This document shows, one piece after another, positions 1-46,675 of a stretch of 46,675 nt of DNA (positions are counted from its first letter, which is position 1; each line of letters starts with the position of its first letter). The stretch covers positions 1 through 46,675 of the forward strand of contig CATLJA010000005.1 of NCBI GenBank assembly GCA_949959305.1, written 5' to 3'. A model generated the notes under the pieces. That model did no database searches and was not told the origin of the DNA. It saw only the letters and a list, made by a program, of their open reading frames with translations. A program made the translations under genes and the position numbers. This stretch comes from an uncultured Oscillibacter sp. (GTDB taxonomy: Bacteria; Bacillota; Clostridia; Oscillospirales; Oscillospiraceae).

Positions 1-158
1 GCGCGCTTGGCTGCCTGGGCGGCCTTTTTCTCGGCCTTCGCCGCCTGCTTCTGCTTGGCCGCCTCGGCCTTTTTTCCGGCAATCTCCACCTGCTTGGCGG
101 CCTTCGCCGCCTTCTGTTCGGCCCTTTGAATGATCTTATCAGCCTTATCCTGTTTCAC
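1..158 (-). CDS. Lys/Ala-rich protein of unknown function, 5' part only
   Basis: A minus-strand reading frame opens with GTG at 158, preceded by GGAGAG, and runs without a stop to the window edge, so only the first 52 residues are seen. After a short start (Val/Met-Lys-Gln-Asp-Lys) it becomes almost pure Lys, Ala, Glu and Gln with a charged helical pattern, as in a coiled coil or basic helical linker. It lies 35 bp downstream of the FtsA-like gene on the same strand and is probably co-transcribed with it. The composition alone does not identify a family and the rest of the protein lies outside the window. Confidence 0.55.
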   Translation of the reverse strand, partial: MKQDKADKIIQRAEQKAAKAAKQVEIAGKKAEAAKQKQAAKAEKKAAQAAKR

Positions 159-193
159 GCTTCACTCTCCTACTTATACTCAAACGGCCGCCC

Positions 194-2158
194 TCAGCGG
201 ATGGTGATGGAATCCCGGTCCTTCACCACCTGGCTGAACCCGCACTCCGTCCCGTTCACCGTCAGGCGGACGGGCCCCTCCAGCTTCTCGAAGTCCACGC
301 CGGAGCGCTCCAGCAGGTCCATGACGTAATAGGGCTGGCCGTTCTCCTTCGGCGGCAGGACCATGGGCTTGCCGTTCAGAAGAATCTCCACCTCCCGCTT
401 GCGGATTCGGGGCTTCACCGCCTCCGGGCCGGGGAAGCCCGCCTTCGGGGGCTCCGCTTTCGGCTCTTCCGGCGGCGGCGCCGCCTCGGGCCGGGGTCCC
501 GGCGGGACGGGAGGCTCCGGCCGCTCCGGTTCCGGCGGCTCCGGCTGGGAGGGCAGGGGCGGAACTACGCCCGCCGGGCCCTCCAGGGTCAAAATCACGT
601 CTCCCTGCCGCAGGGGCGTTTTCAAGTCCCCCTCCCGGTTGTTGAGAAGCACCCGGCCGGCAAAGCCTTTCCCCAGCAGCTCTCCCAGGGTCCTGGCGGC
701 GTCCCGGCCGCTGCGGGCGGGCTGGAACCGGATGCTGTCCCCGGCGTGGACCACCGCGTTGATGGCCGCCTCCTCCCCGTTCACCCGGAGAATGGCGGGA
801 GCGGCGGGCTCTCCCCGCAGGACCATGCGCCGCCCGTTAAGGCTCACGCCCAGGTTCTTCCCGGAGCGGCCCAGCATGTCGGCGTAGGTGTATCCGTTCA
901 TCAGCAGGATGTCCCGAACGGTGAGCACGCCGCTGCGGAAGAGCTTGGCGGTCTCCCCGTTGAGGGTGATGACGTAGCTGTCGTTCAAAAGCCCCAGCCC
1001 GGCGGAGATGGCGATGCCCAGGGGCGTGGCGTACTCCGGGTTGTTCAGGTCGATTTCATCGGCAAAGGCGCTTTTGGCGAAGTTGTTCCCGGCGATGGCC
1101 ACCCGCCGTTCGTCCATCCCAAGGCTGGCGGCCACCTTCTCCCGGAGGCCGTCCAGCTTGCTGCCGCCCCCCGCCAGGAACAGGGCCGAGGGCGCTCCTC
1201 CGTTAAGCTCCGTCACCTGGGCGGCGATGGCCTCCGCCAGGCGGCCCATGGGCTCCTGGATGGCGGCGTGAATCTCCTCAAAGGCGGCGGTGTTCTCCAG
1301 GCCCAGGATGTCCGTATAATGGGCGTCCTCCCCGGGGCGGAGGCCGCGCTTTATCTCCTCGGCGGTCTTAAAATCCACCAGGAAGGTCCGCATGATGGCC
1401 TCGGTAATCTCGTCCCCGGCAATGGTGGCCATGGTGTAGCCGGTGACGCTTCCGTCCCGGCAGACGGCGATATCCGTGGTCCCCGCGCCGACGTCTACCA
1501 GCGCCAGGTTCAAAAGCCGCAGCTCCGCGGGAATGGCGGCGTTCATGGCGGCGATGGGCTCCAGCGTCAGGCTGGAAACCTGGAGCCCCGCCGCCCGCAT
1601 GGCGGCATAGAGGCTCTCCACCACCTCGCCGGGGAGAAAGGTGGCCACCACGTCCGCCTCGGCCTTCTGTCCGCTGTGCTCCAGCAGGGAGGCCAGGGGA
1701 TAGTTGTCCAGCCGGTACTGGGCCACGGTGTAGCCCACCATGAAGAACTGCCGCCGAACCTCGTCCTCCACCTGCAGGGCCTCCTCCGCGGCGGAGAGGG
1801 CCCCCGCCTCCAGGCGGCTGATGGTCTCGGCGCTGATGGACTTCTCCTCGCTGATGTCCATGGCGAAGCTGCCGCTCTGCGTCCGCAGGGCCCGCCCGGC
1901 GGCGGCCACGCAGACCCGCTCCAGGCGGACGCCCAGGCGCTCCTCCAGCCGCTCCGTCACGCTCCGGGCCAGAGCGCCCACCTGGCGAATGTTGTCGATC
2001 TGCCCGTCCAGCATGGCGCGGCTCCCGTGCTCCGCCATTTCAATGTCCAGAGCCTTGAACCGGCCCCCGGAGGGCCTGCCCACAACGCCCACGACGCTGC
2101 GGGTCCCGATATCCAGGGCAAAGATCAAATCCTGCTCCTGGGCTCTCAAATCCTTCAT
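194..2158 (-). CDS. FtsA-like actin-fold protein with long C-terminal extension
   Basis: The N-terminal 390 or so residues are an FtsA/actin-type ATPase: phosphate-1 loop DIGTRSVVGVV near residue 16, phosphate-2 loop VDVGAGTTDIAV near 221, and an adenosine-site LAGGGSKLDGL near 330. FtsA itself is about 420 residues and ends in a membrane-binding amphipathic helix. This protein is 654 residues and has instead a region at about 395-525 of short beta-rich units with recurring Asn-Gly turns, a Pro/Glu-rich linker at about 526-579, and a last unit at 580-654 with the same style. A good ribosome site (AAAGGAG) precedes the ATG at 2158. It follows the chemoreceptor gene, not ftsZ, so it is probably an FtsA paralogue, not the divisome FtsA. 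Function and partner are unknown; a cytoskeletal or envelope role is inference. Confidence 0.75.
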   Translation of the reverse strand: MKDLRAQEQDLIFALDIGTRSVVGVVGRPSGGRFKALDIEMAEHGSRAMLDGQIDNIRQVGALARSVTERLEERLGVRLERVCVAAAGRALRTQSGSFAMDISEEKSISAETISRLEAGALSAAEEALQVEDEVRRQFFMVGYTVAQYRLDNYPLASLLEHSGQKAEADVVATFLPGEVVESLYAAMRAAGLQVSSLTLEPIAAMNAAIPAELRLLNLALVDVGAGTTDIAVCRDGSVTGYTMATIAGDEITEAIMRTFLVDFKTAEEIKRGLRPGEDAHYTDILGLENTAAFEEIHAAIQEPMGRLAEAIAAQVTELNGGAPSALFLAGGGSKLDGLREKVAASLGMDERRVAIAGNNFAKSAFADEIDLNNPEYATPLGIAISAGLGLLNDSYVITLNGETAKLFRSGVLTVRDILLMNGYTYADMLGRSGKNLGVSLNGRRMVLRGEPAAPAILRVNGEEAAINAVVHAGDSIRFQPARSGRDAARTLGELLGKGFAGRVLLNNREGDLKTPLRQGDVILTLEGPAGVVPPLPSQPEPPEPERPEPPVPPGPRPEAAPPPEEPKAEPPKAGFPGPEAVKPRIRKREVEILLNGKPMVLPPKENGQPYYVMDLLERSGVDFEKLEGPVRLTVNGTECGFSQVVKDRDSITIR

Positions 2159-2193
2159 AATGAGGCGCTCCTTTTCATGTCTCGAAGGCGCAA

Positions 2194-2234
2194 ACGATGC
2201 CAGAAGGCGGCACCGAACCGCCTTCTGGCATCGT
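2194..2234. repeat. Perfect 17-bp inverted repeat between the chemoreceptor and FtsA-like genes
   Basis: Arms 2194-2210 and 2218-2234 are exact reverse complements around a 7-base loop. On the minus strand it lies about 100 bp after the chemoreceptor stop and 35 bp before the FtsA-like start, and only three T residues follow the stem. It could be a weak terminator, an mRNA processing or stability hairpin, or a protein-binding site. Confidence 0.7.
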
Positions 2235-2335
2235 GGCAGGGGACTCTACCGCCAGCGCGGGATGGCGCGAGTGTTCCTGCGTTCATTCCAATGGCAGCTC
2301 GCGTCTTGATTTAAGCCGGCGGGCCGGCGAAGCAA

Positions 2336-4111
2336 TCAATACTTGCTGAAGGCGCTGGCGCCGCCGCTGTAGCCGCCGTCATAGGAGACGTCGGCGGCGC
2401 TGTCCTCGGAGTAGGCGGGGGCGCTGTAGCTGCTGGAGCCGCTGTCGCTGCGGAGGTGGAACTTGCTCAGCAGGTCCTTCATCAGGCTGGCCTGGCTGCT
2501 CAGCTCCTCGCTGGCGGCGGCGGACTGCTCGGAGGTGGCGGAGTTGGTCTGCACCACGCTGGAAATCTGGTCGATGCCCTCGGTAACCTGGGCGATGGCC
2601 TCGGCTTCCTCCTCCACGGCCTTGGCAATTTCCTGCAGAGCGGACATGGATTCGTTGGTGGCCTGGACCGTCTTGTCCAGGGACTCGGAAACCCGCTTGA
2701 CAATCTCGCTGCCGTCCTGAACGGAGGTGATGGAGTTGTCAATCAGCTCCTTGGTGGCCTTGGCAGCCTGGTCGGACTTGGTGGCCAGGTTCCGCACCTC
2801 GTCGGCCACGACGGCGAAGCCCTTGCCGGCGGAACCCGCCCGGGCGGCCTCCACGGCGGCGTTCAGCGCCAGAATGTTGGTCTGGAAGGCGATGTTCTCA
2901 ATGGTGGCGATGATCTTGCCGATCTCTTCGGAGGAGCTGGAAATCTTCTCCATGGCCTTGACCATTTCCTCCATGTAATCGGCGCTCTCCCGGACCCGGA
3001 GGTCGGCGTTCTTGGAATGGTCGATGGCCTTCTCGCTGCGCTGGGCGTTGCTCTGGGAGCGGGTGGAAATCTCGGCGATGGTGGCGGACAGCTCCTGAAC
3101 GGCGCTGGCCTGCTCCGTCGCGCCCTGGGCCAGGGCCTGGGCGCCGGTGGACACCTGGTCGGAGCCGGAGGAAACCTGCTCGCCGCTGAGGCTGATCTGA
3201 GCCAGCGTATCGCTGAGGTTGCGGTTGATGACGCGGATGGACTTGAGCATATTGCTCAGCTCGCCCACATAAAGCTGCTCCGCCTCGGTGCGGCAGTTGA
3301 AGTTGCCGTTGCCCATCTCCTCCAGAAGGTGGCAGGTATCCTTGATAACGCCGTCCAGTACCTTCTGGCTGGTCCGCAGCGCGTCGCACATCTCGCCCAG
3401 CTCGCTGGTGCTCTCATAATCCACGGGGATATCCAGCTTGCCCTCGCTGAAGCCCACCAGGGCGGCCCGGACCTTCTCCACGGGGGCCACGATGCTCTTG
3501 ATAATAATGAAAGCTATGCGGAGGACGGCGACCGTCGCGATGACCATCGCCACAACGATGGAGATGATGGCAATCGTGGAAACCGTGTTCTGCCGCTTGA
3601 TAATGTTGGCCTGCTCCGTCTGGAGCTTTTCGGCCAGGGCGTCGCCGGCGGCGGCGGCCTGGGCCAGGACAGGGGAGCACTGGGTCACAATCATATTGGC
3701 GGCTTCCTGCTGGTTCGTCCGGGCGGTCTGGCCGATTTCAGCCGCCTCAACCTCCCAGTCCTCCACCAGCTTGACAAAGTTATTCAGCTCCGTCTTATCG
3801 TCCAGAGGGTAGATGCTGTTCAGGGTGGACAGCTGAGACTTCAGGTCCTCGATTTTGCTGTTGGCGGTATCTATGCCGCTCATGTCGCCGGACAGGACCG
3901 CGTCCCGCAGGCTGCGGGCGGCAATGTTATAGCTGATGCGGCACTCGGACACCGCCTCGTTGGACGCCACATACTTCTCCAGGATGTTGGTATACTGGCC
4001 CTTCTGCACGGTCATCAGGATCAGGGAAATGATGATAATGATTGCGGAGATAGCGATGGTAATTCCGAACCCCAGGACCAGGCTTTTCCTGACCTTCATA
4101 TTTTTGATCAT
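2336..4111 (-). CDS. Methyl-accepting chemotaxis protein
   Basis: This is a membrane chemoreceptor of 591 residues. Transmembrane helix 1 is at about 12-33, a four-helix-bundle-like sensor of about 140 residues follows, and transmembrane helix 2 is at about 177-202. A HAMP domain and a second HAMP-like segment follow, to about residue 310. The cytoplasmic signalling hairpin carries the highly conserved tip ([20 protein letters not shown]), which binds CheA and CheW. The tail is rich in Ser, Tyr and Gly and lacks the NWETF-type pentapeptide of enterobacterial receptors. The start is set by GAGGAGG nine bases before the ATG. The gene lies 63 bp after the FtsE-like gene. A GC hairpin directly after the stop (about 2315-2328) may end or process the transcript. 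The ligand cannot be told from sequence. Confidence 0.95.
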
Positions 4112-4174
4112 ATACGTCTTCCTCCTCTTTATTCTTTGGCAGTCTGTCCTTATCTATGATCATCGGCTCCGGGG

Positions 4175-4912
4175 CTATACCACGTCGCCGTATCTTCCCT
4201 TCTCGACATCGCCGAAAATCTTCCCGTCCACCAGCGTAATCACCCTCCGGCGCATGATGTTGACATACCGGCTGGCGTGGGTGGCCATGATAACGGTGGT
4301 GCCCTTGCGGTTGACTTCCTGTAAAAGCTGAAACATGTCCCAGATATTGTCGTCGTCCAGATTCGCCGTAATCTCGTCCAGCACCAGGATGGGGGGGCTG
4401 TTGATCAGGGCCCGGGCCAGCTCCACCCGGCGGCACTCCCCAATGGACATCTCCACGGGATACCGGGACTCCACGCCCCGCATTCCCACCAGGCCCAGCA
4501 CCTTCTTCACCCGGAGCTCCACATGCTTCCCGCTCTCGAACCGGCGCCGCCCCACCTGGGCGGCAATCCAGAGGTTCTCCTCCACGGTCATTTTCCGGAT
4601 GAGGCTGTGCTCCTGCTGGACCTTTCCAAAGAGGATTGCCGTGCGGTTCTGGCTCCAGGGAATCAGCTTGGAGAGGTCCTTCCTGTCCAGGCAGACCGTT
4701 CCCTTGTCCGGCTTGAGCTTCCCGGAAATCAAGTCCAGCAGCGTGCTCTTTCCCGCGCCGCTGCTGCCCACGAGAAAGACAAACTCCCCCTGCCGGATGG
4801 TCAGGTTGATGTCCTCCACGCCGACCTCGTACTTTTTCCCCTTCTGGTCCTTCTGCTGCCGGCGGTCCAGCTTGTAGTTCTTTGTTACATTTTCCAGCGT
4901 GATCGTGGGCAT
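4175..4912 (-). CDS. FtsE-like ABC ATPase without a visible FtsX
   Basis: A 245-residue ABC ATPase of the FtsE/LolD size class. Walker A GSSGAGKST is at 49-57, the Q-loop near 99, Walker B ILVLDE at 175-180, the D-loop after it and the switch His in MATH at 212. The ABC signature, normally LSGGEQ, reads MSIGEC at 155-160; the loss of the second Ser/Gly pair is unusual and may lower ATP turnover. No permease gene is adjacent: the upstream neighbours are flagellar cap and chaperone genes and the downstream neighbour is a chemoreceptor. In other bacteria FtsE works with FtsX to control cell-wall hydrolases. Whether this one serves an FtsX elsewhere or another partner is open. Confidence 0.8.
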   Translation of the reverse strand: MPTITLENVTKNYKLDRRQQKDQKGKKYEVGVEDINLTIRQGEFVFLVGSSGAGKSTLLDLISGKLKPDKGTVCLDRKDLSKLIPWSQNRTAILFGKVQQEHSLIRKMTVEENLWIAAQVGRRRFESGKHVELRVKKVLGLVGMRGVESRYPVEMSIGECRRVELARALINSPPILVLDEITANLDDDNIWDMFQLLQEVNRKGTTVIMATHASRYVNIMRRRVITLVDGKIFGDVEKGRYGDVV

Positions 4913-4943
4913 ACTCTGCGCTCCCGTAGTCTTGAATCATATT

Positions 4944-4972
4944 CCCGCCGGAAGAATCCCTTCTCCGGCGGG
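4944..4972. other. Hairpin before the FtsE-like gene
   Basis: Arms 4944-4951 and 4965-4972 pair perfectly (CCCGCCGG/CCGGCGGG), with further partial pairing inside. It lies in the 143-bp gap between the FliT-like and FtsE-like genes, 32 bp before the latter. There is no T-run, so it is better seen as a leader or processing structure than a clear terminator. Confidence 0.45.
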
Positions 4973-5012
4973 CGGCGGCCTCCCGATACCCGCCCATACG
5001 CGCGCAAAGGCG

Positions 5013-5039
5013 GGAGCCCGGCCAATCCGCCGGGGCTCC
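5013..5039 (-). terminator. Terminator-like hairpin after fliD-fliS-fliT
   Basis: A 10-bp GC stem with one bulged base lies 16 bp after the stop of the FliT-like gene on the minus strand and is followed by a short TTT. It is a candidate end for the fliD operon, possibly leaky because the FtsE-like gene follows in the same direction. Confidence 0.4.
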
Positions 5040-5055
5040 AGCTTCTGCGGGTCGT

Positions 5056-5442
5056 CTACTTGTAAACGGACTTCTCTCTCGCCAGCTTGCGGTTGACCAC
5101 CCGGTCCAAATCCACAAGCTGCTTCAAGACCCTCCCGTTCAGACCTACCTGGTTCGCCAGGGCGGCCTCCGCCTCCGTCTCCGCCCCGGCGCCCCGCAAA
5201 AGGGCGGCGAGGCGGCCGGCGTCGGCCTCGGAAAGGGCCTGCCGCTGCTGGTCCAGGGCCTGATAGGCCCCGGCCAGCTTGTCAGTAGGCTCCTGCCGCA
5301 TGGAAACCAGCAGCTGCGCCGCGACCTCGTCGTTCCGGTCCGCGGCGTCCGCCATCTGGCGGGTCAGATCCAGGGCCTCGTTCAGCGCGGTGTAAATTCG
5401 TTTCAGCTGCACATGGGCGTCCAGCAGCGCTTTTGCTTCCAT
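5056..5442 (-). CDS. Probable flagellar export chaperone, FliT/FlgN-like
   Basis: This small, all-helical protein of 128 residues is rich in Ala, Leu, Gln and charged residues, with no membrane segment or signal peptide. It starts 8 bp after the fliS stop, and an Ala/Glu-rich heptad-like region fills its middle. Position directly after fliD and fliS is where FliT-type chaperones of the filament cap are found in many bacteria, and size and helicity agree. There is no sequence motif that proves the family, so FlgN-like or an unrelated coiled-coil protein remain possible. Confidence 0.55.
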   Translation of the reverse strand: MEAKALLDAHVQLKRIYTALNEALDLTRQMADAADRNDEVAAQLLVSMRQEPTDKLAGAYQALDQQRQALSEADAGRLAALLRGAGAETEAEAALANQVGLNGRVLKQLVDLDRVVNRKLAREKSVYK

Positions 5443-5450
5443 TCCGGTCC

Positions 5451-5828
5451 CTACTTTCCTGAATCTCCGCTTTTCTGAGCCTGGCGGAACGCGTCCCGGA
5501 GCTCGCCCACCATGGTCTTCACGTGGCTCAAGACCTCCTTGCGGCGTCCGATCTTTGCCCGGCCCAGCTCGTAGGTGAAATATTCGTAGAGCTGCGCCAG
5601 GTTGGTGCTGATGGGATACTGCCGGTCCAGCGTGGAGTCCAGATAGTCGATGATGGCGACGGCCCGCTCAATGGAGGCCTCGTATACAGGGTAGTTCTGC
5701 TGATCCAGCATGAGCTCCGCCTGCGCCAGGCGCTTGTACAACTCGTCATACAGCAGCAGCAGCAGCTCGCCCTGGGTCATGGTGTTGACGCTCTGCTCCT
5801 TGTATTGCTGGTAGCCTTTCATATCCAT
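5451..5828 (-). CDS. fliS: Flagellin export chaperone FliS
   Basis: The 125-residue protein has the classic FliS beginning (YQQYKEQSVNTMTQGELLLL), with the motif for binding the flagellin C-terminus, and then the four-helix bundle. FliS keeps flagellin unfolded in the cytoplasm and hands it to FlhA for export. The ATG at 5828 is preceded by AAGGCGGTGA. It lies 26 bp downstream of fliD on the same strand. Flagellin itself is not in this window. Confidence 0.96.
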   Translation of the reverse strand: MDMKGYQQYKEQSVNTMTQGELLLLLYDELYKRLAQAELMLDQQNYPVYEASIERAVAIIDYLDSTLDRQYPISTNLAQLYEYFTYELGRAKIGRRKEVLSHVKTMVGELRDAFRQAQKSGDSGK

Positions 5829-5854
5829 TGTCTGTGGATCACCGCCTTTTCATA

Positions 5855-8548
5855 TCAGCCTCCCATCAGCTGGGAGAAGTAAGAGCTCTGGGAGTTCATC
5901 TGCTGGATCAGCTGCTCCAGGCGGGAGAACTGGCTGGTGTAGTAGTCCACCTGGTCGCTCATCTTGTCCTGCCACTTCTCGATCTGCTCGTCGATCCGGT
6001 TGAGCTCCTTCTGGATAATGTTGTTGTACATGGTGCTGGGGGCCAGGGGGGAACCGGCCTTTTCCACCAGAATGCCCTTGCCGCCGGTGGTCTTGCCATA
6101 CTGCTCCAGGGGCTGCTTCAAAGCCTGCATCAGGCCGTTGCTCTTGGCGCCGGACTCCGTGCTGGCGGTGAACGCGTCCCGCACCTTGTCGGGGTCGCTG
6201 TCCAGAGCGGCCCGGAACTCCGTCTCGTTGAAGTCCAGGGTGCTCAGGCCGTTGGTGTAGTTCACGGTGATGCCCGCCGCCCGGAGGGCCGCGCCGTTCT
6301 CTCCGGTTACGGAGATGGCGGAGGTCAGCCGGTTATAGAGGCTGCGCAGGTCGTTGTCGGCAAAGAGGATGCCCTGTTTGGCCTTTTCCTGCCAGTTGTT
6401 GATGGCGGTTTCGCTCATGCCCTCCTGATCCTCATCGGTCAGGGGCTCGTAATACGCGCCGTTGGACCGCTGGGCCGGGAGGGTGGAGTAGGCGTTCTTG
6501 ATCTCCGTGACCATGGCGTTGTAGTCGTCGATCATAGACTTCACAGCGTCCACAATCTTGTCGGCGTCGGAGCTGGTCTCGAAGGTGACGGGCTCCGTAT
6601 TCACGGGTTTATCCAAATCATACACAACCTGGCCGTTCTCGTCCAGCAGGTCGTTCCCGTCCGCGTCCTTCTTCGCCGCATAGCCGAACACGCCTTTGAG
6701 ATTGATGCTCAGCCCGTCGAACTCCACGGTGTTGGAGCTGCGTTCGATATCCTTCAGCTCGGTGCCGTTGATGCTGACGCTGAAAATCGCGTCCTTGCCC
6801 TCGCTGTAGAGCTTTTTGCCCTCCGCGTCCACGGCGTCCTTGGAAACCGTGCCGAACAGCTTCTCGGAAAGGCCGCTGGTCTCAATCTTGGAATTCTTCC
6901 CGGAATCCTTAGCGGTAAAGACAAACTCGTTGGTGGTTTTGGAATAGTTGACCTTTACTCCGGAGTCGCTGTTGCTGTTGATGGTGTTCATCACGGTCTG
7001 GAGGGTGGTGTTCTTGCTGAACTGCCCAATTTCCTTGCCGTCGTTCATCTTAAAGGAGTAAAGAATATCACCCTTGGAGTCGGTCTCATAGACGGGGTTG
7101 CCGTCGTCGTCCGTCTCGTAGATGGTATTGCCGTCATCGTCCTTCATGACGTTGCCGTTTTCGTCCTTCTTTACCTTGCGGACAGCCTCGGACTCCAGTC
7201 CCTTGAAGCCGTCCTCCCCCAGCAGCTCGCCCAGGGTTTTGTTGGTGTTGAGGTAGCTGGTAAGGGTGCCGCTCTCCCCCATGCCCAGGGCCTTGCCCTT
7301 GTCGGAGTAGACGGAGAAGGTGGAGCCCTTCTGCGTGGCGGAGAACTCCAGCTGGAGGCCCTTGCCGCCGGTCTTGTCGTTGGCCGCGTCCTCAACCTTC
7401 AGCTTTCCCTCACCAAAGGTGCTGTCAATGCCTTTCTGGAGAGCCGCGACGAAGGCGTCGTCCATCATCTGGCGGCTCTCGGGGCTGTTCAGCTCCTCGC
7501 CCTTTTCAATCTTCTCCTTGAGCGCGTCGTAATACTTGTAGTCCTTATCCAGATTCGCAATGATGTCCTCCCGGCTGGGCAGCTTCACGCTTTTCTGCAC
7601 CCCGTCCAGGGTGATGGTCAGGCTGCCGCCCTCCAGGTACTGGCTCATGGTCTTGCTGTTGTCCACCAGATTATCCCCGATGCCCTTGGCATTGATGAAT
7701 TTCATCTGCTTGCCGGTCTCGGAGCTGAGCTCCTTCACGCCGCCCAGAAGGTTCTCCCGGACGCTCTCGTCGGCGGAGCTGATATAGACGTTGTTGCTCT
7801 TGGGATCGCTGAAGGTGATGTTGCCCATCTCATCCACTTCGGCCTTGACCACCTTCTCCAGCAGCTCGTCGCCGGTGTAGCTGGTGCTGCCGATATTGAC
7901 GGTCTGCTCCTTGAGCTGCTTGTTGATTTCATCCGCAATCTTCTGGGCCTTTTCCTCTGCGGTGCCCTCAAAGAGCATATCCTCGTCGAAGTTAATATAG
8001 AGCTTGCTCTCGGCGCTGCTTCCGCCGTAGGTCAGGGTCATGCTCCCGGCGATGGTGCTGACAGGATGCTTCGCCGACAGGTTGAAGGACCCGCCCGCCG
8101 TGACGGAGGGCGTGCTGGTGAGGCCGGAGGTCTGGCTGTCCAGAACGCTGCCGCTGAGGCGGTAGGTGGCGGCGGAGGCCAGCTGCTTCACCCGGTTGAC
8201 CTGGACGTTGCTGGAGCTTTTTCCCGTGGCGGAGACCATGTCGGCGTATTTGCCCTTGGCCACGGTCTTCACCGCCTGGTCGAAAAAGCTGGTGGACATC
8301 AGGTTGTTGGCGGAGCGGTAGGAGGTGTACTTATCCGTGAAAACGGACATCTTATTGATGATGCTCCGGTACGCCTCCTGCTTCCACTCGGTCTTGGTGC
8401 GCTTTTGTGCCAGTGCGGTAATCTTGTTTTTGTACGCGGATATTGCGTTTTCGATCATGCTCTCCGTATCCAGGCCGCTGGCCAGGCCGGTGAGTACGTT
8501 GCGGTTCCCGTAAATGCTTCTAGAACTGCTGACGCCGCTGACTGCCAT
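5855..8548 (-). CDS. fliD: Flagellar filament cap protein FliD (HAP2)
   Basis: FliD forms the cap at the filament tip that folds arriving flagellin. The N-terminal domain has the typical VLTGLASGLDTESMI segment at about residues 18-32. The C-terminal domain (about 590-890) has the conserved helices and the final coiled coil. At 897 residues it is far longer than the 450-500 common in model species. The extra length lies in the central, surface-exposed part, which includes a tandem acidic run at about 459-492 with three near copies of a D-x-D-G-N-x-x-Y unit, and a similar stretch around 630-650. This may bind a divalent cation or a surface ligand, which is inference. The ATG at 8548 follows AAAGGAG. 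Confidence 0.95.
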   Translation of the reverse strand: MAVSGVSSSRSIYGNRNVLTGLASGLDTESMIENAISAYKNKITALAQKRTKTEWKQEAYRSIINKMSVFTDKYTSYRSANNLMSTSFFDQAVKTVAKGKYADMVSATGKSSSNVQVNRVKQLASAATYRLSGSVLDSQTSGLTSTPSVTAGGSFNLSAKHPVSTIAGSMTLTYGGSSAESKLYINFDEDMLFEGTAEEKAQKIADEINKQLKEQTVNIGSTSYTGDELLEKVVKAEVDEMGNITFSDPKSNNVYISSADESVRENLLGGVKELSSETGKQMKFINAKGIGDNLVDNSKTMSQYLEGGSLTITLDGVQKSVKLPSREDIIANLDKDYKYYDALKEKIEKGEELNSPESRQMMDDAFVAALQKGIDSTFGEGKLKVEDAANDKTGGKGLQLEFSATQKGSTFSVYSDKGKALGMGESGTLTSYLNTNKTLGELLGEDGFKGLESEAVRKVKKDENGNVMKDDDGNTIYETDDDGNPVYETDSKGDILYSFKMNDGKEIGQFSKNTTLQTVMNTINSNSDSGVKVNYSKTTNEFVFTAKDSGKNSKIETSGLSEKLFGTVSKDAVDAEGKKLYSEGKDAIFSVSINGTELKDIERSSNTVEFDGLSINLKGVFGYAAKKDADGNDLLDENGQVVYDLDKPVNTEPVTFETSSDADKIVDAVKSMIDDYNAMVTEIKNAYSTLPAQRSNGAYYEPLTDEDQEGMSETAINNWQEKAKQGILFADNDLRSLYNRLTSAISVTGENGAALRAAGITVNYTNGLSTLDFNETEFRAALDSDPDKVRDAFTASTESGAKSNGLMQALKQPLEQYGKTTGGKGILVEKAGSPLAPSTMYNNIIQKELNRIDEQIEKWQDKMSDQVDYYTSQFSRLEQLIQQMNSQSSYFSQLMGG

Positions 8549-8644
8549 AGGTTGCCACTCCTTTCAGAGATTCAAGTGAGGCTCCTCCCCTTCCGGGGCG
8601 GGCCCATCGAAGTTAGAATTTTTTTGATATTCCTCTATGTTTTT

Positions 8645-8652
8645 TTATCGAC
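8645..8652 (-). promoter_or_regulatory. Possible sigma-28 -10 element for fliD
   Basis: On the minus strand this reads GTCGATAA, one mismatch from the sigma-28 -10 consensus GCCGATAA, and lies about 100 bp before fliD. A clear TAAA -35 box at 15-16 bp spacing is missing, so the call is tentative. fliD is a late flagellar gene in other bacteria, which fits. Confidence 0.3.
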
Positions 8653-8658
8653 ATATAG

Positions 8659-8664
8659 TATAAT
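8659..8664 (+). promoter_or_regulatory. Probable -10 box for the parA-like gene
   Basis: A perfect TATAAT stands 49 bp before the TTG start of the ParA gene in an AT-rich patch of an otherwise GC-rich region. The -35 position at 17-bp spacing (TATGTT) is poor, so an activator or a different spacing may be used. It lies only 6 bp from the proposed fliD -10 element on the other strand. Confidence 0.5.
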
Positions 8665-8712
8665 AAAAATAAGAGGTCCCCGTTTAGTTTTTACAGTAAG
8701 GAGGAAAATCCT

Positions 8713-9510
8713 TTGACACAGGTCATCACTGTCACGAATCAAAAGGGCGGCGTGGGCAAAACCACCACCGTTTCCGCGCTGGTCTGCGGCCTGAAGCAGC
8801 GGGGCGCGCGGGTCCTGGGCGTCGATTTGGACCCCCAGGGCAATCTCGGCTTCACCCTGGGCCTGGACATCGGCGAGTGCAAAACCGTCTACGACGTGCT
8901 CACCGGCTCCTGTCCCATTGAGCGGGCCATCTCCCACACGGAGTACGGCGACATCCTCGCCTCGGACATCATGCTCTCCACCGCCGAGGTGGAATTCACG
9001 GCCCCCCGGCGGGAGTTCATGCTCTCCCAGCAGCTGGACGTGGTGAAGCCCAATTACGACTTCATCATCATCGACACGCCTCCGGCGCTGAACATCCTGA
9101 CCATCAACGCCTACGTGGCCTCCACCGGGCTCATCGTCCCCATGGAGGCGGAGGTATTGAGCCTGGTGGGCGTTTCTCAAATCCAGGACACCATCGAAAC
9201 CGTCCGCAAATCCTTCAACCCGGACTTGAAGGTCCTGGGCATTCTCCTGAACAAGTACGACCGCCGCCTGACCCTCTCCCGGGAAATTCTGGACCTGGCG
9301 GAGTCCGTGGCGGAGCAGCTGGGCAGCCAGGTGTTCCACACCAAGGTCCGCCGCAGCGTCAGCGTGGCCATGGCCCCCGCCCACGGACAGAGCGTCCTGA
9401 CCTACCAGCCCGGCGCGAAGGCCTCCGCAGACCTGCGGAAAATCGTGGACGCGGTGGCGGGCCCGGCCTTTCCCCCGCCCCGTCCGGCTCCCCGGACCAA
9501 GTGGTTTTAA
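8713..9510 (+). CDS. ParA/Soj-family ATPase
   Basis: A 265-residue P-loop ATPase of the ParA/MinD class. The deviant Walker A KGGVGKTTT is at residues 10-18, with the signature Lys of the family, followed by VDLDPQGN (Walker A') and IIIDTPPAL (Walker B). There is no N-terminal DQAxxLR motif, as would be expected of FlhG, and no C-terminal amphipathic helix as in MinD; Soj-like partition ATPases are the nearest type. The Pro-rich tail (about 248-262) is unusual. The start is TTG, fixed by AGGAGG eight bases upstream. It is transcribed with the ComFB-domain gene 35 bp downstream and divergently from fliD. A role in positioning flagella or receptor arrays on the nucleoid is inferred from context only. 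Confidence 0.92.
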   Translation: MTQVITVTNQKGGVGKTTTVSALVCGLKQRGARVLGVDLDPQGNLGFTLGLDIGECKTVYDVLTGSCPIERAISHTEYGDILASDIMLSTAEVEFTAPRREFMLSQQLDVVKPNYDFIIIDTPPALNILTINAYVASTGLIVPMEAEVLSLVGVSQIQDTIETVRKSFNPDLKVLGILLNKYDRRLTLSREILDLAESVAEQLGSQVFHTKVRRSVSVAMAPAHGQSVLTYQPGAKASADLRKIVDAVAGPAFPPPRPAPRTKWF

Positions 9511-9544
9511 GCTTTCATTTTTCTGATGTAAAGGAGTTTTCGTT

Positions 9545-10249
9545 ATGGCATCCAACAACAGCAGCAAAACCGCCCATGTGATGAACCTGCTCAGCAAGAA
9601 CCGGGGCGCCTCCTCCGAGGCGGCGGAGCCCAAGGCAGAGGCCGCTCCTTCCCAGGCGCAGCCCGCCCCCCAGGCGGAACCCGCTCCCCAGGCCGAGCCC
9701 GCCCACGCCGCTCCGGTGGCCCCCATCATTTCCTCCATCAACGCCGACGCCGCCGTATCCTCCCAGATTAAGGACGCCCTGGAGGCGGAGCTGGAAGCGG
9801 CTCCCAAGGCTCCGCCCCAGCCTTCCGCACAGGCGGCCCCGGCTCCCCAGCCGGCTCCCGTCCGGCAGGCGGCTCCGCAGGCGCCCGCCCCGGCTGCTCC
9901 GGTCCCGGAAGCGCCGCCGGAGTCCCAGGCTCCCGCCCAGCAGCCGCCCGCCCCCGTCCAGGAGGAGGAGAAGCCCGCTTATATCAACGTCATGCAGATC
10001 CTGGTGGAGGAGAAGGCGGATGAGTACATGAAGATGTTCGGCATCTGCTGCTGCGACAAGTGCCGGGTGGACGTCCGGGCCTATGCCCTGAACCACCTGC
10101 CGCCCAAGTACGTAGTGCTGAGCCAGAATGAGCGGGTTCCCCGCCTCACCGTTTATGAGAGCCGCTTCTCCAGCGACATCACCGCCCAGCTGATTCAGGC
10201 CTGCAAAAAAGTCATGCTCACGCCCCATCACTCCCGGCCGGAAAACTGA
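9545..10249 (+). CDS. ComFB-domain protein with basic N-terminal peptide and Pro/Ala linker
   Basis: Three parts are visible in 234 residues. Residues 1-20 form a short basic helix-like peptide (KTAHVMNLLSKNR). Residues 21-145 are a Pro/Ala/Gln-rich, probably disordered linker with one more ordered island at about 58-87. Residues 146-226 match the late-competence ComFB family: NVM start, a CCCDKC cluster at 168-173, then RVDVRAYALNHLPPKYV. ComFB domains are reported to bind cyclic dinucleotides in cyanobacteria. The Cys cluster could bind a metal. Partner proteins of ParA ATPases often carry such a short basic N-terminal peptide, so this looks like the ParA partner. The ATG follows AAAGGAG, and a strong terminator comes directly after. 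Confidence 0.85.
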   Translation: MASNNSSKTAHVMNLLSKNRGASSEAAEPKAEAAPSQAQPAPQAEPAPQAEPAHAAPVAPIISSINADAAVSSQIKDALEAELEAAPKAPPQPSAQAAPAPQPAPVRQAAPQAPAPAAPVPEAPPESQAPAQQPPAPVQEEEKPAYINVMQILVEEKADEYMKMFGICCCDKCRVDVRAYALNHLPPKYVVLSQNERVPRLTVYESRFSSDITAQLIQACKKVMLTPHHSRPEN

Positions 10250-10256
10250 TGAAGCC

Positions 10257-10296
10257 AAAAGGTTCGGCGCAAAGCGCGCCGAACCTTTTCTTTTTT
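10257..10296. terminator. Bidirectional intrinsic terminator
   Basis: A perfect 14-bp stem (arms 10257-10270 and 10276-10289, 5-base loop) is flanked by a T-run on the plus strand to 10296 and by AAAA on the other side. It separates the plus-strand ParA/ComFB pair from the converging end of the flagellar operon and probably ends both transcripts. Confidence 0.92.
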
Positions 10297-10303
10297 GACT
10301 TGC

Positions 10304-11596
10304 TCAGCCCTCGTCCTCCGGCGCGGGGGGCGCTTCCTCCGGCCCCTGGCCGTCCGCGGTGCTGCTCAGCTGCTCCCACAGGACGTTGACGTTTTCCATG
10401 CAGTTGAAATAGACGCTGGTAAGAATCTGGTTGGGAATGCCCAGCTCCTCCGCCAGGGCGGTGATGGCGTTCCAGTTGGCCGCCTCATAGCTCAGCAGCA
10501 GCTCGTAGAGCTTGCCGCAGCGGCCCTCCTTTTTGGTCAGGGCGAAGCGCACCTCGTCCGACACGGGCAGCTCCTCCAGAATCTCCTCCAGAGGCGCGTC
10601 CACCAGATGGTTCAGCGTGGAGAACATGCCCATCAGGTAAGCCTCCGCCTGGGAAATGGGCATATTCTTGGCGTACTTCATCAGCTCCTTGCAGAAGGAG
10701 GCCCGCATGAAGGAACGCTTCAGGAATTCCTCGGTTCCCGCCTCGGCGGGCCCGCTGCCCACGCTGGCGCTGAGGAGGTAAATCCACTGCTTCAGCTGCC
10801 CCAGGCCCAGGGTCATGATGGCCTGGTGGACGGTGGTGGCCCGGTTCCGCAGGGCGAAGTAGGCGGAGTTTGCCACCTTCAGCAGGTTGTAGGTGAGGCT
10901 GGCGTCCATGGAGATCAGCTGCTCGATCTCGTCCACGTCCGGTTCGTCCCGGGTGATGGCCACCATCAGGCGGAAGAAGCTGGACTGGAGATAGGCGCTG
11001 GAATGGACCCGGGTGGTCATCTGCTCGGCCACGTAAGCGCCCTCCAGCCCGTCGGCCTTCAAAAGCAGCGCCTTGCGGTACTGCTCCTCTGTGTCGATGT
11101 TGGTGACTACGCACTTTTTCTGCATGCTGTGGGCCACTTCCACAATGTTGTGCATGGCCAGCTCCGGCGTGGTCTGGATGTTCACCTTGATGTAGTCAAT
11201 GCTGTCCAGCAGGGCCAGATACCGGGGGGCAAACTGGAACTCATTCACCGCCACCTTGTAGCCTTCCTTGGCAAACTGGTTGACAAAGTGCATGGACAGC
11301 GGATGAATGATGACACTGTCGTTGATTTGGATTACAAGCTCCGACTTGTCAAAGAGCCGGGGCGTCTTCTTCATCAGCAGCGTGGTCGTGAAAGTCATGA
11401 AGTTCAGGGACCCCCGCAGCGTCGTCGTGCTGTTCTGCGTGAGGAAGCTGTAAATCGTGTCGGCGGAGGCAAATTCCTTGGCCTGGGGATTTTCCACGGT
11501 GAACGCCTGGTTCTCCCCATGATACAGGATTTCATGCCCCAATATCTTCCCCTCGGGGTCCTTGATCGGCTGCCTTACGATATATTTACTGCCCAT
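10304..11596 (-). CDS. EAL-like/HDOD signalling protein, YuxH type
   Basis: This cytoplasmic protein of 430 residues is built like Bacillus YuxH: an N-terminal EAL-like half (about 1-200) and a C-terminal HDOD half (about 205-400). The EAL half starts with YIVRQPI and GHEILYH in place of the EALLR active-site motif; the DDFG and KxD metal-binding motifs are absent (AVNEFQF and IKVNIQT stand in their place). It is therefore probably not a phosphodiesterase. HDOD domains are regulatory relatives of HD hydrolases without their metal ligands. The acidic, Pro-rich tail is about 20 residues. It is the last gene of the flagellar operon, 15 bp after cheV, and ends 8 bp from the terminator. A role in cyclic di-GMP or chemotaxis signalling is inference. 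Confidence 0.88.
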   Translation of the reverse strand: MGSKYIVRQPIKDPEGKILGHEILYHGENQAFTVENPQAKEFASADTIYSFLTQNSTTTLRGSLNFMTFTTTLLMKKTPRLFDKSELVIQINDSVIIHPLSMHFVNQFAKEGYKVAVNEFQFAPRYLALLDSIDYIKVNIQTTPELAMHNIVEVAHSMQKKCVVTNIDTEEQYRKALLLKADGLEGAYVAEQMTTRVHSSAYLQSSFFRLMVAITRDEPDVDEIEQLISMDASLTYNLLKVANSAYFALRNRATTVHQAIMTLGLGQLKQWIYLLSASVGSGPAEAGTEEFLKRSFMRASFCKELMKYAKNMPISQAEAYLMGMFSTLNHLVDAPLEEILEELPVSDEVRFALTKKEGRCGKLYELLLSYEAANWNAITALAEELGIPNQILTSVYFNCMENVNVLWEQLSSTADGQGPEEAPPAPEDEG

Positions 11597-11611
11597 GATT
11601 TCCCTCCGCGC

Positions 11612-12544
11612 TTATTCCCGCCGCCCCGCTTCTTCCAGCAGGTGGTCGATAACCCGGACCAGATGGCCGATTTCCGGCTTGCTCATCTGCTCGTCCGCGC
11701 CCAGCTCCTTGCCCTTGCGGCGCATCTCCTCGGTAATCAGGGAGGAGAAAATAATCAGCGGCAGGTGCTTGAAATCCTTGTCGTCCTTCACCAGCTTGGT
11801 CAGCCGGTGGCCGTCCATCTGCGGCATCTCGATGTCCGTGATGATCAGGCCCACCTCGTCGTCCAGGTTCTCGTGCCCCCGCAGGCTGTTGAGGTAGTCC
11901 CACAGCTTGCTTCCGTCGGGGAACATGCGGGTGTTGACATAGCCGGACTTGTGGAGGGCCTCCTCAATCATCTTGCTCAAAAGCACGGAGTCCTCCGCCA
12001 CCAGGATGACGGCCTCGCTCCGCTGCCGCTCGCCCAGGCTCTCGATCTCGGACATCTGGATGGTGGTCTCCGGCGCGATTTCCGCCACGATCTTCTCGAA
12101 GTCCAGGATGGTCACCAGATCGTCGCCGCACTGGGCGATGCCGGTGGCGATTCCCTCGTTTCCGCCGGCCACGGTTTTGTCCGGCTTCTGGATGCTTTTC
12201 CAGGAGATGCGGCTGATGCCCACCACCGTGTGGACCCGAAAGGCGATGTTCATCTTGTTGAAATTGGTGATGATGAACAGGTCCTTGCTCTTTTTCTCCC
12301 CAAGCTCGCCCATCAGGTACGTGGGCAGGTCCACCACGGTAATCACCTTGTCCCGGGGCTTGAAAATGCCCTCCACGGCCGGGTGGGCGTGGGGCATGTG
12401 CTTCACGGGCTGGGAGACGAGAATCTCCTTGACCTTCGCCACGTTGATGCCGTACAGGCTCTCGTTGATGGTGAACTCCATGACCTCGATCTCATTTGTG
12501 CCCGACTCCAGCAATATGCCCCGCTTATCCTCTTCCAACAACAT
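11612..12544 (-). CDS. cheV: Chemotaxis coupling/response protein CheV
   Basis: CheV fuses a CheW coupling domain (about residues 17-160), which links receptors to CheA, to a receiver domain (about 177-300) whose phosphorylation tunes adaptation. The receiver has the acidic pair in VAEDS, the phospho-acceptor Asp in IITDIEMPQMDG at about residue 237 and the conserved Lys (SKPE). I chose the ATG at 12544; an in-frame GTG nine bases upstream touches the AGGAG ribosome site and is too close to it, while the ATG is 8 bases away. It lies 41 bp after cheD and 15 bp before the HDOD gene. Confidence 0.94.
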   Translation of the reverse strand: MLLEEDKRGILLESGTNEIEVMEFTINESLYGINVAKVKEILVSQPVKHMPHAHPAVEGIFKPRDKVITVVDLPTYLMGELGEKKSKDLFIITNFNKMNIAFRVHTVVGISRISWKSIQKPDKTVAGGNEGIATGIAQCGDDLVTILDFEKIVAEIAPETTIQMSEIESLGERQRSEAVILVAEDSVLLSKMIEEALHKSGYVNTRMFPDGSKLWDYLNSLRGHENLDDEVGLIITDIEMPQMDGHRLTKLVKDDKDFKHLPLIIFSSLITEEMRRKGKELGADEQMSKPEIGHLVRVIDHLLEEAGRRE

Positions 12545-12585
12545 TCCGAACACTCCTTTCAGTGGTTGTCCCTCTCACATACCGT

Positions 12586-13065
12586 TTAGATAATCATTTC
12601 CGGCCGTCCGTAAGACCGGACGCAGGCCATTCCCGTGGCGGGATCGAACAGCAGCGTCCGGGCCACGGAGCCGCCCACATCCTCCTTCAAAAGCTGGATG
12701 CCCTCCCGTTTCAGGTGCATATGTACGCTTTCAATATTGCGCTGGCCGATGTTTCCAAGATTTCCCCCGCTGACCTCAAACATCTTGGCCCCTCCGGCAA
12801 TCTTCGCCGTGATGCGGGAGCGGGAGGCCCCCTTGGCCTCCATCATTTTCAGCGTCTCCCGGATGCCGGTGTCGGCGTACTTCATGGTGTTCTTCCGGCC
12901 CGGCTCCATATTCAGCGGCAGCATAATGTGAATCAGCGCCGCCAGCTTGATTTTCTGGTCATACAGGCAAATCCCGATGCAGGAGCCCAGGGCATAGGTA
13001 ATCAGCATACCGCTGCCCTTCGCCATTTTCATGTCCGCGATTCCAACTGTAATCTTACTCTCCAC
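12586..13065 (-). CDS. cheD: Chemoreceptor glutamine deamidase CheD
   Basis: CheD deamidates receptor glutamines and in Firmicutes also binds CheC and stimulates its phosphatase activity. The 159-residue protein has the catalytic triad in the expected spacing: Thr23, Cys29 (in ALGSCIGI) and His46. The start is a GTG at 13065, 11 bases inside the 3' end of cheC, so the two are translationally coupled, as expected for partners. Confidence 0.95.
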   Translation of the reverse strand: MESKITVGIADMKMAKGSGMLITYALGSCIGICLYDQKIKLAALIHIMLPLNMEPGRKNTMKYADTGIRETLKMMEAKGASRSRITAKIAGGAKMFEVSGGNLGNIGQRNIESVHMHLKREGIQLLKEDVGGSVARTLLFDPATGMACVRSYGRPEMII

Positions 13066-13684
13066 TGTTCACGCCCAGCTTCCTTAATAAAAAGTTCAGC
13101 GACCGAATATCCGGCGACAACAGCAAACGGCAGGGAATCTCCTTTCCATTGCAGATAAAGTTTCCGCCGATGGTCATGATGTAATTGGACTGTCCGCCGT
13201 ACTCCGCCATGGGCACGGCCATAATGGCGCCCTGCATATCCACGGTAAAGGCGGGCACGGTCAGCTCAATGTCAATGCCCGCCAGGCCGCAGAGGGCGTT
13301 GATGAAGGTGGAGATCATGATGTTGCCCACCTCGGTGAGGGCGGAGCGCTCCATCTCCCCAAGCTCCATGTAATCTTCAATGCTTTTTTCCATCATGCTC
13401 TCCAGCACCAGATTCACGAAATCCAGCTGCTGCACCGAGAGCATGATGCCGCTGAGCTGCCCGCTCATCCCCACCAGCACGCCGGCGGTGATGGGCTCCG
13501 GCCCGCCGATCCACTCGATGGCTTCGTTATACTCCATAATGCGGACCTCGGGCTGCTGAATGCGCACAGGCTTCCCGATGAGGGAGGACAGGCTGGTGGC
13601 GGCGTTTCCCGTGCCGATGCTGCCGATCTCCTTCAGGGTGTCCAGCTCCAGGGAGCTCAGTTCGTCGTAGCTTTTAATCGTCAT
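13055..13684 (-). CDS. cheC: CheY-P phosphatase CheC
   Basis: CheC removes phosphate from CheY-P and binds CheD. Family members carry two E-x-x-N phosphatase motifs in pseudo-symmetric halves. The second is intact here (Glu118 and Asn121 in LTEVGNIM). The first reads LKEIGSIG, with Glu19 but Ser22 in place of Asn, so only one site may be active. The length of 209 residues is normal. It starts 14 bp after the FlgG-type gene and overlaps cheD at its end. Confidence 0.94.
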   Translation of the reverse strand: MTIKSYDELSSLELDTLKEIGSIGTGNAATSLSSLIGKPVRIQQPEVRIMEYNEAIEWIGGPEPITAGVLVGMSGQLSGIMLSVQQLDFVNLVLESMMEKSIEDYMELGEMERSALTEVGNIMISTFINALCGLAGIDIELTVPAFTVDMQGAIMAVPMAEYGGQSNYIMTIGGNFICNGKEIPCRLLLSPDIRSLNFLLRKLGVNSGE

Positions 13685-13698
13685 GCTCTTCCTCCCCC

Positions 13699-14445
13699 TC
13701 AGCCGCGCAGGCCGTTAATGGTGGTTTCAATCTCGTCGGACACCTGCACCATTTTCAGCGCCATGCCATAGGCCCTCTGGGATTCGATTACCTTGGTCAT
13801 CTCCTCCGCCAGGTCCGCGTTGGACATCTCCAGGAAGCCCTGCAAAACCTCCCCATCGCCCATGCGGATGCCGCCGTTCTTCTCAACGGCCCGGAAGCGC
13901 GTATCGTTCACATGCTCCATGCCGTCGTAGTTCATATAGTCGAACACGCCCACGGGCTGGAGCTTGTGCTCGTCCTCCACCTCGATCATGCCCCCGTTCC
14001 GGCTGAGGACGAAGCGTCCCTCGTTGTCGGAGAGGTAGTAGACAATCTCCATGACGTCCTGGCCGTTTTCGTCCAGCTCTCCGGTGGGGCGCTGGAGCTC
14101 GGAAATCACAAAGGCGCCGTTCCGGGTGAGGGTGATTTCCCCGCTGGTCAGGTCCGCCACGGCGAAGAAGCCGTCCCCCGCGATGGCGTAGTCCTGGTCC
14201 CGCCGGGTCTCCGCCAGGGGCCCGCTCTTGAAATCCGTATCCGTGGTCCACAGCGCCGCGCCCACGCCGTAGGGGCGCATCTCCATGTCGGTGGCCTTGA
14301 CGTCGTCGTATACCAGGGAGGCGAAGCGGCTCTTTTCCGCCTTGAAGCCGTAAGTGTTCAGGTTGGCAATGTTGTTGCCGTGGACCGTCAGGCGCTTGAG
14401 CTGCTGGTGGGCGCCCACGGCTCCGATGAAAAAGGATTGATTCAT
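13699..14445 (-). CDS. flgG: Flagellar rod/hook-basal body protein, FlgG family
   Basis: The 248-residue protein has the N-terminal rod motif HGNNIANLNTYGFKAEKSRF, the central AIAGDGFFAV segment typical of FlgF and FlgG, and the C-terminal helix ending in the coiled coil that packs in the rod. The start is the ATG at 14445 with AAGGAGG overlapping the stop of the gene before. Two paralogues stand in tandem; the flgF/flgG assignment follows the usual order (flgF first) and is not certain. It is the distal rod in the FlgG case. Confidence 0.85.
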   Translation of the reverse strand: MNQSFFIGAVGAHQQLKRLTVHGNNIANLNTYGFKAEKSRFASLVYDDVKATDMEMRPYGVGAALWTTDTDFKSGPLAETRRDQDYAIAGDGFFAVADLTSGEITLTRNGAFVISELQRPTGELDENGQDVMEIVYYLSDNEGRFVLSRNGGMIEVEDEHKLQPVGVFDYMNYDGMEHVNDTRFRAVEKNGGIRMGDGEVLQGFLEMSNADLAEEMTKVIESQRAYGMALKMVQVSDEIETTINGLRG

Positions 14446-14456
14446 AGGCTTCCTCC

Positions 14457-15227
14457 TTAGGCGAAGCGGCCCACGTCGCCCGTGGCCTTGGTCATCAGCT
14501 GGTCGTACATTTTGGTAACCTGGGCGGCGCTTTGCAGGGCCCGCTGATACGTGATCATCTCCGACATCTGCTTGACCATGTCGCTGTTGGAGCGCTCCAG
14601 ATACTGGTTCCAAATTTCGAATTCCGTACTCTGCCGGGCGTCCTCGCCGGTGAAGAGGCCCCGCTCGTTCCGCTCCAGGGCTCCGTTGTCCTCAAAGCTG
14701 TACACTCCCAGCTGTCCGATGGCGACGCTGCCGCCTCCTTCCGCGCCCCGGTCGTAGTAGATGACGCCCTGCTTGTCGCCCCGGATCTTATCGGTGCCCA
14801 GGTAAATGGGCTCGCCCTGGGGATCCAGCACCTGGCCGAAGCCCGGGAGGCAGAGGTAGCCCTCCCCGTCCAGGGAGAAATTCCCCATCCGGGTGTAGGC
14901 CACCTGGCCCTCCTCGTCCCGGACGGCAAAGAACCCGTCCCCCACAATGGCAAAGTCCAGGGGCAGCTCCGTGGGCTCCGGGATGCCCTGGCTGTAATCG
15001 GTGTAAATCTCGCTGGCGGCCCGGATGTAGCTCTGCCGCCCGATTTCCGTCCCGCCGCTGTGGTTCACGTCCACCCGGCTGTACATCACGTCGTCAAAGG
15101 TGGTGGCCACATAGCGGTCCTGCTTATAGCCGGACGTGGAAATATTGACCATATTGTTGCCGATGACATTGAGATTGTACTGGTGGGTCAGCATGGCGGA
15201 GGTCAGGTTGTAAAAGCCTTTGAACAC
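14457..15227 (-). CDS. flgF: Flagellar rod/hook-basal body protein, FlgF/FlgG family
   Basis: A 256-residue rod-family protein with LNVIGNNMVNISTSGYKQDR near the N-terminus, FAIVGDGFFAVRD in the middle and SNSDMVKQMSEMITYQRAL near the C-terminus. It lies 3 bp after the sigma-28 gene and directly before its paralogue. Name by position as FlgF, the proximal-rod cap protein; FlgG is the alternative. Confidence 0.85.
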   Translation of the reverse strand: MFKGFYNLTSAMLTHQYNLNVIGNNMVNISTSGYKQDRYVATTFDDVMYSRVDVNHSGGTEIGRQSYIRAASEIYTDYSQGIPEPTELPLDFAIVGDGFFAVRDEEGQVAYTRMGNFSLDGEGYLCLPGFGQVLDPQGEPIYLGTDKIRGDKQGVIYYDRGAEGGGSVAIGQLGVYSFEDNGALERNERGLFTGEDARQSTEFEIWNQYLERSNSDMVKQMSEMITYQRALQSAAQVTKMYDQLMTKATGDVGRFA

Positions 15228-15230
15228 TCG

Positions 15231-16064
15231 TTATCCCTTCTTCCTCTTAGGTTTCGGCTCCGGTGTGTCGTTTAAGTACCCTTCCATATAGGTCTTCAGC
15301 TTTTGAAGGGCCCGGGTGTGTATCTGGGAAATGCGGGGCTCGCTGAGCTCCATCACCTGGGCGATTTCCTTCAAATGCAGGTTCCGCTCATAATACAGGG
15401 AGAGGACAATCTGCTCGTTCTCCCGCAGAGAGGCGATGCCCTGGGCCAGGGCCCGCTGCATCTCCCGCTCCTGGAGCACCAGCTCCGGCTGGCTCCGCAC
15501 GTCGCTGGAGGGGACCTCCATGGGGTAGCCTGCGGTCTCCCGGGTGTCCATCAGCACATCCAGGGAAAGCACATTGCTCAGGGCAATGTTGGCGGCGTCC
15601 TTTTGATACCGCTCCTGGGTAATGCCCAGGTAGCCGGCAATCTCTCCGTCGGTGGGGGTCCGCCCCAGGGAGGCGGACAGCTCCGCCGTGGCGAGGTCTA
15701 TCTCCTTGGCCCGCTTCCGGACGTTCCGGGGAATCCAGTCCTGCTTTCGGGCCAGGTCGATGACCATGCCCCGGATGCGCTTGGAGACGTAAGTCTCAAA
15801 CCTCACGCCCTTGTCCGGGTCAAACTTGTCGATGGCCCCCAGAAGGGTGATGATGCCCTCGTTGATGATATCGTCGATTTGGGCGAAGCTGCTGTACACG
15901 CCCCGAATCTGCATGGCGGCGCTTTTAATCAGCCCCTCGTACCGCAGGACCAGGGGCCATTTCAGGCTCTCGTCCCCCGTCTCCTTGTAAAGGCGGAGCA
16001 GGTCCTGGGTGTCCATCTCCTCAATCTCCCGCTCGCCGTACCGGACGGCCGCCCGCTCGCTCAT
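15231..16064 (-). CDS. fliA: RNA polymerase sigma-28 factor (FliA/SigD)
   Basis: A 277-residue sigma factor of the FliA/WhiG class. Region 2 is around residues 35-115 (IDDIINEGIITLLGAIDKFD, then RFETYVSKRIRGMVID), region 3 follows, and region 4 with its helix-turn-helix (LKEIAQVMELSEPRISQIH) is near 230-255. It directs late flagellar genes such as flagellin and fliD. Its ATG overlaps the flhA stop (ATGA). Release by FlgM export is the usual control; flgM is not in this window. Confidence 0.95.
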   Translation of the reverse strand: MSERAAVRYGEREIEEMDTQDLLRLYKETGDESLKWPLVLRYEGLIKSAAMQIRGVYSSFAQIDDIINEGIITLLGAIDKFDPDKGVRFETYVSKRIRGMVIDLARKQDWIPRNVRKRAKEIDLATAELSASLGRTPTDGEIAGYLGITQERYQKDAANIALSNVLSLDVLMDTRETAGYPMEVPSSDVRSQPELVLQEREMQRALAQGIASLRENEQIVLSLYYERNLHLKEIAQVMELSEPRISQIHTRALQKLKTYMEGYLNDTPEPKPKRKKG

Positions 16065-18172
16065 GTGCCCACCGCCCTTCGCTCGGGCCGGGCGGCAGGC
16101 TCCAGGGTGATATTGCCGATGGCCTGAATCTGCACGGCGCTGGTGATTTCATTGAAGGACAGCACGTAAACGCCGGGATAGAACTGGGTAATCATTTTCG
16201 AGAAATAGCCCCGGATCACCTGGCTGACCAGGATGATGGGCGTTTGGGAGAGGTCGTTGAACTTCTTCATCTGGCCCGCCAGCTGGGAGACAATCTGCTG
16301 CATCAGCTCCGGGCCCATGGCCAGGTACACGCCCTGCTCGTTCCGGGTAAGGGAGGCGATAATCTTCTTCTCCACCTCCGCGTCCAGGGTGACCACCCGG
16401 AGCTGCCCGTCCTCGCAGAAGCGGCGGGTGATGGTCCGGGCCAGCGCGCCCCGGACCTGCTCCGTGGCGGCGTCCACGTCCCGGCCCTGGACCAGCGCGT
16501 CGGCCAGGGTCTCCACGATGGTTCCCAGGTCCTTGATGGGCACTCCCTCTTTCAGGAGGTTCCGCAGCACCTTTTCCAGCGTCGCGTAGGAGATAACGCC
16601 GGGAATGGCCTCCTCCACCAGCTCCGGGGCGGTGCGCTTCAGATTCTCCACCAGCTGAATGGTCTCCGTCCGGCCCAGCATCTCGTAGGCGTACTTTTTC
16701 ACTGTCTCCGAAAGGTGGGTCAGCATGACGGACAGGGGGTCGATAACGTTGTAGCCGTAAATTTCCGCCATTTCCTTGTTCTCCGGCAGAATCCACCGGG
16801 AGGGGATGCCGTAGGCGGGCTCGATGGTCTCGATGCCGTCGATTTCCCCCAGGGGGTTGGCGGGCTCCAGGGCCAGGTAGTAATCCACCAGTATCTCGCC
16901 CCGGGCCACCTCCTCGCCCCGGATGCGGATGACGTACTGGTTCGTCCCCAGGGACGACGCGTCGTGCAGCCGGATGGAGGGGAAGACAAAGCCCATGTCC
17001 TGGGCGTACTGGCGGCGGAAAATGACGATGCGGCTGATGAGCTTGCCGCCGTGGCTCTCGTCCACCATGGGGATGAGGCTGTATCCAAACTCCATCTCGA
17101 TGGGCTCCACCGAGAGGAGGTTGTAGACGTTGTTGATGTCCTTGTAATAGTCGGTCTCGCTGGGCGCGGCGGCCTCGGACGTTTGCTGCTGCTGCTCCGC
17201 AGCGGCCTGGAGGGCGGCGGTCTCCTGCCGCTCCTGGTCCATGCGGCTGCTGACAAACCAGCCCGCCCCCAGCAGAAGCCCGCCGCCCACGGCCAGGGCG
17301 AAGTGGGGCGTGTTGGGTATGGCCGCCAGGAACAGGAGGATAACGCCGGTGGTCATGATGGCCCGGGGCTGGTTCTTGAACTGCCCGATAACGTCCTTGT
17401 TGAGGCTTCCCTCAGACACGGAGCGGGTGACAATCATGCCCGTGGCGGTGGAAATCATCAGCGCCGGAAGCTGGGAGACCAGGCCGTCGCCGATGGTGAC
17501 GATGGAGTATTTGGAAAGAACGTCGGTAAACTGCCCGCCGTTCACCACCATTCCGATGATGGTGCCCCCGATGAAGTTGATCATGGTGATCAACAACGAC
17601 ATGGTGGCGTCGCCTTTGACGATCTTGGTGGCGCCGTCCATGGCGCCGTAGAAGTCGGCCTCTTTTTGAATCTTGTGCCGGCGGCTCTTGGCCTCCTGCT
17701 CGTCAATGAGGCCGGAGCTGAGGTCCGCGTCGATGGCCATCTGCTTGCCGGGCATGGCGTCCAGGGTGAACCGGGCGGCCACCTCGGCCACGCGCTCGGC
17801 GCCCTTGGTGATGACGATGAACTGCACCAGCACGATGATCAGGAAGATCACCACGCCGACGACGATATTGCCGCCGGTAATCAGGCCGCCGAAGTTTTGA
17901 ATCACCTCTCCGGCGTAGCCGTTCCAGAGAATCTGCCGCGTTGTGGACACGTTCAGCCCCAGCCGGAACAGCGTGGTAATCAGCAGCAAAGACGGGAAGA
18001 TGGAAAACTCCAGGGCCTCGGAAATGTTCATCGTGATCATCAGGATCATGACGGACAGCCCGATGTTCACCACCAGCAGAATGTCCAGCAGGGGCGTGGG
18101 CAGGGGGATAATCAAAAACAGGACGATAACCACGACGGCAAGAGATATTACGTTGTCCAGAATCTTTCTCAA
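16061..18172 (-). CDS. flhA: Flagellar export gate protein FlhA
   Basis: FlhA forms the nonameric ring of the flagellar type III export gate. The N-terminal half has about eight membrane helices (about 1-315), with the FHIPEP-family segment RFTLDAMPGKQMAIDADL at 134-151. The C-terminal cytoplasmic half docks chaperones such as FliS. The length of 703 residues is normal. The start is TTG at 18172, with CAGGAGGTGA upstream. In many clostridia flhF and flhG follow flhA; here the sigma-28 gene follows with a 4-base overlap. Confidence 0.96.
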   Translation of the reverse strand: MRKILDNVISLAVVVIVLFLIIPLPTPLLDILLVVNIGLSVMILMITMNISEALEFSIFPSLLLITTLFRLGLNVSTTRQILWNGYAGEVIQNFGGLITGGNIVVGVVIFLIIVLVQFIVITKGAERVAEVAARFTLDAMPGKQMAIDADLSSGLIDEQEAKSRRHKIQKEADFYGAMDGATKIVKGDATMSLLITMINFIGGTIIGMVVNGGQFTDVLSKYSIVTIGDGLVSQLPALMISTATGMIVTRSVSEGSLNKDVIGQFKNQPRAIMTTGVILLFLAAIPNTPHFALAVGGGLLLGAGWFVSSRMDQERQETAALQAAAEQQQQTSEAAAPSETDYYKDINNVYNLLSVEPIEMEFGYSLIPMVDESHGGKLISRIVIFRRQYAQDMGFVFPSIRLHDASSLGTNQYVIRIRGEEVARGEILVDYYLALEPANPLGEIDGIETIEPAYGIPSRWILPENKEMAEIYGYNVIDPLSVMLTHLSETVKKYAYEMLGRTETIQLVENLKRTAPELVEEAIPGVISYATLEKVLRNLLKEGVPIKDLGTIVETLADALVQGRDVDAATEQVRGALARTITRRFCEDGQLRVVTLDAEVEKKIIASLTRNEQGVYLAMGPELMQQIVSQLAGQMKKFNDLSQTPIILVSQVIRGYFSKMITQFYPGVYVLSFNEITSAVQIQAIGNITLEPAARPERRAVGT

Positions 18173-18256
18173 GCGCCGGTCACCTCCTGTTCCATAAGTT
18201 CCTTTCCGCTCCGGCTCCGGGCCGGCCAGCCTTATCCTGTGGACAAAGCGGCAAAT

Positions 18257-19330
18257 TTATTTTACCAGCTTGTGGTCTTCGTTCAGCCGGAAGATGTAGA
18301 CCAGCACCTCCGCCACGGGATTGTAAAGCTCCGGCGGAATCTCCTGGTCCAGCTCCGCGTCCGCGTAGAGGGCGCGGGCCAGGGGCACGTTCTCGATAAT
18401 GGCCACCTTGTGCTCCTCCGCCACCTTCACGATGCGCAGGGCCAGGGAATCCTGCCCCTTGGCAAGGACGATGGGGGCCGCGTCCTCGTCCGGACGGTAC
18501 CGGAGGGCCACGGCGAAGTGGGTGGGATTTCGAATGACCACGTCGGCCTGGGGAACCTGCTGCATCATGCGGCTTTGTGCCCGCTTGCGCTGCATTTCCT
18601 TGATCTTGCCCTTAATCTGGGGATCGCCTTCGGTCTGTTTGTACTCTTCTTTAATCTCCTGCTTGCTCATGCGGATGCCGCGCTCGTAGTCCCACCATTG
18701 GTACATGAAATCCAGGGCCGCCAGGGCGATGAACGCCAGGCCGATCTTCACGATCATGCTCATGCCCTCGGAAAACAGGTGCTGGGCGGAGGCGCGGAGG
18801 TCCACATAAAGATATTTGGCGCTCTCATGGAACATGCCGCTGATGCTGAAATAGACGATGACCATGAGGATGCTGATTTTCAGCATGCCCTTCAGGGCGT
18901 TCACCAAGCTTTTCAGGGAGAACAGCCGCTTGAAGCCCTCCAGGGGGTTGATGCGGCTGAATTTTGGCTTCATCAGCTCGCTGCTGACCAGAAGCCTGGT
19001 CTGGGCGAAGGTCGCCGCGACGGCGCACAGCGCCGTCACCAGCGTAATGGGAAGCACGGTCCGGGCCATCAGGCCCAGGGACTGCATGGTCAGCTCGTGA
19101 AGAATGTCGCCGGCGGACATGCCGGAGGCCAGGTCCACCTGGGTAAAGCAAAAACGCATGAAGCCGCTCAGCTCTTCCCCAATGCGCCCCGCCATCATCC
19201 AGAAGACGCTGAAGGAACCCAGCAGCGTGACCACGGCCACGGCGTCCTGGCTCAGGAAGACGTTGCCCTTTTTTCGTTCGTCCCGCCGCTTTTTTGGGGT
19301 TGCTTTCTCGGTTTTAGAGCTGTCCGCCAT
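18257..19330 (-). CDS. flhB: Flagellar export switch protein FlhB
   Basis: FlhB switches export from hook to filament substrates. The first 25 residues are basic (KTEKATPKKRRDERKKG), four membrane helices follow to about residue 215, and the cytoplasmic part carries the self-cleavage site NPTH at Asn268. Length 357 is normal and FliR is separate. The 84-bp gap to flhA is one of the longer ones in this operon and holds only a weak GC hairpin near 18220. Confidence 0.96.
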   Translation of the reverse strand: MADSSKTEKATPKKRRDERKKGNVFLSQDAVAVVTLLGSFSVFWMMAGRIGEELSGFMRFCFTQVDLASGMSAGDILHELTMQSLGLMARTVLPITLVTALCAVAATFAQTRLLVSSELMKPKFSRINPLEGFKRLFSLKSLVNALKGMLKISILMVIVYFSISGMFHESAKYLYVDLRASAQHLFSEGMSMIVKIGLAFIALAALDFMYQWWDYERGIRMSKQEIKEEYKQTEGDPQIKGKIKEMQRKRAQSRMMQQVPQADVVIRNPTHFAVALRYRPDEDAAPIVLAKGQDSLALRIVKVAEEHKVAIIENVPLARALYADAELDQEIPPELYNPVAEVLVYIFRLNEDHKLVK

Positions 19331-19375
19331 CCGTCATCCCCCCTTTCCGGACCTTCCCGCCGCCCAAGGCGGCGG

Positions 19376-20140
19376 CTACGCCATCAGCCCCAGCATCACG
19401 CGGAGGCTGCCCAGCATGTTCAGCTCCGCCTCCAGGAGGAACTCGCTGATGGGAAGCATCAGCATCAGCAGCAGCCCCAGGCCCACAATGACCTTGAGCT
19501 CAATGTTGATGGAAAACACGTTGATTTGGGGAATGACCTTCATCAAAACGCCCATGCCCAGCTGGCCGATCAGCTCCGCCGCCAGGACGGGCATGCAGAG
19601 CTTCACCGCCAGAACCGTGCACTCGACAAAAAGCTCCAGGGCCAGATTGCTGACGTCGTTCCCGATGGAAACCCCGCCGTACCCCACCACCTCGCCGGAG
19701 GTAATCATAATCCGCAGCAGGGTGTGGTGCCCGTTTCCGGCAAAAAAGAGGAGAATCATCAGGGTGTTGAGCAGCGTGCCCGTTACGGACATGTTGGACT
19801 GGGAGCCGGAGTCGTAAATCTGGTTCATGGTCATGCCCATCTGTGTGTCGATGGCCAGGCCCGCCATCTGCGGGATATAGAAGAAAAAGTGCACCACCAT
19901 GCCCAGCGCGAGGCCCACCGCCAGCTCCAGCAGCAGCGCCCCGGCAAAGGGGAGCACGCCCGCCGGCGGCTCCACCCGCCCGCCCGTCACCGAGTAGGTG
20001 AAGGCTGACAGGACCAGAATCAGACCGGCCCGGACGGTCCGGGGAAAGTTCTGCCTGCCCAGCAGCGGGTTGAACAGCACAAAGCCGCTCATCCGGGCTG
20101 TCATCAGCAAAAAGAGCGCCAGGGCCCCTTCGTCTATCAT
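19376..20140 (-). CDS. fliR: Flagellar export gate protein FliR
   Basis: A 254-residue integral membrane protein with about six hydrophobic helices, beginning LALFLLMTARMSGFVLFNPL and containing GLAIDTQMGMTMNQIYD, both typical of FliR. It forms the export gate with FliP and FliQ. It starts 11 bp after fliQ, with GGAGGGG before the ATG. Confidence 0.95.
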   Translation of the reverse strand: MIDEGALALFLLMTARMSGFVLFNPLLGRQNFPRTVRAGLILVLSAFTYSVTGGRVEPPAGVLPFAGALLLELAVGLALGMVVHFFFYIPQMAGLAIDTQMGMTMNQIYDSGSQSNMSVTGTLLNTLMILLFFAGNGHHTLLRIMITSGEVVGYGGVSIGNDVSNLALELFVECTVLAVKLCMPVLAAELIGQLGMGVLMKVIPQINVFSINIELKVIVGLGLLLMLMLPISEFLLEAELNMLGSLRVMLGLMA

Positions 20141-20151
20141 AGGCCCCTCCG

Positions 20152-20415
20152 CTAAATCTGCGTCATCAGGTCGAAGATTTCCCGGGTGTACTCCTGCAGC
20201 GTCGTCAGCATCCAGCCGCCCGCCACAAGCAGCACGCCCACTACAATGACCACCTTCAAGATAAAGGAGATGGTCTGCTCGTGAATCTGCGTCACCGCCT
20301 GGAAAATAGCCACCAGCACGCCGGCCATCATGCTTAAAACCAGCATGGGCCCGCCCAGCTTAATGACCACGCCCACGGCGTCCCGCATCACGTCGGTTAT
20401 CATTCCCGTATCCAT
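20152..20415 (-). CDS. fliQ: Flagellar export gate protein FliQ
   Basis: An 87-residue protein with two membrane helices and the family core GVLVAIFQAVTQIHEQTISF. It is part of the FliPQR gate. It lies 14 bp after fliP, with GGAGGGCTGAGGA ahead of its ATG. Confidence 0.95.
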   Translation of the reverse strand: MDTGMITDVMRDAVGVVIKLGGPMLVLSMMAGVLVAIFQAVTQIHEQTISFILKVVIVVGVLLVAGGWMLTTLQEYTREIFDLMTQI

Positions 20416-20429
20416 TCCTCAGCCCTCCG

Positions 20430-21104
20430 CTAGTGAAAGCCCCGGACCAGGGTGGAGAACAGCAGCTCCCACCCGTTCAGGGTCACGAACAGCAGCAGCT
20501 TGAAAGGCGCGGAAATCATGGACGGCGGCAGCATAATCATACCCATGGACATCAGCGTACAGGACACCACAATGTCAATCAGCATGAAGGGAATATACAG
20601 CAGCAGCCCGATGGTAAAGGCCTTGGACAGCTCGCAGGTCACGAAGGCCGGCACAATAATCCGCAGCGGCAGCGTCTCCACCACCGTCCGGGTGTTCACT
20701 TCCTCCGGCATCTCCACATGGGCCATGTCGCAGTACATCTCCAGGGTATTGACCTTGGTATTGCGCACCATAAATTCCGACAGGGGCACCGCGGCCCGCC
20801 GGAGGAATTCCTCCTGGTCGATTTCCTCCGCAGCGTAGGGCTCGTAAGCCTCCTTCTGTATGCGGGTTATGGTGGGGGACATGGTAAAAAACGTCATAAA
20901 CAGCGCCAGCCCAATCAGCACAAGGTTGGGCGGCGTCTGCTGCGTGCCCATGGCGTTGCGCAGAAATGAAAAGGAGATGACAAACCGGGTGAAGGACGTC
21001 ATCATCACCACGAGAGAAGGCAGAAGCGTAATCGCCGTCATCAAAAAGATGATTTCCAGCGCCTGCACATTCTCGCCGTTTACATTGATCAGCCCTTCCG
21101 GCAC
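20430..21104 (-). CDS. fliP: Flagellar export gate protein FliP
   Basis: The family hallmarks are present: TSFTRFVISFSFLRNAMGTQ, then PPNLVLIGLALFMTFFTMSP, and a C-terminal half with LLYIPFMLIDIVVSCTLMSM. FliP is a core subunit of the export gate. With 224 residues it lacks the cleavable signal peptide of enterobacterial FliP; the start is GTG at 21104, close after the fliO stop, with GGAGG about ten bases upstream. Confidence 0.95.
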   Translation of the reverse strand: MPEGLINVNGENVQALEIIFLMTAITLLPSLVVMMTSFTRFVISFSFLRNAMGTQQTPPNLVLIGLALFMTFFTMSPTITRIQKEAYEPYAAEEIDQEEFLRRAAVPLSEFMVRNTKVNTLEMYCDMAHVEMPEEVNTRTVVETLPLRIIVPAFVTCELSKAFTIGLLLYIPFMLIDIVVSCTLMSMGMIMLPPSMISAPFKLLLFVTLNGWELLFSTLVRGFH

Positions 21105-21111
21105 CTCCGCT

Positions 21112-21480
21112 TCACCTCCGCTCCCGTTGTTTCATGGCGCTGAGAAACGCCTCTTTAAAGCCCGGCCTTCCCTCCGCCGCCTCCGGCGGCTTCCAGGCGG
21201 CGGCCTCCTCCCCGCTGAGCTCCGCCAGCAGGGATACCCCCGCCGTACCGGCGCCCAGGAGCAGGTAGCGCTCTCCCACCCGGGCCAGGATCAGGCTCTG
21301 ATCCCTTCCCAGGACCAGCCGGTCCAGAATTTCCATCCGGCGGCCCCTAGAGACAGCGCCCAGGGCTCCCCGGCCCGCCGCATACTTGGTAAACCAATAG
21401 GCAAGGCCGATAACCAGGACGACGCAGACCAGCATCCAAAGCAGGGAAGCCAGGGCCGCGTCACCCCCTGAACCCAGCAT
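21112..21480 (-). CDS. fliO: Flagellar biosynthesis protein FliO/FliZ
   Basis: A short protein of 122 residues with one N-terminal membrane helix (about 13-31) and a cytoplasmic part with MEILDRLVLGRDQSLILARV and YLLLG, the FliO signature. It helps assemble the FliP ring. It begins 3 bp after cheY with no clear ribosome site, so translational coupling is likely. A Pro/Glu-rich tail follows the conserved part. Confidence 0.9.
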   Translation of the reverse strand: MLGSGGDAALASLLWMLVCVVLVIGLAYWFTKYAAGRGALGAVSRGRRMEILDRLVLGRDQSLILARVGERYLLLGAGTAGVSLLAELSGEEAAAWKPPEAAEGRPGFKEAFLSAMKQRERR

Positions 21481-21483
21481 CCG

Positions 21484-21852
21484 TCAGGGATTGCCCAGGA
21501 TGGTGCTGACGGTCTTGAGCACCCGGTCGGGCTTGAAGGGCTTGACGATGAAGTCCTTCGCGCCGGAGCGCACCGCGTCCATGACCATGCTCTCCTGGCC
21601 CATGGCGGAGCACATGACCACGTTGGCGCCGCTGTCCTTGGCGCGGATGGCCTTCAGGGCCTCCAGGCCGTCCATGTTGGGCATGGTGATGTCCATAATC
21701 ACCAGGTCCGGGCCAATCTCGCCGAACTTCTCCACCGCGTCCGCGCCGTCAACGGCCTCGAACAGCTCCGTATACCCGTTCTTGCTCAGGGTATCCTTAA
21801 TCATCTTCCGCATAAAGGCGGCGTCGTCGACCAGCAGAATCTTCTTAGCCAT
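21484..21852 (-). CDS. cheY: Chemotaxis response regulator CheY
   Basis: A single receiver domain of 122 residues. Acidic residues Asp9/Asp10, phospho-acceptor Asp54 in VIMDITMPNMDG, switch Ser in MCSAMGQ and the Lys in IVKPF are all in place. CheY-P binds FliM and FliY to alter rotation. It lies directly after fliY, as in other Firmicutes, and the 81-bp gap before it holds only a ribosome site and AT-rich DNA. Confidence 0.96.
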   Translation of the reverse strand: MAKKILLVDDAAFMRKMIKDTLSKNGYTELFEAVDGADAVEKFGEIGPDLVIMDITMPNMDGLEALKAIRAKDSGANVVMCSAMGQESMVMDAVRSGAKDFIVKPFKPDRVLKTVSTILGNP

Positions 21853-21933
21853 AGTCTTGTTCCTTCCTTCTTATCCAAATATATAATGATGTGTCGGTCT
21901 GATTATCTGAAAAGCGCTCCGGGACCCGGCCGC

Positions 21934-23406
21934 TTATTTCTTCACCAGCTCAATCACGGGGTCCTGGACAATCTCGGTGATGCGCACGCCGAAGTTGTCG
22001 TCGATCACCACCACGTCGCCTTTTGCCACGCATTTCCCGTTGACGAACAGGTCCACCTGGTCGCCCGCCAGCTTGTCGAGGACCACCAGGGACCCCTTGG
22101 AAAACTCCAGGATATCCTGCACCTTCCGGTGCGTCCGGCCAATCTCCACCGTCACCTGAAGGGGAACCTCCATAATGAGGTCCAGATTCTGCGCCTGCTC
22201 CTTCCCCAGCACGTCCGCCGGGTCCATCTCCCGCAGGGGCGCGGGCCGGGTGTTGATGACCTTGGGCTCCGGGGCCGGGGGCGCGGGAGCCGGAGCGGGG
22301 GCGTTGTTGGCCATGGCCGTGGTCATGGCCGTCATCATGGCCGCCATCATGGCTCCAAAGTCCGCCGCGGTGGCGGGCTGCGCCATGGGCTGGGCCGCCG
22401 GGGCCGGCTGGGGCGCAGCCTGAGGCGCGGAGGGAGCGGGCTGAGGCGCGGGCTGGGGAGCCGGGGCGGGGGCGGGCTCGCCGCCGCCCATGCCGGCCAG
22501 CATGGCCTCAATCTCCTCCTGGCTCATTTTCTTGCTGGAGGAAGCGGGCTCCGGCGCGGGAGCGGGGGTGGGTTCGCCACCGTCTGCGCCGCCGGCCAGC
22601 ATGGCCTCAATCTCCTCCTGGCTCATTTTCCTGCCGGAGGAAGCGGGCTCCGGGGCCGGGGCGGGAGCGGGCTCGCCGCCGCCCATGCCGGCCAGCATGG
22701 CCTCGATTTCCTCCTGGCTCATTTTTCCGCCGGAGGAGGCGGCGGGCTCCGGCGCGGGGGCAGGGGCGGGAGCGGGAGCCGGAGCAGGCGCCGCTTCCTC
22801 CTCTTCTTCGTCGCCCAGGCCCAGGCCCTTCAAAAGCTCCTTGGCCAGCTCCACGCTCATAACGTTCATGAATTCGCTCTCCAGGGCCCCCTCAATCCTG
22901 AGGGAGAAGCGGACGATGACGATGGTGTCCGCCCCCTGGGGGAGGTGATTCTGCTTGAAGGCGTCCAAATCCTCCAGCTCGAAGGGCTGGGGGGTGGAAA
23001 TATCCACCTGGTAGCCCAAAAAGTCGCTCATGGCCGTGGCGGCCGCGCCCATCATCTGGTTCATGACCTCGCAGACGGCGCTGATGGTCAGCTCGTTAAG
23101 CTCGAACTCCTCGTCCGGCGTCTCGCCGCCCATGAGGATGTCCACAATGACCTTGATGTCGCTGCGCTTGAGGAGCATGATGTTGCTCCCCGCCAGGCCC
23201 TCCACGTATTTAATCTCGATGCCCATGGCGGGCTCCAGGTTGCCCAGGGCGAAGTCCGCCGTTTTGATGGACGTGACCTTGGGGGTCGTGATATCGACTC
23301 TGTGCTCCAGAAGGTTGGACACTGCGGTGGCAGAGGAGCCAAGGCTGATGTTCATCATTTCCCCGAGGGCGTCAATCTCCATCGGGCTAAACAATTTCTT
23401 CTCCAT
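21934..23406 (-). CDS. fliY: Flagellar switch and CheY-P phosphatase protein FliY, with a long repeat-bearing linker
   Basis: FliY combines a CheC-like CheY-P phosphatase domain (about 1-198) and a C-terminal FliN domain (about 405-490) of the switch C-ring. Both E-x-x-N sites are intact: Glu16/Asn19 and Glu113/Asn116. Between the domains is a linker of about 205 residues rich in Pro and Ala. It contains three copies of MSQEEIEAMLAG at 229-240, 261-272 and 294-305, and a Met/Ala segment near 350-367. This motif resembles the CheY-binding peptide at the N-terminus of FliM. In other FliY proteins such a peptide is at the very N-terminus; here the protein begins directly with the phosphatase helix. 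It starts 5 bp after the fliM stop. Confidence 0.95.
   Translation of the reverse strand: MEKKLFSPMEIDALGEMMNISLGSSATAVSNLLEHRVDITTPKVTSIKTADFALGNLEPAMGIEIKYVEGLAGSNIMLLKRSDIKVIVDILMGGETPDEEFELNELTISAVCEVMNQMMGAAATAMSDFLGYQVDISTPQPFELEDLDAFKQNHLPQGADTIVIVRFSLRIEGALESEFMNVMSVELAKELLKGLGLGDEEEEEAAPAPAPAPAPAPAPEPAASSGGKMSQEEIEAMLAGMGGGEPAPAPAPEPASSGRKMSQEEIEAMLAGGADGGEPTPAPAPEPASSSKKMSQEEIEAMLAGMGGGEPAPAPAPQPAPQPAPSAPQAAPQPAPAAQPMAQPATAADFGAMMAAMMTAMTTAMANNAPAPAPAPPAPEPKVINTRPAPLREMDPADVLGKEQAQNLDLIMEVPLQVTVEIGRTHRKVQDILEFSKGSLVVLDKLAGDQVDLFVNGKCVAKGDVVVIDDNFGVRITEIVQDPVIELVKK
22492..22722 (-). repeat. Three direct repeats in fliY encoding a CheY-binding-like motif
   Basis: Three units spaced 96 and 99 bases apart each encode MSQEEIEAMLAG followed by an acidic/Gly and Pro/Ala spacer. 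The DNA copies are also alike, which points to tandem duplication in frame. Confidence 0.9.
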
Positions 23407-23411
23407 TCCGT

Positions 23412-24416
23412 CTACTCGCTCCTTTGCTCAAGCTGATAGCATACTTCATCTATCTTCACAGCCATGTTTTTCTTATGGGTTCCCATCTTTCCGGTAAACC
23501 AGTGGTAGCCGCCGATTTCCAGGTAAATGGGCGATTCCTTGGGCTGTCCCAAGTCGATAACGTCTCCCACGTTCAGATGGTAGATGTCGCTGAGGGAGAG
23601 CTGCGCGCTGGCCAGCTCCGCGATAATCTCCAGCTGGGAATCCCGCAGCTTGTCGAAAATCTCCTCGTGTTTGTCCTCCGCCGCCGACCTGCGCATGGGG
23701 CTCTCCCGGCTGATTTCCGCGAACACGTTGGTCAGCACCTCTCCGGGCAGGCACACGCTCATCCGCCCCGCCAAGTTGGGGAACGCCAGCTTCAAGTCCA
23801 CGATGACCACCGTCTCGTCCAGGCCAATCACCTGGTTCAGCGTGGGGTTGACCTCGGTCCGGCTGTAGTTGAAGTGGATGGGCACGTAATTCTCCCAGCT
23901 CCGGTCCATCACCTTGACTGTGTCGCTGGCCAGGTCCTCAAAGAGCTTCAGCTCCAAATCCGTGTAGCTGTAGTCGGACTCCAAATCGTCGTCCACAGCG
24001 CCTTCCCCGCCCAGCATCCGGTCCATCATGCTCAGGGCCGTCGAGGTGGAGATATAGAGCATTGCCGGCGTCTCCTGCATCTGCCCCTTCAATTCCACAT
24101 CGATCATGCCCAGCACGTCGCCCTCCGTCAGGGCGTTGGAAAACTCAAAGTATCGCTGTTCCTCGATGCTCTCCACCGTCACCTCGCAGGTGGAGCGGAG
24201 GCGGGCGTTCAGCCGCGAGCTGATTACCCGGGAATAGTTGTCAAAAATGCCGTTAAGCATTTTGATGCGGTCTTTGGTGAATTTGCGGGGACTGCTGAAG
24301 TCGTATTTCTGGTACTTCTTCTCCTGCTTATCGGCGGAAGGTTCCGAATCCTTTTCTCCGCTTCGGACCGCGTTCAGCAAAGCGTCAATTTGCGCTTGCG
24401 ATAATACGTCTGCCAT
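23412..24416 (-). CDS. fliM: Flagellar motor switch protein FliM
   Basis: FliM links the C-ring to CheY-P. The N-terminal CheY-binding peptide LSQAQIDALL is at residues 5-14, a linker follows, then the CheC-like middle domain (about 45-235) and the C-terminal FliN-like domain (about 250-330). Length 334 is usual. The ATG follows a run of G (GGGGGG). It is preceded by motB with a 62-bp gap and no fliL gene between. Confidence 0.96.
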   Translation of the reverse strand: MADVLSQAQIDALLNAVRSGEKDSEPSADKQEKKYQKYDFSSPRKFTKDRIKMLNGIFDNYSRVISSRLNARLRSTCEVTVESIEEQRYFEFSNALTEGDVLGMIDVELKGQMQETPAMLYISTSTALSMMDRMLGGEGAVDDDLESDYSYTDLELKLFEDLASDTVKVMDRSWENYVPIHFNYSRTEVNPTLNQVIGLDETVVIVDLKLAFPNLAGRMSVCLPGEVLTNVFAEISRESPMRRSAAEDKHEEIFDKLRDSQLEIIAELASAQLSLSDIYHLNVGDVIDLGQPKESPIYLEIGGYHWFTGKMGTHKKNMAVKIDEVCYQLEQRSE

Positions 24417-24478
24417 GTCATCCCCCCTATTCTACCTGGATTCCGGCGAAAAGCCGCCGGTGGCTCTCCCGCGGACGC

Positions 24479-25261
24479 TTACGACGTCATCACAATATAC
24501 TGCTGGATGCCGCCCTGCTCCGCTATTTCGGCCTCAATGTCCCGGCCGCTGATAATCATTTCCACCCGGCGGTTCTTCGCCCGGTTTTCCGCCGTGTCGT
24601 TGGGCGCGATGGGCCGCCACTCGCCGAAGCCCTCGCTGACCAGGCAGCTGGGCGGCACGTCGCTGTGCTGCTGTATGTACATGACCACGTTGGTGGCCCG
24701 CTCGCTGGAGAGGCTCCGGTCCACCGTGACCCGGTTGGGCCCCGTGCCCGCCCGGGCGGTGTGGCCCTGAATGCGGACCTCGTCCAGGGACGTGGCCACG
24801 CTGCTGAGCATATCGCACACCGCGTCCAGCACGGAATACGCCTCCTTCAAAATCACGGAGCTCTCCCCCGCGAAGAAGACGGACTGGCTGAAGGTGATGA
24901 AAATCTTGCCGCCGTCCTGGCTGACCGTAATCGCGTCCTGCAGATTCTGCTGCTGGACGAACTCCTGGATCTGCTCGAGCAGGGACTCCATATCCTCATC
25001 CACCTGCTCCTGGAGTTCCACAGGGTCCACGCCCTGTTCGCCGGGGTCGGCGCTGGGGCCTTCGGCCCCCTCGATGACGGGGTTTGGATCCTCCACCGCC
25101 GAGGGGTTGAAGCTTTGGACGATGGCCTTCCATTTATCCTCCGTGATGGTGGACATGGAGTACAAAAGCACAAAGAAGCACAGCAGCAACGTCACCATGT
25201 CGCCGTAGGTGTCCATCCAGTTCGCGCCGCCGCCTCCGCTGCTTTTTTTCTTAAGCGCCAT
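24479..25261 (-). CDS. motB: Stator protein MotB
   Basis: The 260-residue protein has a single membrane helix at about 20-40 with the ion-carrying Asp21 (YGDMVTLLLCFFVLLYS), a plug/linker region rich in acidic residues, and a C-terminal OmpA-like peptidoglycan-binding domain (about 125-245) with NRRVEMIISG. It anchors the stator to the cell wall. It overlaps nothing and lies 33 bp after motA. Confidence 0.95.
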   Translation of the reverse strand: MALKKKSSGGGGANWMDTYGDMVTLLLCFFVLLYSMSTITEDKWKAIVQSFNPSAVEDPNPVIEGAEGPSADPGEQGVDPVELQEQVDEDMESLLEQIQEFVQQQNLQDAITVSQDGGKIFITFSQSVFFAGESSVILKEAYSVLDAVCDMLSSVATSLDEVRIQGHTARAGTGPNRVTVDRSLSSERATNVVMYIQQHSDVPPSCLVSEGFGEWRPIAPNDTAENRAKNRRVEMIISGRDIEAEIAEQGGIQQYIVMTS

Positions 25262-25294
25262 TGCCGCTCACCTTTCCTTTCGGACCAACGGGTT

Positions 25295-26146
25295 TCATCC
25301 CTTCGCCTCGCCGCCGGCGTCGCCGCTCATCTCCCGCTGCTTCTGGGACATGTAGGTCAAAAGCCGCTCCCGCAGGGACTTGGGATTCTCGCCGGCCTGG
25401 ATGGCCATAACGCCCTCCACAATAATCTGCTTGCAGAGGACCTCCTCGCTGTCCCGCCCCCGGAGGAGCTGGGCCACGGGGCCGAAGACCACGTGGGCCA
25501 GAAGGCAGCCGTACAGCGTGGTAATCAGGGCGGTGCCCATGCTGGTGCCCAGGGAGTCCGCTCCGCCGTCGCCGCTGAGGTTCATGGATTTCAGCATGTT
25601 TATGAGGCCCACCAGCGTGCCCACCATGCCGAAGGCCGGGGCCACGCTGGACGCTTTGTCATACATGGCCGCTGCGTCCTCGTGGCGGGCGGACATGCAC
25701 TCGATGTCGTTTTCCAGGATGCCCCGGACCTTATCCTGGTCGTTGGCGTCCACGATCAGCATGATGGCCTGCTTGAAAAAGGGGTCGGACTGCTCGTTGG
25801 CCTTTTCTTCCAGGGACAAAAGGCCGTTCTTCCGGGCAATCTGGGCCAGCTCCACCAGCTGGTCGATGTAACCCTTGGGGTCGAACATCTTGTTGTTCAG
25901 GATGATCTTGAAGTGCTTGGGCATGGCCTTGAGCATGGACCCGGGGAAGCTGGCCGCCACGATGAAGATCGTACATCCGATGGTGATGAAGATGGACGCC
26001 GCATCGAAGAAGTTCCAGAGGTTGGACAGCTCGAAGGTAACCGGGGGCTTTCCCGCCGCACCGGGGCCGATGTTGATGCCCATGACGCAGCCCAGCAGGA
26101 ACACGCCGAACGCGCCGGCAATACCGATGATATAGTTTATATTCAT
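25295..26146 (-). CDS. motA: Stator protein MotA
   Basis: A 283-residue protein with four membrane helices (about 4-24, 45-67, 165-187 and 198-220) and a cytoplasmic loop of about 90 residues between the second and third. The conserved PAFGMVGTLVGLI segment starts helix 3. It forms the torque-generating stator with MotB, whose gene follows. Whether the ion is a proton or sodium cannot be settled from sequence here. Confidence 0.95.
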   Translation of the reverse strand: MNINYIIGIAGAFGVFLLGCVMGINIGPGAAGKPPVTFELSNLWNFFDAASIFITIGCTIFIVAASFPGSMLKAMPKHFKIILNNKMFDPKGYIDQLVELAQIARKNGLLSLEEKANEQSDPFFKQAIMLIVDANDQDKVRGILENDIECMSARHEDAAAMYDKASSVAPAFGMVGTLVGLINMLKSMNLSGDGGADSLGTSMGTALITTLYGCLLAHVVFGPVAQLLRGRDSEEVLCKQIIVEGVMAIQAGENPKSLRERLLTYMSQKQREMSGDAGGEAKG

Positions 26147-26210
26147 GAAGAATGCCTCGCTCCCTCAGCCGGACGAAGGGCCCCGGCCTGTGAATTTTAT
26201 CTATATTCGA

Positions 26211-26426
26211 TCAACGCTTGTCCGATACCGCGATTTCACGGTGAATATCCTGAACCTTGGCGTTGTACTCCGCGATTTTATTGATAATGTCCTCCACGCT
26301 CTCCCGCACCAGGTAGTAGTCGTGGTTCATCATGGTGATTTTGGTCTCGGGGATGCATTCGATGTGCTCAATCTGCCGGTGGTTCACCAGAAGCTTGTCA
26401 TGGTTTCTCTTGGTCAAAAGAATCAT
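26211..26426 (-). CDS. flbD: FlbD family flagellar protein
   Basis: A 71-residue protein beginning MILLTKRNHDKLLVNHRQIE and continuing through ECIPETKITMMNHDYYLVRES, which is the FlbD family found after flgE in Firmicutes and spirochaetes. Its exact role is not established. I chose the ATG at 26426; frames starting further upstream run back through the hairpin and are not conserved in the family. Confidence 0.9.
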   Translation of the reverse strand: MILLTKRNHDKLLVNHRQIEHIECIPETKITMMNHDYYLVRESVEDIINKIAEYNAKVQDIHREIAVSDKR

Positions 26427-26446
26427 AATAGACCGCCCTTTCATGT

Positions 26447-26475
26447 CCCCGCCGGAGCCGGAGGCTCCGGCGGGG
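26447..26475. other. Strong hairpin after flgE
   Basis: A perfect 13-bp GC stem with a 3-base loop (arms 26447-26459 and 26463-26475) lies between the flgE stop and flbD. There is no T-run on either side, so it is more likely an mRNA stability or processing element than a terminator. Confidence 0.75.
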
Positions 26476-26541
26476 CAACTGTTTTGTTCAGCCGCTTGGC
26501 GGGCGTTCCGCCCGATGGTCAACCGTCCGTCCGCGCAGTCA

Positions 26542-27804
26542 TCAGCGCTTCATGTTGACCAGTTCTTCCAGCATGGAGTCGGTGACGGTGATGATACGGG
26601 TATTGGCCTGATAGCCGCGCTGGGTGGTAATCAGCTCGGAGATTTCCTCCGCCAGGTCCACGTTGGGGGCCTCCAGGAAGCCCACCATCATTTCGGTTGA
26701 GCCGGTGCCCACGATATCGGTGCCGGGGGTGTAGTCCGGCTCGGCGTCCGCGCCTCCCGTGCCGCCGCCCTGGCCCTTGGGAGCCATGGAGCCGTTGACC
26801 TGGCTGATGCCAAGGTCCTTGTGCACGCCGCCCAGCATGGAAATGCTCAGCGCGCCCGCGCCCTCCTGGCATTTATAGTAGGAGTTTCCGATGTGGGTCA
26901 CGCCGTTGGGGTTGGCCACGCTGCCGATGGCCAGGTATCCAATAGTGATGGGCTGGTCGTCCGCCTTGCTGATGCCGGTGATGGCTCCGGTTTTCGAGTC
27001 GATGCTGATGCTGCTCAGCTGGGCGAACTCATACTCCGCGTTGACGTCGGTGGCGTCCGGGTTCGTAGCGCCGCCCGTATTGCCCTGGTCGTTGTAAATC
27101 GGCTTGTCGTCCACCAGCTTGTTGGCCGGGCCGGTCTTGTCGGTGACGGGCTTGCCGTCCGCGCCGATGTCGGTCCGGGCGTAATGGATGATATAGGAAA
27201 TCTTTTCCTCGCCGTTGACGGTCTCCACCTTCTTCTCCCACCTGGGCAGGCGGATGGGCACCAGCTGGTCGCTGACCTTCTGCCGCGTCTTCGTCTTGCC
27301 GTCGGCCCCGATATAGGTCTCCGTCTCACTGGTGGTAATGAAGCCGTAGACCACGTTGCCCTTGCTGTCCACCAGGTAGTTGTCGGGGCCGATTTTAAAG
27401 TCGCCCACCCGGGTGAGGTTCAGGGCCTTCAGGCTGTCCGCGCTGAAATTTGCGTAATCCTGGGGGTTGGTGCTGTTTGCCGTGTCCTTGGTGCCCACCA
27501 GGAAAAACCCGTCGCCCACCAGGGCGCAGTCTGTGGGGTTGCCGGGGTTGTAGCTGGAGGAGGACATATTCAGGTCGATGCTGCCCACCATGGAGCCGTA
27601 GCCCAGCTGGGAGGGGTTCATGCCGCCCACGCTGGTGGAGCCGTTGGAACCGGCGGAATACATGCTGTACACGCTGTCCCGGAAGACGGTCCTCTGCTTT
27701 TTATAGCCCTGGGTGTTGACGTTGGCCACGTTGTTGCCGATAACAGTCAGCTTCTGCATGTGGGCCTTCAGGCCCGCCACGGATGCGTACATTGATCCGG
27801 TCAT
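26542..27804 (-). CDS. flgE: Flagellar hook protein FlgE
   Basis: The hook protein of 420 residues starts MTGSMYASVAGLKAHMQKLT and has the conserved GNNVANVNTQGYK segment, a surface-exposed middle domain (about 140-330), and the C-terminal helix with EISELITTQRGYQANTRII. A good ribosome site (AAAGGAG) stands about 12 bases before the ATG; an ATG four codons on is a possible alternative. It follows the small flagellar operon gene after a 97-bp gap and is bordered by strong hairpins on both sides. Confidence 0.95.
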   Translation of the reverse strand: MTGSMYASVAGLKAHMQKLTVIGNNVANVNTQGYKKQRTVFRDSVYSMYSAGSNGSTSVGGMNPSQLGYGSMVGSIDLNMSSSSYNPGNPTDCALVGDGFFLVGTKDTANSTNPQDYANFSADSLKALNLTRVGDFKIGPDNYLVDSKGNVVYGFITTSETETYIGADGKTKTRQKVSDQLVPIRLPRWEKKVETVNGEEKISYIIHYARTDIGADGKPVTDKTGPANKLVDDKPIYNDQGNTGGATNPDATDVNAEYEFAQLSSISIDSKTGAITGISKADDQPITIGYLAIGSVANPNGVTHIGNSYYKCQEGAGALSISMLGGVHKDLGISQVNGSMAPKGQGGGTGGADAEPDYTPGTDIVGTGSTEMMVGFLEAPNVDLAEEISELITTQRGYQANTRIITVTDSMLEELVNMKR

Positions 27805-27841
27805 AGGGAAATTGAACTCCTTTCGAATCCTTGGCGCCGCC

Positions 27842-27868
27842 CGGGCCCCGTCAGTCGGACGGGGCCCG
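27842..27868. other. Strong hairpin before flgE
   Basis: A perfect 11-bp GC stem with a 5-base loop (arms 27842-27852 and 27858-27868) lies 38 bp before the flgE start. No T-run follows. It may end the upstream transcript partly or mark a processing site that leaves flgE mRNA with a protected 5' end. Confidence 0.7.
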
Positions 27869-27901
27869 ATGGCCTCCGAAAATCCGGTCCTGCCATTCCG
27901 C

Positions 27902-28270
27902 TTACAGGAACACGGCGCCGTCGATGTTGGTAAATACGCTGTCCTTCATTTCGTCCTGGGTAATGGCCGTGATGACCTTGGCGTGGGGTACGTTGATAAT
28001 GAAAGCCTTCTCGGTGTCCATTGCCAGGATATTGGTCGCGCCCTTGGCCTGGGCCCGCACCATGCTGCCTTTGATCTGGTCGATGAGGTCCGGGGTGATT
28101 TCGATGCCCCGCTCCTCGGCCCGGCTTCTGGCATGCTTGGAAAATTGGACGTCCTGTCCGGCCCTGGTCAGCTCCGCCTGCAAAGCCATGGCAAAGCCGC
28201 CCGCAGCCGCCCGCTTCCCTGCGTCCGGTATCTGCTGAATCTGGCCTTTGTCCGCTATGCGTTCGATCAC
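27902..28270 (-). CDS. Flagellar operon protein of the TIGR02530 type
   Basis: A 122-residue protein between flgD and flgE. The core VQFSKHARSRAEERGIEITPDLIDQIKGSM followed by a KAFIINV segment fits the small flagellar operon family that lies between flgD and flgE in Firmicutes. Role unknown; it may assist hook assembly. The start is GTG, with GAGGTGA about ten bases upstream. Confidence 0.82.
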   Translation of the reverse strand: MIERIADKGQIQQIPDAGKRAAAGGFAMALQAELTRAGQDVQFSKHARSRAEERGIEITPDLIDQIKGSMVRAQAKGATNILAMDTEKAFIINVPHAKVITAITQDEMKDSVFTNIDGAVFL

Positions 28271-28282
28271 GTGGGAATCACC

Positions 28283-28891
28283 TCAGCCTTCGCTCGTTGT
28301 GGGCGCGCCGTCCTCTCCGCTGTAATCCGGGTTTTCCGTTTCTCCGCCGGGCTCCGTGGGTTTGACCGGATCGGAGGGCTCCGCGGGATTGTCGGGATCG
28401 GTGGGTTCGATTTCCCCGCTCCCCTCGCCGTCTTCCACCTTGTCGTCCTCTTCCGGGGGAGGCAGCTTGCCCACGGCCATGATTTCGCTGAGATAGTAGT
28501 ACTCCTTGTCATCCAGGAAAATGACCTGCTGGCCGTTGATGGTGCCGGTTCCGGTGACGGTGCCGTAAATCTCCTGTAGCTTTCCGTCCTCGCCGTACTT
28601 GCCCACGGTAACCTTCTGATTCACCAGGGAGGCGGCGTAGTTCATGGTTACGGCGTCGGTCATGTTGACCATGGAGGTAATCATCTGCATCTGCACCATC
28701 TGGTTCAGCATCTCGGAGGTGTCCATGGTGTCGTCGATGCCCTGGCTGGTCAATTGGGTAATCATCAGCGTGATGAAATCCGTCATGTCCAGGTCCATGT
28801 TGCTGCCCTTTTTGGAGATGGTAACCTCGTTCCCCTTCTCGGTTTTATGGCTGCCGTAGAGACTGCTGACGTCTCTCATTAAATCGCTCAC
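28283..28891 (-). CDS. flgD: Hook cap protein FlgD
   Basis: FlgD is the scaffold that caps the growing hook. The N-terminal family core (MTDFITLMITQLTSQGIDDTMD, then LNQMVQMQMITSM) is at about 36-75. The C-terminal Ig-like domains of longer FlgD proteins are missing; a short SH3-like segment (about 90-140) is followed by a Pro/Glu/Asp tail of about 60 residues. Start GTG at 28891 after AGGAG. Confidence 0.92.
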   Translation of the reverse strand: MSDLMRDVSSLYGSHKTEKGNEVTISKKGSNMDLDMTDFITLMITQLTSQGIDDTMDTSEMLNQMVQMQMITSMVNMTDAVTMNYAASLVNQKVTVGKYGEDGKLQEIYGTVTGTGTINGQQVIFLDDKEYYYLSEIMAVGKLPPPEEDDKVEDGEGSGEIEPTDPDNPAEPSDPVKPTEPGGETENPDYSGEDGAPTTSEG

Positions 28892-28906
28892 TTGCTCACT
28901 CCTCTC

Positions 28907-30034
28907 TTACTCCCCGTCCAGGGGAATCAGTCCCAGCCGGAGCTGCTGGAGGAAATCCTCGCTGCGGGCCTCGTGCTTTTGCCTCTGCTCCTGCTGGCGG
29001 CGCTGGTGATGCTCCTGCTGCTGCTCGTAAAGGTCCTGGCGCTGGCTCTCCTCCTGGCGGGGGACTTCCACCCGGACCTCCTGCTGGGCCTCCCGGCCAA
29101 GCAGCTGCTCCAGCCCGGCGGTGTTCTTGGACAAGAGCTCCTGGGTGCCCCGGTTCTCGGCGTGCAGCTGGACCACCAGTCCGCCGTCCCTGCTCCAGGT
29201 CATCTCCACAGTCACCTTGCCCAGGTTCTCCGGGGTCAGCTGAAGCTCCACTCGGGTCTCCCCGTTTCGCAGGGCCTCCGTCAGCTTGGGGGCAATCTGC
29301 TTTTCCACGGGCTCTTCGGCCTCCGCGGCCTTGGGGGCCTCGCCCACCTTCACCGGGACGGCTTTCACGTCCTCAAAGACGGGGGTCTCGGCTTCCGCCG
29401 CCTGGAAATCGGGGGTTTCCTCCTTATCGGCGGCCGCCTCCGCGTCCCTGGCTCCGTCCTCGCCGCGCTCCACCTTGACCTCCACGGTACGCTCCTGCGT
29501 GTCCCGGGGGGCCTCCGGCGCTTCGATGGCCTGGGGAATCTCCTCTGCCGGGGCCTGGCCCACGGTTTCGCTTCCGCCCTCTTCCACGGGAATTTCAGCG
29601 GTCCGAACCTCCGCCTCCGGCGCGAAGCTCCGCTCCTCCGGCGTCAAAAGGGTTTCCGCCGCCAGGGGGGCAGTCCCGTCCACAGCGGCCTCCGCCTGAA
29701 CCTCCGGCGCTGCGGCCTGCTCCACAGGCGTTATCGGAACCTGCATGGCCGCCATGGCCGCCAGAACCATCTGCTCCTCCAGCTCCCTGCCGCTTTTAAG
29801 CGCGGTTTGGGGCTGTCCCTCCGTCTCCTGGGCCTCCTGAGCGCCCTGGGACTCCTGGGGCTTTTGCGAAGCGTCCGTTTTCTCCGGCCTGGAAGCCTGG
29901 GGGGCGTCCGTCTGCTTTTGCTCCAGCAGCTTTTGAAAGCCGTCCTTCTGCGCGGAGGAGCCGTCCTTCTTAGCCGCCGGGGCCGCCTGGGGAATCTGCG
30001 GGTTTGCCAGCATAGTGCTGATTAACTGTTCCAT
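28907..30034 (-). CDS. fliK: Hook-length control protein FliK
   Basis: A 375-residue protein with a long low-complexity Glu/Ala/Pro/Gln N-terminal part that serves as a molecular ruler, and the C-terminal FliK core near 255-300 (VELQLTPENLGKVTVEMTW). A Gln/Arg-rich stretch follows the core. The secreted ruler signals FlhB to switch specificity. ATG at 30034 follows AAGGAGGTGA. The N-terminal half is too degenerate for direct comparison; the core and position carry the call. Confidence 0.92.
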   Translation of the reverse strand: MEQLISTMLANPQIPQAAPAAKKDGSSAQKDGFQKLLEQKQTDAPQASRPEKTDASQKPQESQGAQEAQETEGQPQTALKSGRELEEQMVLAAMAAMQVPITPVEQAAAPEVQAEAAVDGTAPLAAETLLTPEERSFAPEAEVRTAEIPVEEGGSETVGQAPAEEIPQAIEAPEAPRDTQERTVEVKVERGEDGARDAEAAADKEETPDFQAAEAETPVFEDVKAVPVKVGEAPKAAEAEEPVEKQIAPKLTEALRNGETRVELQLTPENLGKVTVEMTWSRDGGLVVQLHAENRGTQELLSKNTAGLEQLLGREAQQEVRVEVPRQEESQRQDLYEQQQEHHQRRQQEQRQKHEARSEDFLQQLRLGLIPLDGE

Positions 30035-30072
30035 ACGCTTGTTTCACCTCCTTATCGTATTGGGGTATCTAT

Positions 30073-30101
30073 TTCCAAACGGCGCGCCGCGCCGCGTGGA
30101 A
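30073..30101. other. Hairpin between fliJ and fliK
   Basis: An outer stem TTCCA/TGGAA (30073-30077, 30097-30101) encloses CGGCGC/GCGCCG (30080-30085, 30089-30094) with a 3-base loop. It lies 7 bp after the fliJ stop. No T-run follows. Confidence 0.5.
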
Positions 30102-30107
30102 CGGAAT

Positions 30108-30554
30108 TTATGAGGCCGCGTGGGCCCGGGCGGAGCTGACGAATTCCTCGATAAACAGCTCCTCGCTCTTGGCCTCCTCCTTGTGGTAGGCCTCCAGCTT
30201 CTTCTCCTTCAGCTTTTCAATGGAGGAGGTCTCCTTCTTCGCCTCCACCATGGCCTCCCGCCGCTTCTCCGCCTCGGCCTCCAGCTCCTCCAGGCGCTTG
30301 GTCTCCCGCTGAATCTCCTGCTCGGCGGCCCGGAGGGCGCTTTGGTACATCAGCGCCTCCGTCACCGGGATTCCCTCCAGCGCCCGGTCCCGGTAATCCT
30401 CGTTGCAGTCCCGGTACTCCCGCCAGAGCTTTTCCAGCAGCTCCTCCTGGGCCCGGACCCGGGCCACAGCCTCGGCATGCTCGCCCTGGAGCACGCCCAG
30501 CACCTGCTGCTTGTAAGAGAGGACGGTATCCAAAGAGAACTTGAATTTCTTCAC
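30108..30554 (-). CDS. fliJ: Flagellar export protein FliJ
   Basis: A 148-residue coiled-coil protein that begins KFKFSLDTVLSYKQQV, as is usual for FliJ, and continues in charged heptads to the end. It acts as the stalk of the FliI ATPase and hands chaperones to the gate. Start GTG at 30554 after GGAGG; it begins 22 bp after fliI. Confidence 0.92.
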   Translation of the reverse strand: MKKFKFSLDTVLSYKQQVLGVLQGEHAEAVARVRAQEELLEKLWREYRDCNEDYRDRALEGIPVTEALMYQSALRAAEQEIQRETKRLEELEAEAEKRREAMVEAKKETSSIEKLKEKKLEAYHKEEAKSEELFIEEFVSSARAHAAS

Positions 30555-30576
30555 GGCGCGTTTTCCTCCGGTTCAG

Positions 30577-31878
30577 TCAGTTCAGTATCCGTTTCAGCTG
30601 CTCGATGCACTGGTCATAGCTGAAGGCTTCGTCTATATCCTGGGTCAAAAACCCGTTTACCGCTTCAATCTTGGAAAGGGCGTAATCCAGGTTCCGGTTG
30701 GTCCCCGGCTTGTAAGCGCCGATGGCCACCAAATCCTGGTTTTTCTCATAAGTGCTTAGAATGTCCCGCAGCCGGGAGGCCAGCTGGCGGTGCTCCGGGG
30801 AGACGATTTCCACCATAAGCCGGGAGATGCTGGCGGACACGTCGATGGCCGGGTAGTGGTTGCTGTTGGCGAGAGCCCGGGAGAGGACGATGTGCCCGTC
30901 CAGAATGCCCCGGACGGTGTCCGCGATGGGCTCGTTGGTGTCGTCACCCTCCACCAGCACAGTGTACACGCCGGTGATGGAGCCTTTATCGAAATTGCCG
31001 CTCCGCTCCAAAAGCTTCGGCATTTCCGCGTACATGGAGGGGGTGTAGCCCCGGCTGACCGGAGGCTCGCCGATGGCCAGGCCGATTTCCCGCTGGGCCA
31101 TGGCGAAACGGGTCAGGGAGTCCATCATGAGGAGCACGTCATAGCCCTGGTCCCGGAAATACTCCGCGATTCCGGTGGCCACACTGGGGCATTTCATCCG
31201 CAGCATGGCCGGCTGGTCGGAGGTGGCCACCACCAGCACGGAGCGGCGCATGCCCTCCTCTCCCAAATCCTTCTGGACGAACTCCAAAACCTCGCGGCCC
31301 CGCTCGCCCACCAGGGCGATGACGTTGATGTCCGCCTTGACGTTCTTCGCAATCATGCCCATCAGCGTGGATTTTCCCACGCCGGACCCGGCGAAGATGC
31401 CGATGCGCTGGCCCTTTCCGATGGTAATGGTGCCGTCGATGGCCTTGACTCCAAACTCCATCCGCTCCCGGATGGGGGGGCGGCGGAGGGGATTGATATA
31501 GGAACCGCCCACGCAGTAGGCGTCGCCCCCCTCAAAGGGGGCCTTGCCGTCAATGGGCTGACCCATGGCGTTGATGATGCGGCCCCGGAGAAACTCCCCC
31601 ACCCGCAGCGTCAGCTGCCGCCCGGTATTCCGGACGAAGTTGCCCGCCGAGATGCCCGCCATGTCGGAATAGGGCATCAGCAGGATGTGGTCGTTTTTGA
31701 AGCCCACCACCTCGGCGGTGACCTGCCCGCCGGAGTCGCCGTTGTAAATCCGGCAGATGTCGCCGACGGCCGCCCGGCCGCCGCTGGCCTCAATGGACAT
31801 TCCGACAATATTCTCAATTTTCCCGGTCAGGCTGTAGGTCTCCGCGTTGTAGACCTGACGGATCATTTGCCGGAACAT
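30577..31878 (-). CDS. fliI: Flagellar export ATPase FliI
   Basis: A 433-residue F1-beta-like ATPase: Walker A GSGVGKST at 164-171, then GERGREVLEF and the Walker B LLMMDSLTRFAMAQREIGLA. It releases substrates from chaperones at the export gate. It lies after fliH and before fliJ in the usual order. Start ATG at 31878, AAAGGAG upstream. Confidence 0.97.
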   Translation of the reverse strand: MFRQMIRQVYNAETYSLTGKIENIVGMSIEASGGRAAVGDICRIYNGDSGGQVTAEVVGFKNDHILLMPYSDMAGISAGNFVRNTGRQLTLRVGEFLRGRIINAMGQPIDGKAPFEGGDAYCVGGSYINPLRRPPIRERMEFGVKAIDGTITIGKGQRIGIFAGSGVGKSTLMGMIAKNVKADINVIALVGERGREVLEFVQKDLGEEGMRRSVLVVATSDQPAMLRMKCPSVATGIAEYFRDQGYDVLLMMDSLTRFAMAQREIGLAIGEPPVSRGYTPSMYAEMPKLLERSGNFDKGSITGVYTVLVEGDDTNEPIADTVRGILDGHIVLSRALANSNHYPAIDVSASISRLMVEIVSPEHRQLASRLRDILSTYEKNQDLVAIGAYKPGTNRNLDYALSKIEAVNGFLTQDIDEAFSYDQCIEQLKRILN

Positions 31879-31894
31879 AGCTTCTCCTTTTAGC

Positions 31895-32803
31895 TCACAC
31901 GCCGCCGCTGAAGTTCAGCCCGCCGAAGCCGCCGCCCTCCTCCACGGGTCCCGCGTCGGACAGCAGCGTCCGTATGTGGTTCATCTGGGTGGCGGCGCTG
32001 GCGTCTACGATTTCATCCGGTGTTTCAATGATGCAGGTGCCCGCCTCGTCGTCCGCCATGGGGATGATGCGCACCCGGTCCGAAAGGGCCGACAGCGCCG
32101 TCATCAGCGAGGCGGGAACCTTGGAAAGATGCTTCGCGTCGCATTCCGCGATATAGATATGGGCCCATTCCCGGCGCTTGCGCTTGTCGATGGCGGTTTG
32201 TATCATCCGGCAGATGACCTCGCTGCTGCTTTTCAGACTGACGCAGACCACCTTCTCGGCAATAGCAATGGCCAGGTCCCGCAGATCGTCCACATTCTCG
32301 TCCATCTGGCGGTCCAGGGCGGCCCCGGCCCGCTCCAGGAATTTGTCAAAATCCGCGGCCAGCTCCTCGGCCTGCCGCTGCCGGGCCCGCTGGCTCTCCT
32401 GAAGGGCCTGGGCGGCTCCCTGAGCCAGCCCCTCGGCCCGTCCGGCCTCCAGGCCGCTCTGGCGGGAGGACTCGAACAGCTCCTGAGCCTTGATTTCCGC
32501 CTCCAGGCTGGCCTGGTCCAAAATGGCCTCGGCCCGGCGGTGGGCGTCCGCGATAATCTGCTCCGCCTGAATCTGCGCGAAGCTCACCGGGTCCGGCTGA
32601 GGCTCCGGCTCCGGCTCGGGAGCCTCCGCCTCTTCCGCAGCCTGGATTTCCAGCTCCGGGGTCCCCTCCCCGCCGTCCTCCCCGGGGGGAGGGGGCGGCT
32701 CGGACTCAACCGGCGCTTCCTCCGCCAGGATTAAGTCCTCCGCCTTGGGAAAGTGGTAGGGCTCGGCCTTGGGACGCATGATGGATTTCCAAATACTAGG
32801 CAA
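31895..32803 (-). CDS. fliH: FliI regulator FliH
   Basis: FliH is the peripheral stalk that holds FliI and tethers it to the C-ring. The acidic, Pro-rich N-terminal third is variable, then comes a long coiled coil (about 90-190) and a C-terminal globular part resembling ATPase delta subunits. The TTG start at 32803 overlaps the fliG end by 8 bases. It is supported by AAAGGA eight bases upstream and by the PSIWKS start, which resembles other FliH N-termini; an ATG at 32779 has a poorer site. Confidence 0.9.
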   Translation of the reverse strand: MPSIWKSIMRPKAEPYHFPKAEDLILAEEAPVESEPPPPPGEDGGEGTPELEIQAAEEAEAPEPEPEPQPDPVSFAQIQAEQIIADAHRRAEAILDQASLEAEIKAQELFESSRQSGLEAGRAEGLAQGAAQALQESQRARQRQAEELAADFDKFLERAGAALDRQMDENVDDLRDLAIAIAEKVVCVSLKSSSEVICRMIQTAIDKRKRREWAHIYIAECDAKHLSKVPASLMTALSALSDRVRIIPMADDEAGTCIIETPDEIVDASAATQMNHIRTLLSDAGPVEEGGGFGGLNFSGGV

Positions 32804-33842
32804 TGATATCGTCCTTTCCGCCCTTCAGGATGATGATTTCACCCTTTTCCTCCAGACCGCGGATAATGCCGACAATGCGCTGCTGGGCCTCCTCCACGTC
32901 CTTCATGCGGACGTTGGAGGTAATCTCCAGGTCGTCCTTGATGCTCTGGGCCATGCGGGTGGACATATTGGCGAACAGCTTGTTGGCCACCTCGGTGTTG
33001 GCGGCCTTGAGGGCCAGCACCAAGTCTCTGGGGTCGCAGTCCCGGACGAAGCGCTGCACGGAGCGGTCGTCCATGGTGATGATGTCCTCGAAGACGAACA
33101 TCCGCTTGCGGATCTCGTCCGCCAAATCGGGATCGGACAGGCCGTCGAAGATGTTTTTCTCGCTGGTCCGGTCCAGGTTGTTCATCACGTCGGCCACATA
33201 GTCTATGCCGCCGACCTTGATATTGGTATCGGTCATGATGTTGGAGAAGCGGTTGTGCATTTCGGCCTCCACAATCTTGATGGCCGCGGGGGAGACGCTG
33301 TCCAGCTTGGCGATGCTCTCCACCACCTGAATCTGCTTCTTCTCCTCCAGCTGGGCCACCACGCCCGCCGCCTTGTCCGCGTCCACATAGCTGAGGACCA
33401 GGGCGATGGTCTGGGGCCGTTCGCCCCGCAGGGCGGAGTACAGGGACTTGACGTCCGCCTTGTCCATGAAGGAGAACTCCCGGTTTTTCAGGCTCTTTGT
33501 AACCTTGCCCAGAAGCTCCGCCGCCGCCTGTTCGCCGTAGGCCTTCTCCAGGACGGCCCGGGCGTACTCCAGGCCGCCTTCGGTAACGGCCTTGTTGGTC
33601 AGGCAGAGCTGGTAGAACTCGTTGAGGATGTCCTCCGTCTGCTGGGTGCTCAGCACGCCGAGGCGGGCCACCTCCAGGGTGAGCTGCTCGACCTCCTCGT
33701 CCTCCATGTACTTATAGAGGAGAGACGCCTTCTCGGCTCCCAGGGCGATGATAACAGCCGCCGCCTTCTGCGCGGTGCTGAGCTCCGCCTGGGGCTTCGC
33801 GTTTTTCGCCGCCTGGGGGGCGGCCGCTGCTGTCTCAGGCAT
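32796..33842 (-). CDS. fliG: Flagellar motor switch protein FliG
   Basis: FliG contacts MotA and sets torque direction. The 348-residue protein has the three family domains: N-terminal domain that binds FliF, middle domain with the FliM contact, and C-terminal domain with charged residues near MFVFEDIITMDDRSVQRF, followed by RMAQSIKDDLE. A 20-residue Ala/Pro extension precedes the conserved core. Its ATG lies inside the last codons of fliF (8-base overlap). Confidence 0.96.
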   Translation of the reverse strand: MPETAAAAPQAAKNAKPQAELSTAQKAAAVIIALGAEKASLLYKYMEDEEVEQLTLEVARLGVLSTQQTEDILNEFYQLCLTNKAVTEGGLEYARAVLEKAYGEQAAAELLGKVTKSLKNREFSFMDKADVKSLYSALRGERPQTIALVLSYVDADKAAGVVAQLEEKKQIQVVESIAKLDSVSPAAIKIVEAEMHNRFSNIMTDTNIKVGGIDYVADVMNNLDRTSEKNIFDGLSDPDLADEIRKRMFVFEDIITMDDRSVQRFVRDCDPRDLVLALKAANTEVANKLFANMSTRMAQSIKDDLEITSNVRMKDVEEAQQRIVGIIRGLEEKGEIIILKGGKDDIIA

Positions 33843-35493
33843 TGCCGTCGCCCCCTTTCAGCCAAACCTTGATCATCTGCGCCGCGATTTCCGGGTTGTC
33901 GCTGGCGAACTGGCGGATATCCTTGCGCAGCTCCATGCTCTTTTCCAGCTCCAAATCCATCACGTCGGCGCCGGTCTCGGACGCCTCGCCGTCCATGCTC
34001 AGTCCGGCCACGCGCAGCAGGGCTTCCGCCTCCTCGCGCTGGCGCGCCTCCTCGGCCTCCTGCTTCTTCCGCTTCTTCCTGCGCAGCAGGAGGATGATGG
34101 TCAGCAGGATGATGAACAGCAGCAGTCCGGCTCCCGCCGCGATCAGCACCCACAGGGGCACCGCCGCCTCGCCGCCGCCCACCTCGGGCTGGGCGCCCAC
34201 GTTGGGATCGAAGAAGTTCATGGACACCACGGAAATCTTGCCGTCCAGAATTTCCTCCCCGGTGACGGGGTCCCGCTCGCCGGTGATGCCGGCGGCCCGG
34301 GCCGTGTGCCGGCGGATCTCCTCAATGTTGAAGTCTCCCGCCGCCCGGGCGTTGATGGAGACGGCCACGGTGCAGTCCGTCATTTTGACCGCCCCGTTGT
34401 TGTCGATGTTGATGACGCTGTGGGTGTTGTCGTAGTCAATCCGCTTGGTTCCGCCGATGGTCCGGTCCCCCTCCTCGGGGTCCGCCGCAGCCTCCACCTG
34501 CTCCGGGAGGTCGCTGTTCGTCTCCGTGCCCACCAGGCCGCCGGGCAGCCCCTCGCCGGGCCGGGTCACGTAATAGGTCCAGTCCTCGGCCCCCCGGATG
34601 CCCGCCCCGTCGGTGGAGCCGTCTTGGGCGTACTCGGGGAGGATGGTCTCGTTGCGCACCTCGGTGGTGTGGTCCACCTCCACCTCGCAGGTCACGCCCA
34701 CCCGGACGTTGTCCTCGCCGAAGAAGGGGCGCAGCACCTGCATGACCTCGGTGCGGATGCGGTTTTCCATGCCCTGCTGGAGCTGTATTTTCAGCGCCGA
34801 GACCTCGCCGTTCAGCGCGTCCTCCGTCAGATAGACGTTGCCCATCTTGTCGGAGATGCTGACGGAGTCGATTTTCAGCCCCTGCACGCCGTGGGCCAGC
34901 AGGTCCCGGATAGCCTGGGCCTGCCCGTCCTCCAGCATCTTGCCTTCCACCATGGTCACGCTGACGGCGGCGCTGGCTTCCACCACGTTGCCGCTGTCCA
35001 ATATGTAGGCCCGGTTCTCCCCGGGGGTAATGTACACGTCTGCGTCCACCACGTTGGGGAAGGCGCGGATGGTGGCCTCCATGTCGCTCTGGAGGTCCTG
35101 GAGCTGGGCGTAGCTCCGCTCCTCGTTGGTGGAAAAGCTTCCCAGCTTCTCCGTGTAGTAGTGGCCGGTCTGGTTCAGGTTCGCCATCAGGATGCGGGCT
35201 TTCAGCCCGGCCTCCTGCCCGGCGGGAACCATGACGGTGTTCCCGTCCTCCACCTTATAATTAGTAACGCCCTGCTCGCTCAGGAAATTCAGGATGTTGG
35301 ACGCCTCGGTGTCGCTCACCTGGGTGACCAGCACGGCGTACTCCTGCTTGTTCAGCGTCAAAGCGATGGCGGCGGCCACAATCACGACCACCAGAACAGC
35401 GGCAATGGCGATCCAAACCTTTTTCGAGGCCCTTTTCAGGCGCTCCTTCGCCTTGCCAAGAAACGCCCTGGCCTTTTCCTTCACGTCGTTCAA
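33835..35493 (-). CDS. fliF: Flagellar MS-ring protein FliF
   Basis: The 552-residue protein has membrane helix 1 at about 27-47, a periplasmic part with two ring-building motifs (about 50-440), membrane helix 2 at about 444-467, and a basic/cytoplasmic tail that binds FliG. The TTG start at 35493 has GGAGG nine bases upstream. An in-frame GTG at 35484 is a weaker choice. FliF forms the ring on which the rest of the motor is built. Confidence 0.95.
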   Translation of the reverse strand: MNDVKEKARAFLGKAKERLKRASKKVWIAIAAVLVVVIVAAAIALTLNKQEYAVLVTQVSDTEASNILNFLSEQGVTNYKVEDGNTVMVPAGQEAGLKARILMANLNQTGHYYTEKLGSFSTNEERSYAQLQDLQSDMEATIRAFPNVVDADVYITPGENRAYILDSGNVVEASAAVSVTMVEGKMLEDGQAQAIRDLLAHGVQGLKIDSVSISDKMGNVYLTEDALNGEVSALKIQLQQGMENRIRTEVMQVLRPFFGEDNVRVGVTCEVEVDHTTEVRNETILPEYAQDGSTDGAGIRGAEDWTYYVTRPGEGLPGGLVGTETNSDLPEQVEAAADPEEGDRTIGGTKRIDYDNTHSVINIDNNGAVKMTDCTVAVSINARAAGDFNIEEIRRHTARAAGITGERDPVTGEEILDGKISVVSMNFFDPNVGAQPEVGGGEAAVPLWVLIAAGAGLLLFIILLTIILLLRRKKRKKQEAEEARQREEAEALLRVAGLSMDGEASETGADVMDLELEKSMELRKDIRQFASDNPEIAAQMIKVWLKGGDGNA

Positions 35494-35545
35494 CCGCTGT
35501 CACCTCCTTCTCTCCGCCGCGCCGCGGCGTCCTTAGACATGATTC

Positions 35546-35577
35546 GTGCTGCCCTGGTCCAAAGGGCCGGGCAGCAC
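35546..35577. other. Hairpin between fliE and fliF
   Basis: A stem of about 14 bp with one bulge and an AAA loop (arms about 35546-35560 and 35564-35577) fills the middle of the 116-bp gap between fliE and fliF. There is no T-run. Confidence 0.6.
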
Positions 35578-35609
35578 AGGGAAGCCCCCCGTCCGCCGGC
35601 CTCTTTCAA

Positions 35610-35921
35610 TCAGAGATTGATTCTGCTCAGCTCGGAGTAGGCGTCCAGCGCCTTGTTCCGAAGCTGGACCAGCATGTTCACCGCGGTCTGGCTCTTATAG
35701 GCCGCGATCATCGTGGCGGCGGGGTTATCAAGCTGGCCCGTGGCCAGCAGGTATTGAGATTCCTTAAACTCCGCGTCCGTCTCCTTTACGTTGTCGATGG
35801 CGGAGCGGAAAATAGCGCCGAAGGGGCTCTCCTTCGGGGAAGATGCTCCCTTTGCCCGGCTTTCCCTGACGTCCGCGCCGATTGGCGTCAGCGGCGTCAT
35901 CTTTTCCATAGGCGTCAGCAT
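35610..35921 (-). CDS. fliE: Flagellar basal-body junction protein FliE
   Basis: A 103-residue protein with the FliE core near its C-terminus (GQLDNPAATMIAAYKSQTAV and NKALDAYSEL). It joins the MS-ring to the rod. The N-terminus is variable. The ATG follows GAGGAGG. It lies 26 bp after flgC. Confidence 0.93.
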   Translation of the reverse strand: MLTPMEKMTPLTPIGADVRESRAKGASSPKESPFGAIFRSAIDNVKETDAEFKESQYLLATGQLDNPAATMIAAYKSQTAVNMLVQLRNKALDAYSELSRINL

Positions 35922-35947
35922 GGCGCGCCTCCTCTCAAAGTCTCAGG

Positions 35948-36406
35948 TTACTTTCCGATTTGGAGCCCGTCGGTAATGACGGTCTTCATGGTGTTGAACA
36001 TGGTGACGTTGGCCGAGTACGCCTGGGTGGCGGCCATGGCGTCGGCGATTTCCTTCACCATGTCCACGTTGGGGGTCTCCACATAGCCGGCCTCGTCCGC
36101 GTCCGGGTGGGTGGGGTCGTACACCCGCTTCATGGGGGACGGGTCCTCCACAATCTGGGTCACCCGCACGCCGCCGGCGGCCTGGCCGCTGGGGACCATG
36201 CCGGTGGAGGCCCGGGCCATGGCCCGGCGGAAGCCGTCCCGGCCGGCTTTGGCCTCAAAGACCACCATCTTCCTCCGGTAGGCCCCCTCGCCTCCTTCCA
36301 CCCGGGTGGTCGTGGAGTTCGTCACGTTCTCCCCCACGATGTCCAGGCGGAGCTGCTGGGCCGTCAGGCCGGAGGCCACGATGTTCATGGAACTTAAAAA
36401 CGCCAT
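35948..36406 (-). CDS. flgC: Flagellar proximal rod protein FlgC
   Basis: A 152-residue rod protein. The N-terminal helix runs MNIVASGLTAQQLRLDIVGEN and the C-terminal helix has the VETPNVDMVKEIADAMAATQ signature. Length matches the family. The start is preceded by GGAGAG. Confidence 0.95.
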   Translation of the reverse strand: MAFLSSMNIVASGLTAQQLRLDIVGENVTNSTTTRVEGGEGAYRRKMVVFEAKAGRDGFRRAMARASTGMVPSGQAAGGVRVTQIVEDPSPMKRVYDPTHPDADEAGYVETPNVDMVKEIADAMAATQAYSANVTMFNTMKTVITDGLQIGK

Positions 36407-36453
36407 AGGTCAAACTCTCCATTCTCCGCCGGGCGTTTCCCGGCAGTTCTTCG

Positions 36454-36476
36454 CGGGGCCGGAGGGTCCGGCCCCG
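36454..36476. other. Hairpin between flgB and flgC
   Basis: A perfect 10-bp GC stem with a 3-base loop (arms 36454-36463 and 36467-36476) lies in a 158-bp gap between flgB and flgC, which is unusually long for this gene pair. I see no other feature there. Confidence 0.65.
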
Positions 36477-36564
36477 TAATCGTTTGCGCAGTCTTTCAGC
36501 AACGCCTGTTTAATCATTTGAATTGGAAAAGCGCCTACCGCCGCTACCAGAAGGCCCGCTCAGC

Positions 36565-36951
36565 TCACTGTCCCCGGATGGCGGAGTTCAGGATCGCCAG
36601 ATCCGTGTTGATGGAGCTCATCACATAGCGCATCTGGTAGGCGTTGCGGATGGCCTCCGCCGCCTGGGCGGTGACGTTGACGCCGTTGTCGTCCATCCGG
36701 GTCTGCACCGTCTGCTCCGTCACGCTAAAGGGGGTCCCCTCCAGCACGGCGCGCATGGACTTCACCGGCGCGGTCCGCCGGGACGCCTGGAGCAGCCTTC
36801 CCTTCAGGCTCTCCTCAAAGGTGACGACCTTTTCCTTATAGCCGGGCGTTTCGGCGTTCGTAATGTTGTCCGCAATGGCGGCCTGCTTGGTCCACAGGTA
36901 GCCCAGGGACTTTTCCATCATTAAAAAGGAATTGCTCGACAGGAAATCCAT
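36565..36951 (-). CDS. flgB: Flagellar proximal rod protein FlgB
   Basis: First gene of the large operon. The 128-residue protein has the ADNITNAETPGYKEKVVTFEES segment near residues 29-50 of FlgB and a conserved C-terminal helix with the MRYVMSSINTDLAIL motif. I set the start at the ATG 36951, ten bases after GGAGG; an in-frame TTG at 36960 nearly touches the ribosome site. Confidence 0.95.
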   Translation of the reverse strand: MDFLSSNSFLMMEKSLGYLWTKQAAIADNITNAETPGYKEKVVTFEESLKGRLLQASRRTAPVKSMRAVLEGTPFSVTEQTVQTRMDDNGVNVTAQAAEAIRNAYQMRYVMSSINTDLAILNSAIRGQ

Positions 36952-37210
36952 GCGACCCAAACCTCCAAATCATGACCGCCCGCCTTCCGCCGCTGCGGCG
37001 GGGCGGGGGCTGTTCTCCGGACGGAAGCGTCCGCTTCATCCGGGCAGGGCAGACGCGCGGCCGCCCAGCCGGCGGGGGGACGGCCTTTCACTCTATTCGG
37101 CGAAGCCCCTTTTCATTCCGCCGGGCCGGCCCCGGCGGCCTTTCCGCCCATGCCCTCCGGCGCACGTATGTGTGTTTTGCAACACGCTTGTTTGTCCAGT
37201 CTAATACGTA
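36952..37210 (-). promoter_or_regulatory. Long structured 5' leader of the flagellar operon
   Basis: From the predicted start of transcription near 37210 to flgB there are about 259 bases without a gene. Structure is visible: ACGTAT at the 5' end (37204-37209) pairs with ATACGT (37164-37169) and encloses a smaller stem GTGTT/AACAC (37172-37176, 37181-37185). Further down are several GC hairpins, one just before the flgB ribosome site. I looked for the cyclic di-GMP riboswitch core (GCACAGGGCAAACC, ACGCAAAGCC) and did not find it. Confidence 0.5.
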
Positions 37211-37216
37211 GGTATC

Positions 37217-37245
37217 ATTATGAACCATTCTCCTAAAAAAATCAA
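37217..37245 (-). promoter_or_regulatory. Sigma-A-type promoter of the flagellar operon
   Basis: On the minus strand the -35 box TTGATT (37240-37245) and -10 box CATAAT (37217-37222) are separated by 17 bp. The match is good and the position, upstream of flgB and facing it, fits the start of the operon. Confidence 0.75.
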
Positions 37246-37503
37246 GTGCTTTTTTGCCTGGAGCCTTTTCCATTTTCATCAAATTCCCAACGTTTTCCCT
37301 TGATTTTGCTGGTTTCTCCAAAATTCACCGCCGGGCTTTGTCCTTCCGCCCCCTCCCCTTGGCGGCTGTGACAATTTTTTGTCGAATTTTTCTGGTTTTT
37401 TTGTAAAATGCGTCGAGTTGTTTCCAAAAAATGGAGGCTGCGTACGGGCGTCAAAATGACGGCGGGACTCCCTATCTTCTCCGCGCTTCCCTTCGGTTCG
37501 TTC
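37246..37503. other. AT-rich intergenic region between divergent signalling and flagellar transcripts
   Basis: No gene is supported here. The stretch is markedly richer in A and T than its surroundings, with T-runs around 37374-37401 and a small inverted repeat GACAA/TTGTC near 37370-37383. A weaker second promoter for the plus strand (TAAAAT near 37403) is possible. Confidence 0.4.
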
Positions 37504-37532
37504 TTGCTATTTCCGTTTTCCTGTGGTAAAAT
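37504..37532 (+). promoter_or_regulatory. Sigma-A-type promoter of the cyclic di-GMP signalling operon
   Basis: TTGCTA (37504-37509) and TAAAAT (37527-37532) are spaced by 17 bp, and TGG directly before the -10 box gives an extended -10. The leader to the TTG start is about 90 bases and includes a 7-bp hairpin at 37562-37584. Confidence 0.7.
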
Positions 37533-37629
37533 CAGCATATTGCATTATGGATGTTTTCCGGCCTCCTCTGATTTGGGGAGGAGGGCCGCCCCGCCGGGGG
37601 ACAAACCAGAGGACAAGGAAGTGTTCCCT

Positions 37630-39717
37630 TTGAGCACGGAACAAAAACAGAAGATTTTAATTGTGGATGACTCGGAGCTGAACCGTGCCATCCTGGCCGA
37701 TATGCTGGACGACGAGTATGAGATTATCGAGGCCGAGAACGGCCTTCAGGGCGTGGGCCTGCTCCAGCAGCGCGGGGCCGAGATTTCCCTGGTCCTGCTG
37801 GATATTGTCATGCCTCAGATGGACGGCTTCGGCGTTCTGGAGGTCATGACCCAAAACCAGTGGATTGAGGACATTCCCGTCATCATGATTTCCGCCGAAA
37901 CCGGGTCCAGCCATATTGAGCGGGCCTATGAGCTGGGCGTCACCGACTTCATCTCCCGCCCCTTCGACGCGCTGATCGTCCACCGCCGGGTGGTGAACAC
38001 CATCATGCTCTACGCCAAGCAGAAGCGTCTGGCGAACATGGTGGCGGACCAGATTTACGAAAACGAGCAGCGCAGCAGCCTGCTCATTGACATTCTCAGC
38101 CATATCGTGGAGTTCCGGAACGGCGAGAGCGGCCTCCACGTCCTCAACGTCCGCACCCTGACGGAGCTGATGCTGAACCACCTGGTCCAGAAAACAGACC
38201 GCTACCAGCTCTCTCCCTCGGACATCTCCATGATCTGCACGGCCTCGGCCCTGCACGATATCGGAAAGATTTCCATTGACGAAAAAATTCTCAACAAGCC
38301 CGGCCGCTTCACCGACGAGGAGTTCGCCATCATGAAGACCCACTCCATGGCCGGCGCGGAAATGCTGGAAAACCTCCCCATCCACCAGGACGACCCGCTG
38401 GTGAAGGTGGCCTACGATATCTGCCGCTGGCACCACGAGCGCTGGGACGGCCGGGGCTACCCCGACGGGCTCCACGGCGACGAAATCCCCATCGCCGCCC
38501 AGATCGTGGCCCTGGCGGACGTATACGACGCGCTGACCTCCAAGCGCTGCTATAAGGACTCCTTCTCCCACGAGAAGGCGGTGGAAATGATCCTGGCCGG
38601 ACAGTGCGGCACCTTCAACCCCCTGCTGATGGACTGCCTGCGGGAGCTGTCCCCGGACCTGCCCACGCTGATGAGCGACAGCAACTCCGTTGCCCAGCGG
38701 GACCGGCGGGAAATGCAGAAGGTGGTCCAGGAAATGCGCCGCCACGAGGAGCTGACCGCCTCGGAGCGGACGCTCCAGCTCCTGGAGCACGAGCGGATGA
38801 AGTACAGCTTCTTCGCCGACATGAGCAAGGAGATTCAGTTCGAGTTCACCGTCTCCCCGCCCATGATCACCCTCTCCAACTGGGGTGCGGAGCACCTGGG
38901 GCTGGAGGAGATCATTATGGACCCCTACCACAATCCCAAGGCCCAGAGCATTATGGAGGCCGCGGACACCCAGAACCTGGCCGACGCCCTGCGCAGCACC
39001 AGCCCGGAGCTTCCGGTGGTTACTTACGACTGCAAGCTGAATTACAAGGGCGCCTGGCGCTGGACGCAGATTGTGGCCCGGGCCACCTGGTCCAGCGACG
39101 AGCCCCCTCGCTACACCGGCGCCATCGGCAAGGCCATCGACATCCACGACTCCCGGATGAAGCTGAACGCCCTGGAGCGCATGGCCTCCCACGACGCCCT
39201 CACCGGGCTTTTGAACCACGCCTACGCCAAAAAGCGCATTCTGGAGCGGATTGAGAGCCGGCCCGGCGCGTCCTACGCCCTGGTCATCTTTGACCTGGAC
39301 CACTTCAAGTCCGCCAACGACACCTACGGGCACTCCTTCGGGGACCGGGTGCTGGTCCACCTGGCGGAAAAGCTCCGCCAGTGCATCCGGGGCGGCGACA
39401 TCGCCGCCCGGGTGGGCGGGGACGAGTTCCTCATCTTCCTGGAGTACAAGGACGACGTGGAGGCCGTTATTTCCCGTATCTTCCAGTCCCTCTGCGGCCG
39501 CTTTGAGCAGTTCCCCCTCTCCATCAGCATGGGCGCGGCCCTGACGTCCGCCGTCCCCGGCGGGTACGACGCCCTGTTCCACGCGGCGGACGCGGCCCTC
39601 TACACCGTCAAGCGCGGCGGACGGGGCCAGTACCGCTTCTACGACGAAACCATGCGCGAAACCCTTTCCGTCATCTCCCCCATTGAGGACGGCGGGGAGG
39701 CGCCCAAGGACGCTTAA
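37630..39717 (+). CDS. Response regulator with HD-GYP, PAS-like and GGDEF domains
   Basis: Four parts in 695 residues. Receiver domain at about 8-125 with phospho-acceptor Asp58. HD-GYP domain at about 148-345 with HDIGK from His209/Asp210 and HHERWDGRGYP through 276-278. A PAS-like segment at about 405-505. GGDEF domain at about 515-675 with an intact GGDEF at 596-600 and an inhibitory RxxD site (Arg587, Asp590) five residues before it. HD-GYP breaks down and GGDEF makes cyclic di-GMP, so the protein could do either, under control of phosphorylation. The start is TTG at 37630, with AAGGAAG nine bases upstream; longer in-frame versions lack a site. HPt and kinase genes follow in the same operon. 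Confidence 0.93.
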   Translation: MSTEQKQKILIVDDSELNRAILADMLDDEYEIIEAENGLQGVGLLQQRGAEISLVLLDIVMPQMDGFGVLEVMTQNQWIEDIPVIMISAETGSSHIERAYELGVTDFISRPFDALIVHRRVVNTIMLYAKQKRLANMVADQIYENEQRSSLLIDILSHIVEFRNGESGLHVLNVRTLTELMLNHLVQKTDRYQLSPSDISMICTASALHDIGKISIDEKILNKPGRFTDEEFAIMKTHSMAGAEMLENLPIHQDDPLVKVAYDICRWHHERWDGRGYPDGLHGDEIPIAAQIVALADVYDALTSKRCYKDSFSHEKAVEMILAGQCGTFNPLLMDCLRELSPDLPTLMSDSNSVAQRDRREMQKVVQEMRRHEELTASERTLQLLEHERMKYSFFADMSKEIQFEFTVSPPMITLSNWGAEHLGLEEIIMDPYHNPKAQSIMEAADTQNLADALRSTSPELPVVTYDCKLNYKGAWRWTQIVARATWSSDEPPRYTGAIGKAIDIHDSRMKLNALERMASHDALTGLLNHAYAKKRILERIESRPGASYALVIFDLDHFKSANDTYGHSFGDRVLVHLAEKLRQCIRGGDIAARVGGDEFLIFLEYKDDVEAVISRIFQSLCGRFEQFPLSISMGAALTSAVPGGYDALFHAADAALYTVKRGGRGQYRFYDETMRETLSVISPIEDGGEAPKDA

Positions 39718-39740
39718 ATATATAAGGAGGATCCCGTCAT

Positions 39741-40103
39741 ATGACCTTACAGGAGTGCTACGCCGCCATGGGCGGCAATTATGACGACGCCATCGGCCGC
39801 CTGCGCAGCGAACGGCTGGTGCAGAAATTCGTTCTGAAATTTTTGGCCGACGGAAGCTATGATCTTCTCTGCCGGTCCCTGGAGGAGAAAAATTATGAGG
39901 AGGCCTTCCGGGCCGCCCACACCATCAAGGGCGTGTGCCAGAACCTGAGCATCGACAAGCTCCAGGCGTCCAGCAGCCGCCTCTGCGAATCCCTGCGCGG
40001 CGGCTACACGCCGGAGGCCGACGCCCTGGCCGAAGAGGTGCGGGCGGATTACGCCCGGACCACGGCCGCCATCCAAGCCTTCCAGAAAGCGAGCGAGGGA
40101 TGA
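39741..40103 (+). CDS. Histidine phosphotransfer (HPt) protein
   Basis: A 120-residue helical protein with the HPt motif AAHTIKGVCQNLS around His60. It relays phosphate between receiver domains. It begins 23 bp after the GGDEF gene, with AAGGAGG upstream, and its stop overlaps the start of the kinase gene (ATGA). The neighbours make it the link from the kinase to the REC domain of the first gene. Confidence 0.92.
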   Translation: MTLQECYAAMGGNYDDAIGRLRSERLVQKFVLKFLADGSYDLLCRSLEEKNYEEAFRAAHTIKGVCQNLSIDKLQASSSRLCESLRGGYTPEADALAEEVRADYARTTAAIQAFQKASEG

Positions 40104-42658
40104 AAAAGCTGCTGAACAGCGCCGCCCGCTTCCTCACCGTCAGCCTGGCGCTGGTTCTCCTGCTGACGGTCTGCATCTTCTCCTTCCTGGCCTTTTTCAT
40201 GAGCCAGAAAAGCGCCGAGACCATCAGCGCCGTGGGCACCACCTACATGACCGGCATGGGCGAGAAGGTCACCCAGCACTTTGCCACCACCATCGAGCTG
40301 CGCCTGTCCCAGGTGGAATCCCTGGTGGGGAGCATCCCCCCGCAAAGCGCCTCCAGCTCTTACCTGCGGGAGGAGCTGGCCCGCAACGCCAAGGCCCGGG
40401 ACTTCGCGGCCCTGGCGTTCTATTCCCCCACCGGCGAGTTCGACATGATTTACGGCGAGAAACCCGTTCTGGCGGACCCGGGGCCCTTCCTGTCCTCCAT
40501 GAACAACGGGGACAAAAAGGTGGCCGTGGCCTCCATCTCCACCGGGCAGAAGGACGTGCTCCTGGGCGTTTCCGCCGGCTACCGCATGGCGGACGGGAAA
40601 ATTTCCGCCGCCCTGGTGGCCAGCCTTCCCGCCGATTACATCGCCGAGACCCTCTCCCTGTACAGCGAGAACTCCCTGGTCTACTCCCACATCATCCGCC
40701 GGGACGGCACCTTTGTCATCCGCAGCGGCGACGCCTTCCGGGACAACTACTTCGACCGCATCCAGGCCCTTTTCGAGGAGCAGGAGGAAAGCGGGGAGCA
40801 GTACGTTCAGGAGCTGGCGGCCGCCATGGACGCCGGGGAGGAATACTCCGCCCTTCTCAACCTCGGCAGCGAGCGGCGGCACCTGCAATGCAACAAGCTG
40901 CCCTACTCCGAGTGGTATCTGGTGACGGTGCTGCCCTACGGCGAGCTGGACCTGGCTGTCAGCGACCTCAGCACCACCTGGCTGAACCTGGTTTTCCTGG
41001 GCTGCGCCGTGGTGCTGGCGGCCCTGCTGCTGGTATTCTGGCAGTATTTCAAGCTCCTGCGGAAGCAGATGGTGGAGCTGGAAGAAGCCCGGAAGGAGGC
41101 CGTCCACGCCAACAAGGCCAAGAGCGAGTTCCTCTCGAATATGTCCCACGACATCCGCACCCCCATGAACGCCATCGTGGGCATGACCGCCATCGCCACC
41201 GCCAACATCGGCGACCCGCAGCAGGTTCAGAACTGCCTGAAAAAAATCACCCTCTCCAGCCGCCACCTCCTGGGGCTTATCAACGACGTGCTGGACATGA
41301 GCAAAATTGAAAGCGGCAGGCTGACGCTGAACATGGACCAGGTCTCCCTGCGGGAGGTGATGGACAGCATCGTCAGCATCGCCCAGCCCCAGGTCCGCTC
41401 CAAGCGCCAGCATTTCGACGTCTTCATCCACGACATCTCCACGGAGAACGTCTGCTGCGACAGCGTGCGGCTGAACCAGGTCCTGCTGAACATTCTGGGC
41501 AACGCCCTGAAATTCACCCCCGAAGGCGGCCTGATTCAGGTCTCCCTCTACGAGGAGCCCTCTCCCAAGGGGGAGGATTACGTCCGGACCCACATTCTCG
41601 TCAAGGACAACGGCATCGGCATGACCCCGGAGTTCAAGGAGAAGATTTTCGAGTCCTTCGTCCGGGAGGACAGCGCCCGGGTCCGCCGGACCGAGGGCTC
41701 CGGCCTGGGCATGGCCATTACCAAGTACATTGTGGACGCCATGGGCGGCTCCATCACGGTGGAGAGCGAGCTGGGCAAGGGCAGCGAATTCCACGTCACC
41801 CTGGACCTCCAGCGGGCCGAGGCCACGGAGGAGGAGATGATCCTCCCGGACTGGAACATCCTGGTGGTGGACGACGACCAGCAGCTCTGCGAGAGCACCA
41901 CCGCCTCCCTGAAGTCCATCGGCGTAAAGGCCGACTGGGCCCTGAACGCGGAGAAGGCCCTGGAGATGCTGGACCGCCGGGTCAAAGCCCGGGACAATTA
42001 CCACATCATTCTCCTGGACTGGAAGCTGCCGGACATGGACGGCATCTCCGCCGCCAAGGAGATCCGCCGCCGCTTCGGCGGCGACACGCCCATCATGCTG
42101 ATCTCCGCCTACGACTGGAGCGAAATCGAGTCCGAGGCCAGGGACGCGGGCATTACCGGCTTCATTTCCAAGCCGCTGTTCCGCTCCACCCTTTTCTACG
42201 GGCTCAAGCCCTTCATCGGCGGCGCCGGCGTTCCCGGCCCCCAGCGCCATGAGGAAAAATGCGCCGACTTTACCGGCCGCCACATCCTCCTGGCGGAGGA
42301 CAACGACCTGAACTGGGAGATTGCCAACGAGCTCCTCTCCGACCTGGGGATGGAGCTGGAGTGGGCGGAGAACGGCCGCATCTGCGTGGACATGTTCGAA
42401 AACTCCCCCGTGGGCTTTTACGACGCGGTGCTGATGGACCTGCGCATGCCGGTGATGACCGGCTATGAGGCGACCAGGGCCATCCGCAGCCTGGACAGGC
42501 CGGACAGGGATATCCCCATCATCGCCATGACCGCCGACGCTTTTTCGGAGGACATCAAGAAGTGCCTGGCCGCGGGCATGAACGCCCACGTGGCCAAGCC
42601 CATTGACATCCGGGAGGTTTCCCGGCTGCTGGACAAATTCATCAGCCAGCGCCATTGA
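40100..42658 (+). CDS. Hybrid sensor histidine kinase with two receiver domains
   Basis: The 852-residue membrane kinase has helix 1 at about 9-33, an extracellular sensor of about 260 residues with a Cache-like layout, and helix 2 at about 294-314. A histidine kinase core follows: phospho-acceptor His350 in SNMSHDIRTPMN, N-box NALKF near 468 and G-boxes DNGIG and GSGLGMAI. Two receiver domains come last, with Asp640 (LLDWKLPDMDG) and Asp780 (LMDLRMP). The start is the ATG at 40100; a longer frame starting further upstream overlaps the HPt gene and lacks support. The ligand is unknown. Confidence 0.93.
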   Translation: MKKLLNSAARFLTVSLALVLLLTVCIFSFLAFFMSQKSAETISAVGTTYMTGMGEKVTQHFATTIELRLSQVESLVGSIPPQSASSSYLREELARNAKARDFAALAFYSPTGEFDMIYGEKPVLADPGPFLSSMNNGDKKVAVASISTGQKDVLLGVSAGYRMADGKISAALVASLPADYIAETLSLYSENSLVYSHIIRRDGTFVIRSGDAFRDNYFDRIQALFEEQEESGEQYVQELAAAMDAGEEYSALLNLGSERRHLQCNKLPYSEWYLVTVLPYGELDLAVSDLSTTWLNLVFLGCAVVLAALLLVFWQYFKLLRKQMVELEEARKEAVHANKAKSEFLSNMSHDIRTPMNAIVGMTAIATANIGDPQQVQNCLKKITLSSRHLLGLINDVLDMSKIESGRLTLNMDQVSLREVMDSIVSIAQPQVRSKRQHFDVFIHDISTENVCCDSVRLNQVLLNILGNALKFTPEGGLIQVSLYEEPSPKGEDYVRTHILVKDNGIGMTPEFKEKIFESFVREDSARVRRTEGSGLGMAITKYIVDAMGGSITVESELGKGSEFHVTLDLQRAEATEEEMILPDWNILVVDDDQQLCESTTASLKSIGVKADWALNAEKALEMLDRRVKARDNYHIILLDWKLPDMDGISAAKEIRRRFGGDTPIMLISAYDWSEIESEARDAGITGFISKPLFRSTLFYGLKPFIGGAGVPGPQRHEEKCADFTGRHILLAEDNDLNWEIANELLSDLGMELEWAENGRICVDMFENSPVGFYDAVLMDLRMPVMTGYEATRAIRSLDRPDRDIPIIAMTADAFSEDIKKCLAAGMNAHVAKPIDIREVSRLLDKFISQRH

Positions 42659-42664
42659 CGCAAA

Positions 42665-42693
42665 AAGGCGGCGGGGTCTTTCCCCGCCGCCTT
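42665..42693. terminator. Bidirectional intrinsic terminator
   Basis: A perfect 12-bp stem (arms 42665-42676 and 42682-42693, 5-base loop) lies 6 bp after the kinase stop. CTTTT follows soon after on the plus strand and a T-run follows on the minus strand (CAAAAA at 42661-42666 on the plus strand). It separates the kinase operon from the converging gene. Confidence 0.88.
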
Positions 42694-42707
42694 GGCTTTT
42701 CCATTGT

Positions 42708-43208
42708 TCAGCACTCCGCCGCCTCCCCGCCGGAATCCGGGGCCTCCGCCGCCCCTGCGGAGGGGGAGGAACCGCGTTCCTGTTCTTCCCCCAGGACGGA
42801 CTCCCACTCCTTGGGCTTTTCCTTGGGCTTCCGGCAGACCAGGGCCAGCTTATACCCGTCCGGGTCATTTTCCATCAGATACCTCTCGTCCTGGGGCGGC
42901 ACCTTGTCGCCCCGCATAATGCGGGAGGCAATCTTCCGGCAGTTTTCCATGGTTTTCAGCGCCTTGGTCAGGGCGTCCAGCTCTCCGCTTCCCCGCTGCC
43001 TGGCCTCCAGCAGCTTCCGCTGCTTCTCCATATCCTGGCGGTTGACCTCCTGGAGGAAGGCCAGCGCCCCCTGGGACCAGGACAGCTTGTCGGTCCGGGA
43101 TTTCTGAAACGCGGGTTTCTTCGCCGCCGGGGACTTTTTTCCCGCCTGCGGCGCGGCCTCCGCCGCCTGCGCGGCCCGCCGCTGCCGTCCGCTGACGCTG
43201 AGCTCCAT
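42708..43208 (-). CDS. Uncharacterised cytoplasmic protein
   Basis: I do not recognise this family. The 166-residue protein has a basic Ala/Lys-rich N-terminus, then a helical and probably coiled region (about 45-90: LQEVNRQDMEKQRKLLEARQ), then a more conserved-looking segment at about 88-130 (CRKIASRIMRGDKVPPQDER followed by YLMENDPDGYKLAL). The tail is rich in Glu, Ala and Pro. No membrane segment or signal peptide is seen. ATG at 43208 has AAGGAGG eight bases upstream, and longer frames lack a site. It is a single-gene unit convergent with the kinase operon. A link to the flagellum is not shown. Confidence 0.75.
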   Translation of the reverse strand: MELSVSGRQRRAAQAAEAAPQAGKKSPAAKKPAFQKSRTDKLSWSQGALAFLQEVNRQDMEKQRKLLEARQRGSGELDALTKALKTMENCRKIASRIMRGDKVPPQDERYLMENDPDGYKLALVCRKPKEKPKEWESVLGEEQERGSSPSAGAAEAPDSGGEAAEC

Positions 43209-43277
43209 GGTCCGCCCTCCTTGCAATCTTTCAAATGGATATCCGCCCCGCCTCTTACGGCGCCTTATACAATATAT

Positions 43278-43306
43278 ACCATAACATAGAATCCGGCGGA
43301 ACACAA
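43278..43306 (-). promoter_or_regulatory. Probable promoter of the uncharacterised gene
   Basis: On the minus strand TTGTGT (43301-43306) and TATGGT (43278-43283) are spaced by 17 bp, 70 bp before the ATG at 43208. The same 207-bp intergenic region must also hold the fhs promoter; TATGAT near 43352 and TAAAAT near 43372 are candidate -10 boxes there, but no convincing -35 box was found. Confidence 0.45.
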
Positions 43307-43415
43307 GCCTCTTTTCCTTGTGAAATCCTCCACTTCCTTTTCTTCTTGGAGTATGATATCATCATCTTGTCTAAAATAAGTCATACCTTTATATCACACA
43401 AAGGAGGGCCCCGCC

Positions 43416-45089
43416 ATGCACGTTCCGTCCGATATTGAGATCGCCCAGTCCTGCCAGATGCGCCCCATCGCGGAGATTGCCGCCGCCGCCGGGGTGGACC
43501 CCCAATACCTGGAGCTCTATGGCAATTACAAGGCCAAGGTGGACCCCCGCCTCCTCCGGGAGGACGGCCGGGAAGACGGGAAGCTGATTCTGGTTACCGC
43601 CATCAACCCCACCCCCGCCGGAGAGGGCAAGACCACCACCACCGTGGGCCTGGCCGACGCTCTCCGCCGCCTGGGAAAGAACGCGCTGGTCGCCCTGCGG
43701 GAGCCCTCCCTGGGCCCCGTCTTCGGCGTGAAGGGCGGCGCGGCCGGGGGCGGCTTCGCCCAGGTGGTGCCCATGGAGGACATTAACCTCCACTTCACCG
43801 GGGATTTCCACGCCATCGGCGCGGCCAACAACCTGCTGGCCGCCATGCTGGACAACCACATCCAGCAGGGGAACGCCCTGGGAATTGACGTGAAGAAAAT
43901 TACCTGGAAGCGCTGCGTGGACATGAACGACCGCCAGCTGCGGAACATTGTGGACGGCCTGGGGGGCCGGATGCAGGGCGTGCCCCGGGAGGACGGCTTC
44001 GACATCACCGTCGCCAGCGAGATTATGGCGGTGCTGTGCCTTTCCAGCGGCATCCCGGACCTGAAGGCCCGCCTGGGCCGGATGGTGGCGGGCTACACCT
44101 ATGAGGGAAAGCCCGTTACCGCCCACGACCTGAAGGCCGAGGGGGCCATGGCGGCCCTCCTCAAGGACGCCCTGAAGCCCAATCTGGTCCAGACCCTGGA
44201 GGGCACCCCCGCCTTCATCCACGGCGGACCCTTCGCCAACATCGCCCACGGCTGCAACTCCGTCATGGCGACCCGGCTCGCCCTGCGCCTGGCGGACTAC
44301 GCCGTCACGGAGGCGGGCTTCGGCGCGGATTTGGGGGCGGAGAAATTCCTGGACATCAAGTGCCGCCTGGCGGGCCTGAGGCCCAGCGCCGTGGTGGTGG
44401 TGGCCACGGTCCGGGCCCTCAAGAACCACGGCGGCGTCCCCAAGGCGGAGCTGAACGCCGAGAATCTGGAGGCTCTGGAAAAGGGCCTGCCGAACCTCCT
44501 CCGGCATGTGGACAACATCCGGAACGTCTACGGCCTGCCCTGCGTGGTGGCGATTAACGCCTTCCCCACCGACACCGCCCGTGAGCTTCAGCTGGTGGAG
44601 GACAAATGCCGGGAGCTGGGAGTCCGCGCCGCCCTCAGCGAGGTATGGGCCAGGGGCGGCGAGGGCGGAACCGCCCTTGCGGAGGAGGTCCTCCGCCTCT
44701 GCGGGGAACCCAATCACTTCCGCTTCGCCTACAGCGCCGAAGATACCATTGAAAACAAAATCAACGCCATCGCCCAAAAGGTCTACCATGCCAACGGGGC
44801 CGTCCTGACCCCCGCCGCCAGAAAGCAGGCGGCGGAGCTGGAGGCCCTGGGCTTCGGCGGCCTTCCCGTCTGCATGGCAAAGACCCAGTACAGCTTTTCC
44901 GACAATCCGGCCCTGCTTGGGGCTCCCGACGGCTTCACCATCACCGTGCGGAATTTGAAGGTCAGCGCCGGCGCGGGCTTCCTGGTGGCCCTGACAGGGG
45001 ATATCATGACCATGCCGGGCCTGCCCAAGGCTCCCGCCGCCGAGAACATCGACGTGGACGAAAACGGCAGAATCACCGGGCTCTTTTAA
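43416..45089 (+). CDS. fhs: Formate-tetrahydrofolate ligase
   Basis: The enzyme joins formate to tetrahydrofolate with ATP to give 10-formyl-tetrahydrofolate, the entry step of formate into one-carbon metabolism and the methyl branch of the Wood-Ljungdahl pathway. The 557-residue protein has the P-loop-like [11 protein letters not shown] at 66-76, then the [20 protein letters not shown] segment and [17 protein letters not shown] near the end, all family hallmarks. ATG follows AAAGGAGG. The formate channel gene is 12 bp downstream. Confidence 0.97.
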
Positions 45090-45101
45090 GGGGGACGGGC
45101 T

Positions 45102-45920
45102 ATGACCTGCCTCACCCCCAAAGAATTTTTAGAACGCTATGCCGCCGCCGGGACGGCCAAGACGCAGAAAAGCGCCGGGAAGCTCCTGGCGCTGGCGGCA
45201 CTGGCCGGGGCCCTCATCGCCCTGGGCGCAGCCGCCTCCAGCACCGCCGTTCACAGCCTGGACAACGCGGGGCTGGCCCGGACGGTCTCCGGCCTTTTGT
45301 TCCCCTTCGGCCTGTGCATGGTTCTCGTCACCGGGGCGGAGCTGTTCACCGGGAACAGCCTGTTGCTCCTCTCCCTGCTGGAGAAAAAGTGCTCCCTCCC
45401 CGGCCTTCTGCGGAACTGGGTTCTGGTCTATCTGGGAAACTTCCTGGGGGCCTTTCTTGTGGCGGCGGGCTGCGTCTTCTTCGGCCAGCTGAGCTGCTCC
45501 GGCGGGGAGCTGGCGGTGTACGTTATCCGCCTGGCCGCCGGGAAATGCGCCCTCCCCTTTCTCAGCGGCTTCGGCCTGGGGATTTTCTGCAACGTCCTGG
45601 TATGCCTGGGGGTGCTGCTGTCCCTCTCCGCCCAGGACGGGGCGGGCCGCCTCATGGGGGCCTTTCTCCCGGTGTGCTGTTTCGTCCTCTGCGGCTTTGA
45701 GCACTGCGTGGCGAACATGTACTACGTCTCCGCCGGGCTGCTGGCCCTTCAAAACCCCCAATACCTCCAGCTTGCCCAGGCGGCGGGAGCGGACCTGGGC
45801 TCCCTGACCCTGGGAAACTTCCTTTTGGGAAACCTCCTCCCCGTCACTCTCGGGAATATCCTGGGCGGCGGCGGGCTGGCCGCCCTGCTGTGGTACGCCC
45901 ACCTGAAAGAGAACGGATGA
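45102..45920 (+). CDS. Formate/nitrite transporter (FNT) family channel
   Basis: A 272-residue membrane protein with six hydrophobic helices. Family features include the broken-helix segment GLCMVLVTGAELFTGNSLLL and, near residue 205, FEHCVANMYY with the conserved channel His. FocA-type proteins move formate; others in the family move nitrite or hydrosulfide. Co-transcription with fhs makes formate the best guess. ATG 12 bp after the fhs stop. Confidence 0.9.
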   Translation: MTCLTPKEFLERYAAAGTAKTQKSAGKLLALAALAGALIALGAAASSTAVHSLDNAGLARTVSGLLFPFGLCMVLVTGAELFTGNSLLLLSLLEKKCSLPGLLRNWVLVYLGNFLGAFLVAAGCVFFGQLSCSGGELAVYVIRLAAGKCALPFLSGFGLGIFCNVLVCLGVLLSLSAQDGAGRLMGAFLPVCCFVLCGFEHCVANMYYVSAGLLALQNPQYLQLAQAAGADLGSLTLGNFLLGNLLPVTLGNILGGGGLAALLWYAHLKENG

Positions 45921-45922
45921 AA

Positions 45923-45951
45923 GCGCGCCCCGCGGATACCGCGGGGCGCGC
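45923..45951. terminator. Terminator-like GC hairpin after fhs and the channel gene
   Basis: A perfect 13-bp GC stem with a 3-base loop (arms 45923-45935 and 45939-45951) comes 2 bp after the channel gene's stop. There is no clear T-run, so termination would have to be partly helped by other factors. Confidence 0.6.
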
Positions 45952-45999
45952 CGCTTCGCGCTTCGCCGGGGGCGGGTATAAGCTCCCCCGTTTTGGGAG

Positions 46000-46034
46000 A
46001 TACTGCCTGCACACCACAAAACAGGAGGCAGTAT
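46000..46034 (+). promoter_or_regulatory. Hairpin over the ribosome site of rubrerythrin
   Basis: ATACTGCCT (46000-46008) pairs exactly with AGGCAGTAT (46026-46034) around a 17-base loop. The ribosome site AGGAGG (46023-46028) is half inside the 3' arm, so folding could hide it. It could instead be an operator; it does not resemble a PerR box. A -10-like TATAAG is near 45977. Confidence 0.45.
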
Positions 46035-46038
46035 TTCC

Positions 46039-46650
46039 ATGTCCAAGAACCTGAAAGAAAGCGAGACTTTGAAAAACCTGATGCGGGCCTTCGCCGGCGA
46101 GAGCCAGGCCCGGAACCGCTACACCTTCGCCGCCGGCCTGTGCAAAACGCAGCAGCTCCACGTCCTGGAGGCCGTCTTCACCTTTACCGCGAACCAGGAG
46201 AAGGAGCACGCCGAAATCTTCTACAACCACATGAAGGAGGTGGCCGGCCAGACCGTCCACATCGACGGCGGCTATCCCGTGGATCTGACCAACGACGTGG
46301 CGGAGCTCCTGCGGATGGCCCAGCACAACGAATTTGAGGAGTTCGACCCGGTCTATCCCAGCTTCGCCGAAACCGCCCGGCAGGAGGGCTTCCCCCAGGC
46401 GGCCTCCTCCTTTGAGCAGATTTCCAAAATCGAAAAAACCCACGGAAACCGCTTCGCCCGCTTCGCGGAGCTTCTGGAGGCCGGGAAGCTGTTCGTCTCC
46501 GACGCGAAATGCGGCTGGCTGTGCCTGAACTGCGGACACATTCAGGAGGGCCTCCAGGCCCCCAAGGCCTGCCCCGTCTGCTCCCACGGCCAGGGCTTCT
46601 TCATCCGCCTGGAGATGGCCCCCTACGGCGGGGACATTTTAAAGGGCTGA
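46039..46650 (+). CDS. Rubrerythrin
   Basis: Rubrerythrin reduces hydrogen peroxide and protects anaerobes from oxygen. The 203-residue protein has a ferritin-like di-iron domain with Glu21, ExxH at 54-57 and ExxH at 132-135, and a C-terminal rubredoxin-like iron site with CLNC (162-165) and CPVC (178-181). ATG at 46039 follows AGGAGG. It has its own upstream region and is probably a separate unit. Confidence 0.96.
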   Translation: MSKNLKESETLKNLMRAFAGESQARNRYTFAAGLCKTQQLHVLEAVFTFTANQEKEHAEIFYNHMKEVAGQTVHIDGGYPVDLTNDVAELLRMAQHNEFEEFDPVYPSFAETARQEGFPQAASSFEQISKIEKTHGNRFARFAELLEAGKLFVSDAKCGWLCLNCGHIQEGLQAPKACPVCSHGQGFFIRLEMAPYGGDILKG

Positions 46651-46675
46651 GGCCCTTATCCGGCGGCCTCCTCCA

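Follow-up and report, generated by a model that had tools for sequence, protein, structure and literature searches.

In the usual view, the flagellar switch receives CheY-P by way of a single peptide on each FliM, with one further peptide per FliY in Bacillus. The FliY encoded in the window (the whole stretch of 46,675 nucleotides analyzed here) carries three FliM-like peptides in the linker between its phosphatase and FliN domains, which raises the question of what partner these internal peptides bind and to what effect. According to excerpts of the respective papers, EIDALL in FliM and FliY is the CheY-P site (PMC9126983), a CheY-binding motif lies at the N-terminus of B. subtilis FliY (PMC8809382), and FliY is the CheY phosphatase of B. 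subtilis (PMC340952). Full or degenerate EIDAL motifs occur sporadically in some FliN and FliY proteins (PMC6946799); the excerpted text of that source mentions no repeats, linker arrays or link to the absence of FlhF/FlhG. No description of repeated CheY peptides in FliY appeared among the literature matches listed, all open-licence papers. The genes and protein segments concerned are as follows.

15231-16064, minus strand: sigma factor gene, directly following flhA (16061-18172, minus strand), with no flhF or flhG between them
21484..21852, minus strand: cheY, encoding the proposed ligand; the nearest solved sequence is T. maritima CheY
21934..23406, minus strand: fliY, 490 amino acids; CheC-type phosphatase domain, Pro/Ala linker and FliN domain
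21964..22179, minus strand: FliN-type C-ring domain of FliY (residues 410-480, Pfam)
22492..22527, minus strand: candidate docking motif, copy 3 (residues 294-305; 10-mer core 22498-22527; predicted helix 296-304)
22591..22626, minus strand: candidate docking motif, copy 2 (residues 261-272; 10-mer core 22597-22626; predicted helix 263-271)
22687..22722, minus strand: candidate docking motif, copy 1, MSQEEIEAMLAG (residues 229-240; 10-mer core 22693-22722; predicted helix 231-239)
22990..23373, minus strand: phosphatase-domain stretch holding the two active-site patterns (pattern scan, residues 12-42 and 109-139)
23412..24416, minus strand: fliM; N-terminal peptide LSQAQIDALL encoded at 24375-24404

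The gene lies between fliM and cheY, and its product belongs to the FliY family by NCBIfam NF005995 (329 bits, cut-off 218). Pfam identifies CheC (4.8e-23) and FliMN_C (5.3e-22) domains, and the Pro/Ala-rich linker spans ~210 residues. A scan with the active-site pattern of the CheC family located two such patterns; by its domains and both patterns the protein is a predicted CheY-P phosphatase. Among PDB entries, the window CheY most resembles T. maritima CheY (1tmy, E 1.6e-40; 4iga, 1.7e-40); the latter entry contains the complex with the FliM peptide. The combination of a CheC-type phosphatase with a FliN domain is shared with B. subtilis FliY, from which the window protein differs in having no N-terminal copy of the peptide and three copies in a longer linker, where the B. 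subtilis protein has a single N-terminal one; the window genome also differs in that FlhF and FlhG were not found.

Copies of the 12-mer MSQEEIEAMLAG begin at residues 229, 261 and 294, and the 32- and 33-residue spacing that the first-pass annotation had read from the translation is correct, the 12-mers spanning 22492-22722. Two further statements made there also hold: the adjoining FliM begins with LSQAQIDALL (MADVLSQAQIDALL), and FliY lacks the N-terminal copy, its start (MEKKLFSPMEIDALGEMMN) forming no separate peptide and leading directly into the first CheC helix. At the level of the 12 codons, the second and third copies are identical, and the first deviates from them at two silent sites; an imperfect 99-bp tandem repeat at 22448-22770 encloses all three. 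The linker thrice matches the core of the N-terminal CheY-binding peptide, defined as [LM]SQ.[EQ]I[DEN]..[LM][LM]. Since the N-terminal placement is absent, the linker copies are proposed to work like the N-terminal peptide and are not named as that element. The only other full match in a six-frame scan of the window is the FliM N-terminus; a 7-of-8 match at 5751-5780 looks like chance. The N-terminus of the NCBIfam FliM model aligns weakly to linker residues 226-251 (E 0.074). Among 20,000 shuffles of the window linker, seven contained one copy and none contained two or more.

Structure prediction gives a similarly FliM-like picture of the peptides, but no sign of CheY docking. AlphaFold (43 alignment rows) places a helix at each of the three motifs (231-239, 263-271 and 296-304) in a linker with many stretches below 50 pLDDT. 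The linker copies thus share with the FliM N-terminal peptide (EIDALL) both the core and a short, flexibly tethered predicted helix; they differ in being internal, repeated, located on FliY, and in carrying E at position 7. To append CheY in a second model, the fliY stop was ignored and translation continued into cheY, which is in frame (40 rows, 20 of which read through). The 10-residue motif blocks scored 71, 75 and 61 alone and 66, 66 and 59 with CheY, in a weak test that modelled no phosphorylation and returned no contacts. Motif confidence was not raised, and AlphaFold thus provides no support for docking; the FliN part is of low confidence in both models. The earlier interpretation of the linker as a multivalent CheY-P trap is borne out in part, as regards FliM-like peptides, multiple copies and, as described below, recurrence, but gains nothing from this prediction. 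Elsewhere in the linker, a Met/Ala-rich stretch (residues 347-367; window 22306-22368, minus strand) is predicted as a long helix at a site where other species have Tyr/Pro-rich sequence.

Searches covered own, related, genus, family, order, class and phylum samples; with 80 named loci and a further 60 regions requested, they yielded 239 distinct proteins with both CheC and FliN domains from 308 loci, a non-random sample that leans to close relatives and hand-picked rows. Linker copies (1-5) occur in 119 of these proteins, N-terminal copies (1-3) in 89, and neither in 31. Expressed as (N-terminal, linker) copies, the distribution is (0,0) 31, (0,1) 14, (0,2) 47, (0,3) 43, (0,4) 14, (0,5) 1, (1,0) 85, (2,0) 3 and (3,0) 1. 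Taken together, the 239 linkers contain 298 copies, versus a mean of 0.25 over 200 rounds of shuffling. No FliY among the 239 has copies in both places, with 117 of the 119 linker proteins being informative for this exclusion because two (L019 and L056) are cut at the N-terminus. Four apparent two-place proteins at threshold 6 were rejected, as the linker match, at the FliN border, is not this motif. The named loci gave a two-domain FliY in 79 of 80 cases, each with 1-5 linker copies; being the best 80 matches to an alignment of mostly linker-copy proteins, they do not estimate frequency.

Lack of conservation among close relatives had been named beforehand as a refutation of the proposal; it was not observed, all 28 distinct two-domain FliYs of the genus carrying 1-4 linker copies. 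By record title, linker-copy proteins belong to Oscillospiraceae, Lachnospiraceae, Butyricicoccaceae and Acutalibacteraceae, with a few records from Clostridiaceae, Paenibacillaceae and Peptostreptococcaceae, some of them maybe misnamed bins. Arrays are also present in the cultured species Flavonifractor plautii ATCC 29863 (two copies), Oscillibacter valericigenes (four) and Lacrimispora xylanisolvens (two). The linker array of the window FliY is therefore no local oddity but recurs in FliYs of many species. The companion claim of a single, N-terminal peptide in the FliY of other species applies to 85 of the 89 N-terminal-copy proteins and fails for the four with two or three copies. The median linker length is 199 residues in linker-copy proteins versus 90 in N-terminal-copy proteins. 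Both active-site patterns are present in 117/119 linker-copy and 89/89 N-terminal-copy FliYs. The distance from the phosphatase domain to the start of the array has a median of 33 residues, and that from the end of the array to FliN a median of 106. The placement of the copies beside a phosphatase domain with intact active-site patterns, as seen in the window, is thus a recurrent arrangement. Three FliYs of 805, 622 and 574 residues (L235, L241 and L270) apparently contain 2-3 CheC-type domains in tandem.

FliM keeps its own peptide in all 115 linker-copy loci with a readable start (of 119), in 38/43 N-terminal-copy loci and in 22/23 neither-copy loci, and the core of the linker motifs recurs in the peptide of the FliM encoded alongside (115/115 readable loci). 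A cheY gene is present in the locus for 115 of the 119 linker-copy FliYs. At position 5, the FliM peptide has Q in 113/115 linker-copy loci, E in 36/38 N-terminal-copy loci and Q in 20/22 neither-copy loci, the last of which suggests that Q may be a clade trait. FliY linker copies have E at position 5 in 273 of 298 cases and E at position 7 in 280 of 298, versus D or N at position 7 in 89 of 94 N-terminal copies; the affinity may differ as a result. This regular difference between the FliM and FliY peptides of one cell may tune affinity. When CheY sequences were compared between the classes, 8 of the 22 most different positions fell in residues 87-118 (alpha4-beta5-alpha5), which is no clear enrichment.

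The reading that best accommodates these observations, to which we assign a probability of about 0.6, is that a CheY-P docking array, moved to the linker and multiplied, lies next to an intact phosphatase and acts in the manner of a tethered trap. The motifs would be FliM-type helices that dock CheY. FliY has no N-terminal peptide in a clade of mostly gut Clostridia that yielded no FlhF/FlhG; there the docking peptide would reside in the disordered linker, mostly as 2-4 copies between the phosphatase and C-ring (FliN) domains. Several CheY-P would be held by each FliY near its two intact phosphatase sites, and the switch would thereby gather CheY-P as well as clear it. The resemblance of the peptides to a known site suggests that they bind CheY-P, and their position suggests that capture may be coupled to dephosphorylation; in many gut Clostridia the FliY linker peptide, in 1-5 copies, probably grabs CheY. 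A worm-like chain estimate, with assumed persistence lengths and distances, places the local concentration of motif-bound CheY near the phosphatase domain at ~0.8-9 mM.

A phosphatase with a tethered docking peptide has a precedent in CheZ, a CheY-P phosphatase whose C-terminal CheY-binding peptide is tethered and present once per chain. The analogy is one of mechanism only, since CheZ has an unrelated fold, a single peptide per chain and a location outside the C-ring, whereas the window array is multivalent. Two observations also count against CheY-P docking: 31 of the 239 FliYs lack any copy by the motif criterion, and T. maritima FliY binds activated CheY no better than inactive CheY, according to an excerpt of PMC7355467.

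The docking sequence would serve equally well an array that binds CheY-P for storage or for switching gain at the C-ring, with the extra sites raising local CheY-P for FliM, and several copies per FliY suit a buffer. This is the strongest competitor, although it is judged unlikely: the array is closer to the phosphatase domain than to FliN and both active-site patterns are intact in 117/119 proteins, which together lead us to lean towards capture beside the phosphatase over pure storage, on data compatible with both.

Docking of some other partner, be it a different response regulator, an assembly factor or another C-ring part, appears more doubtful still. The charge pattern of the linker copies is unlike that of FliM peptides, and two non-FliY proteins bear arrays of the motif, one of them beside a RelA/SpoT-like rather than a flagellar gene; on the other hand, the known CheY-P site has the same core, and the second array protein is akin to the product of a gene in a flagellar locus. 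The former (L262; 33-1568, plus strand) has 511 residues, with ten copies after an N-terminal domain that lacks a credible Pfam match and occurs in 2/119 genomes of its family; the adjoining frame resembles a RelA/SpoT-type synthetase by eye, and the FliY of the same genome (L263) has no motif copy. The latter (L261; 317-1528, plus strand, running off its contig) has six copies, and its start matches window 9545-9853 with 62% identity over ~106 residues. That segment belongs to a ComFB-domain protein (9545-10249, plus strand; ComFB 8.4e-17) beside the flagellar locus, matches to which lie near flagellar genes in five members of the genus; the L261 contig ends ahead of where a ComFB domain could be seen. 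ComFB is a c-di-AMP receptor, as stated in the excerpted text of PMC12313861.

Returning to CheY-P docking, the distribution of arrays allows a broader but tentative proposal, held at somewhat short of even odds: multi-copy CheY-docking arrays may be a recurrent Clostridial motility module acting as a multivalent CheY-P sponge, having arisen in the FliY linker where FlhF/FlhG are lacking, separately at the FliY N-terminus, in the six-copy protein whose start matches the ComFB-domain protein and in the ten-copy protein. If so, arrays would turn the C-ring, or a second-messenger protein, into a CheY-P sponge that sets the amount and duration of CheY-P action. For the switch itself, several more phosphatase-tethered sites per unit would alter gain, response time and local CheY-P lifetime.

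A GC-rich repeat expanding neutrally in a linker that tolerates it is a highly improbable explanation, despite the 99-bp tandem repeat, the variation in copy number from 0 to 5 and the likeness of copies within a species. The core is kept across many genera while the spacers diverge. Between copies of one protein (105 proteins), pN/pS is 0.137 in the motif versus 0.609 in the flanks, a contrast that is exaggerated because the copies were chosen through the motif and the flanks were aligned without gaps. Silent sites drift to a similar extent in both (pS 0.477 in the motif, 0.523 in the flanks), and pN is lower in the motif than in the flanks in 100/105 proteins. This constraint disfavors neutral repeat growth. 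Core versions differ by species (IEAML, IERML, IEKLM and others), and such species-specific versions of one core suggest that repeat homogenization acts together with selection on the core.

A second protein known to bind the FliY N-terminus, the MinD-like ATPase FlhG, had been left aside in the earlier reading. In Bacillus relatives FlhG attaches to the start of FliY, residues 1-36 being necessary and sufficient for this binding (excerpts of PMC12327844). A linker motif maintained for FlhG would predict that linker-copy genomes encode this protein. FlhF, searched in 130 of the 185 classified genomes, exceeds the curated cut-off in 29/34 N-terminal-copy, 0/65 linker-copy and 4/31 neither-copy genomes. 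A query alignment of twelve FlhGs located beside flhF gave FlhG-grade matches in 15/16, 0/40 and 3/23 genomes, respectively. Some genomes gave weak matches (1e-30 to 1e-41), a level that corresponds to MinD-like paralogues, and those at ~1e-31 to 1e-36 in five linker-copy genomes were likewise set aside as MinD-level. Several linker-copy genomes are incomplete bins, but near-closed ones are also represented, among them G539 (one contig), G106 and G414 (two), and G063 and G884 (three). The window genome has no FlhF over the cut-off and no FlhG match at E 1e-30, and thus lacks a detectable form of the protein that an FlhG-docking N-terminus requires. Docking of FlhG by the linker copies, as by the first 36 residues of Bacillus-type FliY, is therefore the least credible explanation, close to refuted for these genomes by the genome search. 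With FlhG an unlikely ligand, CheY-P is left as the likely one. A ParA/Soj-like ATPase is encoded beside the flagellar locus (8713-9510, plus strand; AAA_31 7.4e-51), in a genome lacking FlhG matches at E 1e-30.

The link between motif place and FlhF/FlhG is a new association that rests on few independent lineages: a kinship-corrected test of FlhF against motif place comprised 3-4 independent contrasts on the tree and was not significant. Exceptions to a strict rule are five N-terminal-copy genomes without FlhF (G482, G669, G643, G764 and G155) and four neither-copy genomes with it. The distribution nonetheless constitutes a natural experiment. In genomes with FlhG, the N-terminus of FliY serves two partners, FlhG and CheY; lineages that yielded no FlhF/FlhG have the docking peptide elsewhere, often multiplied, or lack it. 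That one peptide is held in place by two partners becomes a testable idea.

On a FastTree phylogeny of 237 FliYs calculated with the linker left out, the most-parsimonious scheme, which depends on the midpoint root, has the N-terminal copy lost at the base of a 144-member clade (support 99) and linker copies gained in a 120-member clade, 115 members of which have copies (support 92). A second linker gain comprises two f26 genomes with the version LSQAEIEALL (support 99). Both gains fall in lineages already without the N-terminal copy. The same scheme has linker copies lost in five proteins and the N-terminal copy regained once (L192). Multiplication is also seen at the N-terminus, with three clean copies in L271 and two in each of L258 and L259. 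One clean copy is accompanied by three or four degenerate ones (MSPEAIAAML type) in L249 and L250, and L251, L253 and L254 have added degenerate copies; when these are counted, N-terminal copies per FliY reach five.
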